Shown here: positions 1-39,607 of the stretch, piece after piece
Layout: each line of letters opens with the position of its first letter
Numbering within the stretch: the stretch's first letter is position 1
Source of the DNA: an uncultured Candidatus Poseidoniales archaeon
Lineage (GTDB): Archaea; Thermoplasmatota; Poseidoniia; Poseidoniales; Thalassarchaeaceae
DNA length: 39,607 bases
Assembly: GCA_902573015.1 (NCBI GenBank)
Contig: CACGIE010000010.1
Coordinates: 1 to 39,607 of the forward strand
Direction: 5' to 3'
Notes under the pieces: generated by a model
What the model was told of the DNA's origin: nothing
Seen by the model: the letters and a program-made list of their open reading frames with translations, nothing else
The model's database searches: none
Position numbers and translations under genes: made by a program

Positions 1-196
1 AGGACTCCACTGATCCCGAGTAGACGTGGTAGGTCAGTATGTCGACCAGCGTTGCGTTCTCCTCGTCGGTGTCGAAGGAGGCCAGGTCGATACCGGCGGC
101 TGCGAAGGCCGCGTCAGTGGGTGCGAAGACCGTGAAGGGGCCTTCAGCCTGCAGTGCCGTCACGAGATCTGCGTGGGCTAGAGCGGCTACCAGTGA
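1..196. repeat. Copy 2 of a perfect long direct repeat in the fasciclin gene
   Basis: Positions 1-196 match 616-811 base for base (offset 615 bp, 205 codons); identity breaks at 197/812. The repeat may continue left of the window. It encodes the first part of a FAS1 domain. Confidence 0.93.
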
Positions 197-952
197 TCCG
201 TGAATGGTGGTTGCTTGTGCGGTCATTGCGATGTCCACAGCAGGCGTCCACACGTAGGACTCGCATTCTTCTTGGCTAACCATGGTGAAAGCATGAGTCA
301 CCAAATTGTAGCACCCCGTGAAGGTCTGACCGTTCATTTCGAAGTCTACGTAGTAGGCGTAAGCCATGCATTCCTCGAAAGATGCACCAGCCGATACTGT
401 GTGCGTGTACAGGTTGTAGCATATGTCGCCATCCTCCACAGTAACATCAGCTGGAGGCATGAGGACCTTGTCGATCACGTGGATTATCCCGTTGGATGCG
501 ACTACGTCAGCGGTGGTCACCGTTGCGTCGCCGATGCTGACCGCTCCGTCAGCCACGGTGAATGTGGCCTCGTCGCCGTTCAGCATCGTCACAGTGAGGC
601 CGTCGGTCACAGCCGAGGACTCCACTGATCCCGAGTAGACGTGGTAGGTCAGTATGTCGACCAGCGTTGCGTTCTCCTCGTCGGTGTCGAAGGAGGCCAG
701 GTCGATACCGGCGGCTGCGAAGGCCGCGTCAGTGGGTGCGAAGACCGTGAAGGGGCCTTCAGCCTGCAGTGCCGTCACGAGATCTGCGTGGGCTAGAGCG
801 GCTACCAGTGAATCGTGTTGCCCCGTGTTTAGTGCGTTCGTTGGTATGTCATCAGATTCCTCTGCCGCCACGATTGGACTGAGAGACATAGCACCGATGG
901 TGAAAGTCACATACATCCCTACGATGATCGGCATGATCATTCTTGTATTCAT
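1..952 (-). CDS. Secreted fasciclin (FAS1) repeat protein, C-terminus beyond the window
   Basis: The minus-strand frame is open from the ATG at 952 to the window edge (317 codons read; no stop seen). It starts with a hydrophobic signal segment (residues 1-30), then a FAS1 domain (about 48-167) with the family motifs GPFTVFAPTDAAF, ILTYHVYSG and NGIIHVIDKVLMP. A linker (176-240) holds two Cys modules (C178/C195 and C214/C230, each followed by T-H at +5/+6). A second FAS1 domain begins near 253. FAS1 proteins are extracellular or surface adhesion-type proteins; a surface role here is inference. The second domain is identical in DNA to the first over the visible part. A stop codon lies in frame just upstream of the ATG, so the start is firm. 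The gene lies downstream of the TrmB-like gene in the same direction but has its own TATA-like box. Confidence 0.9.
   Translation of the reverse strand, partial: MNTRMIMPIIVGMYVTFTIGAMSLSPIVAAEESDDIPTNALNTGQHDSLVAALAHADLVTALQAEGPFTVFAPTDAAFAAAGIDLASFDTDEENATLVDILTYHVYSGSVESSAVTDGLTVTMLNGDEATFTVADGAVSIGDATVTTADVVASNGIIHVIDKVLMPPADVTVEDGDICYNLYTHTVSAGASFEECMAYAYYVDFEMNGQTFTGCYNLVTHAFTMVSQEECESYVWTPAVDIAMTAQATTIHGSLVAALAHADLVTALQAEGPFTVFAPTDAAFAAAGIDLASFDTDEENATLVDILTYHVYSGSVES
616..811. repeat. Copy 1 of a perfect long direct repeat in the fasciclin gene
   Basis: Identical to 1-196. The offset of 615 bp keeps frame, so the unit is a domain plus linker of 205 codons. Identity at third codon positions too points to recent duplication or ongoing gene conversion. 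Confidence 0.93.
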
Positions 953-1007
953 ACGCCGGCGGATGTCAATCCATTAATGAAGGAGTGTTTGTTTCTCGTG
1001 TTCGAGG

Positions 1008-1014
1008 ATATATA
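1008..1014 (-). promoter_or_regulatory. TATA-like box for the fasciclin gene
   Basis: ATATATA lies about 55-60 bp upstream of the ATG at 952, predicting a short leader of roughly 30 nt. It is in the 91-bp gap between the fasciclin and TrmB-like genes. Confidence 0.4.
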
Positions 1015-1043
1015 CATGTGTTTCTAACTCGACAATTCTCAGA

Positions 1044-2408
1044 CTATGCCATTATCAGGTTGTACACATGTAGTGCTTCTGGATCCTTTGAGATAACTTC
1101 CCTAGTCACAGCAATTTCCCCTCCCTCTGGATATCTTGACTGTAAAGCCCCCTCTATGATTCCGTCATCCAGTGCCCACACTGGCAATTCTCCGCCTTCT
1201 GGGAATTCAGAGAACTGTACCTTGATGTGGAACTCCGGTTCCAAATCGTAGCTGAGGGTGCCCAAGCCTGCGTGCTCCCACCAATCCATCATCTCATTTA
1301 GGAACTCGATTTCCTGGCTGATACCTCTCAGGCTGAATGCCAACTCTTGACCGACTCGATTCCCTATCTGCCTCATCAAGGACTCCAGGTCAATCCCGAA
1401 ATCCCTCAGACTCGCTATTCCTCCGTGGTTCAGCTTCTTCCTTGCATCGCTGATCTCTAGTCCCGAGGCCATGAATGCATCGATATTGAAAGGAGTGTCC
1501 TCCTCAGGAAGGTCCTTCTCGATCATCAGAACTTCGCGGATCTTTTCTAGGAACGAGCCTTCGTTCAGGGTTAGTTTCAACGGATCAGTAATCCTCTCCT
1601 CAGTGTACCTCTTGGATGCGGTATCGAAGGGAATGGCCTCTTCCCAAATCGTCTCAATCAGGTTCCTCTGGTTCTCTGCGAACTGTGCAGATTCTATTAC
1701 CAGGGCAGCATCGTTCTTCCCCTTCCCTACAGGATTATCATCGGAATTCAGGTACTGGATAACTTCACTTTGATCCATCACTGCACCCTGGGCCTCCATT
1801 TCTTCCGAGTGGCGAACTTCGATAGACTCGTGAAGGTCGTTGTAGAACCGAACTGTCCTCTTGTCCAGTTGAGCCAGAACCCGAACTCTTACTCCTCTCT
1901 TTGCAGCATCGTTGATGGAAGTAATGGTGGCATTCCTGCACAGTGGTAGAATGCCGAATCTTCCCAGAATCATCACAAGGTCAGATTCTGAATCATTGCC
2001 CATTTTCTCCAGTCTACCAAGAATCCTAACTCTCTCCTTGAGAATTGTGAACTTTGGATTATCTTCGGCTTCAACCTCTTGGAATTCGAAATTTGAACTC
2101 TCAACGGAGGACTGAATCTCCTCGAAACTACTCTCTATCCTGTTCAGTTGTCTCCTGCGAATCTCAATGAGCTGTTCGACGGCTTGGTCTATCCTGGGAC
2201 AGGTGAATCTCATTGGCCTGTCAGCAATTACGGAGACCATTCCCTTCTCTTGGAGGTCCTCCAGAGCCTTGTAGGCATCCAGCCTCGTCACTCCCAATTC
2301 CTTAGCAACCTCGCTAGCCTTCATACTGGGCTTGCCCGCAAGCACGTTAACCACCGAGACCTCTCTCTCAGAAAGTCCAGAATCGCTTAGTATCTGGTTC
2401 CAGTCCAT
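1044..2408 (-). CDS. TrmB-family transcriptional regulator
   Basis: A 454-residue protein. Residues 1-75 form a winged helix-turn-helix of the TrmB type (PSMKASEVAKELGVTRLDAY, then a wing). A helical segment follows (80-110), as the dimer helix does in TrmB proteins, and then a phospholipase-D-like effector fold (about 140-225; LVMILGRFGILPLC, RVRVLAQLDKRTVRFYNDL). TrmB proteins usually sense sugars or other small molecules and repress or activate transport genes. The extra 200-residue C-terminal part (about 255-454) has no motif I recognise. Its ATG at 2408 abuts the peroxiredoxin stop codon with no gap, so the two are very likely co-transcribed. This suggests, but does not prove, a link to redox state. 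Ligand unknown. Confidence 0.8.
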   Translation of the reverse strand: MDWNQILSDSGLSEREVSVVNVLAGKPSMKASEVAKELGVTRLDAYKALEDLQEKGMVSVIADRPMRFTCPRIDQAVEQLIEIRRRQLNRIESSFEEIQSSVESSNFEFQEVEAEDNPKFTILKERVRILGRLEKMGNDSESDLVMILGRFGILPLCRNATITSINDAAKRGVRVRVLAQLDKRTVRFYNDLHESIEVRHSEEMEAQGAVMDQSEVIQYLNSDDNPVGKGKNDAALVIESAQFAENQRNLIETIWEEAIPFDTASKRYTEERITDPLKLTLNEGSFLEKIREVLMIEKDLPEEDTPFNIDAFMASGLEISDARKKLNHGGIASLRDFGIDLESLMRQIGNRVGQELAFSLRGISQEIEFLNEMMDWWEHAGLGTLSYDLEPEFHIKVQFSEFPEGGELPVWALDDGIIEGALQSRYPEGGEIAVTREVISKDPEALHVYNLIMA

Positions 2409-2873
2409 TTATTGTCCCCCATCACCGCTAAGCGCCGAGATAATCTGAGCAACGTGCTTCCTAGGTCTGAAAAGCCAGTCGTAAACGTGGTGAACGGTGT
2501 TGTCTGGTCCGATAACGAAAGAGGATTTAGACGGAAACAAGCCTAGGTGAAGAGGGACTCCGAATTTCTCCGCCACATGTCTTTCCTGATCAGAAAGAAG
2601 AGGGAATGGAAGATCCAACTCCTTCTTGAATTTCTTGTGCTGTTGAACCGTGTCCTGGCTGATCCCGATTACTTCAACGGAAGGTTCGAGAGACTGGAAC
2701 AGCTCATACTGCTCCTTGAAACTCAGACAACCCCTCTTGCATGTCGGGGAACCGCTCTTTGCGAAGAAGAAGACCACCTTCCACTGGCCTTCGAGATCGG
2801 ACAATCTGAACATATCGCCCTCACTTGTCTCTAATTCGAATTCAGGAGCCACTTCTCCGATATTGAGGACCAT
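2409..2873 (-). CDS. Peroxiredoxin, BCP/PrxQ type
   Basis: A thiol peroxidase of 154 residues with the thioredoxin fold (APEFEL near the N-terminus, WKVVFFFAKSGSPTCKRGC, later PFPLLSDQERHVAEKFGV). The likely peroxidatic Cys is C45 and a likely partner Cys is C49 (C-x3-C; classic BCP proteins have C-x4-C). The usual Pro of the PxxxT/SxxC motif is Ala here, while the Ser three residues before the Cys is kept. I chose the ATG at 2873 because GGTGAG lies 6 nt before it (2880-2885) and a TATA box lies about 75 bp upstream; an in-frame TTG at 2924 would add 17 unconserved residues. It detoxifies peroxides in the cytoplasm. It is the first gene of an operon with the TrmB-like regulator. Confidence 0.9.
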   Translation of the reverse strand: MVLNIGEVAPEFELETSEGDMFRLSDLEGQWKVVFFFAKSGSPTCKRGCLSFKEQYELFQSLEPSVEVIGISQDTVQQHKKFKKELDLPFPLLSDQERHVAEKFGVPLHLGLFPSKSSFVIGPDNTVHHVYDWLFRPRKHVAQIISALSGDGGQ

Positions 2874-2946
2874 ATTTTTCTCACCAATCTCCGTACTGTA
2901 CGATTTGTCCGTCTTAAACAACAAGCAAAATTGGGTATAATAATGG

Positions 2947-2956
2947 CTTTATAAAG
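2947..2956 (-). promoter_or_regulatory. TATA box for the peroxiredoxin-trmB operon
   Basis: CTTTATAAAG, a strong archaeal TATA element. It predicts transcription from about 2926 and a 50-nt leader carrying the GGTGAG ribosome-binding site at 2880-2885. Confidence 0.55.
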
Positions 2957-3038
2957 AAGTGTTTCAATCTCTCGGAGATTAGAAAGCCAGATAGAGATCA
3001 TAATCTCGTTCTGTACTCATGTTTTCCTCAATCAGCAA

Positions 3039-3281
3039 CTAAGCTAGCCCAGGCCATCTCTTCTTGATCGCTCTGAAGATTACTCTCGATATCACCATCG
3101 ACGAAAGTAGGAAGGCCACAGAAACCCAAATCGGGGCTTCATCGCTTGTGGCTAGGAAATACGTGATTATGACTATTCCAGCACCGTAAATGGCTCTGAA
3201 TACGGAGAAAATGAGGAACGACCTGAATAGTCTATTTTCTAGAAGCCTTGAGATCGGACCAACTCTTTCTCCTTCTGACAT
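3039..3281 (-). CDS. Small membrane protein, function unknown
   Basis: An 80-residue protein with an ATG start and two predicted membrane helices (about 20-43, SFLIFSVFRAIYGAGIVIIT, and 51-69, IWVSVAFLLSSMVISRVIF). It ends in a basic tail (RAIKKRW). Small two-helix proteins of this shape occur in the DUF4229 group, but I cannot confirm membership. It stands alone between the peroxiredoxin promoter region and the divergent CobW-type gene. Confidence 0.6.
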   Translation of the reverse strand: MSEGERVGPISRLLENRLFRSFLIFSVFRAIYGAGIVIITYFLATSDEAPIWVSVAFLLSSMVISRVIFRAIKKRWPGLA

Positions 3282-3410
3282 ATCGGTAACAAAGAAACCA
3301 CGAACATCTATTTTCCTACTTTGAATTGCGTATTTCTAGCAAAGGCAAGACTCACGGATGGGGCCAGGAAATGAAAATAATAAAATTCGAAACGCAAATA
3401 TTAGTCTGGA

Positions 3411-3418
3411 TTAAATAA
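3411..3418 (+). promoter_or_regulatory. TATA-like box for the CobW-family gene
   Basis: TTAAATAA lies 24-34 bp upstream of the two possible starts (GTG 3438, ATG 3447), a distance consistent with a leaderless or nearly leaderless transcript. Confidence 0.45.
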
Positions 3419-3446
3419 CCTACATTGGCACACATATGTGATAGAA

Positions 3447-4640
3447 ATGGTAGTTAACGAATCCTCGGAAGAAAATAGACGCATACCCGTCACAGTATTG
3501 ACTGGTTTCCTTGGTTCGGGCAAGACTACCCTACTGAACCACATACTTACCAGTACTGAACACAAGATGAAATTCGCAGTGATCGAGAACGAGTTCGGGG
3601 ATGTCGGGATAGACGAGAATATCCTCGTTGAGAGCTCAGAGGAGAGCATTATCGAGGTGATGAACGGCTGTATCTGTTGTACAGTCAGAGGGGATCTGAC
3701 TGATTTGCTAAAAAGGATGCATGAGAGGATAAAGGACTTCGATGGAGTACTGATAGAGACAACTGGCCTGGCAGACCCGGCACCAGTGGCTCAGACATTT
3801 TTTGTCGATGATGACATCGTCGATAAGTACAAGCTAGACGGAATAATCACAGTCGCCGACGCCAAACACATCATCCAGCACCTCGATGAGGAAAAGCCAG
3901 AAGGTGTCGAAAACGAGTCAGTTGAACAGATTGCGTTCGCGGATCGCATCATGCTGAACAAGATAGACCTCGTTTCAGAGGAGGAGCTCGAAGAGGTCGA
4001 AAGCAAAATCAAGTCGATCAACAGGTTCGCACCAATGTATCACACTGAGAACAGCATCATCGATCCGGTGAATCTGATCAACATAGGATCATTCGACTTA
4101 GAGAAGACCCTAGAGATGGATCCAGAGTTCCTAGACACCGAAGCCGAGCACGAGCATGATGACCGTGTAACATCAACCAGTTCCAAGTTCGAGGGAGCAC
4201 TCAATGTGAACAAACTCGAGAGATGGATAGGGGAGCTGATGCAAACCAAGGGCGAGGACTTGTTCAGATACAAGGGAGTCCTAGCCGTCAAGGGTATGGA
4301 TCAGAAATTCGTCTTCCAGGGTGTGCATATGCTGTTCGGAGGGGGCTTCAGTTCCGAGGTAGCGCCTTGGAAGGAAGGTGAGACTAGGGAGTGCCGATTC
4401 GTCTTCATAGGTCGAGATCTGGATCACGAAGAACTCCAGCAAGGACTGATGGACTGCAAGGCAGAGGAACTCAGATTCAAGGTTGGTGACACCGTTTACG
4501 CTAATATCGGCGAGTTCACAGAAGGCAGGATCCTGAAATGCTGGGATGAAGGCAACCCGTATCGAGTAGAAATCCAGAACGAGGAGAGGTCAAATGTTTG
4601 GGTCCCCATAGACAGCAACGACTACGTCATCCCCGGATGA
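3447..4640 (+). CDS. CobW/COG0523-family metallochaperone GTPase
   Basis: A G3E-family P-loop GTPase of 397 residues. Walker A is GFLGSGKTT (20-28), the switch region is ENEFGDVGID, the family metal motif CxCC is at C75/C77/C78 (NGCICCTVRGDL), and NKIDL is the guanine motif. A His/Asp stretch (EAEHEHDDR) lies in the middle and the CobW_C domain follows (GRDLDHEELQQGL). The family hands metals, often zinc, to client enzymes or helps cobalamin synthesis; a few kb from a zinc-type importer, zinc is the likelier cargo (inference). About 60 extra C-terminal residues (KVGDTVYANIGEF onward) look like a small beta domain. I prefer the ATG at 3447; an in-frame GTG at 3438 adds three residues. Confidence 0.88.
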   Translation: MVVNESSEENRRIPVTVLTGFLGSGKTTLLNHILTSTEHKMKFAVIENEFGDVGIDENILVESSEESIIEVMNGCICCTVRGDLTDLLKRMHERIKDFDGVLIETTGLADPAPVAQTFFVDDDIVDKYKLDGIITVADAKHIIQHLDEEKPEGVENESVEQIAFADRIMLNKIDLVSEEELEEVESKIKSINRFAPMYHTENSIIDPVNLINIGSFDLEKTLEMDPEFLDTEAEHEHDDRVTSTSSKFEGALNVNKLERWIGELMQTKGEDLFRYKGVLAVKGMDQKFVFQGVHMLFGGGFSSEVAPWKEGETRECRFVFIGRDLDHEELQQGLMDCKAEELRFKVGDTVYANIGEFTEGRILKCWDEGNPYRVEIQNEERSNVWVPIDSNDYVIPG

Positions 4641-4674
4641 TAGAATAAGTAGCCTATCGAACCTCCAAACTAGC

Positions 4675-4683
4675 AATTATATT
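4675..4683 (+). promoter_or_regulatory. TATA-like box for the pirin gene
   Basis: AATTATATT is centred about 26 bp upstream of the GTG at 4705, the spacing of a leaderless archaeal promoter. This supports that start. Confidence 0.5.
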
Positions 4684-4704
4684 CGTGCCTCCTTAGCATT
4701 ATCA

Positions 4705-5583
4705 GTGCGCAAAGTCGTAGATATCATCCCGACCCACACAGTGAGGGAAGGCGGGGGGTTCAAGGTTCGTAGACCCTCTAGGATGAATAGCGTACAGAGT
4801 CCTTTCTTGTTGATAGACGAAATGGGCCCAGTCGACTATGGTCCGGGCGAGGCCGTTGGGGCTCCCTGGCACCCCCACAGAGGGTTCGAAACAGTGACTT
4901 ATCTCCTTGATGGGAGAATGCAGCACGAAGATAGCGCCGGCAACAGTGGCGAGTTGAACCCCGGAGACGTCCAATGGATGACCGCGGGCAGGGGTATAAT
5001 TCACTCAGAGGAGCCTCACGAGGAGTTCAGGAGAACTGGGGGGCGAACACACGGTTTCCAAATTTGGGTGAATCTCCCTGCCAAAAACAAAATGATGGCT
5101 CCGAGGTACCAAGAAATCCCCGCGAAAGAGTCGCCCACTGTTCGAGACGAAGGAATTTGGGCTCGGGTCATTGCAGGGGAATGCCTAGGCGTTTCCTCGT
5201 CAATAGATACAGTCATCCCAATCACACTGATTCACGTCAAGATGGAAGAAGGCTCGGGCCTAATACAAGAAATAGCGCCGGATCTGAACGCGATGATCTA
5301 TGTTTTCGGTGGCAGAGTCAAGCTAGAAGACCCACTCAGTGTACGAAATCACCCACTTCCATTCGGCCTGGGCGTCAAACAGTTTGTGAGTGATGGGGAA
5401 TTAGCGCTGCTGTCGCAAGGGGAGAAGATTGAGATCAAGTCCGAGTCAGAATCGGAATTTCTGATTTTAGCCGGCCCAGAAATAAATGAGCCAATCGCGC
5501 GATACGGTCCGTTTGTGATGAATACTAGAGAGGAGATTAATCAGGCCTTCCTGGACTACCAGAATGGCACATTTGCAAATTGA
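4705..5583 (+). CDS. Pirin family protein (metal-binding bicupin)
   Basis: A 292-residue pirin with the full N-terminal cupin signature: RRPSRMNSVQSPFLLIDEMG, WHPHRGFETVTYLLDG, GDVQWMTAGRGIIHSEEP. The four metal ligands of pirins are present (H56, H58, H100, E102). Known pirins bind iron or another divalent metal; some are quercetinases and others act in redox signalling, so the substrate cannot be told. The GTG start fits a TATA-like box 26 bp upstream. It follows the CobW-type gene on the same strand but with its own promoter, and converges with the metal-permease gene (33-bp gap). Confidence 0.9.
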   Translation: MRKVVDIIPTHTVREGGGFKVRRPSRMNSVQSPFLLIDEMGPVDYGPGEAVGAPWHPHRGFETVTYLLDGRMQHEDSAGNSGELNPGDVQWMTAGRGIIHSEEPHEEFRRTGGRTHGFQIWVNLPAKNKMMAPRYQEIPAKESPTVRDEGIWARVIAGECLGVSSSIDTVIPITLIHVKMEEGSGLIQEIAPDLNAMIYVFGGRVKLEDPLSVRNHPLPFGLGVKQFVSDGELALLSQGEKIEIKSESESEFLILAGPEINEPIARYGPFVMNTREEINQAFLDYQNGTFAN

Positions 5584-5616
5584 GAAACTTGCTGAAATCA
5601 ATATTTTCCCGCTCAC

Positions 5617-6549
5617 CTATCTTGCAAGGGGGTCCGTTCTGAAAAGAGGAAGAATGACTAGCTGAATTAGTGCTACTACAAGAAAAATAGATGCCGAGGT
5701 TAGAGCTATTGTGGAGCCCGTGCCAGTCCTCAACTCCGCAGAGACATAAATCCCGATTATTGTGGATGATAGTCCGAATACCTGCGCCCATATGAGGCAA
5801 GATCGGAAGCTCCTTGATACGATCTGAGAAGTCGCAGCGGGAGTAACCAAGAGGGCGGTAACCAGGAGAGCCCCAACAAACTGCACCATGCTTACCACTA
5901 CTATGGCAGTGACTACGCTGAATGTCCTACCTATTCTCCTAACAGGGATGCCCTGGATCTGCACGGAAATCGGGTCGATTGCCGTTGCCAGCAAGACATG
6001 GCGGAAAGTTCCTAGGAACCCCATAGAGAAAATGCTCATCAAGACAATGATTTCGAAGCTTTCATCATAGATAAGCAGGATATTTCCAAACAAATAACCC
6101 TCCACAGTATGGGTGATTCCACCCCCCCAATAAGACAGACCAAACAGTCCCAATGCCAGCACCCCTGTCGAGAAAATCGCAATCGCTGCATCCCCTGTCA
6201 GTATTCCCCTGGACTGCAACTCGTGGATTAGCAGTGATGAAATCACACTGAAGAACAATGCATACCAAAGAGGAGATGCGGCGCCCAGTACGAGCCCTAC
6301 TGCAACCCCGCCGAATGTGACATGGGCCAAGCCATCACCCATCAATGCGAGATTCCTAATCAATAGGAATGAGCCTAGATATGCAGCTACCATCGTTACC
6401 AACAAGGCAGCAACGAACGCATTTTGGAAGAGTGGTACTGTGAAGAAAGAGGGAAAAATCTCCCCTGGAACATGTGGGGCTATGCGTTCCAATATCGGGG
6501 ATATTAGAGACATTAGTTCAGCACCGACTCCCATATTAATGATCCACAT
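5617..6549 (-). CDS. znuB: ABC metal-importer permease, ZnuB/MntB type
   Basis: A 310-residue ABC-3 family membrane protein with about eight or nine hydrophobic helices. Family features are the FLLIRNLALMGDGLAHVTFG segment, the RGILTGDAAIAIFSTG region and a late GALLVTALLVTPAATSQIVS segment. It forms the channel of a Zn/Mn-type importer with the ATPase encoded 19 bp upstream and the binding protein upstream of that; the order is A-C-B along the minus strand. Start ATG 6549; an internal Met (residue 6) is also possible. Metal specificity cannot be read from the permease; zinc is favoured by the His-rich partner proteins. Confidence 0.9.
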   Translation of the reverse strand: MWIINMGVGAELMSLISPILERIAPHVPGEIFPSFFTVPLFQNAFVAALLVTMVAAYLGSFLLIRNLALMGDGLAHVTFGGVAVGLVLGAASPLWYALFFSVISSLLIHELQSRGILTGDAAIAIFSTGVLALGLFGLSYWGGGITHTVEGYLFGNILLIYDESFEIIVLMSIFSMGFLGTFRHVLLATAIDPISVQIQGIPVRRIGRTFSVVTAIVVVSMVQFVGALLVTALLVTPAATSQIVSRSFRSCLIWAQVFGLSSTIIGIYVSAELRTGTGSTIALTSASIFLVVALIQLVILPLFRTDPLAR

Positions 6550-6568
6550 CTTCCATCATCCTCATCTA

Positions 6569-7375
6569 TTATTGGTGCTCATGACTATGGTCGTCATGGA
6601 CGTGTATTATCCCTCTCAATCCAGCGAGAGAGGAAAAGTCAGGGACCTCATCTGACGGCCCATCGAATCTAACGCTCCCTTCAAGGTAGACGATTCGATG
6701 AGCCGCCTGTGTTATTGTGGTCAAATCGTGAGAAACCATCAGCACTGTCATATTTTCTTTGTGGCACAGGTCATCTAACAATTTCAGCAGAGAATTCCTC
6801 GAGGGCAGATCCACCCCTACCAGAGGCTCATCCAAGAGTAGGAAATCGGCTTCAGATGCCAGTGCTCTAGCGATTACTGAACGTTGAAGTTGACCTCCCG
6901 ATAGTCTTCTTACGTCAGTATCCGCCTTATCGACGAGTCCGACCATTTCCAATGCCCTGTTAACTCGCGCATTCCTTTCTGAGTTGCCCAGAATGAACAT
7001 ATTCTGCGGATTTAGAGTACCCAATCTAACCAGTTCTCTCACAGTGATTCGAATATTGCTAGACAGGTTTGAAGCGGCTTGTGGCACCCACCCTATTCTT
7101 CCATGATCAGAGTTCGAGAAACGCTCTTTTCCGTATACTCGGACTATGCCACCCGTGTTGGGGACAGGTTCCAGAAGCCCCAGGATGGTCAGAAGAAGTG
7201 TCGTTTTACCGCTCCCATTCGGGCCGACCAATCCTACGAACTCGCCCTTTCTGATTTCGAGGTCCACATCTTGGATCACTATTTCGCCAGAACGCGCTAC
7301 AGATAGGTCACTAATCTGCAGGAGGGGGGTCGTCGACTCCACTCCTTTTGCAGAACCCAGCCCCATCTCAAGCAT
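6569..7375 (-). CDS. znuC: ABC metal-importer ATPase, ZnuC/MntA type
   Basis: A 268-residue ABC ATPase with Walker A GPNGSGKTT, Q-loop VPQAASNL, signature LSGGQLQRSVIARAL, Walker B FLLLDEPLVGVD and H-loop SHD. It powers import by the adjacent permease. The C-terminus ends in a His/Asp tail (HVHDDHSHEHQ), a smaller echo of the His-rich binding protein and compatible with cytoplasmic metal sensing or buffering (inference). The start is ATG 7375. The gene sits 54 bp downstream of the binding-protein gene, presumably in one transcript. Confidence 0.92.
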   Translation of the reverse strand: MLEMGLGSAKGVESTTPLLQISDLSVARSGEIVIQDVDLEIRKGEFVGLVGPNGSGKTTLLLTILGLLEPVPNTGGIVRVYGKERFSNSDHGRIGWVPQAASNLSSNIRITVRELVRLGTLNPQNMFILGNSERNARVNRALEMVGLVDKADTDVRRLSGGQLQRSVIARALASEADFLLLDEPLVGVDLPSRNSLLKLLDDLCHKENMTVLMVSHDLTTITQAAHRIVYLEGSVRFDGPSDEVPDFSSLAGLRGIIHVHDDHSHEHQ

Positions 7376-7429
7376 CTCTCCTAGAAGCTCTCGAGAGGAT
7401 GGCCCTCAAGAGGGACCTTCTCAATCCCC

Positions 7430-10400
7430 CTAGCAACCTAGGCCAGTTTTCAGACCCTCGAGGTTCTTCCTCATCAACGAAAGATAATCATCGTCACTAT
7501 CGATAGGCGGTAGTTCCATGGTATAGAGAGTCTTAACCTCAAGTCCACTGGTCTGTTCCACTATTGCGGCAACTGCATTTGGAGAGGTGTACTCTTCTAC
7601 GAAGAATACTGTGATGCCCTCTTCCTCGATTTTTTCTATTACCTCGAGAATGTCGGCAGCCGATGGCTCTCCTTCTGGATCCAGGCCGTGGACAGTTACA
7701 AATTCCAAACCGTATCTCTTAGCCATGTAAGCATAGGCGTTGTGATTGGCAGCAACTGTGGTCCCCGTACAGGTGCTCGTCGAACCGAATGCGGCGTCGA
7801 AGTCTGAATGCAGGGAATCCAACTGTTCCACGAATGCCGCGGCGTTCTCTGTGAAAGCAGCCTCCCCGCTTGGGAATGCTACTATTAGGGCATCTAGTAC
7901 AATGCCGATTTGCTCCTTGTATGAAAGCGGGTCCAGCCAGCTGTGTGGATCAAAGTCGAATGCTTCGCCTTCACCAGCGACAATCTCCTGTTCCGAGTGG
8001 CCTTCTGTCCACATATGGCCTGCAGCCTCGCAATCAGCCTCGTTGGATTCGTAGTTCTCGTGGGTTGTTGTGTTGTGGCAACCTCCTTCTCCTTCGTGAT
8101 CGCCATGATCATCATCCTCGATCCACATGTGGCCTGCAGCCTCGCAATCAGCCTCGTTTGATTCGTAGTTCTCGTGGGTTGTTAGGTTGTGGCAGACTCC
8201 TTCGTGGTGGTCATCTTGACCGCCAGGCCCGCTGTTCCCAGCCACCCACATCAATCCGGCTCCCTCGCAATCCGCTTGATTTTGATAGGACATGTTGACT
8301 GTATGAGTGCTGATGTCGTAGCAAACCATAGCAGAATCGTCACCGTGGTCACCGTGGTCACCGTGGTCACCGTGGTCACCGTGGTCACCGTGGCCACCCT
8401 CACCCATTAGAATGAAGAATTCCACGCCCATGGGCAGAGCGAAACCGTAATCCCCCTCTTCCTCTATGTGAATAGTAGCATAACCAACGGGGCCATCATG
8501 CTCGTCGTGCTCTTCGTGGTCATCTCCCATAAGCTCGAGGAATGCGGATAGTTCTGACATGTTCAGTAGTTGGTTACCATCGGTATCTGACATGTTGAAC
8601 ATCTCCATGAGGACTTCCTCCTCATCGTGGTGCTCGTCATGGTCGCCATGGTCATCGTGATCGTCGTGATCATCCTCAGTCCCGTTATCCTCGTCGTGCT
8701 CGTCGTGGTCATCATGGTCGTCATCCTCGATAATCCATCCATTCCAGAACTCATCCCAAGAGATGTTACTGTCGTTGTTCGCGTCGAAATGCTCCATGAC
8801 CGTTCCTGGCGTCATTTCGACGTAATCTTCCTCGAACTCCTCTACAAGTTCCATGAAGGTCATCAGTTCTGACATGTCCAGTAGTTGGTTCCCATCGACA
8901 TCTGACATGTTGAACATCTCCATGAGGACTTCCTCCTCATCGTGGTGATCGTCATGGTCGTCATGGTCATCGTGATCGTCGTGATCATCCTCAGTCCCGT
9001 TTTCCTCATCGTGATCGTCGTGATCATCATGGTCGTCATCCTCTGCAGTCCAAGCGGCCCAGATTTCATCCCATGAGAGATTGCTGTCATTGTTAGTGTC
9101 AAAGCTCTCCATGGCCTCTTCTGCAGTCATGTGATCATCGTGGTCATCGTGATCGCCATGATCACCATGGTCATCGTGGTCGTCGTGACCGTCATCGTGA
9201 TCGCCATGATCACCATGGTCATCGTGGTCGTCGTGACCGTCATCGTGGTCATCGTGGTCATCGTGACCGTGCGCATCGGCTCCTTCCTGGGCGATAGGCT
9301 CTATTGGATTACCAGCAGAGTCATGCAGGTAATGTTGGTCACGCTCAAATTCCGTTGGTACGTGCTGAGCATACATTGCAAGCCCAGAAATTCCAGCCGT
9401 ATCAATCGTGAAGGTAGAGTCGTCACCCGATCCGACGTGCAGCTCGAAGCATGAACCCGCTGAATCAATTGAGGACATCATCTCGCCATCTTCCACAATT
9501 GTGCATGAATCTCCTTCGATCAAGGCCTCTACTCCATCTTCTAATGTGTGCATTGTTGCCTCAGTAGGGGTGTCAGTCGGGATTAGGACCAGGCGCATAG
9601 TAGGGTCGGCGTATGCTCCGTCAACTTTCTGCATCGACCATGTGTGGGTAGAATCGCTCATCGAGAACATTCCAGCCCACTCGAATGGTCCAGCACCGTG
9701 ACCGTGGTCATGGTGGTGATGGGCATGCCCACCAGGCATCTGCAGAGCTACCATGTTGAAATCGTGCATGTCCTCCGATTCGAATTCTATTACGTGCTCT
9801 CCCTCTTCCAGGTGGAAGATCATGATAACTGTCCCTGTTGGGCATCCTGCAGGGTTCTCAATCGTCTGTTCGGCAGCAGCATGATTGTGCCCGTCATGGT
9901 GATCGTCGTGATCGTCGTGATCGTCGTGATCGTCGTGATCGTCGTGAGCGTCATCGTGGTCGTCGTGACCGTCATCGTGGTCGTCGTGACCGTCATCGTG
10001 GTCATCGTGGTCGTCGTGACCGTCATCGTGGTCGTCGTGATCCTCCTCATCACCTTCGGGGATCGTCAACGAATGTGCCACGCGCTCTGCATGAATCTCC
10101 ACCTCTCCAGCGTGTGACTCCTCGTCCGCAAGCATGACTGCTTCGTAGGGGCCCTCCGACAGTGTCTCACACAGGTCTTCGATCAATATGGACCCGTAGT
10201 CCAATGAGACCTCTCCTGAGGGCATTGCATGGGTCTGGATTGCGGTCGGCGCATCGTTACCCAGGGCATCCATTGTCACCTCGACCCATGGTTCCAGGTT
10301 CAATCCGTGATAGAAGAACAGGTCTGCATCCATGAATGCCACGTAGTCGGCCACTGTTGGCTCGAAGTCGTGAAGAGGAACGTTCTCTGGGATGAGCATC

Positions 10401-10672
10401 TGCACGTTTAGGTGCTCGCCTCCTACTGCGGATACTAGTTGCTCTACGTGATAAGTCGAAACCAGAACATCTCCGAGAATCTGCACCTCTGCAGTCCCGT
10501 TATCCGATGTGGTTCCATTTTCCACCGCGGTGTTGTTTTCGTCCATCGAATCATCAATCACGTCTTCGATCAAGTCCTCGACTTCCTCCACCGATTCGTC
10601 CTCGAGACATCCTGCGACGCTCGAGAAAACCAGTAACAGGCTCGCCAAAATTGCCATTCTGCTGTTGTTCAT
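7430..10672 (-). CDS. znuA: Giant ZnuA-like metal-binding lipoprotein with His/Asp, EF-hand and Cys-module insertion
   Basis: This 1080-residue protein is an ABC solute-binding protein of the zinc/manganese class split by a huge insertion. A signal peptide with lipobox VAGC (C22) is followed by an acidic linker (23-62) and the N-lobe (63-150) with metal ligand H101 (PLHDFEPT). The C-lobe (900-1080) carries H910 (FDPHSWLDP), H977 (AANHNAYAY) and E1026/E1027. Normal family members are about 300 residues with a short His loop. Here about 700 residues sit between the lobes: His/Asp blocks at 208-265, 467-514, 546-578, 646-682 and 761-779; a beta-rich region (about 270-450) with a His cluster (316-326); four EF-hand loops (525-536, 591-602, 630-641, 696-707); and three Cys modules (C784, C827, C865). 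About 80 His fall in residues 187-780. It probably captures Zn(II) outside the membrane and passes it to the permease; Ca binding by the EF loops is likely. The reading frame is intact and a TATA box lies about 24 bp before the ATG. Confidence 0.93.
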   Translation of the reverse strand: MNNSRMAILASLLLVFSSVAGCLEDESVEEVEDLIEDVIDDSMDENNTAVENGTTSDNGTAEVQILGDVLVSTYHVEQLVSAVGGEHLNVQMLIPENVPLHDFEPTVADYVAFMDADLFFYHGLNLEPWVEVTMDALGNDAPTAIQTHAMPSGEVSLDYGSILIEDLCETLSEGPYEAVMLADEESHAGEVEIHAERVAHSLTIPEGDEEDHDDHDDGHDDHDDHDDGHDDHDDGHDDHDDAHDDHDDHDDHDDHDDHHDGHNHAAAEQTIENPAGCPTGTVIMIFHLEEGEHVIEFESEDMHDFNMVALQMPGGHAHHHHDHGHGAGPFEWAGMFSMSDSTHTWSMQKVDGAYADPTMRLVLIPTDTPTEATMHTLEDGVEALIEGDSCTIVEDGEMMSSIDSAGSCFELHVGSGDDSTFTIDTAGISGLAMYAQHVPTEFERDQHYLHDSAGNPIEPIAQEGADAHGHDDHDDHDDGHDDHDDHGDHGDHDDGHDDHDDHGDHGDHDDHDDHMTAEEAMESFDTNNDSNLSWDEIWAAWTAEDDDHDDHDDHDEENGTEDDHDDHDDHDDHDDHHDEEEVLMEMFNMSDVDGNQLLDMSELMTFMELVEEFEEDYVEMTPGTVMEHFDANNDSNISWDEFWNGWIIEDDDHDDHDEHDEDNGTEDDHDDHDDHGDHDEHHDEEEVLMEMFNMSDTDGNQLLNMSELSAFLELMGDDHEEHDEHDGPVGYATIHIEEEGDYGFALPMGVEFFILMGEGGHGDHGDHGDHGDHGDHGDDSAMVCYDISTHTVNMSYQNQADCEGAGLMWVAGNSGPGGQDDHHEGVCHNLTTHENYESNEADCEAAGHMWIEDDDHGDHEGEGGCHNTTTHENYESNEADCEAAGHMWTEGHSEQEIVAGEGEAFDFDPHSWLDPLSYKEQIGIVLDALIVAFPSGEAAFTENAAAFVEQLDSLHSDFDAAFGSTSTCTGTTVAANHNAYAYMAKRYGLEFVTVHGLDPEGEPSAADILEVIEKIEEEGITVFFVEEYTSPNAVAAIVEQTSGLEVKTLYTMELPPIDSDDDYLSLMRKNLEGLKTGLGC
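8009..8196. repeat. Tandem duplication of a Cys-module in the binding-protein gene
   Basis: 8009-8082 and 8123-8196 are nearly identical (offset 114 bp = 38 codons). They encode the second and third copies of the module CHN-x-TTHENYESNEADC. The few differences lie mainly at one edge, so the duplication is recent. Confidence 0.85.
8336..8392. repeat. 9-bp tandem repeat encoding (His-Gly-Asp)n
   Basis: GTGGTCACC recurs about six times with little change, giving consecutive HGD tripeptides (residues 761-779 of the binding protein). Confidence 0.9.
8528..9103. repeat. Duplicated EF-hand pair modules, 315-bp offset
   Basis: The segments 8843-9103 and 8528-8788 are homologous with a 315-bp (105-codon) offset; for example the stretch starting at 8591 recurs at 8906. 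Each unit encodes an EF loop, a His/Asp block and a second EF loop. Confidence 0.85.
9131..9274. repeat. Short-period repeats encoding His/Asp block 2
   Basis: Interleaved 9-bp and longer units (CATCGTGGT, CGTCGTGAC and variants) recur; a unit of about 48 bp starting near 9142 is repeated from about 9190. They encode DDH/GDH/DDGH runs (residues 467-514). Confidence 0.85.
9878..10051. repeat. Short-period repeats encoding His/Asp block 1
   Basis: 9-bp units such as GATCGTCGT in direct tandem, then 21-bp units around CGTCGTGACCGTCATCGTGGT. They encode DDH and DDGH repeats (residues 208-265), the longest His/Asp run in the protein. Confidence 0.9.
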
Positions 10673-10687
10673 GCGTCGCGCCGGACA

Positions 10688-10702
10688 ATAATATATATTT
10701 AA
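10688..10702 (-). promoter_or_regulatory. TATA box for the metal importer operon
   Basis: ATAATATATATTTAA is centred about 24 bp before the ATG at 10672, so the importer mRNA is probably leaderless. It lies in the 89-bp gap shared with the divergent NikR-like gene, the natural place for an operator. Confidence 0.55.
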
Positions 10703-10726
10703 TCTAGTCTATTAATTAGGTTATTG

Positions 10727-10739
10727 AAAATTATTATTA
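10727..10739 (+). promoter_or_regulatory. TATA-like region for the NikR-like gene
   Basis: AAAATTATTATTA lies about 27 bp before the ATG at 10762. The divergent promoters are only about 40 bp apart, so a bound regulator could cover both. Confidence 0.4.
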
Positions 10740-10761
10740 GTGGTGAGCAGTTGCCGGGTTT

Positions 10762-11193
10762 ATGACCCAGATAATATCATTCAGCGCAGACACAGATTTC
10801 GCTAAAGATCTAGACAATATGATTTCCAAGTCCGGCTACAGCAATCGAAGCCGTTTCATTCGAGATGCATCGCTATTCTACGCTGAGATGCAGCAGAGAG
10901 GGGACTTGGAGAATATGGATGGGGAACTGACAATCGAGGGGCATCTGGTCGTCTATTACCAGCATGACCATGGAGATAGTCAGAGGCTTTTGGACCTGCG
11001 GCACTCCGAACTAATCGAAGTGGCATCATACAGCCATAGCAGTCTCAAGCACAGTCACTCGTGCGTGGACGTTCTTCAGGTAAAGGGCAAAGCGGCTAAC
11101 ATCAGGTCCGTGATATCCCGCCTCAATAATACTCCTCACGTGGACAAGGTTTCTTTCATCATCGCTCCGATGCGTGAGGATGGATGCTGCTAA
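10762..11193 (+). CDS. nikR: NikR-like metal-responsive ribbon-helix-helix regulator
   Basis: A 143-residue protein with an N-terminal ribbon-helix-helix domain (ISFSADTDFAKDLDNMI, GYSNRSRFIRDA) and a C-terminal ACT-like metal domain, as in NikR. Relative to my recollection of E. coli NikR, H81, H92 and C101 could match ligands H76, H87 and C95, but there is a one-residue insertion, the H89 position is not His, and extra His occur at 97 and 99. The protein ends in Cys-Cys. It is divergently transcribed from the importer across an 89-bp gap, so it most likely controls the importer and itself in response to a metal. Whether it senses nickel, as NikR does, or zinc, as the neighbour suggests, is open. 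Confidence 0.85.
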   Translation: MTQIISFSADTDFAKDLDNMISKSGYSNRSRFIRDASLFYAEMQQRGDLENMDGELTIEGHLVVYYQHDHGDSQRLLDLRHSELIEVASYSHSSLKHSHSCVDVLQVKGKAANIRSVISRLNNTPHVDKVSFIIAPMREDGCC

Positions 11194-11253
11194 TCGTTTT
11201 TCGGGTATCGATTACAACGAGGCATTCAAGGTGATGCTCCTTGACCGACCGTC

Positions 11254-12996
11254 GTGGAAATCCCCCCAGAGCTCAAATCCATGCTTGGTGGAGGCTTGGG
11301 TCCGACCAAGCAGAAGGCCGCTCGTCTGGTAGTTGATCTGGCATCTACTGCTGGAGCTTCAGAGTTCATCCGGGTAGACAACGCCCACGTCTCCGGAGTG
11401 AGCGTGATCACCGGGGGACATGGCCTCCGGAGGTTCCTCTCGGATCTCTCTGGAGATCCCAAGGGGGTGGTATCGATACCCACGACACTGAACTCGGCAG
11501 GCTGCGACCATGAGAAGATGGATGAGATGGGGATAGATTACCCTGACTTCCTTGAGCAGCAGTTCGAGATAGTCCAAGCATACTCAGAGCTTGGCATAGA
11601 GGCCACTCTTTCCTGCACTCCCTATGACAGGGGAATAGAGAGCCCGGAAGGCATCGGATCTTGGGCAGAGTCCAACGCAGTATGCTTCTCTAACTCCTAC
11701 ACTTCCCTGGTAACCAACAGAGAATCCGGGCTATCGGCCCTAGCCACAGCCCTAACCGGATGGGCCCCAAAGTGGGGTTTGCATATGGAGTCAAACAGGA
11801 GACCGAATATCTTGGTTAACGTCGAAGCAAAGATGTCCAACGTCACCGATTGGAGCATCCTCGGGGATTGGATAGGGAAGCAGATAATGCCTACCTGGGA
11901 TCTTCCGTGGGGACCCATGCCAAGGTTCGTGGGCCTCCCTCGGGCGAACTTCGAGATGCAGAAGGCGCTGACTGCCTCAGCAGCCAATTATGGCTGCCCG
12001 ATGCTCTGGGCCGATGGGATCACTCCGGATGCCCCTCTCGTCGAAGAATTCCAGGGTGAGCTCAATTTCACAGATGAAGATCTAGGGAGGAGGTATCGCG
12101 AACTATCTCCCAAGGGGAAGGTGGATTTGGTCGTGATTGGTTGCCCGCAGGCAAGCGTAGGTGAGGCAAGGGAGACTGCAGCAGCTATCAGGGCGAGGAT
12201 GGAGCTCGGAGAGGCGATACCCAATCACAGACTATGGCTCTTCATGAGTTCCCACAATTACGATCTGATTTCATTAGACGGAACTCTAGACATACTGGAG
12301 GAGGCCGGTGCTTTGGTTCTGAGGGACACATGCCCGGAGGTGACTCCGTACAACCGTTCCAAGTACAACCACCTACTCACCAACTCTCTCAAGGCGGAGC
12401 ACTACCTGACTAGCGGCCTGAACCGCATTCCCACTAGCGTAGCACCCATCATGGAATGCGTGGCTCACGCCTTCGACGACTCTCTAATTGACGCCCCGCG
12501 CCCCGAATTAGGAAGTCAACATGCATCTCCCATGCATACGGCAAAGACACTCCAGGAATCTCCATTCTCCACCACTGGAAAGGGAATTCCAAGCCAGTCT
12601 GAGTGGGAAGTCTCCGGGAGGGCCCTAGTGACGGACGTCCCAATTACATATCTGGGATACGTGAACAGGGATACTGGGGTTATCGAGGAACCCGGACACC
12701 CACTCGACGGCATCCCAATCCGGGACACGGTCCTAATCTACCCCAAGGGCTCTGGGTCAACCGTAGCACCATTTGTGCTGATGGGCCTGATATACACAGG
12801 ATTCGGGCCCAAAGCAATATTGAACAGAGACGTTTGCCCACTCACCCTTCCGGCAGCATCACTGTTGGGAGTCCCTTACGCGCATGGCTTCGAGGAGGAT
12901 CCAACATTGGGGGTGAACACCGGAGACGAGGTTTCTCTGGACCTTTCATCCGGGATAGTTTCCCTGAAGGTGGAATCTAGGCATACCGAGGTTTGA
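11254..12996 (+). CDS. Fused aconitase-X protein (DUF521 + DUF126 swivel)
   Basis: A 580-residue protein. Residues 1-440 are the aconitase-X catalytic part (VDNAHVSGVSVITGGHGLRR, LSCTPYDRGIESPEGIGSWA, ALVLRDTCPEVTPYN with a probable Fe-S Cys). Residues 450-575 are the swivel subunit (LDGIPIRDTVLIYPKGSGST, GPKAILNRDVCPLTLPAASL). In archaea the family's known role is phosphomevalonate dehydratase in the modified mevalonate pathway, usually as two separate subunits; fused forms are known in bacteria as cis-3-hydroxyproline dehydratase. HMG-CoA reductase in the same window favours the mevalonate role, but the sequence alone does not decide. The GTG at 11254 is the start because a TGA lies in frame 12 bp upstream. 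The transglycosylase gene starts 24 bp downstream. Confidence 0.88.
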   Translation: MEIPPELKSMLGGGLGPTKQKAARLVVDLASTAGASEFIRVDNAHVSGVSVITGGHGLRRFLSDLSGDPKGVVSIPTTLNSAGCDHEKMDEMGIDYPDFLEQQFEIVQAYSELGIEATLSCTPYDRGIESPEGIGSWAESNAVCFSNSYTSLVTNRESGLSALATALTGWAPKWGLHMESNRRPNILVNVEAKMSNVTDWSILGDWIGKQIMPTWDLPWGPMPRFVGLPRANFEMQKALTASAANYGCPMLWADGITPDAPLVEEFQGELNFTDEDLGRRYRELSPKGKVDLVVIGCPQASVGEARETAAAIRARMELGEAIPNHRLWLFMSSHNYDLISLDGTLDILEEAGALVLRDTCPEVTPYNRSKYNHLLTNSLKAEHYLTSGLNRIPTSVAPIMECVAHAFDDSLIDAPRPELGSQHASPMHTAKTLQESPFSTTGKGIPSQSEWEVSGRALVTDVPITYLGYVNRDTGVIEEPGHPLDGIPIRDTVLIYPKGSGSTVAPFVLMGLIYTGFGPKAILNRDVCPLTLPAASLLGVPYAHGFEEDPTLGVNTGDEVSLDLSSGIVSLKVESRHTEV

Positions 12997-13020
12997 TGGC
13001 ATCCACTCCGTGCAAGGTCC

Positions 13021-15147
13021 ATGGCAGCGCGTCCCGATCCGGAACCATGCAGGGAACAAGACCTCGGCCTGTTCGAGATAACACAGAGGGACGGCGCTGC
13101 AAGAATCGGCAAGCTACACACCAAACACGGCATGGTCACCACTCCTATGCTGCTTCCAGTGATCAATCCAAATCTGCGAACTATCGAACCAAGGGAGATG
13201 TGGGACAAGTATGGGATCGAGGCCCTGATAACCAACTCATACGTTATCTGGAAGCATGAGGATCTGAAATCTCAGGCACTCTCGAATGGGATCCACTCAT
13301 TGCTGGACTTCCCAGGCGCAGTGGTAACTGACTCAGGAACATTCCAGTCATATGTCTACGGAGACGTAGAGGTTGGCCCAGAAGAGATAGTGTCCTTCCA
13401 GAGGGATATGGGCGTGGATGTAGGAACGATGCTCGATGTATTCGGAAGGCCCGACATGTCCAGAGATGAGTTGGAACACGCAGTTTCTGAGACCGCCAAT
13501 CGTTCGGAGATCTCACTTTCCGCAGCAGGCCCAGACATGCAACTCAACGGGCCGATACAAGGTGGCACTCACGCAGATCTCAGGGACGAGGCATCTCTTC
13601 TGATGGGTTCAGTAGACGTAGACGGGAAGGGATTCTCCATCCATCCGATAGGAGGCATCGTACCGCTAATGGAACAACAGAGGTACAGGGAACTGTTCGA
13701 GATCCTACTGGCCTCCAAGGCTTCACTGCCCCCTGACAGGCCAGTTCACTTCTTCGGTTGCGGCCACCCGCTCCTTTTCCCTATGTCAATAGCCCTGGGG
13801 GTGGACATCTTCGATAGCGCCGCCTATGCGATTTTCGCCAGAGACGACAGACTCCTGACCCCTGAGGGCACTGTAAAACTAGACGATTTGGAGGAGTGGC
13901 CGTTCCACTCACATGCCCTTTATGCGGAGACTCCGAAAAGTATCAGAGCCATGCCTCATGATGATCGTTCTAGAATTCTGGCCGAGCATAATCTCGAGGT
14001 TACTCAGGCCGAGCTAGCAAAGTGCAGAGAAGCAGTAAGGAAGGGCACAATATGGGAGCTGGCAGAGAGGAGGAGCCACGCCTCCCCTTATCTGAGGGAG
14101 GCCTTCGTGTGGCTGCAGGAACAACTGGACGACCCCGATGACGGACCAGTCGGGGAGTCAGTGCTACGGATGATAGCATCCAGCAACCCTCTCAGGAGTG
14201 GTGGAGAGCAGCTTGGAGAGGAAATCGAGTACAGGCCGCACATCCTCCATATTCAGGCTCTTCTAGCCACTAGATGGAGGGTCCCGGGATCATGGTGGGA
14301 CTCCACTACTGGCCCGGCAGAGGGAGTACTCCTGCTAGAGGGGACCTCTCCTCCTTGGCGTAACAAGAAGAGTGCTCTGATTGAGCACCTGTCTAGGGAA
14401 CCGAGGACCGTGGTGATGATTTCCACGCCCATAGGACCCATACCATACTCTCTGGAGGATCTATCTCCATGGTGCCACCTTACTGGTCCAGATGGGATTT
14501 GGCAACCAATCTCCGATGAACATGAGATCAGTGATGCCCTTGATGAACTGGGCCTATCCCAACTTCCTCTAACAAGGATAACTCCTGAAGACGAGTTAGA
14601 CGAGATTCCCGATTCAGAGGATATCAGAGACTGGCTCGATAGGTGTTCAATCGTGGACAAACTATCCGTTCTTTGCTCGATTCACCCATTGGATGCTTGT
14701 AAGATGACGGATGAGATGGCCTGTAGGAGGTCCAGAACGGATAGGGTCGTCAACGTAAGTTCTGGAGACTCACACATCTTATCCCCCAGACTGACAGATG
14801 GGGGAATCTCACTTACCGTCGAGGGGGCCTCGATAGCCAACGATCTGAATGCCTCACCAACCCCAGATTTCGGAAAAACGGAGGATGAATCAGATTTCCC
14901 AGGAATTCCAAGGGTGTGTATCGTTGACGATGCAATACCATTCGTTGGTAAGGGCAGGAATGTAATGCACGGTTACATCTCAGGCGCAGACTCACACATT
15001 ATCCCCGGACAACCGTGTCTAGTCGTCGACTCGAAAGGGACACTAGTTGCGCATGGAACTCCGTTGACTTCCCATTTGGAGATGCAGTTCCTCAGGAAGG
15101 GAATCGCTGTCAAAGTCAGGGATGGGGCGATCAAGCAAGGCCAGTAA
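13021..15147 (+). CDS. tgtA: Archaeosine tRNA-ribosyltransferase (ArcTGT) with PUA domain
   Basis: A 708-residue enzyme that exchanges G15 of tRNA for preQ0, the first step of archaeosine formation. The TIM-barrel catalytic domain (about 15-345) has VVTDSGTFQS (D104, base-binding/catalytic) and the nucleophile region GVDIFDSA (D262). A middle region (350-630) matches the archaeal C1/C2 domains in place but diverges. A PUA domain ends the protein (about 630-708; IPFVGKGRNVMHGYI, IIPGQPCLVVDSKG). The zinc site is unusual: where the family has CxCxxC after the DDR-TPEGT segment, this protein has FHSHALY (295-301); the final His (H323 in AEHNL) is kept. The ATG at 13021 begins shortly after the aconitase-X stop, so co-transcription is likely. 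Confidence 0.92.
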   Translation: MAARPDPEPCREQDLGLFEITQRDGAARIGKLHTKHGMVTTPMLLPVINPNLRTIEPREMWDKYGIEALITNSYVIWKHEDLKSQALSNGIHSLLDFPGAVVTDSGTFQSYVYGDVEVGPEEIVSFQRDMGVDVGTMLDVFGRPDMSRDELEHAVSETANRSEISLSAAGPDMQLNGPIQGGTHADLRDEASLLMGSVDVDGKGFSIHPIGGIVPLMEQQRYRELFEILLASKASLPPDRPVHFFGCGHPLLFPMSIALGVDIFDSAAYAIFARDDRLLTPEGTVKLDDLEEWPFHSHALYAETPKSIRAMPHDDRSRILAEHNLEVTQAELAKCREAVRKGTIWELAERRSHASPYLREAFVWLQEQLDDPDDGPVGESVLRMIASSNPLRSGGEQLGEEIEYRPHILHIQALLATRWRVPGSWWDSTTGPAEGVLLLEGTSPPWRNKKSALIEHLSREPRTVVMISTPIGPIPYSLEDLSPWCHLTGPDGIWQPISDEHEISDALDELGLSQLPLTRITPEDELDEIPDSEDIRDWLDRCSIVDKLSVLCSIHPLDACKMTDEMACRRSRTDRVVNVSSGDSHILSPRLTDGGISLTVEGASIANDLNASPTPDFGKTEDESDFPGIPRVCIVDDAIPFVGKGRNVMHGYISGADSHIIPGQPCLVVDSKGTLVAHGTPLTSHLEMQFLRKGIAVKVRDGAIKQGQ

Positions 15148-15225
15148 GGGAAACTTTCCGGGGATTCATTCAAGTGATTGTTGCACGACCAAGGCTCTAC
15201 TCCCAGAGGGAGTCGGGGCTAGATA

Positions 15226-16221
15226 ATGTCAGACGAAGAACTCTTCGGGGATACGCCGATTATCTCCACGAAGGGCCTTCGGAAGATGTATGGTCCTCAC
15301 CTGGCATTGGACGACATCAATCTTGAGATCAGAAGGGGCGCAATAGGGATACTGGGGCCTAACGGTGCTGGGAAATCGACTCTTTTCAAGTGCCTACTCG
15401 GTCTCATAACGACTACTTCAGGAGAGGGGACCGTCCTCGGTCACGACATCAGGACACAGGGCGAGATGATCAGATCCAAGATAGGATACATGCCGGAGTA
15501 CAACGCCCTTGATCCGAATCTCTTCGCAATCGATCAAGTCAGGTACTCGGGTGAGCTTCTCGGAATGAACTCTAAGCATGCTACTCAGAGAGCACACGAG
15601 GTCCTGGAGTACGTAGGCCTGAAGGACCAGAGGTACAGGAAGATAGAGACGTTCAGCACGGGGATGCTCCAAGCAACAAAGCTGGCATGCGCCCTGGTCC
15701 ATGACCCAGACATACTGATCTGCGACGAGCCAACCAATGGATTGGACCAGAGGGCCCGCTCATTCATGTTGCAGACTCTGAACAGGACTGTGAGAGAAGG
15801 AAACAGATCGGTTCTGATGAGCAGTCATGTGATGGACGATGTTCAAGACCTATGCCAAAGCATAGTGATGATTCACAAGGGTAGAATCGTGGTCCAGAGA
15901 AGTATAGAGGAACTCGTAGAACAAGTCGACAAGGAGGTCGAGATGGTGATATGGGGAGGGGCTAGTAAGATGGAGGACGAGCTGAACTCGATGGGTCTAG
16001 AACTAAGGCGTCTAGGAAGGGTAATTCGAGTCAAGGTCACCAGTGAGGAAACGATCGACCAGATTCTCCAAGCGGCGGTTTCAGCAGGAGTCCAAGTTCG
16101 CCAGATGAAGGAATACGAACCAGACCTGGAAGACATATTCTTGCTTGTGATGGACAAGTTGGGCTCTCAGATTAAGGGAACTGGGGACCTGATGACTCCC
16201 GAGCACACAGGAGGAGTTTGA
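15226..16221 (+). CDS. ABC-2 type transporter ATPase (first of two)
   Basis: A 331-residue ABC ATPase of the NatA/DrrA/CcmA class. Walker A is GPNGAGKST (44-52), the signature is degenerate FSTGM (143-147), Walker B is ILICDEPTNGLD and the H-loop is SSHVMDD. The C-terminal 100 residues form the extra domain usual in exporters of this class. The stop codon abuts the TTG start of the permease, opening a four-gene A-P-A-P run. Substrate unknown; export or membrane remodelling is the usual role. Confidence 0.92.
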   Translation: MSDEELFGDTPIISTKGLRKMYGPHLALDDINLEIRRGAIGILGPNGAGKSTLFKCLLGLITTTSGEGTVLGHDIRTQGEMIRSKIGYMPEYNALDPNLFAIDQVRYSGELLGMNSKHATQRAHEVLEYVGLKDQRYRKIETFSTGMLQATKLACALVHDPDILICDEPTNGLDQRARSFMLQTLNRTVREGNRSVLMSSHVMDDVQDLCQSIVMIHKGRIVVQRSIEELVEQVDKEVEMVIWGGASKMEDELNSMGLELRRLGRVIRVKVTSEETIDQILQAAVSAGVQVRQMKEYEPDLEDIFLLVMDKLGSQIKGTGDLMTPEHTGGV

Positions 16222-17232
16222 TTGGCAAAGGAGCAAGTCGAACTCGAAGGCGGCACCACTAGGATGGAGGCGGCATTCGGATCCGGAGACGGAGACGATG
16301 AGGCTACGGCTGTAGTCGCCAGATCACAAGCTTCGTTAGGGCAGATCTTCGAGCAGAAGTACCGTCCGTGGGATGGTGAGCTAGGGCCCAGGTGGATGAG
16401 GAACTACGCTATTTTCAGACATCACGTGTATGGTGTGTTCACAGGAAAAGGACACAGGCAGTACCATCCAATGGTCAGACTGCTAATCCTGATTATCTTC
16501 CTAGCCTCACTCACTCCCATACCTATGCTATTCCTATCCTCATTTATCGGGGATCAGGGTGGCTTCTTCGAGAAAATGTGGGGAATCAATAGGTACAATC
16601 TTTGGGGCCAAGTTCTGGGTTATTTCCCGAGGAACCTGTGCATGTGGCCTCTCCTAACTGCCGTAGTAGTAGGGGGCATGATCTCCGATGACAGGCAGCA
16701 TGGGACCAGCGCTATCTACTTCTCAAGGCCCATCTCTAGACTGGATTACACAGCGATGAAGTATCTGAGCGTAGCAGTAATTCTCGGATTCGTTATCGTC
16801 TTCTCCTACTTCGCATACTATACCAGTGCCATCGTGTTCAAGTCAGAGGGTTGGGCATACCTCGCGGATACTCTCCCGATCTTCCTTGGAGGGATGCTGG
16901 CTGGAATAATCCTAGTGATAACATACACCTCGATTGGATTGGCCCTCTCCAGCATCAGTCGGAGTCGCTTCTTCGCAGCAATCGGATTCCTGAGTATTAT
17001 TTACGGTACCAAACTGGTCTCCCTGCTAGTCGAACTGCAGTTCGAAACCACGTTCATGTATGCCTTGAGCCCCTACGACTGCTTGGCTCACTTGGGCCAG
17101 TTTCTGCTAGGAATACCATCAAATTACGAACACCCAGTCTCCATATCTGCAGTCTCCATATTGGCCATGAACTCCTTGGCAGTCTGGCTCCTAGTTTCCA
17201 GAGTGACCTCGCTGGAGGTGACCAGAGAATGA
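16222..17232 (+). CDS. ABC-2 type permease (first of two)
   Basis: A 336-residue membrane protein. A 90-residue cytoplasmic N-terminus is followed by about six helices (from MVRLLILIIFLASLTPIPML; later FVIVFSYFAYYTSAIVF, MLAGIILVITYTSIGLALSS). The segment SDDRQHGTSAIYFSRPISRL matches the ABC-2 motif seen as DETENGTLHLLLSKPI in the second permease. The TTG start follows the ATPase stop directly and has GGAGGAG 7 nt upstream. It pairs with the ATPase before it; the last 4 bp overlap the next ATPase (ATGA). Confidence 0.88.
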   Translation: MAKEQVELEGGTTRMEAAFGSGDGDDEATAVVARSQASLGQIFEQKYRPWDGELGPRWMRNYAIFRHHVYGVFTGKGHRQYHPMVRLLILIIFLASLTPIPMLFLSSFIGDQGGFFEKMWGINRYNLWGQVLGYFPRNLCMWPLLTAVVVGGMISDDRQHGTSAIYFSRPISRLDYTAMKYLSVAVILGFVIVFSYFAYYTSAIVFKSEGWAYLADTLPIFLGGMLAGIILVITYTSIGLALSSISRSRFFAAIGFLSIIYGTKLVSLLVELQFETTFMYALSPYDCLAHLGQFLLGIPSNYEHPVSISAVSILAMNSLAVWLLVSRVTSLEVTRE

Positions 17233-18176
17233 CGATGGAATCTCAGGAACCTCCAGCCGTATTGATTGATCAGGCCTCGAAGTGGTACGGCCAGGTAATC
17301 GGAATCAACGATCTGTCTCTGGCCATCGACGGTGGGGTAACAGGGGTTCTGGGGCCAAACGGTGCCGGAAAGTCGACTCTGTTCAAGCTCATGATGGGCC
17401 GGATAAAGCCCAGCCAGGGCTCCATCAGGCTCTTCGGCGTGGATCCCTGGACCAACACCTCCCCATACAGGAGGGTGGGCTACGTCAGTGAGTCCGAGAA
17501 GCTGTACGAGTGGATGACTGCATTGGACTTCGTCTCGACTCTGGCCAGGCTTCATGGGATGACTAGGGAGGAAGCCACGGAAAGGTCGTCTCACGTGCTG
17601 GACTTCGTAGGGCTATCAGATGTGATGCACAAGGAGCTCGGAAAGTTCAGCAAGGGAATGAGGCAGAGGGTCAAGATTGCCCATGCGCTCGTGCATGATC
17701 CAGACTTGATCATTCTGGATGAACCCCTCCATGGGTGCGACCCATTGGCGAGGACAAGCATAATGAGCGTAATCCGTGAAATGGGCGAGCAGGGTAAGAC
17801 CATCCTAGTTTCAAGCCATATTCTAGAGGAGATAGAGAGGATTACTGAGCAGATAGTAATCCTGCATAACGGCCGATTACTCGCAATAGGGAACCTGCAC
17901 GCCATTCGTGACCTACTCGACAAGCACCCACATAGGATACTCATCAATTGCGAGGATCCAAGGAGTCTGGCGGGCCTATTCATAGAAGAAGATCCGATAT
18001 TCGGAGTCAGATTTCCCAGAGAAGGGCAACTAGAAATCCACACCAACAACCTATCCGCAGCTCACTCGCTCCTACCGTCCATAGTAGTGAAATCAAATCA
18101 GAAGATATCCAGCATCGAGAATCCGGATGATAATCTGGAGTCTCTACTCAACTATCTAATCAAGGAGGGCCAATGA
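17229..18176 (+). CDS. ABC-2 type transporter ATPase (second of two)
   Basis: A 315-residue ABC ATPase with Walker A GPNGAGKST (42-50), signature FSKGMRQRVKIAHAL, Walker B LIILDEPLHGCDP (unusual LHGC where TxGL is typical) and H-loop SSHILEE. The frame is open further upstream, but the ATG at 17229 overlaps the permease stop (ATGA) and begins right before the conserved domain, so that start is chosen. It is a paralogue of the first ATPase and pairs with the next permease. Confidence 0.92.
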   Translation: MTMESQEPPAVLIDQASKWYGQVIGINDLSLAIDGGVTGVLGPNGAGKSTLFKLMMGRIKPSQGSIRLFGVDPWTNTSPYRRVGYVSESEKLYEWMTALDFVSTLARLHGMTREEATERSSHVLDFVGLSDVMHKELGKFSKGMRQRVKIAHALVHDPDLIILDEPLHGCDPLARTSIMSVIREMGEQGKTILVSSHILEEIERITEQIVILHNGRLLAIGNLHAIRDLLDKHPHRILINCEDPRSLAGLFIEEDPIFGVRFPREGQLEIHTNNLSAAHSLLPSIVVKSNQKISSIENPDDNLESLLNYLIKEGQ

Positions 18177-19885
18177 TGGACAAGAAGGGCCTAGACCTTT
18201 CCGATACAGTTTGGACAAGGCTCGACCGCAAGGCGGGAGCAATAGTGGAGTTAACAATGAGGCAACTCCGGCACAGGATCTCCACATGGGTGGTATTGGG
18301 CGTGGGCGCTCTACTGATGGCACTGCTCCTCTCCTTCTACGTAGACTCCGTCAGGGAGTCTTTCGAACCCATAGACAACGATGGGGACAGCGAGGACAAT
18401 GATGGTGATGGGTACCCGATGGGGCAGGAGAGAAAGTACGGAACTCCTGATTGGGATCCCAACGTTTTCCCCGGGGCAAGCATCTTCATTCCCGAGAGTG
18501 ACATAGACTGGAACGATGCTGAAAGGTCGTTCTCCGCTAACAAGTCGTGGGAGGGAAGAGCATTCTTCGAGGCTCGGTGGATAGATCTGGAGTACAGCGG
18601 AGAGTGGTGGGACACCCACATCGAGTGGAACCCCGACGCGTCAGGAGTCCCCGATCTTACCGATTGCTCAGAATGGGAGTTGGAGGAGATTTACGAGACC
18701 ATATGGAGGGATGCGTGCGACCTCGGGGACCAAGACGGTAACGGCCTGACAACATACTACGTCTCAGGCAAGTGGGGTGGAGATGGAGAAGTCATAGTGC
18801 CTGATGGGATGTACCTTTCTTGGGGGTACTGGACAGAGGAGGTGTACGTGGAACCAGAACCTCCGGAGATGTACATCAACGAGGACGGAATAGACTGCTT
18901 CAACGGCCTCTCCCTTCGAGGAGAGGGCTGGGAGGAGAGTAGGGTTGACTGCCCATCAGAAGTGAAACTTGGCGGGAGCCACGGATTCGATGATGACGGC
19001 GACTGCCTTGCTATGAACGACGGACTTGGTGATGACGATAACGGCAATGGAATCCGCTGCGATGTACAGTGGGTGGCGCCCAACGGAGTGGTCACCGATA
19101 TCCGGTCCGACGATCTTGTCGATGAGGACCCAGATGAGCAGGAGTACATCGGAGAACTAGGCCACAGGACATTCGTAATAGCAGTCGGAAAGATGGCCTT
19201 CGTTATCCTCCTAGGCTTGTTCATCCCTCTGTTCCTCTCCCTTGGATTGGTGAGGGACGAGACAGAGAACGGGACACTCCATCTTCTACTATCGAAACCC
19301 ATCCATCGTGCTGAGTTCATCGTTTACAGGTTGATGGGTTATCTGGCAATTGCGGGTACCTATGTCATTGCACTCTCCCTTGTTGTGGGACTAATCGCCT
19401 CGTTGCTGGGTCCTGGCGATCAGATCATTAGACTCTCGGATTTACCGGTATGGCTAGGGATAGGATTTGCAACGACACTAGTTCTTGCAGCATATGGTTC
19501 GATCTTCAACGCGATGGGGCTGATATCCCCCAAGTACGGAGTGTACCTTTGCATAGTGTTCGGGATTTGGGAGTTCATGATGGGGAGCTTCTCCATAGTG
19601 AATCCGAATTGGACGGTAGCGAGCATATCCATCTCGCATTGGGCCCTGCAGATGATAGATGCTATGGTGCTTCTAGCATGGCCGGATACAATCCAATGGG
19701 CCGAGATGGACAACGCGTTCGGGATTGACTCGGGCCTCTCTGTCTTCTGGCAGCCTCCCGTACATACGCTAGGGACAGCATCAGCGGGAGTGGCATTGCT
19801 CAACAGCGTCCTAGTCCTTCTGATAGTCTCCGTTGCTTGGATATTCATAGCAAAGTCAGTCTTTAGCAGAAGAGAGATAATGTGA
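18173..19885 (+). CDS. ABC-2 type permease with large Asp-rich external domain
   Basis: A 570-residue membrane protein. The first helix is at about 39-57 (WVVLGVGALLMALLLSFYV). An external domain of about 270 residues (60-330) follows, with calcium-type Asp motifs (DNDGDSEDNDGDGYP, DQDGNGL, DDDGDCLAMND, DDDNGNG) and several Cys. Six or so helices come after 333, with the ABC-2 segment DETENGTLHLLLSKPI. The large Asp-rich ectodomain is odd for this family and recalls thrombospondin type-3 calcium repeats. It overlaps the ATPase stop by 4 bp (ATGA) and the next gene by 4 bp (GTGA), so it is in a tight operon. Confidence 0.88.
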   Translation: MMDKKGLDLSDTVWTRLDRKAGAIVELTMRQLRHRISTWVVLGVGALLMALLLSFYVDSVRESFEPIDNDGDSEDNDGDGYPMGQERKYGTPDWDPNVFPGASIFIPESDIDWNDAERSFSANKSWEGRAFFEARWIDLEYSGEWWDTHIEWNPDASGVPDLTDCSEWELEEIYETIWRDACDLGDQDGNGLTTYYVSGKWGGDGEVIVPDGMYLSWGYWTEEVYVEPEPPEMYINEDGIDCFNGLSLRGEGWEESRVDCPSEVKLGGSHGFDDDGDCLAMNDGLGDDDNGNGIRCDVQWVAPNGVVTDIRSDDLVDEDPDEQEYIGELGHRTFVIAVGKMAFVILLGLFIPLFLSLGLVRDETENGTLHLLLSKPIHRAEFIVYRLMGYLAIAGTYVIALSLVVGLIASLLGPGDQIIRLSDLPVWLGIGFATTLVLAAYGSIFNAMGLISPKYGVYLCIVFGIWEFMMGSFSIVNPNWTVASISISHWALQMIDAMVLLAWPDTIQWAEMDNAFGIDSGLSVFWQPPVHTLGTASAGVALLNSVLVLLIVSVAWIFIAKSVFSRREIM

Positions 19886-21081
19886 TTGAGATGCAGGATA
19901 GCCCAATCAAGTTCGAAGGAGACTTCTCATCACTGTGGCGACTAGATGTCATGCCTCCCATCTACGGTCTTTCCTGGTGGTGGTACTGGGTCCTGATTCT
20001 GGTTCCGGATCCTGACAAACCCAGCAGGTCTAGGCAGCTGATGACCCTCTGGTCTACTAAGGAGACCAAGGCAGTTCGGGTCAGCGGTCACTGGTGGGAG
20101 CCAGGTTCTAGGATGTACAAGGATGAGCATGGCGGTTTCGTAATCCCTGGGATGGTATGCGCGTGGTGGTACGATGGCGAGACAATGCACGAACCACTCA
20201 CAATGCGAGAATGTCGAATGGCTGTCGTTGGCGATACTCACCCATTGTGGCCCGGAAAGGGGGATGGGCTCGGAGCAGGCGCAGTAATCCCGATAGAGAG
20301 AGAGGACCTTTCCATGGGGATGTCCCCAGGAAACGAGTCCATGTGGGTAAGTCTTTCGAGTGACAGGGAAGCTAGGTCACGGGGAGCGCCTTCTTCTTTC
20401 GAAGCGCAACTAACGCCATGGTGGGGCCCTCCGAGCGAACTCACATACAGGAATAACGAGATAGCACTTGGTATGGGTTACGACATACTAAGGCTACAGG
20501 GCATGAAGTCTAGATTGGTCGTAGATGGGGAGGAAATGGAGGGGACGGCCTACTTCCAGAAGGTCACAGTCCAGGCCCCATCAGTACCCTGGTTCTGGGG
20601 CATGGTCCACTTTGATGACGGATCATACTTGGATTGGTTCATGCCGCACTTGACCCCACTATCCACAACCAAGGATGACAAGCCTTGGAGGAAGAGGGAC
20701 GCAGTTAGAATCCCTCTGAAAAGAGCCGGAATTTTCCATGATAGGAAGCGAGGCATGACACATGAGTTCGATAATTGTGAGGTTGAGGTCAGGAAATCTG
20801 ATCAGGGTCTTTTGGATTCCGATGGAGATTTACTTCCAAACTTCAGAATTAAGGTCTGGAACGACTCTTCCAAGATCTCAATGGATATCAGGTCAGTTAG
20901 TCGCGCTAGGTGGACATTCGACCAACCAACTCGAATGGGCCTAGTTAGCCATCTGACCTACAACGAGTACCCATTCGAGGTGTTTAGATTAGAGATTGAG
21001 GATGAAGAAGGAACTAGGACCTTGTCAGACTATGATTGGATTCATGGGAATGCCGAGCACTCCTGGGGATTCTTACATTGA
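19882..21081 (+). CDS. CrtC/lipocalin-like protein, possible carotenoid 1,2-hydratase relative
   Basis: A 399-residue soluble protein rich in Trp and Gly. The overall style (PIYGLSWWWYWVLILVPDP, VPWFWGMVHFDDGSYLDWFM, terminal HGNAEHSWGFLH) resembles the two-lobed lipocalin-like fold of CrtC hydroxyneurosporene hydratases, but I do not see enough to assign a reaction. The GTG start overlaps the permease stop (GTGA); an ATG three codons later is possible. Translational coupling to the ABC genes suggests it processes or binds the same lipid-like cargo (inference). Confidence 0.6.
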   Translation: MIEMQDSPIKFEGDFSSLWRLDVMPPIYGLSWWWYWVLILVPDPDKPSRSRQLMTLWSTKETKAVRVSGHWWEPGSRMYKDEHGGFVIPGMVCAWWYDGETMHEPLTMRECRMAVVGDTHPLWPGKGDGLGAGAVIPIEREDLSMGMSPGNESMWVSLSSDREARSRGAPSSFEAQLTPWWGPPSELTYRNNEIALGMGYDILRLQGMKSRLVVDGEEMEGTAYFQKVTVQAPSVPWFWGMVHFDDGSYLDWFMPHLTPLSTTKDDKPWRKRDAVRIPLKRAGIFHDRKRGMTHEFDNCEVEVRKSDQGLLDSDGDLLPNFRIKVWNDSSKISMDIRSVSRARWTFDQPTRMGLVSHLTYNEYPFEVFRLEIEDEEGTRTLSDYDWIHGNAEHSWGFLH

Positions 21082-21130
21082 CGAACTTGGATGGCAATCA
21101 CTTAGAAACAATCATCGAAGCAGATAGCGC

Positions 21131-22078
21131 ATGTCTGAGTTCGTTGAGCAGTTCAAGTCCAGCATCGATGCGGACTCTGCTCGTTCTGATTTCCCCGAGA
21201 TCACGGATTCGGAGACTCCAATCTGGAGAGGGGGGCCAGCAACGTCTTCAATGGCCGACAAGTACATTCTCTCGATTATGGTTCTCCTGATCCATATTGC
21301 GTTCTTCCTTGGAGAACTGCTAGACACTCCGGAAGGGGAAGGGCAGGTCAACTTCGTCCTATCTGTGGTAATTTGGCTGATAGACACAACGGGAGTGATG
21401 GGGTTTGTCATATGCATGCTAATTCTTACCAAGATCAATCACTATGCAAATTTCTCCACTTCTGGAAAGTGGACAACATCCTGGCTTCTGATTTGCTGCA
21501 TAATCCCACTATTGTGGAAACTAATGGATGTAGTGGAGTGGATAGGGGGTTTCTTTGACTCTGGCTTCTCGAGCCCTCTTCCAGCATGGAACTACTCTTG
21601 GTTCGCTCCATTGGGGCTTCTATCCTTCCTAGTAATGGTTTCACTTACAGTTCTGTACCAGAGATCTTTCCACTATGCCATTACAGACAAGAGGATACAC
21701 ATCAGACAGAGCTTCCTGTACTTCGAAACCAGTGCGCATGGGATTTCCTACCATAAAGTGGAGAATCTTAAGGCAGATCCAACAATACTGGGAAGGATCC
21801 TAGGGTTTGGCAATATACACGTGGTAACAGGTTCGGGAGTGGGCTTGCAGGTCGAATCTCTGGGTACTTCCGCAGGAGTTGCGCCCGAGATTATACAACC
21901 TCCCGGGGGTAAGATGAGAATTTTCTCATTCCTTCTTGGTTGGATAACTTTGCAGAGAGATAGAGCCGTAGAGGCCAGTGACCCGGCAGACTGCCTTTAT
22001 GGGGTAAGGCGCCCAATGGACGTTTACCGATTGATTAACGAACTGATGGATGCCAATGTCGGACCAGCAGTTGAATAA
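21131..22078 (+). CDS. PH-domain (bPH2/DUF304) membrane protein
   Basis: A 315-residue protein with a short cytoplasmic N-terminus, about four hydrophobic helices (46-66, 79-100, 119-137, 163-183) and a C-terminal bacterial PH-like domain beginning YAITDKRIHIRQSFLYFE. The phrases ISYHKVENLKADPTILGRIL and GFGNIHVVTGSG are typical of DUF304 domains. Such proteins act at membranes, but their biochemical role is mostly unknown. It lies 49 bp after the CrtC-like gene on the same strand and probably belongs to the same transcript. Confidence 0.78.
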   Translation: MSEFVEQFKSSIDADSARSDFPEITDSETPIWRGGPATSSMADKYILSIMVLLIHIAFFLGELLDTPEGEGQVNFVLSVVIWLIDTTGVMGFVICMLILTKINHYANFSTSGKWTTSWLLICCIIPLLWKLMDVVEWIGGFFDSGFSSPLPAWNYSWFAPLGLLSFLVMVSLTVLYQRSFHYAITDKRIHIRQSFLYFETSAHGISYHKVENLKADPTILGRILGFGNIHVVTGSGVGLQVESLGTSAGVAPEIIQPPGGKMRIFSFLLGWITLQRDRAVEASDPADCLYGVRRPMDVYRLINELMDANVGPAVE

Positions 22079-22157
22079 TTGAAGGCCGAAGTGAAATCAA
22101 GAACCCAACATTCCGCACCGTTCATAACCCTGAGTCCTCCCACAGACACTGAGACAT

Positions 22158-22703
22158 ATGTCGAACGAGGAAACAATAACTAAGGCGGCTCAATGCATTA
22201 CTCAGGGAGATTTCATGGGAGCCATGGAAATCTTCGAGGCACACATCAACTCCAACAGAGACGACCCTGCAGGTTACCATGGATGGGCCGAATCCGCACT
22301 ATTCGAGATACAAGAGAACGGGAACTTTGACGAGAAGGGCAATGACCGGATAAACGAGGGACAGGTTGCAGCCTACTTCAAGAAAGCAGCCGCACTAGAT
22401 GCAGAGAGCACAGAGTATCAGGCTGCCTATGCGAATGCACTGATTGAGTTCGATAGGATTCCAATGGCAATTCGCGAACTGAGGAAACTCAAGGATCTAG
22501 GCGATTCATCTGACGATTTCGATGTCACTCAGGATCTATACCAGGCAGCGAAAATGCTCATCGATAACATCGATTTCAAGACCAACTTCGATAGAAGTGA
22601 GGGCTTCGCAAAGCAGTTCCTTCCAGTAGCAGTCGAGTTCGCTCTCCTTGGAATGGGCTTCGCTTCCGCTGAGGAAGCCCTGGAGTACCTCCAGACCGAG
22701 TAG
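22158..22703 (+). CDS. TPR-like repeat protein
   Basis: A 181-residue helical protein. AAQCITQGDFMGAMEIFEAH and YQAAYANALIEFDRIPMAIRELRKL have the spacing of tetratricopeptide repeats, which hold protein partners. Acidic overall, with no signal peptide. It ends 10 bp before the TruA start, suggesting co-transcription. Partner unknown. Confidence 0.65.
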   Translation: MSNEETITKAAQCITQGDFMGAMEIFEAHINSNRDDPAGYHGWAESALFEIQENGNFDEKGNDRINEGQVAAYFKKAAALDAESTEYQAAYANALIEFDRIPMAIRELRKLKDLGDSSDDFDVTQDLYQAAKMLIDNIDFKTNFDRSEGFAKQFLPVAVEFALLGMGFASAEEALEYLQTE

Positions 22704-22713
22704 GGGTGAACGA

Positions 22714-23586
22714 TTGAGCGACCGATTTATGGTCGCCCTAGGCTATCATGGAAGCTCATTCCACGGATCACAGATCCAGCCAGATGTTGGAACCGTCGAG
22801 GGTTCCATGAGGGATGCCCTGAGAAGACTAACTTGGTGGTCAGAGGGTTGCTTGGAGATGTCCAGCAGAACAGATTCTGGGGTAAGCGTTAGGGCTAATC
22901 TAGCCAGAATAGATCTTCCCAGATCAGTCTCCTCCAATACAAGCAATGACTCAATAGTACGAGCCCTAAACGACCACCTTCCTGTAGGTGCAGTTGCAAT
23001 TTCAGCAAATCGTGCACCCTCCACTTCCAAGGTTAGGTATGCGGAATCACGAAGCTACCTATATCGCTTGGAGACGATAGAGGAATGGCCTTCCGAATGC
23101 GAAAACGATGCGATTTCAGCAGCCTGCGCTTTGGTCGAGGGCCAGCACGACTTCACAAACCTCTCTAGATTGGAATCCGGCACAGATCCGATCAGAACAG
23201 TAGACCGCTGCATTCCGTGGACTTCTGATGACGGGAGACTGATAGGATTCTCCATTCAGGCAAAGTCATTCATCTGGAACCAAGTCAGAAGGATTGCATC
23301 AGCATTCGCAGGAATAGCATCTGGTAGGATATCTATCCCGGATCTGGAATCCGCACTAAACTCCCCCAAAGTTAGTGTGGACTTGGGCAGGGCTCCATCC
23401 GAGGGACTCGTTCTTTGGGACATATCTCACAAGGACTTCGACTCTCCTTTCTCCAGCGAACTGCCAATCTCCACTACATTCTCTGTTAGGCCCAGCGACT
23501 CCCGAGAGTACCGGAGATGGCTTTCACTATCAAAATATGAAATGGGATTACTATTGGAGAGGGAGTGGATGTCCAGGCTCAATTGA
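22714..23586 (+). CDS. truA: tRNA pseudouridine synthase A
   Basis: A 290-residue TruA enzyme, which makes pseudouridine at positions 38-40 of tRNA. The N-terminus VALGYHGSSFHGSQIQP and the catalytic block SSRTDSGVSVRANLARIDL (catalytic Asp in RTDSG) are diagnostic; HDFTNLSR and FIWNQVRRI match the second half. I chose the TTG at 22714 because GGGGTGA lies 4 nt before it; an ATG at 22729 is the alternative, and the longer open frame is not conserved. The 3' end overlaps the convergent riboflavin-kinase gene by 8 bp. Confidence 0.92.
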   Translation: MSDRFMVALGYHGSSFHGSQIQPDVGTVEGSMRDALRRLTWWSEGCLEMSSRTDSGVSVRANLARIDLPRSVSSNTSNDSIVRALNDHLPVGAVAISANRAPSTSKVRYAESRSYLYRLETIEEWPSECENDAISAACALVEGQHDFTNLSRLESGTDPIRTVDRCIPWTSDDGRLIGFSIQAKSFIWNQVRRIASAFAGIASGRISIPDLESALNSPKVSVDLGRAPSEGLVLWDISHKDFDSPFSSELPISTTFSVRPSDSREYRRWLSLSKYEMGLLLEREWMSRLN

Positions 23587-24013
23587 GCTTAATTTCCACT
23601 TCTTCACCATCTGAGCAGGGTAGAGTTTCACGAAGGAAGGCCCCAGAAATCACCTCTGCGGTACTGGTGTGCCTGGTTAGGTCGGGAACTAGGATGGCAC
23701 ATTCCTCCCATTTACCCCCTGCTCTACGAATCCTTCCCTTGAATGCCGTTGCTCCACCGAAGGACTTCCCGTCCCTTTCGAAACCCTCGATCCTGTGGGC
23801 TTCAATCGAATCGGCGGGAACCCCCTCCTCCAATCCGGCTAACACCCTCAATTGGAGGAATGCATCCATGCTATCTCCCTCAACGTCCACATTCAGGGTA
23901 CCTGGCCAAGCACCTACTCCCAGGACTCCCTTGAATTGCGATTGGTAGTGCTTCTGGAACATGAATACGTGAGCCCTCCCTAGCCCACTGCTCACCTTCC
24001 CGCTGACTCGCAT
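23579..24013 (-). CDS. ribK: CTP-dependent riboflavin kinase (DUF120)
   Basis: A 144-residue protein with the archaeal RibK pattern: GKVSSGLGRAHVFM near the N-terminus, then LGVGAWPGTLNVDVEGD (the nucleotide/flavin loop) and a late LRETLPCSDGEEVEIKL strand. It makes FMN from riboflavin using CTP. The length is at the family norm without the extra N-terminal HTH some archaea carry. The ATG is at 24013. It converges with truA. Confidence 0.88.
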   Translation of the reverse strand: MRVSGKVSSGLGRAHVFMFQKHYQSQFKGVLGVGAWPGTLNVDVEGDSMDAFLQLRVLAGLEEGVPADSIEAHRIEGFERDGKSFGGATAFKGRIRRAGGKWEECAILVPDLTRHTSTAEVISGAFLRETLPCSDGEEVEIKLN

Positions 24014-24055
24014 GAATCCGGGCTATGCTGGCGACTCATAATATTCCGCTTAGAA

Positions 24056-24934
24056 TTACAAAACAAATGTAGACCCTTGTTCGCCAATTGACCAACCCAG
24101 TGCTACCAACTCCCGATATTCAGCAGAGCAGCAGTCTATTACTGGATTTGTGTGGTTAAGATGGAAGAAAATCACCTCTGGATCCTCATCTTCCCTTCTC
24201 CCCAGCCTTCCTATTGTTTCGGAAATGGGCGGGTGTGGGATTTGGGAAATATCTCTGCCCCCCAACTCGTCTCCGCTCCAGAAGGTCCCATCAATAAGTG
24301 CGAAATCTACCTCGAGTGAGTTCAGCCAATCTCTGATGCTATTCTGTCCGGCCATATCTAGCGTCCCCGTCCAGTCATCGTGATCTGGGAGGAATAGTAG
24401 GGAGGAACTCGGCCCGATTATCTTGATGGCATGTGTATCCGAGAACTCGTCTCGATGAGGTACCGGTATGAACTCGAATTGGAAACCACATTGTCTAGAG
24501 GGAGAAAAAGACTCACCGCTCTCTATATTATTTGCTTCAAAGGGAGAAATCAAACCTCTTTTTCGAATGAAATCTATGACGCTCTTGCTTGCAAACAGAC
24601 TGATTCCGCTAGATCCCATTACTTCCTTTCCGAATTGCCCCAATCCGTCTATATGTCCTAGATGGGCATGAGTGAGGCTTACAGTTTCGGGAACGACGGT
24701 GTCGCCCATCCCCAGAGACCTGGCGGCTATCCCAAGTTGCTGAGGAAGAGCTCTGGATGCTTCGATGAGGTGGAGGCTTCCATCCGAGCCAATTACCAAG
24801 CAGCATGCTGGGTGCAGGGCCTTGGATGGGTCGCTCAGTGCAGCAATGCACCTATCGCACCCGCATCCTGCCTGGGGCACCCCTCCATCCTGGGCGGTCC
24901 CGACCAATACTACTCTCACTTCATCCGGTACCAC
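24056..24934 (-). CDS. PqqB-like metallo-beta-lactamase-fold hydrolase
   Basis: A 292-residue protein. VLVGTAQDGGVPQAGCGCDRC at the N-terminus and THAHLGHIDGLGQFG are hallmarks of the PqqB branch of the metallo-beta-lactamase superfamily; LLFLPDHDDW and IFFHLNHTNP supply further metal residues. The usual HxHxDH motif is HAHLGH, with Gly for Asp, as I recall for PqqB-like proteins. The CGCDRC cluster may hold a structural zinc. No other pqq genes are nearby, so a true role in PQQ synthesis is unlikely and the substrate is unknown. The start is probably GTG 24934; kbl is divergent 86 bp away. Confidence 0.8.
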   Translation of the reverse strand: MVPDEVRVVLVGTAQDGGVPQAGCGCDRCIAALSDPSKALHPACCLVIGSDGSLHLIEASRALPQQLGIAARSLGMGDTVVPETVSLTHAHLGHIDGLGQFGKEVMGSSGISLFASKSVIDFIRKRGLISPFEANNIESGESFSPSRQCGFQFEFIPVPHRDEFSDTHAIKIIGPSSSLLFLPDHDDWTGTLDMAGQNSIRDWLNSLEVDFALIDGTFWSGDELGGRDISQIPHPPISETIGRLGRREDEDPEVIFFHLNHTNPVIDCCSAEYRELVALGWSIGEQGSTFVL

Positions 24935-25020
24935 AGGCTGCGATGGAATGCTTCACATCAATTCTCTCTTGGAGAAATCGTCCTCGGATTAATCAAAAAC
25001 TAGAGTGCCTTCAGAGGGCT

Positions 25021-26199
25021 ATGCCAGTAGATATGTCATGGATGAGGGACCGGTATTCGGAACTCCGGGACCAGGGACTGGACTGGAATCCGCCCACACT
25101 GGAGGCTGCAAGTGAGCCGAGGTGCACAATTGATGGCAGGGAGATGATCATGCTATCGGCAAATAACTACCTCAACCTCACCACTCACCCCAGAGTGGTC
25201 GAGGCTGCAGTGGAGGCAACTAGGAAGTACGGTGCGGGGTCCGGATCCGTGAGAGCAATTGCCGGAACAATGGACCTTCATCTCGAAGCAGAAAGGACCT
25301 GTGCCGAATTCAAGGAAGTAGAGGCGTCACTGATTTACTCAGCGGGGTATACCGCGAACGTCGGGCTCATCCCTACTCTGGTAAGGGGGCCACAAGACGT
25401 AATCATCTCAGATGAGCTGAATCATGGGTCAATAATCGATGGGGTTAGGCTGACAAAGGCATCAAGGGCGGTTTATCCTCACAACGACATGGAAGCTCTG
25501 GAGAGGGTCCTCAGGGAGAAAGAGGACTCGGAAAGGAAACTGATCATCACCGATGGGGTATTCAGCATGGATGGCGATATCGCCCCTCTTGACGAGATTG
25601 CCGATCTCGCAGAGGAATTCGGTGCTATGACATTCGTCGATGACTGTCACGGGGAGGGGGTTCTTGGAGGAGGTAGGGGGATAGTATCGCACTTCGGTCT
25701 CCAAGGCAGGGTCACCTTCGAGGTAGGGTCCTTCTCCAAGGCCCTCGGAGTACAAGGGGGCATCCTTGCTGGAAGCGATGACGTCAGGACACACGCACTC
25801 AATCACAGCAGGTCATGGCTACTCTCTGGAAGCCAGCCACCGGGCGTCGCAGCCGCTCAGAAGGCTGCAATCGAGGTCCTTATGTCCGAGCCTGAGCACG
25901 TCAGGAGGCTTTGGGAGAACACCACATACTTCCGAGACGAACTAGAGTCCATGGGTTTCGATACCGGGGTCAGCGAGACTCCCATTGTACCCGTTATGTG
26001 CGGAGAGAGCAGGAAAGCCCAGGAACTCTCGTCCCTGATGAGGGATGAGGGAGTGATGGTGGGAGCAATAGTGTTCCCAATGGTTGCGCGCGATAAGGCA
26101 AGAGTCAGGACTCAGATGTCAGCAGGACTGAGTCGCGATGAGTTGAACTCGGTCCTCGAATCATTCGACAGGTGTGGAAGAAAGATAGGCCTTATCTGA
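25021..26199 (+). CDS. kbl: 2-amino-3-ketobutyrate CoA ligase / glycine C-acetyltransferase
   Basis: A 392-residue PLP enzyme of the alpha-oxoamine synthase family. Markers are NNYLNLTTHPRVVEAA, GAGSGSVRAIAGT, ELNHGSIIDGVRL, FVDDCHGEGVLGGGGRG-type loop, and the PLP lysine K240 in GSFSKALGVQGG. Length and the SVRAIAGT pattern fit Kbl better than BioF or ALAS: it cleaves 2-amino-3-oxobutyrate with CoA to glycine and acetyl-CoA in threonine breakdown. No threonine dehydrogenase is in the window. The open frame extends upstream to 24805, but the ATG at 25021 gives the normal family length and avoids overlap with the divergent gene. Confidence 0.88.
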   Translation: MPVDMSWMRDRYSELRDQGLDWNPPTLEAASEPRCTIDGREMIMLSANNYLNLTTHPRVVEAAVEATRKYGAGSGSVRAIAGTMDLHLEAERTCAEFKEVEASLIYSAGYTANVGLIPTLVRGPQDVIISDELNHGSIIDGVRLTKASRAVYPHNDMEALERVLREKEDSERKLIITDGVFSMDGDIAPLDEIADLAEEFGAMTFVDDCHGEGVLGGGRGIVSHFGLQGRVTFEVGSFSKALGVQGGILAGSDDVRTHALNHSRSWLLSGSQPPGVAAAQKAAIEVLMSEPEHVRRLWENTTYFRDELESMGFDTGVSETPIVPVMCGESRKAQELSSLMRDEGVMVGAIVFPMVARDKARVRTQMSAGLSRDELNSVLESFDRCGRKIGLI

Positions 26200-26280
26200 T
26201 TCCTGTTATCAAATCGCCATGGTTTCCTCCAGATTCCTGTTTTATTGGCATAATGATATTGTCGGAGGGATTATGATGGG

Positions 26281-27480
26281 GTGTCTGTTACCCCTGATGT
26301 TGGTGAACACGTGAGTGACGAAGAAACCATCTTTTCCATTTCAGAAGGCCACTTGGATTCGGGCCTGCGAGGAATTCCAGTAGGAACCTGTCGGACATCC
26401 TATGTGGATACAATTGACGGTGTGCATTATGTTGGCTACCCTGTAGGTGACCTTGCTAACCTGGAGGAGGAGGACGTAATCTTCCTACTGATGCACAAGA
26501 GGTTGCCCGACTCCGATGAATCAGCAGAATTCCGCAAAGAACTAGCTTATCGAGGAGAGAGAATGCCAACCGGTGCCTTGCGGGTATTGGAGCACCTCAC
26601 TCCGGGAAGCGGTCACCCCATGGATTGGCTGTCAATTGGGATAATGGCTATGGGTGCCGCTGAGACTACAGGCGACGTCAGAGTCGATTCGATGAATCTA
26701 ATCGCCAGGATGCCCGAGTTGATGGCGAGGATTTTCTTACTCAGAGGTGGAAATCCTGAGAAGTTACGTCCGAGGAATACTGAGTTGGGCCTAGTGGAGA
26801 ACTTCGTTCACATGCTAGGTGTGGATGCTGATGAGGCGGAGAGGATGAATAGAGTATTGAGATTCTTTTTCATCCTACACATGGATCACGGTGGGGGAAA
26901 CCTCTCGACATTCTCAGGTAAGGCGGTAGCATCCGGATGGGCATCGGTTTACGCATCCCTGTCCAGTGCAATGAACGCTCTATCGGGACCACTTCATGGA
27001 AGAGCAAACCAGGCATGTCTGGAATTCATCCAGAGGATAGGGACGTCCGATCCGGATGAGATAGAGCAGTTCGTCCGAGCCGAGCTAGCGGCAAAGAGGC
27101 CAATCTATGGATTCGGTCACGGCGTTCTCAGGGCAGAGGACCCAAGAGCAAAACTGCTGATAGAATTGGGTTCTGAGGTATGCCCAGATGACGAGTACTA
27201 CAAAATCGCAAAGGCGCTCAGGGAGGTCGTACCCCCGATTCTCAAGGAGCATCCCAAGATTAGCAACCCCTATCCCAACGTGGATCTAGCCAGTGGTAGC
27301 CTTCTCCACGCGATAGGGTTCAGAAAGCCAAACTACTACACCACCTTCTTCGGATGGGCCAGAGTAGCAGGAATCTGCGCCCAAATTCTCGATGAGCGAA
27401 ATGCTAGGGGTGGAAGAGGCGTTCCAATTTACAGGCCGAAGTACATCGCGAAAGACCAACCACACAGAAGGCTAGACTGA
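26281..27480 (+). CDS. gltA: Citrate synthase
   Basis: A 399-residue citrate synthase family enzyme. The catalytic residues are visible: H239 (PLHGRANQAC), H280 (GFGHGVLR) and D335 (NVDLASGSLLHAIG). Binding motifs include LSSAMNALSGPLHGRA and a C-terminal FGWARVAGICAQILDE. It condenses oxaloacetate and acetyl-CoA into the TCA cycle; a methylcitrate synthase activity cannot be excluded. The start is GTG 26281, with GGAGG 13 nt upstream; nearby ATGs are out of frame. The stop abuts the end of the convergent gene exactly. Confidence 0.9.
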   Translation: MSVTPDVGEHVSDEETIFSISEGHLDSGLRGIPVGTCRTSYVDTIDGVHYVGYPVGDLANLEEEDVIFLLMHKRLPDSDESAEFRKELAYRGERMPTGALRVLEHLTPGSGHPMDWLSIGIMAMGAAETTGDVRVDSMNLIARMPELMARIFLLRGGNPEKLRPRNTELGLVENFVHMLGVDADEAERMNRVLRFFFILHMDHGGGNLSTFSGKAVASGWASVYASLSSAMNALSGPLHGRANQACLEFIQRIGTSDPDEIEQFVRAELAAKRPIYGFGHGVLRAEDPRAKLLIELGSEVCPDDEYYKIAKALREVVPPILKEHPKISNPYPNVDLASGSLLHAIGFRKPNYYTTFFGWARVAGICAQILDERNARGGRGVPIYRPKYIAKDQPHRRLD

Positions 27481-28593
27481 CTAAACGCTATGCCTGGACC
27501 CGGACCCCCTATGTCCAATAATTCGTGGACTGCCCCAAGGTAGGCCTCCTTCGGCGTATTCGGACCACCTCTCCGAATTTCCCGCCCACAGCATCCTACT
27601 GCCCTGCTCCTCTAGAATCCCCATCTTTCTGCCGACTTCGATCTCGTCCCACATCGGGAGGGAAGATGCAGCCTCTGCAATAACGTCCCCCCTCTCATCC
27701 GAGTTAGCCCGACAAATCCTTCTTCTCCACTCCTCATCGAGTGGCTGGCTACCTGGCCTTGGCCACCTAGGGGTGCCATCCGGCTTTTCGAATACTGTCG
27801 GATCCATATTGTCAGAAACCAGCGACACACCAGCATTCAGCAGAGCATCTTCATGCTTCAGCGGACAAGGCCAGACGAATGCCCCCATCCCCCTGCGTAT
27901 CTCGAAGAATCTCTGTAGACCACGTCCATGTAGTCCTACTGGCTTTCCAGGATGGACGTATCTGGGCCAGCCCACTAGATAATGGAGGGCCATTCCGATC
28001 GATTCCATCCCCTCGTTGCGAAGACTGCTAGCAACCCCCTTCACAGTCGTCCTAGCAAAATTCGGAATCGCCATGACTCTTTTCAGCCTCCAGAACCTCC
28101 CCCAAGCCCTGATGTGGGGGACCAACCGAGTAACTGGGATCGACGAGTTAACCGTTCTGGCCGCCTCGCCAATCTTGGGCGAGAAGCAAGAAGCGAACAC
28201 GGACCTTTCTGGCAGTTCAAGAGGCTCAAGTACAGTCTCGAGACTCCGAATCATCGATCCCAGATGACTAACAGTATCGATTTTGGTAGATGGGTGGGGT
28301 AGCTTGAATTCAATGTCCACAGTCTTCCCTCCTCTTTGCCAAGAATCCGTGAAATCTCGATTCGCGAGAAGTTCGTCCAATGTAGAAACTCCGACTGAAC
28401 GGATGTAGTCACTAGGCAAATTCTCCACACATCGATCCAACATCGGACCCGGTCCCGGAACGAATTCGTCATGGAAGATGACGAACTCCCCGTCTCCATC
28501 CAATCTGAGGTCAAACTCGACCCCATCCGCGAACTCCATTCCGTGCAAGAGCCCCTCAATCGAGTTCTCGTCCGGCCTCTCCCACACGCCCAT
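27481..28593 (-). CDS. Glycerophosphodiester phosphodiesterase-like protein, apparently circularly permuted
   Basis: A 370-residue protein with most GDPD motifs in shifted order. The N-terminus begins at the motif that normally follows HRG: RPDENSIEG (E9), then ADGVEFDLRLDGDGEFVIFH (E26, D28, H41), VDIEFK, FASCFSPK and LLNAGVSLVSDNMDP. The HRG motif that should be first in the fold appears at the extreme C-terminus (RIIGHRGSGSRHSV, H361-R362-G363). All usual catalytic and metal residues therefore exist. GDPDs hydrolyse glycerophosphodiesters to sn-glycerol-3-phosphate and an alcohol. A 90-residue unfamiliar helical segment (about 275-345) links the old C-terminus to the moved strand. Start: ATG 28593 is preferred; an in-frame TTG at 28611 adds six residues and a TGA precedes it. 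Confidence 0.75.
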   Translation of the reverse strand: MGVWERPDENSIEGLLHGMEFADGVEFDLRLDGDGEFVIFHDEFVPGPGPMLDRCVENLPSDYIRSVGVSTLDELLANRDFTDSWQRGGKTVDIEFKLPHPSTKIDTVSHLGSMIRSLETVLEPLELPERSVFASCFSPKIGEAARTVNSSIPVTRLVPHIRAWGRFWRLKRVMAIPNFARTTVKGVASSLRNEGMESIGMALHYLVGWPRYVHPGKPVGLHGRGLQRFFEIRRGMGAFVWPCPLKHEDALLNAGVSLVSDNMDPTVFEKPDGTPRWPRPGSQPLDEEWRRRICRANSDERGDVIAEAASSLPMWDEIEVGRKMGILEEQGSRMLWAGNSERWSEYAEGGLPWGSPRIIGHRGSGSRHSV

Positions 28594-28733
28594 TGCTCCT
28601 GCGAGAAACAATCACTCCAAGAATACTGAGGATTGACCAATGGAGCCTTTACCCCTGTAGTTAGTGAGAAATATTACAGTCGGTGTTCGTAACAACACTA
28701 ATACTCCTAGACTTCTACGAATCCTCGATTATT

Positions 28734-30521
28734 ATGGCTGGAGAGACGTGGAAGAAAAAGGAAGTAAGGGGTTTCGCACTCTATGATTGGGCAAAGTCTG
28801 GCTTCGAAACAAGCATCACAGCCGGAGTCTTCCCTGGTTGGTTCGCAGCTCTGTTCGTCACCGCTAACGGACTTAATGTTGAGATTGCCAGTATAGAGAT
28901 GAATGCTGACAACATCATGACCCTAACTGTTACTTTCGGGGCTATTATTGTAGCACTTCTAAGCCCGTCACTTGGAGTAATTGCAGATAGGAAGCCGATA
29001 AAGAAAAGAACTCTCAGACTGCTAACAAATCTAGGAATATTTTCAGTAGTGGTGATGGGGCTTGCTCCATTTCTGTCAGTTGATCTGAAATGGGTCTGTC
29101 TGCTAATTTTCTATGTCCTAGCTACTTGTTCAAACAACTTGGCTAGCGTATTCTACAACTCTCTATTGCCTCACATCGGGACCGAGGATGAGATGAACGA
29201 GATCTCCAACCTGGGCTTCGCAACGGGGTACGTTGGAGGTTGCGTTCTTCTGGTCATTCACCTGGGACTTCTACTGGGCTCGGGTTTTGCAGACTGGGCC
29301 TTCACAGCTTCCATGGTCACGACCGGACTCTGGTGGTATGGTTTCGCAATCTTCACCTTCAGGTGGATCCCAGAGCCAGAGGTAGAGAACCCCATGGAAG
29401 ACCTCAGTTTCAGGGATAGCACGAAGCTTGCAGTTTCCGAGGTCATGTCAACACTGAAGGAGTACAAGAACTTCAGGACACTTTTCCTATACATCATCGC
29501 ATACTTCCTATTCATAGATGGAATAAACAGCATCCAGACAGTAGGGGCAATTTACTTCGTCGTGACTCTTGGTTTGACCACATTTGACTTGATAGTGCTT
29601 GTTCTAGCACTCAACCTGTTCGCGGCCCCCATGGCGATAGTTTTCTCCAGAATCGCGGACAGGACGTCTACCCAGGGGACCTTACAGGTTGTACTCGTCA
29701 TCGCTACTGTAGTGACTTTCTTGGGAGTGACGTTCGCCCCCCTTGAACTCGATGACCACGAGGATTTCGATATACAGTACGAATACACGGACGATGGCAA
29801 GTTACAGGTGAGAGTGAACAGCGGAATAACAGCATTAGTTCAAGATCCCGATGACCAAGAGCAGATTTGGGCTAGTGAATACTCCAATATTCTACCTTTG
29901 GAACAGGACACGAGCTCACCAGATGATATTCTTAGGTGGAAAATTACACATACAGATTCTGATACTCCCTACATCATAACCTTTGGAGATTCGCCCGTCA
30001 CTCATGCTGACGTCGAAGACAGAATTTCCTCCTTAGTAGATGAGCTGAAGGACAGCAGATTCAGCATATCTTTCGTGGGTGGCAGTGAGGACATACAGAT
30101 GACAGGCACCGACCACGTGACTAGCCTGGGCGATCAAGCATTGGATGGGGTGGCCATTGCAATGAGGGATTTGGTTTGGGCACCTCTAGGCGTCGCTATC
30201 GGTGTTCAGGCCCTTATCCTGGGTATGCTCTTCGGCTCTATCCAGGGCGCCTCCCAGGGACTCGCTAGGAGCCTGTTTGGGAAGATGGTCCCGGAGTCAA
30301 GATCGGCCGAGTTCTTCGGGTTCTTCGGATTCTTCGGAAGGGTTGGAAATGTAATCGGACCTCTCGTATACACCCTTTGCTCAATCTTCATTGGCTCCAA
30401 GGTGGGGATTCTGGCAATTGCTTTCATAATCCTCGCAGGGACACTCGTTCTATTCCGCGTAGACGTCGAAGACGGCATAAGGGTTGCAGAGGAGTACGAA
30501 GCCAGCGTCAATAAGGCTTAG
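28734..30521 (+). CDS. MFS transporter, UMF1/Atg22-like, with extracytoplasmic insertion
   Basis: A 595-residue transporter with about 12 helices. The opening KEVRGFALYDWAKSGFETSI is the Atg22/UMF1 signature, as are LGVIADRKPIKKRT and the late GSIQGASQGLARSLFGKMVP and SAEFFGFFGFFGRVGNVIGP. Atg22 proteins export amino acids in yeast vacuoles; bacterial and archaeal members are uncharacterised. A soluble insertion of about 130 residues (roughly 345-475) with many Asp and Glu lies between helices, which is not usual for the family. I use the ATG at 28734; the GTG 51 bp upstream adds residues not typical of the family. It converges with the reductase gene with a 2-bp gap. Confidence 0.85.
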   Translation: MAGETWKKKEVRGFALYDWAKSGFETSITAGVFPGWFAALFVTANGLNVEIASIEMNADNIMTLTVTFGAIIVALLSPSLGVIADRKPIKKRTLRLLTNLGIFSVVVMGLAPFLSVDLKWVCLLIFYVLATCSNNLASVFYNSLLPHIGTEDEMNEISNLGFATGYVGGCVLLVIHLGLLLGSGFADWAFTASMVTTGLWWYGFAIFTFRWIPEPEVENPMEDLSFRDSTKLAVSEVMSTLKEYKNFRTLFLYIIAYFLFIDGINSIQTVGAIYFVVTLGLTTFDLIVLVLALNLFAAPMAIVFSRIADRTSTQGTLQVVLVIATVVTFLGVTFAPLELDDHEDFDIQYEYTDDGKLQVRVNSGITALVQDPDDQEQIWASEYSNILPLEQDTSSPDDILRWKITHTDSDTPYIITFGDSPVTHADVEDRISSLVDELKDSRFSISFVGGSEDIQMTGTDHVTSLGDQALDGVAIAMRDLVWAPLGVAIGVQALILGMLFGSIQGASQGLARSLFGKMVPESRSAEFFGFFGFFGRVGNVIGPLVYTLCSIFIGSKVGILAIAFIILAGTLVLFRVDVEDGIRVAEEYEASVNKA

Positions 30522-30523
30522 TT

Positions 30524-31843
30524 TCACTGGCCCCTTAACGACTCGAGCTCCTCAATCACAGCTGCTTGCGTGATCCTTCCGCCCTTCTCCCTCAGCCTAG
30601 AGGCCACCAAATCAACCTCCTCGCCCACAGCTCCAGCTGTGACTGCCATGTTCCTGACATGCAGCTTCATGTGACCTGCTTGTATTCCCACAGTGGCCAG
30701 TGCACGCAGTGCTCCGAGGTTCTGGGCAAGCCCAGATGCCGCCATCACCTTGGCCAGCTCGTCCGCGCTCTCTACCCCTAGTAGTGCGACGTTCGCCTGC
30801 GCAGCGGGGTGGACCCTCACAGCCCCCCCAACCAGGCCAACTGCCATCGGGAGCTCGATCGACCCAACCAGATTGCCATCTTCGTCCTTAGACCATTTTG
30901 TCAGGGAGCCATACCTCCTCTCGTGAGAGGCATAGCTGTGTGCACCCGACTCTATCGCTCTCCAGTCCTGACCGCAGGCCAGGGCCACTGAGGAAATTGC
31001 ATTCATGATGCCCTTGTTATGAGTTGTAGCCCTGAAGGGGTCCGCCTCAGCGAAGTGGTATGCCTGAATCACTCCCTCGATCACTTCTGCGCCCTTGGCG
31101 GCATCGTCTCCCCTGTCTGACATCTCCTCGGGAGTGAATACGGCACTGACCCTGGCAAGCCGTAGGACTGCCAGATTGCTGATTATCCTCAGTATAACTG
31201 TCCCACCGGTGATCTCCTCCACCTTTGGGGCAATGGTCTCTGCCATGGTGTTGACAGCATTCGCACCCATGGCATCCCTGCAGTCTACGTGAATGTGCAC
31301 GATTACCATCGGTCCGGAGCCTGTTTCGATTACCCTGGCATCTAGGTCCCTGCAACCACCGCCGAACTTGACCAGTATCGGATCAACCTCGTTGCAACTA
31401 GCAACCAACTCTTCCTTGGATGAAATGATAGAGTCCCTTGCCCCTTGCGGGTCATCGCATCCCACGATCTGAATCTGACCGATCATCACTGGGTCATCGT
31501 TGTTAGACTTGAACCCCCCATTTGCTAGACACCTCTTGGCCATGTTGCTCGCTGCAGCTACGACACTAGGCTCCTCCAGCACGAACGGTATTGCGTAGTG
31601 CGAACCGTCTACAACGAAGTTCGTAGCTACACCTATTGGTAGGGAGTAAGTCCCTACGACGTTCTCGATCATCCTGTCTGCCGAATCCTCGTCCAACTCC
31701 CCTGTTTGAGCCCAGGCCTCGACCTGCTCCTCACTCAATTCAGCTATCTCTGCAAGCAGCTCCCTTCTCTCTGAAACTGATAGTTTGTAGAACCCTTCGA
31801 TACGACTGTTCTCTATTGGCATAGTACTCAATCGGGGAGACAT
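30524..31843 (-). CDS. hmgA: HMG-CoA reductase, class II
   Basis: A 439-residue enzyme of the class II (Pseudomonas mevalonii-like) family found in several archaea. Motifs: SRIEGFYKLS, ENVVGTYSLPIGVATNF (60-76), EEPSVVAA with the catalytic Glu at 90/91, DCRDAMGANAVNTMAE (187-202), HNKGIMNA with catalytic K277, and GHMKLHV with catalytic H391. It converts HMG-CoA to mevalonate, the committed step to archaeal ether-lipid isoprenoids. An ATG at 31822 is also possible and is where the conserved part starts. A phased CGTTAA array lies upstream. Cofactor preference (NADH or NADPH) cannot be judged. Confidence 0.93.
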   Translation of the reverse strand: MSPRLSTMPIENSRIEGFYKLSVSERRELLAEIAELSEEQVEAWAQTGELDEDSADRMIENVVGTYSLPIGVATNFVVDGSHYAIPFVLEEPSVVAAASNMAKRCLANGGFKSNNDDPVMIGQIQIVGCDDPQGARDSIISSKEELVASCNEVDPILVKFGGGCRDLDARVIETGSGPMVIVHIHVDCRDAMGANAVNTMAETIAPKVEEITGGTVILRIISNLAVLRLARVSAVFTPEEMSDRGDDAAKGAEVIEGVIQAYHFAEADPFRATTHNKGIMNAISSVALACGQDWRAIESGAHSYASHERRYGSLTKWSKDEDGNLVGSIELPMAVGLVGGAVRVHPAAQANVALLGVESADELAKVMAASGLAQNLGALRALATVGIQAGHMKLHVRNMAVTAGAVGEEVDLVASRLREKGGRITQAAVIEELESLRGQ

Positions 31844-31890
31844 GGCAACGGGCTTCTAACCTTTTTCGAGCCGAAGGCACTCTAAAAAAG

Positions 31891-31949
31891 CGTTAATTTA
31901 GCCGTTAACGCTTCGTTAACGCTTCATTAAACCGTTAATTATGCGTTAA
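31891..31949. repeat. Helically phased CGTTAA array
   Basis: CGTTAA starts at 31891, 31903, 31914, 31933 and 31944, with CATTAA at 31925; spacings are 12, 11, 11, 8 and 11 bp. The unit CGTTAACGCTT occurs twice in perfect tandem (31903-31924). Another CGTTAA lies at 32021. CGTTAACG is palindromic. The array fills the gap between the divergent HMG-CoA reductase and AAA+ genes, so it is either a multi-site operator or an initiator-binding array. Confidence 0.85.
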
Positions 31950-32056
31950 TCCACTTTCTGTGAAACTTGATCACTGCTAATTAATTGCGAGACAAAGTCA
32001 TTCGGATTTCCAAATTGACCCGTTAATTCCAACTTTTAGACCCGTAATTATGCGTG

Positions 32057-32064
32057 AATATTAA
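32057..32064 (+). promoter_or_regulatory. TATA-like box for the AAA+ gene
   Basis: AATATTAA is centred about 30 bp before the ATG at 32090 and favours that start over the in-frame GTG at 32054, which would overlap the box. Confidence 0.4.
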
Positions 32065-32089
32065 GAATCCCAGATGTACTTGCTCGTCT

Positions 32090-33886
32090 ATGGTAGTGAG
32101 GGGGTTTTCATCATTGGATATCCCTACCCTTCGAGGCAACCCCTTCGACTCCAGGCCAATAGAGAGGAATCGCGCGGGCGAGATAGTAGGGCGGCAGGAA
32201 ATTCTGATTCGGTGGAAGGAGCACATGCACTCCCAGTCCCCCCGGCTAATCCTACTGTCCGGAGAGAGGGGGTCGGGAAGGACTTCACTGATCAATGCCA
32301 TTTCGTCACAGACCAACGAACGCTTCATCGGCACGTATTGGCATAGTGAGGATCCCCTAAATTGTGCTCTGGACGAACTCGCAATCACATTCTGTGGTTA
32401 CGAGATTCCCCCAACCATGCACCAAAAGGTGGAGAGGGTGGTGGAGACTCTTGACTCCGGCTCAGGACCCCTCCCCCTCGTGGCACTGGACTACCCTGCT
32501 CATGTCGATGTCTCGTCATTCCTGCCATTGATTGTCCCCATCCTTCAGCGTCTCAGGGCACTGGTCATCATCTCTCTTTCCAATTCTCAGCTGGCTTCTC
32601 TGGATGAAGGAGTAAGGGAAGTCTTCGATGAATATGCCACTGTTGCTCCCTTCTCGAATGACCAGATACAAACTCTCTGCAATAGCAGAATAAGAAAAAT
32701 GTCTCCGGAGAAGTGGAACATCAATGGGGAACTCCTGGAAGCCATCTCGTCTAGGACTGGTGGAAATGCAAGATCGGTGATCAGCCTTCTAAGGGATCTG
32801 GTTGATGAGAGGAGGAACATGGGCAAGGAGGGTACTCTCGAATCTCTAACTAGTTGGAACCCCCCAGAAATCAACGATATTGAGAAAATTCCCGTCGTCG
32901 AACCAATAGACAAGAATATTCTCGAGGAACCTGAAAATAGGGAAATACAGTCAGAAGAGAAGAGCAGTAAATCAGTTTTCGATTTCGAGCCGTTGGAGGA
33001 TGAAGAGGAAATTGTACAAGATCCAACAGACGATGAAGATTGGGATGTAGAGCCCGATGACATGTGGGAAGAAGAGGAATCGGTGGATATCGATGAACTG
33101 CAAGAAGATGTAGAAGAACCCATACCCCCACAATTAGATGACGATCTTGGAAATACTTCAGATTGGTCAATGGATGATGGTACCGCGCTTTCCATGGAGG
33201 TCGGAACAGAACCTCCTCAGAGGGACTCAACTAGGGGTTTCTTTGGACTTGTTAGTAGATCTAGAATAACTAATGACGAAATGCCTACTGGACCAGACGA
33301 CTCCGTTCCTGTACGGGATGCCGATGTAGAGAGTCCACCGCAATCATCTGAAAGCGTACAAAAGCCCCAACAAGATCCAGTTATTGATGAATATCGAATG
33401 TCTGTAAATACTGATGATCCTCGATCGGAGGAGAAACAGGTATTGTTCTCGGAGGGGGAGCTTTGGACTGTCGACTCAGAATTGGCGGATACTCTCCCAG
33501 AAATCCAAGAAGATGACGACTTCGAGCCTGAGGAGGATATTCCAGAAACGGAGATCACACCTCAAAGTGAACTGGAAGAGACTGAGATGGAGGTCCAAAG
33601 GCCAATTACTCTACTTGGACCAAAGTGGGAGTCAGAGAAAATCGTGGACAGTGACCACCTATCCAGCATGAATGACGCGGAGAGGCTCATAGTTTCCATA
33701 GCCTCCTCCAGGGAGATATCTCCCTCCGATGCTGAGATCCAAGCCCGTCTGGAGGTTGGAAGGCCCCGTCTTTCACAGATATACAATTCTCTCCACAAAT
33801 CCGGAATTCTAGCAGTTAGGAAGCAAGGTAGGAGTCGACTGTTCAAGATTAGCGAGGCTGCTGGAGAGCTGCTAAGGGGGGTGTGA
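32090..33886 (+). CDS. AAA+ protein with degenerate P-loop, long acidic region and C-terminal winged helix
   Basis: A 598-residue protein. An Orc/Cdc6-like AAA+ core spans about 15-240: NPFDSRP and EIVGRQEIL before the P-loop, Walker A GERGSGRT (58-65) with Arg64 in place of Lys, a Walker B-like LVALDYPA lacking the usual Glu, and a sensor-2-like SSRTGGNARSVISLLRDL. A long acidic, low-complexity stretch (about 250-540) follows. The end (about 545-598) is a winged helix (DAEIQARLEVGRPRLSQIYN, then LFKISEAAGELL). It may be a DNA-binding, ATP-binding or nonhydrolysing protein. It lies immediately beside the CGTTAA array. The stop is 2 bp before the next start. Function unknown. Confidence 0.72.
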   Translation: MVVRGFSSLDIPTLRGNPFDSRPIERNRAGEIVGRQEILIRWKEHMHSQSPRLILLSGERGSGRTSLINAISSQTNERFIGTYWHSEDPLNCALDELAITFCGYEIPPTMHQKVERVVETLDSGSGPLPLVALDYPAHVDVSSFLPLIVPILQRLRALVIISLSNSQLASLDEGVREVFDEYATVAPFSNDQIQTLCNSRIRKMSPEKWNINGELLEAISSRTGGNARSVISLLRDLVDERRNMGKEGTLESLTSWNPPEINDIEKIPVVEPIDKNILEEPENREIQSEEKSSKSVFDFEPLEDEEEIVQDPTDDEDWDVEPDDMWEEEESVDIDELQEDVEEPIPPQLDDDLGNTSDWSMDDGTALSMEVGTEPPQRDSTRGFFGLVSRSRITNDEMPTGPDDSVPVRDADVESPPQSSESVQKPQQDPVIDEYRMSVNTDDPRSEEKQVLFSEGELWTVDSELADTLPEIQEDDDFEPEEDIPETEITPQSELEETEMEVQRPITLLGPKWESEKIVDSDHLSSMNDAERLIVSIASSREISPSDAEIQARLEVGRPRLSQIYNSLHKSGILAVRKQGRSRLFKISEAAGELLRGV

Positions 33887-33888
33887 AG

Positions 33889-34176
33889 ATGTCAGAAACC
33901 ATCACACACGAGAGAATTGAGAGGTACCTCTCACTAACTGCAGAGGCTAGGGAGAAGGCAACATCCATCACCACAAACAAACTGGATGAAGAAAGATTAG
34001 CAGACATGCTTCGGATGTGCGATGACTATACTCGAGATGCAAGGCATTTTGCATCCGAGGGAGATCTCGTAAGCTCATTCGGAGCGATTAATTACGCTCA
34101 TGCATGGCTAGATGCGGCAGTCAGAATCGGCCTTCTCGACGGACATGGTGATGATAGGCTATTCACACTGCCCTAG
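33889..34176 (+). CDS. DUF357 family protein
   Basis: A 95-residue helical archaeal protein. RYLSLTAEAREKA, MLRMCDDYTRDARHF and SSFGAINYAHAWLDAAVRIG are characteristic of DUF357. Function unknown. I chose the ATG at 33889, which has a GGGGGGTG ribosome site 6 nt upstream; a GTG at 33883 overlaps the preceding stop. The stop TAG shares the CTAG tetranucleotide with the stop of the convergent PIN gene. Confidence 0.8.
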   Translation: MSETITHERIERYLSLTAEAREKATSITTNKLDEERLADMLRMCDDYTRDARHFASEGDLVSSFGAINYAHAWLDAAVRIGLLDGHGDDRLFTLP

Positions 34177-34535
34177 GCCTCTACCAGTCGCAAAGATGGC
34201 CCTGAAGTGACTTCGATAAATGAGCATCCCTTTTCCACCAGCTTTCTCTTCAGACCCCTGTCAACAGTCAACACGGGCCAACCCTTCCGTATTGATATCT
34301 CCACTAGGTTTGTGTCAGTATGCCCCTCGTCCGATTTTACGAACTCTGCCCTGGAGTAGAGGAGATCCAGAAGCAGTCCCCCTCTGCTGCCAGCGAGCGA
34401 ATCCAACTCCCTCCTTACGGAATCAGTGATCTTAAGCTCGGCTTCTCCTATCGCCTCGTTCAGCGATATGTCCAGGTTCAGGCCTGCATCTACCAGCGAA
34501 ACCCAGCCACAGGCATCTACTAGGACGCCTACCAT
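34173..34535 (-). CDS. PIN-domain protein, Fcf1/Utp24-like
   Basis: A 120-residue PIN domain. GVLVDACGWVSLVD gives the first catalytic Asp, ITDSVRRELDSL the helix-borne acidic residues, and the DTNLVEIS and VLTVDRGLKRKL segments the remaining ones. Archaeal PIN proteins of this type are thought to act in rRNA processing. The position after aIF2-gamma (4 bp after its stop if ATG 34535 is used) repeats a conserved archaeal neighbourhood with S6e and aIF2-gamma. An ATG at 34559 is an alternative that overlaps aIF2-gamma by 20 bp. Confidence 0.82.
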   Translation of the reverse strand: MVGVLVDACGWVSLVDAGLNLDISLNEAIGEAELKITDSVRRELDSLAGSRGGLLLDLLYSRAEFVKSDEGHTDTNLVEISIRKGWPVLTVDRGLKRKLVEKGCSFIEVTSGPSLRLVEA

Positions 34536-34539
34536 GGGA

Positions 34540-35781
34540 TCAGCCCGAGATAGTCCCATGCCCGATTAGCCGCCATCTGGAACCAACCCTTCTGGAAAGG
34601 GTGATCCTGCTTCCTGCCTTTGCACAAATCGGAAGCCTGAGAGCCAGTTTCGCCTTCTTACCCTTGATATTGGCCACAGTGCCCACGCTCGTCGCCGTGG
34701 CAGAGTTTACCATCAGCATCTCATTGGGCTGAAGAGGCCTGATGCCACCTTCGACATCGTCCCCCGACACCATCTTCTCCAACAGTTCCAGGTTCAGGCT
34801 CAGCTCCTCCCATATCGGAGGCAACTCCCCCTCTCTGGCCATAACCTGCCCGGAGAGATCGTCGGCCTTCGTAGCAAGGGGGTCCAGTGGCGTGGAAACC
34901 CCGCAAAGGCCTCCCGCAAAAGCGGTCTCCAGGTCGCTACCGCCACCTTGGATCCCATCTATGGTGGTCTTGAGTGGCTCCCATCTTGTCTTCCCCCCCT
35001 CCTGGATTCTCCTTCCGGGGGCTATTAGGATGCTATCTCCTACGCTGAAGGAACCCTCTACAATGCTCCCGCCGATCACTCCGCCTCTGATTTCTGTTGG
35101 CCTCGAGCCCGGCCTGTTGACGTCGAAGGAACGAGCAACGTACATCAGGCCACTATCGTCCTCGGTCCTGTCCGGAGTGGGGATTGTATTCTCTATAGTC
35201 TCGATTAGGATATCAAGATTCACATCGTGATGCGCAGAGACGGGAATTATCGGGGCATCCTCGGCAATCGTACCTCTTACGAAGTCCTTGATCTCGTTGT
35301 ATGACTCTATCGCCCTCTCCTTGCTGACTATGTCTATCTTGTTCTGCACTACGACTATGTTCTCTATCCCCGCAATCTCGAGAGCTGCCAGGTGCTCCTT
35401 GGTCTGCGGTTGAGGACACTTCTCGGTTGCGGCTACCAATAGCAGTGCACCATCCATAATAGACGCACCTGAAATCATAACTGCCATCAGGGTCTCGTGT
35501 CCGGGGGCATCCACGAAAGAAACAACCCTCAGGAGGTCACCCTTCCCCTTGTCGCCTTCCGGATGCTTGCCCTTGGCGTAGTGCTCTCCCTCCTTGGTCA
35601 CGTGGAAAGAGGTATCAGCGTATCCCAGTTTGATGCTGATCCCCCTCTTCCTTTCCTCGGAGTGGGTGTCCGTCCAGGTTCCAGAAAGAGCCTGAGTGAG
35701 TGTGGTCTTCCCATGGTCGACGTGCCCAACCATACCGATATTGACTTCGGGCTGCTTGCTTTTCGATTTAGACAGCTTCAA
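34540..35781 (-). CDS. eif2g: Translation initiation factor aIF2, gamma subunit
   Basis: A 413-residue GTPase that carries initiator Met-tRNA to the ribosome. Motifs: GMVGHVDHGKTTL (P-loop), VDAPGHETLM, VVVQNKID, and domain II/III residues VARSFDVNRPGSRP, GGVIGGSIVEGSF. The segment where archaeal aIF2-gamma normally has a zinc knuckle (two CxxC pairs before RRVSFVDAPGHE) lacks Cys and instead reads with His at 60, 67 and 73 (residues 56-83). The start is TTG 35781, the only one upstream of the conserved region, with GGGGTGA immediately before it. It is co-oriented with S6e upstream (12 bp) and PIN downstream. Confidence 0.93.
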   Translation of the reverse strand: MKLSKSKSKQPEVNIGMVGHVDHGKTTLTQALSGTWTDTHSEERKRGISIKLGYADTSFHVTKEGEHYAKGKHPEGDKGKGDLLRVVSFVDAPGHETLMAVMISGASIMDGALLLVAATEKCPQPQTKEHLAALEIAGIENIVVVQNKIDIVSKERAIESYNEIKDFVRGTIAEDAPIIPVSAHHDVNLDILIETIENTIPTPDRTEDDSGLMYVARSFDVNRPGSRPTEIRGGVIGGSIVEGSFSVGDSILIAPGRRIQEGGKTRWEPLKTTIDGIQGGGSDLETAFAGGLCGVSTPLDPLATKADDLSGQVMAREGELPPIWEELSLNLELLEKMVSGDDVEGGIRPLQPNEMLMVNSATATSVGTVANIKGKKAKLALRLPICAKAGSRITLSRRVGSRWRLIGHGTISG

Positions 35782-35793
35782 TCACCCCAGTCG

Positions 35794-36285
35794 TCACTCC
35801 TCTTCACCAGAGGACTGTTCGACTGCGGCTTCCTCACCACCAATGATGGCGGCTAGAGAGCCCTTTCCAGATTCTACTACCTTGAGGTTAATCTGACGCG
35901 TCTCTTGGCTGATTACGTTGCCCCTTAGATTCCTTCTTCTCCTCAGGCCGTCGTACTTGTATCGGTACTCCTTGCTGTTCTTGTTCACGAACTTCTTCCC
36001 CTTGTATCCTATTCCGGCTGTGATAAGTACTGACTTGACTCCCGATCCATCCAAGTCTGGCCTCATTGGTCTACCAGTGATATCTGAGCCACCGGTTATC
36101 TCCAGTTTGTAGCCATTCAGGATGACATCGCCGTCTCCGACGAACATGCCGTCCACAGAATCGCCTATCTTCTTTCCAAGGAAGTGGTTGTAGTTGGACC
36201 CTGTGATATCCAGCGCATAGGATTTGCCGCCAGAGTCAGGATTGGTGTCGTTCACCACTGCCTTGAAGGACTGCTCACCTGCCAT
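35794..36285 (-). CDS. rps6e: Small-subunit ribosomal protein S6e
   Basis: A 163-residue archaeal S6e. GKKIGDSVDGMFVGDGDVIL, YKLEITGGSDITGRPMRPD and YKGKKFVNKNSKEYRYKYDG are diagnostic. The C-terminus has an acidic tail (AVEQSSGEEE) longer than in many archaea. GGTGA lies 4 nt before the ATG at 36285. First gene of the S6e - aIF2-gamma - PIN group. Confidence 0.95.
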   Translation of the reverse strand: MAGEQSFKAVVNDTNPDSGGKSYALDITGSNYNHFLGKKIGDSVDGMFVGDGDVILNGYKLEITGGSDITGRPMRPDLDGSGVKSVLITAGIGYKGKKFVNKNSKEYRYKYDGLRRRRNLRGNVISQETRQINLKVVESGKGSLAAIIGGEEAAVEQSSGEEE

Positions 36286-36352
36286 TTAGTCACCTTGGAC
36301 GGCATCCCGACATAAGCCCCCTATAAGAGCGGTTCGGAGTCTTACGGCTCCT

Positions 36353-37531
36353 CTATCCTTCGAGAAGTCCCTTCTCAATCCTATCTCCAATCACGGCAGG
36401 AACTGAATTTGGCATCGTGATGTACTGTGTCCTCCCTCTACCCCTGTTGGAACTAGATGCTCTACTTACAATCAGTCCCTGGGACTCGAGGTGCTTCAGA
36501 TATTTCCAGAAGGTCGTGTACCCGCGAGCCTCCTCGTTATTTTCCTCGCATATCAGTTCGTACAACTTCCTAGCATCGCCACTAGATATCTCCTCTTCCT
36601 TCTTCAATCTGCGACAAATCCCCAGCAGGACCATCCTCTGATGGACGTTCAGCTTGTCGATCTGACTAGGTTCTACAGATGGTGAGTGTGCCTCGCTAGG
36701 CAGTACGTCTTCTTCCAAGACCTTCTCTCTCCCATCCATCTCTGCCCTTCTGATCGAATTATCGAGTAGTTCAATGGCCATTCTAGCATCGCCCCCCGAC
36801 TCCTCAGCAAAGGCGCCGATTTTTGCTAGCACCTCGTCGCTAATGGCACCAGGCCGACAGGAGGCATCATAACGCTGCCTAGCTATCCCTTCCAAGTCAA
36901 CCGCCGCATATGGGCCAAGTTGTATGGAGTTACTCGAGCCAAGCCTTGATTTAATCGCCTTCTCGAATAGGGAGAAGAGCGACTCGTCCTGACTGACCAT
37001 AATCAATGAAAGCGTTCCATCGCCCTCTTGGTCCTCGTCTATCCTGAGTAGTTTGTAAATCAGGTCGGAGCTATCCCTCCTTACTAGGACGTCAACTTCG
37101 TCTAGAATCAGTAGGAGGTGTGATTGATGGTGCCTCAGATTTCTTCTGATGTTCTTAATTACCTCTGCCGAGCTGAAACCACGCTCTGGATGGCCAGAAT
37201 CCAGAGATAGAGCGATCTGCTGAAGAACTTGGGAAGAGGATGGGTGATTCCTGCAATTTACGTGAGCAATAGATATCTTTCTTCTCCCTTCCAATTTTGA
37301 CGAGACGTCCATGCAGAATCTACGAGTCAGAACGGTCTTCCCAGATCCTACGTTTCCTGTTACGACCGCCTTACAACTAACATTGTGGTTCTGGATACCC
37401 AGGAACATCGATGCCAACTCCCGAAGTTCTTCCCTCCTTCCAACTAACTCCGGAGGAGTCCAATCATATGATAGGGGCTCCTTAGAAACTAGGATTAGCC
37501 CCTCTCCTATGCTATCGAGGTAGTCCGCCAT
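36353..37531 (-). CDS. cdc6: Orc1/Cdc6 replication initiator
   Basis: A 392-residue AAA+ protein with intact Walker A GNVGSGKT (59-66), Walker B LLLILDEVD (139-147), a sensor-1 region (LSLIMVSQD) and sensor 2 (ESGGDARMAIELL). The C-terminal winged helix (about 280-385) includes SPSVEPSQIDKLNVHQRMVL and GYTTFWKYLKHLESQGLI. It probably binds origin DNA and starts replication. It begins with ATG 37531, preceded by GTGAG. It points away from the three unknown plus-strand genes and towards S6e. Confidence 0.92.
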   Translation of the reverse strand: MADYLDSIGEGLILVSKEPLSYDWTPPELVGRREELRELASMFLGIQNHNVSCKAVVTGNVGSGKTVLTRRFCMDVSSKLEGRRKISIAHVNCRNHPSSSQVLQQIALSLDSGHPERGFSSAEVIKNIRRNLRHHQSHLLLILDEVDVLVRRDSSDLIYKLLRIDEDQEGDGTLSLIMVSQDESLFSLFEKAIKSRLGSSNSIQLGPYAAVDLEGIARQRYDASCRPGAISDEVLAKIGAFAEESGGDARMAIELLDNSIRRAEMDGREKVLEEDVLPSEAHSPSVEPSQIDKLNVHQRMVLLGICRRLKKEEEISSGDARKLYELICEENNEEARGYTTFWKYLKHLESQGLIVSRASSSNRGRGRTQYITMPNSVPAVIGDRIEKGLLEG

Positions 37532-37663
37532 CGCTCACTTCTCTATTTCGACGTTCTTAGACATATTCGGCTCGCGACTACCTATAGACTCGAGATAGTA
37601 CTTTTCCATTTTCTTCGGTGTTTTGATAGGCTTGTCCGCATCAGCATTGACTGAGGCAGTGCC

Positions 37664-38632
37664 ATGGTGCTGAAGCGAATTTTCAAGAAGCCCACCCGAA
37701 TGGGGCTTTTCGGGGCTACAATTCTGGCTCTGTTCCAGTCAGTAAACGGCTCTGGTTTATCCGATAACGTAGCACTTAGAACCGGACTGCAAGAACGTCA
37801 GATTTGTCACACTGTCAATTCGGGAGGGGAATTGACCCAGCAATGCACATCGGGAGGAATACCAGAGGGTAAGGAGAAACTAGTTTTCCCAGAGGATCTA
37901 CAATTCGAAATTTGGGGCAATCTGGAAGTCGGCACAATTGACTATGCGATTGTTGCGTTTCTAGCTTATACTCTGGTAGGACTTTGGATCCACAGGCCCA
38001 TTGACAACTCTCTCGGGGCCAAGAAGAGGAAACTGGTCGCTCTCAAGTCGATCCGCTGGATTCGCATATCAGTACTTTCACTTGTTCTGGCCGTATTGTC
38101 CACGGTCAACAAGATGGGGAGATTCGCAGAAATATACAACTCTTGGGGGTTTGGAACGAAGACTGAAGGATCCTTTGGATGGCATGAAGGATCTTTCGGA
38201 TTTGAGCCATTTGAATGGGGAGTTCTAGATGTCGTGGAACTCCTAGCCCTCTATTCATTCTTCCTTTACGCAATTTCCAGAGGGGTGGAAGTAGATAGGG
38301 CGATTCTGAACCCTATCCCCGATAATCGTAACTATATCGAGAAGATTTGGGGAGGAATAAGTGAAGCAGAGAGGGCCCAGAGATCTGATGTAGAGGGAGG
38401 AGCCGCCAAGGCCAACGAATCGTTCACAAATCTAGTAAAGCTACTAGGGGCCTCTGCATCCCTGAATGTCGCTGCAGCATCCCTAGACGAGGGAAATGTG
38501 AAAGTAGCCTTCAACAAATGGAAGAATTTGACTCACAGTAAGGGTAAGCAGAACAAGGATTGGAAGGCCCTATCCGAATCTCTAGATCAGGCAGGTAGTT
38601 TCCCCGAGGAAGAGTCAGGAGAAGAGGAGTGA
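37664..38632 (+). CDS. Membrane protein of unknown function
   Basis: A 322-residue protein. The N-terminus (about 12-30) is a signal-like helix, an external part has two Cys (ICHTVNSGG, QQCTSGG), and three further helices are at about 90-110 (YAIVAFLAYTLVGLWI), 131-148 (RISVLSLVLAVLSTV) and 188-207. A 100-residue cytoplasmic tail follows with Ala-rich helices and an acidic end (EEESGEEE). No family recognised. It is divergent from cdc6 across a 132-bp gap and may head a transcript with the next gene (52 bp). Confidence 0.65.
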   Translation: MVLKRIFKKPTRMGLFGATILALFQSVNGSGLSDNVALRTGLQERQICHTVNSGGELTQQCTSGGIPEGKEKLVFPEDLQFEIWGNLEVGTIDYAIVAFLAYTLVGLWIHRPIDNSLGAKKRKLVALKSIRWIRISVLSLVLAVLSTVNKMGRFAEIYNSWGFGTKTEGSFGWHEGSFGFEPFEWGVLDVVELLALYSFFLYAISRGVEVDRAILNPIPDNRNYIEKIWGGISEAERAQRSDVEGGAAKANESFTNLVKLLGASASLNVAAASLDEGNVKVAFNKWKNLTHSKGKQNKDWKALSESLDQAGSFPEEESGEEE

Positions 38633-38684
38633 CTCATCGGCGGGTTAAAGCCAAGATATCAACTGGGGTTATTGGGGAGAGGAA

Positions 38685-39380
38685 ATGGCGGACGAACTCA
38701 ACAGGGAAGAAGTGTCTGACAGGCTTGTGACCATCTTCTCCGCATCCCTAGAAGGGAGCGAACTGGAGAAGGCGATTGCAAGTGTGGACAAGCGACTGGA
38801 TAAGTTCGAAGGTAAGTGGGCAGGACTCATAAAATGGGCCGAACAGAAGTACGGACTTCCAGAGGAATCAGGAGGAGAGGATGAGGTAGAAGAGACTCAG
38901 GAGGTAAATGAAGTAGAATCTCAACCAGAGGTCCACGAGGAACCTGTAGAGGTGATCAATGAATCCGCTGAACTTACCAGGGAGGATGCATCAGCAAGGC
39001 TCGAGGCAATTTTCCGCTCAAATCTAGAGGGTCAAGAGTTGGAAAAAATGGTTACAAGCATTGACAAGAGGCTGGACAAGTTCGAAGGTAAGTGGCCAAA
39101 ACTCATTCTTTGGGCCGAGGAGAAGTATGGTCCAGCATCAGTGGCTCCAGTCCAAGAAGAAAATGAGCACGAGGAAATCGCTAAATCTCCAGGAATCGAA
39201 CAAACACTAGAATTCATAATCTCCGGGAATTCTGAAGCGGCCCTATCAAATTTGAAGAAATTAGTTTCCAACAGTCCTTCCGACCCAGATGTATGGAATG
39301 CTTTCTCGTCGTATTTCTCATCTACAGGAAAGCCGGGTAGAGCCAATGCCTGCGAGGAAATGGCCCAATCTCTTTCTTGA
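38685..39380 (+). CDS. Protein with two copies of a 50-residue domain and a TPR-like end
   Basis: A 231-residue soluble protein. Residues 6-57 and 98-149 are homologous: both contain LEG-x-ELEK, then S-[VI]-DKRLDKFEGKW, then WAE-x-KYG. An acidic linker (60-95) joins them. The C-terminus (about 170-231) resembles a tetratricopeptide pair (SGNSEAALSNLKKLVSNSPS). No known family fits. The strict DKRLDKFEGKW core suggests a binding surface. Function unknown. Confidence 0.7.
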   Translation: MADELNREEVSDRLVTIFSASLEGSELEKAIASVDKRLDKFEGKWAGLIKWAEQKYGLPEESGGEDEVEETQEVNEVESQPEVHEEPVEVINESAELTREDASARLEAIFRSNLEGQELEKMVTSIDKRLDKFEGKWPKLILWAEEKYGPASVAPVQEENEHEEIAKSPGIEQTLEFIISGNSEAALSNLKKLVSNSPSDPDVWNAFSSYFSSTGKPGRANACEEMAQSLS

Positions 39381-39470
39381 TGAAAAAAAACAAATTTTCC
39401 CTAGATGCGGGGAATATTTGCTTGGACCACAATTAAATGTGACACTTACTCCCCCGGACTGGTAGTTTTC

Positions 39471-39607
39471 ATGGCTAAGAAGATTCCACAGGATGTAGCC
39501 TTCCGTCTCGCCCAAAAGGCGAAGGAAGCAGAAAAGAAGGCGAAGACAGCAGAAAAGAAGGCGAAGGAAGCAGAAAAGAAGATCAAAGAAGCAGAGAAGA
39601 AGGTAAA
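39471..39607 (+). CDS. Lys/Ala/Glu-rich coiled-coil protein, C-terminus beyond the window
   Basis: The open frame from ATG 39471 runs to the window edge (45 codons). After MAKKIPQDVAFRLAQ come tandem heptads KAKEAEK / KAKTAEK / KAKEAEK / KIKEAEK, a classic charged coiled coil or single alpha-helix. A TATA-like AATTAAAT lies near 39430-39437. The function cannot be judged from this fragment. Confidence 0.7.
   Translation, partial: MAKKIPQDVAFRLAQKAKEAEKKAKTAEKKAKEAEKKIKEAEKKV
39516..39599. repeat. Four tandem 21-bp repeats encoding heptads
   Basis: The 21-bp unit AAGGCGAAGGAAGCAGAAAAG recurs four times with a few changes and keeps frame. It may continue beyond the window. Confidence 0.85.

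Follow-up and report, generated by a model that had tools for sequence, protein, structure and literature searches.

A ZnuA-type lipoprotein of Poseidoniales with a giant modular insertion in its His loop, a probable metal-capture arm

The window analysed here, a stretch of 39,607 nucleotides of contig CACGIE010000010.1 from an uncultured Candidatus Poseidoniales archaeon, encodes a ZnuABC-type importer on its minus strand. Translation of the uninterrupted open reading frame at 7430..10672, together with Pfam matches, identifies a ZnuA-type substrate-binding lipoprotein of 1080 residues with a giant insertion. Domain profiles and locus comparison place two partners on the same strand, a ZnuC-type ABC ATPase (6569..7375) and a ZnuB-type ABC-3 metal permease (5617..6549). 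A divergent gene on the plus strand (10762..11193) encodes a NikR-like regulator with RHH and NikR_C domains and a cluster of H81, H92, H97, H99 and C101. Domain profiles also identify a COG0523/CobW GTPase near the operon (3438..4640, plus strand), which has a short His loop, EAEHEHDD. The order of the operon, in which the divergent regulator is followed by ZnuA-ZnuC-ZnuB, is conserved in relatives.

The 1080-residue protein starts with an N-terminal signal and the lipobox FSSVAGC, ending at Cys22 (10607..10672; all features of this gene are on the minus strand), and a lipobox motif of the form LAGC/VAGC is also found in the relatives. The N-terminal lobe spans residues 66-149 (10226..10477) and contributes the ligand H101 in VPLHDFEP, a PVHDY/PLHDF-type motif that is retained in the 45 full-length relatives. 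The C-terminal lobe, residues 900-1080 (7430..7975), contributes H910 (DPHSWLDP), H977 (AANHNAY) and E1026/E1027, with E1026 taken as the ligand. Aligned to Lmb and AdcA from the PDB, the three His and the carboxylate fall at ligand positions, and they are kept in relatives. The match to Pfam ZnuA (PF01297) scores 195.7 bits against a curated cut-off of 29 and is split in two, with profile positions 1-76 at 10244-10468 and 77-262 at 7445-8146. Scores for three NCBIfam models fall below their curated cut-offs (AztC, 124.8 versus 350; AdcA, 73.7 versus 700; the E. coli-type ZnuA model PRK09545, 42.5 versus 268). Judged from its sequence, the protein is a true member of cluster A-I, a metal-binding lipoprotein of the ZnuA type. 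An earlier, sequence-only reading of this DNA had described both lobes and the ligands H101, H910, H977 and E1026/1027 as intact, which the residues themselves and the split Pfam match bear out; its residue numbering was correct, and the strand, which it did not give, is minus.

Between the lobes lie about 750 residues, including 94 His and 145 Asp, precisely at the position of the usual ZnuA His loop. Residues 150-900 hold these 94 His where approximately 16 would be expected, taking ten neighbouring proteins as the baseline. The lobes are thus parted by a huge His-rich insertion in place of a short His loop, just as the sequence-only reading had it, and the roughly 80 His that it placed in residues 187-780 come to 82 on counting. 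It had also resolved the insertion into His/Asp repeats, EF-hand loops and Cys modules. All three are present, but repeats and loops are not the whole of it: the insertion is a mosaic that includes conserved, folded-looking blocks as well, among them a module of 142 residues.

From the N-terminal side, a first His/Asp repeat tract (residues 206-264, 9881..10057) leads into conserved beta-block B, GTVIMIFHLEEGEHVIEFE...GGHAHHHHDHGHG (residues 265-327, 9692..9880), which is conserved with a dN/dS of about 0.03. This block has a weak profile match (probability 27%) to inserts of 120-150 residues in other Thermoplasmatota (L128, L129). The 142-residue module, EWxG...DP...HxPxEF...HxH, occupies residues 328-469 (9266..9691), and a second His/Asp tract follows at residues 468-514 (9131..9271). 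Two EF-hand pairs come next (8537..9130), with loops at 525-536, 591-602, 630-641 and 696-707 and further His/Asp tracts between loops (544-581, 649-686). All three Pfam models detecting them score above their cut-offs (EF-hand_1, 40.7 versus 25.4; EF-hand_6, 41.8 versus 25; EF-hand_7, 40.7 versus 30). Conserved beta-block C, ATIHIEEEGDYGFALP...MGEGGH (residues 728-758, 8399..8491), comes after these, and three Cys modules of the form C[HY][ND]...Y...DCE.AG.MW, also seen in relatives, follow it (residues 784-888, 8009..8323).

The 142-residue module had no Pfam match at E<1 and no NCBIfam match at E<0.1, whether searched from the window (9236-9820) or as a standalone protein (P0004). A PDB sequence search with it returned only chance-like matches of the His-tag type. 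Among 390 sampled genomes of the phylum, it occurs exclusively inside ZnuA genes, and 30 relatives carry it. Outside the phylum, haloarchaea have it within the His loop of ZnuA as well as in small lipoproteins, and in bacteria it sits between cobW and CobW_C of COG0523/CobW GTPases. The latter site is again the His-loop position, the very spot occupied by the short His loop of the GTPase in the window. A bacterial membrane protein within a metal-transport cluster carries the module at a His-flanked site, a standalone module lipoprotein adjoins urease genes, and in Pantoea soli DNA bearing the module lies near a nickel-transporter gene. Because the module recurs in the His loops of other metal-handling proteins, a metal role is likely. 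Neither the domain layout nor the motif described for ZepA speaks for kinship with the module.

Structure prediction was of limited use for the whole protein. The full-length model, built with eight relatives, reached a pLDDT of 36 and a pTM of 0.26, too poor to assess docking of the lobes, and the Cys modules were its best-modelled portion. The 142-residue module alone was modelled with a pLDDT of 52 (about 65-78 in the core) as a beta-rich unit with two helices, and a PDB fold search with this model gave no significant match (best E 0.05).

We think it probable that in this ZnuA-type lipoprotein the variable His loop, which joins the N-lobe to the part with the second ligand His, has grown into a modular arm for metal capture. 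The arm would offer Zn(II), or a different divalent metal, many weak and exchangeable sites of His and Asp, which one or more defined metal sites in the 142-residue module may supplement. It could thereby concentrate metal locally, speed up its capture at the membrane surface and pass ions in cis to the buried site of three His and Glu, for import via ZnuBC. The EF-hands, which should carry Ca in seawater, and the Cys modules would then act as structural spacers. Against this reading stand the weak zinc binding of known ZnuA His loops (PMC4542158), the persistence of function in ZrgA after loss of its loop (PMC9820375), the patchy presence of the 142-residue module, the poor structure models and potential competition of seawater Ca and Mg for the Asp-rich tracts. 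For the module itself we entertain a bolder idea, plausible if not quite probable: that EWxG...HxPxEF marks an undescribed mobile metal-loading domain, one that has repeatedly entered His-rich loops in metal-handling proteins of unrelated families (ZnuA-type binding proteins from two classes of archaea, bacterial COG0523 GTPases and a membrane protein of a metal-transport cluster) and is found also in small lipoproteins; together with the other modules it would make the Poseidoniales binding protein a scavenger and receiver in a single chain.

Whether the insertion is real, and whether it is under constraint, can be judged from its relatives. Family-, order- and phylum-wide searches yielded 45 full-length relatives, all with the insertion (190-815 residues, 23-94 His), so that no full-length Poseidoniales protein without it was found among them. 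The carriers are members either of Poseidoniales (Marine Group II) or of a sister family, and one of their genomes is closed. A scan of viral contigs found nothing. The homologue comparison proposed in the sequence-only reading therefore came out in its favour, and since relatives share the insertion, the chimeric assembly that it named as a counter-explanation fails. Repeats do often break the contigs of relatives, leaving N and C parts on separate contigs. However, an independent record (L032) has the identical architecture, its permease being 92% and its lobes 97% identical, and the insertion also lies within a single-contig genome (G182/L086), leaving a chimera or binning artefact a negligible chance. 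A functionless, tolerant loop swollen by replication slippage and recombination would fit the variable length of the insertion and the tandem repeats visible in its DNA. It would also fit the nearly random gain and loss of the 142-residue module, for which a tree of 43 rows requires at least 11 changes (relative L081 counting there as module-free despite its divergent copy, G180), a patchiness that implies the module is not essential. Yet the inserted blocks are under strong purifying selection (dN/dS at most 0.06 in the closest pair), and the module has accumulated fewer changes than the lobes (pN 0.11-0.13 versus 0.21-0.29, with synonymous sites near saturation). His and Asp are kept in the tracts with mixed synonymous codons (CAT 648/CAC 692, GAT 1006/GAC 1045). 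Given this constraint and the absence of insert-free proteins among the full-length relatives, neutral expansion is highly improbable.

If the insertion has a function, it could be the high-capacity surface zinc store that the sequence-only reading proposed, filled in times of plenty and drained by the importer. The very high number of potential ligands, up to 94 His, would suit such a role; many ions can be bound by long His stretches (18 Ni per HypB dimer, as cited in PMC2770081), and most Poseidoniales are reported to have a zinc transporter, which is missing from deep genera living at higher zinc (PMC6461757). Known ZnuA His loops, however, bind zinc with an affinity three to four orders of magnitude below that of the main site, in the micromolar range (PMC4542158), and ZrgA still functioned after deletion of its loop, which is thus dispensable (PMC9820375). 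At the free zinc of the open ocean such sites would mostly be unoccupied, and a zinc store would thus stand mostly empty in zinc-poor surface seawater unless affinity were raised, which leads us to prefer capture and hand-over to storage. Same-genus relatives (L009, L010, L012 and L073) moreover retain the protein with 23-26 His and few HDD/DDH steps, and a mere store needs no conserved folded-looking blocks. Long-term storage is therefore the weaker reading, and we consider it unlikely. That the insertion is instead a surface spacer or adhesive arm for particle attachment, stabilised by Ca, with the His/Asp tracts as incidental charge-rich linkers, appears very unlikely: EF-hands are present, Cys modules are weakly matched in further large frames from related genomes and an adhesin role in binding laminin is described for the close relative Lmb (PMC3691195), but the insertion is His-enriched and sits in the metal loop, and the 142-residue module occurs mostly in metal-handling contexts. 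An arm could also act in the same way for nickel, cobalt or manganese as the transported metal. The divergent NikR-like regulator found in nearly all loci, the standalone lipoprotein beside urease genes and the Pantoea soli locus all point in this direction. The regulator, which scores 54.6 bits against the NCBIfam NikR equivalog cut-off of 105, is no decisive guide to the metal, and its His/Cys spacing appears shifted from the canonical arrangement of E. coli NikR, which is only a lead. Against these metals stand this shift in spacing, the zinc-type set of three His and Glu, the closest solved relatives (the Zn proteins Lmb and AdcA) and the neighbouring COG0523 gene. Mn-type binding proteins usually have fewer His ligands. 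A metal other than zinc thus seems quite unlikely.

The capture arm that we favour would be ecologically relevant, since it has been suggested that Poseidoniales adapted to zinc-poor surface water through zinc uptake (PMC6461757). What the His loop does in zinc-binding proteins has been called enigmatic (PMC9820375), and a loop grown to most of the ZnuA protein across abundant ocean archaea is an extreme natural case. It has recruited a domain common to cytosolic metal chaperones, and this separable domain, together with a minimal natural version (L073, 524 residues), allows the role of the loop to be asked.

With ZnuA, AdcA and Lmb (PF01297), the window protein has in common the two-lobe sequence, the ligand positions, the lipoprotein signal, a His loop at the identical place and the ABC-3 permease and ATPase partners. 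The His/acidic regions published for Zn-specific members, however, span 12-50 residues (PMC4542158), compared with 190-815 in the window protein and its relatives, where domains, EF-hands and Cys modules are added. Haloarchaeal ZnuA-type proteins (about 511-529 residues, encoded on megaplasmids of Halorubrum, Halorientalis and Haloarcula) carry the 142-residue module in the same loop, flanked by His/Glu-rich tracts, in an operon with ZnuC and ZnuB and, in two of three cases, with GTPase genes; their insert differs in being about 200 residues long, with Glu/His rather than Asp/His repeats, and lacks EF-hands and Cys modules. In Pantoea and Paraburkholderia, COG0523/CobW GTPases, a family with a His stretch (PMC2770081), carry the module between GTPase and CobW_C, yet these are cytosolic enzymes of unrelated fold that share with ZnuA the loop module alone. 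The exoprotein ZepA and AztD/AztC resemble the proposed arm as extra extracytoplasmic zinc carriers tied to zinc import (PMC10957091, PMC7463823), but they are different proteins, and a ZepA monomer takes up about 1.5 Zn. A functional analogy is seen in streptococci, where PhtD, a surface zinc scavenger, feeds the cluster A-I binding protein AdcAII by a transfer that has been demonstrated in trans (PMC3842936). PhtD and AdcAII are separate proteins, whereas the Poseidoniales protein would combine scavenger and receiver in one chain.

The gene for the giant ZnuA (7430-10672, minus strand) encodes a 1080-residue protein that begins with a signal and the lipobox FSSVAGC. The Pfam ZnuA match is split in two, covering profile positions 1-76 and 77-262, and scores 195.7 bits (cut-off 29). 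The stretch of roughly 750 residues between the lobes (residues 66-149 and 900-1080) contains 94 His where the composition of ten neighbouring proteins predicts about 16, together with 145 Asp, 89 Glu and 10 Cys. When checked against the sequence, the metal ligands assigned in a sequence-only reading (H101, H910, H977 and E1026/E1027) were correct. The closest PDB proteins in a phmmer search were streptococcal Lmb and AdcA, and in the alignment with these, E1026 falls opposite the first carboxylate of AED/EEN. This makes it a three-His-plus-Glu site. Structure predictions for the full-length protein and for a 142-aa module within the insert were both of poor quality.

The window is one entire contig of a genome that is 63% complete, and its relatives are Candidatus Poseidoniales (Marine Group II archaea). 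An independent record from Poseidoniales AH-287-M04 (L032) has the same architecture, with lobes 97% identical; a single-contig genome (G182, locus L086) also carries the insertion; and inserts of 190-815 residues with 23-94 His occur in all 45 full-length Poseidoniales proteins. Comparison with homologues therefore bears out the insertion described in the sequence-only reading, and the giant ZnuA is authentic, not an artefact. In PF01297 searches, ZnuA genes that were both split and enlarged turned up in 75 of 148 family genomes and 181 of 319 order genomes, and the insertion is present in all three matching genomes from another family of the class (G526, G447 and G452). Most other Thermoplasmatota in a phylum-wide sample have an ordinary ZnuA of about 300-360 residues. 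A few other members of the phylum have longer ZnuA frames, and the ones read (L128-L130, L133 and L138) contain inserts that differ in kind. Those of L128, L129, L130 and L138 are 120-150 residues long, beta-rich and end in a short His tail, and are perhaps an intermediate state. About half of Poseidoniales genomes, several of them more than 90% complete, gave no PF01297 match in the family and order searches, in keeping with the absence reported for deep genera. The text of one paper contains neither "histidine" nor "substrate-binding", and the insertion thus appears undescribed in the literature searched.

The insert, or arm, combines His/Asp tracts (193 residues in total) with four EF-hand loops, three Cys modules (each roughly 25 residues long), beta-block B (residues 265-327; FHLEEGEHVIEFE...GGHAHHHH), beta-block C (residues 728-758; IHIEEEGDYGFALP) and one 142-aa module (residues 328-469; 9266-9691, minus strand). 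Block B has weak profile similarity to inserts of other Thermoplasmatota. In two relatives (L066 and L076), the insert includes another additional domain, marked by WSWYW...W motifs, at about residues 355-480, and the insert of L035 has yet another beta-rich stretch. Twelve N-x-S/T sequons (residues 528-869; 8066-9091, minus strand), mostly in the EF and Cys modules, make glycosylation of the arm possible. EF-hands, Cys modules and the 142-aa module are variably present among relatives, and a maximum-likelihood lobe tree of 43 rows requires at least 11 changes for the 142-aa module and at least five each for the other two. Thus, the arm has often been rebuilt while the lobes persisted. It serves as a landing site for a variety of modules.

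Blocks B and C and the 142-aa module are under strong purifying selection (dN/dS against L032 of 0.03, 0 and 0.06, respectively; 0.07-0.08 in the lobes). Against L055, L056 and L059, pN is 0.11-0.13 in the module and 0.21-0.29 in the lobes. Synonymous sites are near saturation in both module and lobes, so this likeness is not accounted for by recent exchange of the module. In the His and Asp tracts both synonymous codons are used about equally across relatives, a pattern consistent with selection at the amino-acid level, as opposed to recent slippage on its own.

Among 30 relatives, the 142-aa module was found only inside ZnuA genes. A nine-row profile located it at 18 places in 390 Thermoplasmatota genomes, all in the class Poseidoniia: 16 lie in known ZnuA frames, and the other two (G072; a second copy in G283) are on contigs where the ZnuA gene is split into several frames. 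No Pfam or NCBIfam model matches the module, and a fold search with its predicted structure was empty; the giant ZnuA carries a domain absent from curated libraries. The module also occurs in haloarchaea (tblastn of plasmid records, E down to 1e-9). ZnuA-type proteins of Halorubrum, Halorientalis and Haloarcula hold it in the His loop with His/Glu-rich tracts on either side, and their genes adjoin ZnuC/ZnuB genes. In Natrinema and Halosolutus it forms a small lipoprotein with His-rich ends (module-only haloarchaeal lipoproteins: L154:3872-4432 and L155:3875-4426), the Natrinema gene lying directly downstream of urease genes. In bacteria, sampled solely through plasmid records, it sits at the His-loop position of COG0523 GTPases from Pantoea and Paraburkholderia (L157:3347-4699, L177:2593-3696 and L178:3001-3330). 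There the Pfam cobW and CobW_C domains flank it, and it stands exactly where the window's own CobW has the short His stretch EAEHEHDD. A Pantoea soli match lies in an unannotated stretch that adjoins a short GTP-binding ORF near a nickel transporter gene. The module interrupts an Alicyclobacillus plasmid membrane protein (L156:3782-4693) after HRHGQSHDHE; the gene shares its cluster with cation transporters and regulators that sense metals. Nine of these sequences share ten invariant columns (EW.G, DP, H.P.EF and one late His). The module recurs in metal loops, and its distribution argues for a putative metal-loading role.

The window also has a NikR-like regulator (10762-11193, plus strand). 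Nearly every Poseidoniales locus has such a regulator divergent from the znu genes: it lies upstream of ZnuA-ZnuC-ZnuB in 46 of 49 order-level neighbourhoods inspected, where a COG0523/CobW GTPase is often nearby. L089, L090 and L091, at least two of which stop at a contig end, showed no such regulator, and the L081 neighbourhood showed no ZnuB. The regulator scores under the NCBIfam NikR cut-offs. Its residues H81, H92, H97, H99 and C101 make up a conserved cluster, with a C-terminal CC in addition, and the His/Cys spacing appears to differ from that of E. coli NikR. It is possibly a NikR relative that responds to zinc rather than nickel.

The arm most likely captures metal and then delivers it in cis to the buried site. 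Metal would be collected at the membrane surface by numerous weak His/Asp sites in fast exchange, helped by at least one defined site in the 142-aa module, and the arm would hand this metal on to the lobes. The EF-hands are expected to be Ca-saturated in seawater. Ca can tune zinc affinity in S100A12 (PMC4762610), and comparable tuning in the giant ZnuA is speculation. The sequence-only reading had proposed a storage-plus-import machine. An import protein with an insertion stands, but storage of metal in the insert is less likely, because known His-loop sites bind in the micromolar range, with an affinity 3-4 orders below that of the lobe site (PMC4542158), and the ZrgA loop, which binds 4-5 zinc ions mostly with low affinity, is dispensable (PMC9820375). 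We prefer to call it a putative capture-plus-import arm. Capture followed by transfer from arm to lobes has a precedent in the passage of zinc from PhtD to AdcAII, although PhtD is a protein separate from AdcAII (PMC3842936).

Follow-up and report, generated by a model that had tools for sequence, protein, structure and literature searches.

Iteron plasmid origins carry helically phased direct repeats beside the gene for a DNA-binding protein. Among AAA+ initiator-type ATPases, DnaA autoregulates in a nucleotide-dependent way at several sites in the dnaA promoter (PMC8203912), and a study of Methanomassiliicoccales describes an ORB-type origin in which repeated initiator-type sites occupy an intergenic spacer with orc1/cdc6 nearby (PMC4153887). 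Archaea of Marine Group II rank among the most common in the surface ocean according to the accessible text of the Poseidoniales genome paper, a text in which replication is unmentioned (PMC6461757). No description of a replication origin or a regulatory protein in Marine Group II was found in the literature searched, nor was a published account of the array or of the AAA+ protein reported here.

The window (the whole stretch of 39,607 nt that was analyzed) has Candidatus Poseidoniales (Marine Group II) / Thalassarchaeaceae as its closest relatives by name. As in iteron plasmid origins, its phased direct repeats adjoin a gene for a predicted DNA-binding protein; unlike in those origins, the array is chromosomal, the protein is of the AAA+ rather than the RepA type, and initiation at the array is hypothetical. 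The likeness to DnaA lies in an AAA+ initiator-type ATPase with several sites at its own promoter, and nucleotide-dependent control is proposed here by analogy; however, no homology to DnaA beyond AAA+ was seen, the DNA-binding domain is modeled as an ArsR/MarR-like winged helix, and both the initiator role and the DNA binding of the protein are putative. The resemblance to the Methanomassiliicoccales origin lies in repeated sites in a spacer with orc1/cdc6 nearby, but the motif here is CGTTAA as opposed to TTCCANTGGAAA-GGGG, and the ORBs of this order lie elsewhere.

Structure and conservation of the CGTTAA array

An earlier note on this DNA had reported six hexamers (one degenerate) at steps of 12, 11, 11, 8 and 11 bp, a tandem repeat of CGTTAACGCTT and a further CGTTAA at 32021, and all of these were found in the sequence as claimed (Table 1). 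The series of units proved longer than that note gave, with two degenerate units abutting the inferred promoter of the AAA+ gene. Beyond the core array the steps were 77, 22 and 10 bp, and the helical face was roughly retained; the gap of 77 bp was the commonest across loci (26 cases). Both strands of the window contained 13 CGTTAA matches, compared with 6.7 expected, and none of 100 shuffles reached 13. Eight of the 13 matches were clustered within 136 bp, a density far above chance.

Table 1. Features of the locus, with positions in the window
Feature	Position	Strand	Details
HMG-CoA reductase (PF00368)	30524..31822	-	divergent neighbor
Conserved block GGCTTCTAACCTTTTT, inferred HMG-CoA reductase promoter	31851..31866	-	nearly invariant in 19 regions
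Core array	31891..31949	+	CGTTAA at 31891, 31903, 31914, 31933 and 31944; CATTAA (degenerate) at 31925
Tandem CGTTAACGCTT x2	31903..31924	+	holds palindromic CGTTAACG
Isolated unit ACCCGTTAAT	32018..32027	+	77 bp (7 x 11) after last core unit
Two degenerate units	32042..32059	+	CGTAAT at 32043, CGTGAA at 32053; directly upstream of AAA+ TATA-like box; conserved in alignment of window's genus
Inferred AAA+ promoter, TATA-like GAATATTAAG	32056..32065	+	about 29 bp before ATG 32090; from sequence and conservation
AAA+ / acidic linker / winged-helix protein	32090..33886	+	598 aa
AAA+ domain	32123..32854	+	residues 12-255; Walker A GERGSGRTS; Walker B D134-Y-P without Glu
C-terminal winged helix	33638..33883	+	recognition-helix region VGRPRLSQIYN
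Orc1/Cdc6	36353..37531	-	Cdc6_C, Cdc6_lid

Helical phasing was upheld when 77 upstream regions (76 relatives plus the window) were analyzed together. Exact 11-bp spacing on the same strand occurred in 139 pairs, compared with about 0.1 per distance in a shuffle control that counted a looser motif. The best-fitting period was 10.75 bp (peak mean cosine of 0.68, 668 pairs), and the mean cosine was near or below zero at 7 to 9.5 and at 11.25 to 12 bp.

Alignment of 19 upstream regions from the window's genus, the window included, showed that the core array was conserved, with TTAACGCTT invariant in the first copy of the tandem and ACCCGTWAAT as the aligned form of the isolated unit. The conserved footprint in these regions ran from the block at 31851-31866 through the array, 32018-32027 and 32043-32058 to the TATA-like GAATATTAAG. 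Among named relatives, at least three CGTTAA/TTAACG hexamers were present within the 350 bp preceding the AAA+ gene in 76/77 loci and at least four in 74/77 (the 77 being those, out of 80 kept, whose upstream DNA reached 350 bp or more), whereas no other 350-bp window in the same loci reached three. The array was clear in most genera whose upstream regions were inspected, while g7 (L198) and g16 (L207) had degenerate versions of it. Families differed in the way it was oriented with respect to the AAA+ gene, and g4 and g11 carried two inward-facing pairs 27 bp apart. The array is real, helically phased and conserved.

Searches with the pattern TTAACGCWTYRTTAACGC, one mismatch allowed, found it in 180 of 292 genomes of the order, while the reversed control was found in 6 of 292. 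In a sample of the phylum the array pattern was present in 29/48 genomes of the order and 1/146 others, and the AAA+ gene was present in 47/48 and 2/146, respectively, the latter two being weak partial matches only. The gene was absent from all five genomes of the same class outside the order. The AAA+ protein is restricted to the order, and its gene and the array share one common distribution.

The window's own genome is a 1.08-Mb MAG that is 63% complete. CGTTAA-N2-26-CGTTAA pairs gave five matches in it, all within the array, and a reversed-pattern control gave four chance pairs, so that a lone pair carries no meaning. The search for further CGTTAA arrays suggested by the earlier note detected none besides the one at 31891-31949 in this genome at its 63% completeness, and the pattern search likewise revealed no regulon elsewhere in it.

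The adjoining AAA+ winged-helix protein

The protein encoded beside the array begins with the motif NPFxxRPIE, and R-P-R-x-S-Q of its predicted recognition helix is near-invariant. The Walker B aspartate, D134, was invariant in 33 aligned members, and the residue following it was never Glu (Tyr, Phe, Val, Ala and others, mostly then Pro). The structural model of the AAA+ domain (pLDDT, 90.7) had as its nearest structures Drosophila Cdc6 (Z score, 16.1) and archaeal Orc1/Cdc6 (14.8 to 15.9), nearly tied with MuB (15.1) and TnsC (14.5), and NLR/STAND and clamp-loader ATPases were also near Orc1/Cdc6 in these searches. Because all four of these other groups were listed as well, the domain is best described as initiator-like, with no assignment to a single family. 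The model placed two helices between beta-2 and Walker B, which we take to recall the insertion of the initiator clade. The winged-helix model (pLDDT, 89.8) matched ArsR/MarR regulators and, at rank 45, the centromere protein AspA.

Curated family models place the protein outside the Orc1/Cdc6 family despite its predicted Orc1/Cdc6-like fold: TIGR02928 scored 20.6 bits against a cutoff of 181.3, and none of the 33 members matched PF09079 (Cdc6_C) or PF22703 (Cdc6_lid) at 0.01. It resembles Orc1/Cdc6 proteins in an AAA+ fold modeled as nearest to theirs and in a C-terminal winged helix and differs from them in an acidic linker of about 260 residues, in the ArsR/MarR-like character of the predicted winged helix, and in the absence of the Walker B Glu from the protein of the window.

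Assignment of the array to the AAA+ gene

HMG-CoA reductase was the divergent neighbor in all 73 loci with enough flanking DNA, and the earlier note's observation of a true orc1/cdc6 gene close to the array was borne out, with Orc1 no more than 8 kb downstream in all 56 loci with enough flank. The neighborhood therefore cannot decide which gene owns the array, and distances were used instead. A candidate loss of HMG-CoA reductase beside the array in several genera was rejected in view of the 73/73 count. Syntenic genes in the window at 34173-37531 (PIN, eIF2-gamma, ribosomal S6e and orc1) followed on the downstream side of AAA+ and DUF357, and the eIF2-gamma/S6e/orc1 block was inverted in L280 and L284. 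Two open reading frames beside orc1 (37664-38632 and 38685-39380) had no Pfam match at 0.01, and a tandem 21-nt repeat (AAGGCGAAGGAAGCAGAAAAG) occupied 39516-39599 at the contig end.

As judged from conserved N termini, HMG-CoA reductase most likely starts at 31822 and the AAA+ gene at ATG 32090. Across 92 loci, in which some genomes appear under two loci so that rows are not independent, the distance from the right edge of the array to the NPF codon of the AAA+ gene had a standard deviation of 12.7 bp and was exactly 188 bp in 31 loci. From the left edge to the start of HMG-CoA reductase, the standard deviation in the same loci was 41 bp and the range was 54 to 231 bp. Eight of 100 loci had been dropped (four with short flanks and four failing the anchor or hexamer criteria). 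Since the array keeps a near-fixed distance from the AAA+ gene and a variable one from HMG-CoA reductase, it is assigned to the former. The suggestion that a cooperative-looking, phased array, putatively bound by protein, is tied to the neighboring AAA+ winged-helix gene was thereby supported.

We favor, at slightly better than even confidence, the reading that the Orc-like AAA+ protein forms a helically phased nucleoprotein complex here and thereby regulates its own gene. The encoded protein would bind the adjoining array as its cognate site, with protomers sitting on CGTTAA units along one face of the helix and their AAA+ domains linking them into a filament or loop of protein and DNA. Such a filament could extend over the units at 32021 and 32043-32058 and abut the TATA-like box of the gene itself, whose transcription would be set in an ATP-dependent manner, most simply by autorepression and in the manner of DnaA at its own gene; the promoter of the divergent HMG-CoA reductase gene may come under the same control. 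While the array, its phasing, its conservation and its distances are observed, the domain architecture is modeled, and the binding, the ATP switch and the direction of control are those that we infer. As would be expected of an operator, the sites lie at a near-fixed distance from, and abut, the inferred promoter of the AAA+ gene, and the gene product bears a DNA-binding domain as predicted from the winged-helix model and its matches. The near-invariant recognition helix and the shared distribution of gene and array also speak for this reading. Against autoregulation, the pattern search gave no regulon elsewhere in the 63%-complete genome, the near-constant spacing could also stem from a constraint on another complex, and the array exceeds the length usual for a simple repressor site, its core being placed about 110 bp ahead of the TATA-like box.

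Replication and other readings of the locus

An ORB pattern, TTCCANTGGAAANNNNGGGG with one mismatch, was found in 129 of 146 relatives (reversed control, 20 of 146). In the window, matches to the canonical ORB (TTCCANTGGAAA...GGGG) were at chance level, and none lay near the array or orc1. The ORBs of relatives across the order were seen instead beside a beta-CASP metallo-beta-lactamase gene, often as inverted pairs some 155 bp apart. Among 41 genomes of the family with a strong beta-CASP match (60 searched), in a placement compared by eye, an inverted ORB pair lay within 500 bp of the gene start in 14, a single ORB was present in 12, ORBs were 7 to 8 kb away in 5, and none were found in 10. 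Only single ORBs were seen in the window's genus (G021 and G010). In the other family, 17 of 20 genomes, mostly picked for ORBs already found there, had an inverted pair and 3 had a single ORB. In the complete genome G090, the beta-CASP gene occupies 202,379-203,686 and an ORB is found at 203,910; the array lies 491 kb away, at 694,932, and the ORB/beta-CASP spacer of this genome adjoins neither orc1 gene. A beta-CASP match was absent from the window's own genome at its 63% completeness. Motif and layout suggest that the chromosomal origin is likely the ORB-bearing spacer next to beta-CASP.

Further details of ORB layout were recorded in single loci. An inverted pair about 145 to 165 bp apart was located upstream of the beta-CASP gene in L316:1501-1675 (G112:C6:20944-21118), and the same layout was present in L311, L318, L325, L330 and L335. 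G090 also carried ORB-like sites about 5 kb from its second orc1 paralogue (L119:3663-4183, G090:C1:1823663-1824183); the perfect one was inside a long open reading frame and a mismatched one was just upstream of that frame.

With a likely ORB origin elsewhere, the array could mark a second, ORB-independent site of replication control, at which the Orc-like AAA+ protein of the order, encoded near orc1, would assemble on its own phased CGTTAA array. It would either fire a secondary origin or titrate or license the distant ORB origin, tuning isoprenoid (membrane) synthesis via HMG-CoA reductase; we regard this as unlikely.

It is unlikely that the array is an operator of HMG-CoA reductase, controlling isoprenoid supply and bound by another transcription factor. 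The reductase gene is the constant divergent neighbor, and in the window's genus the array starts about 24 bp upstream of the conserved block before it, but its distance from the array varies as described above while that of the AAA+ gene is nearly constant, and the units continue as far as the AAA+ promoter. The alternative of isoprenoid control raised in the earlier note is thus disfavored for HMG-CoA reductase alone, given the variable distance, while cocontrol of both genes, which are divergent throughout, is possible.

An origin at the array itself, the reading that the earlier note had thought plausible, is improbable. The Orc-like AAA+ protein would there bind the iterons, melt the AT-rich spacer and recruit replication proteins, whether at a main or a secondary, non-ORB origin. 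The initiator-like AAA+ fold and the constant proximity of orc1 are consistent with this, as may be a spacer AT content of 0.61 to 0.73 between positions −240 and −20, compared with about 0.5 in coding sequence, the only comparison made. The raw sampled GC-skew minimum of G090 (block, 665 to 685 kb) is also close to the array at 695 kb, but it was not significant (block permutation P = 0.064), shifted to 654 kb once gaps were filled and vanished after gene-strand correction of third-position skew; raw cumulative skew of G090 was therefore rejected as support. The switch in skew that the earlier note had proposed looking for did not appear: strand-corrected third-position skew had the same sign on either side of the array in four contigs (left/right, −0.052/−0.019 in G034, with the right side weak at t = −1.0 and 36 genes; −0.076/−0.027 in G021; −0.051/−0.057 in G023; and +0.061/+0.049 in G112) and was flat in G090 (−0.004/+0.006, nonsignificant). 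Skew is only weakly informative where archaea have several origins, so these results make an origin at the array less likely and stop short of removing it. With ORBs in the window at chance level, no strand-corrected switch and ORBs located elsewhere, an origin here is not supported.

As a separate observation, strand-independent third-position skew was one-signed over 120 to 276 kb through the array (G034:C11, G021:C22, G023:C11 and G112:C1), and the other family had the opposite sign.

A site that anchors or segregates the chromosome or titrates an initiator (centromere- or datA-like), its array organized by the lineage-specific ATPase, is improbable: the single locus in its own genome, the phased repeats, the adjacent gene for a putative DNA-binding ATPase and the AspA match would suit it, but AspA ranks low among ArsR/MarR regulators, no ParA-type partner turned up in an analysis that was not aimed at one, and segregation needs no near-fixed distance to one promoter.

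The autoregulatory reading leaves a candidate protein-site pair, in which an order-wide, uncharacterized Orc-like ATPase is matched with an array at near-constant geometry. Setting this array apart from the likely ORB origin means that analyses of growth rate from metagenomic read depth could be anchored correctly in these archaea.
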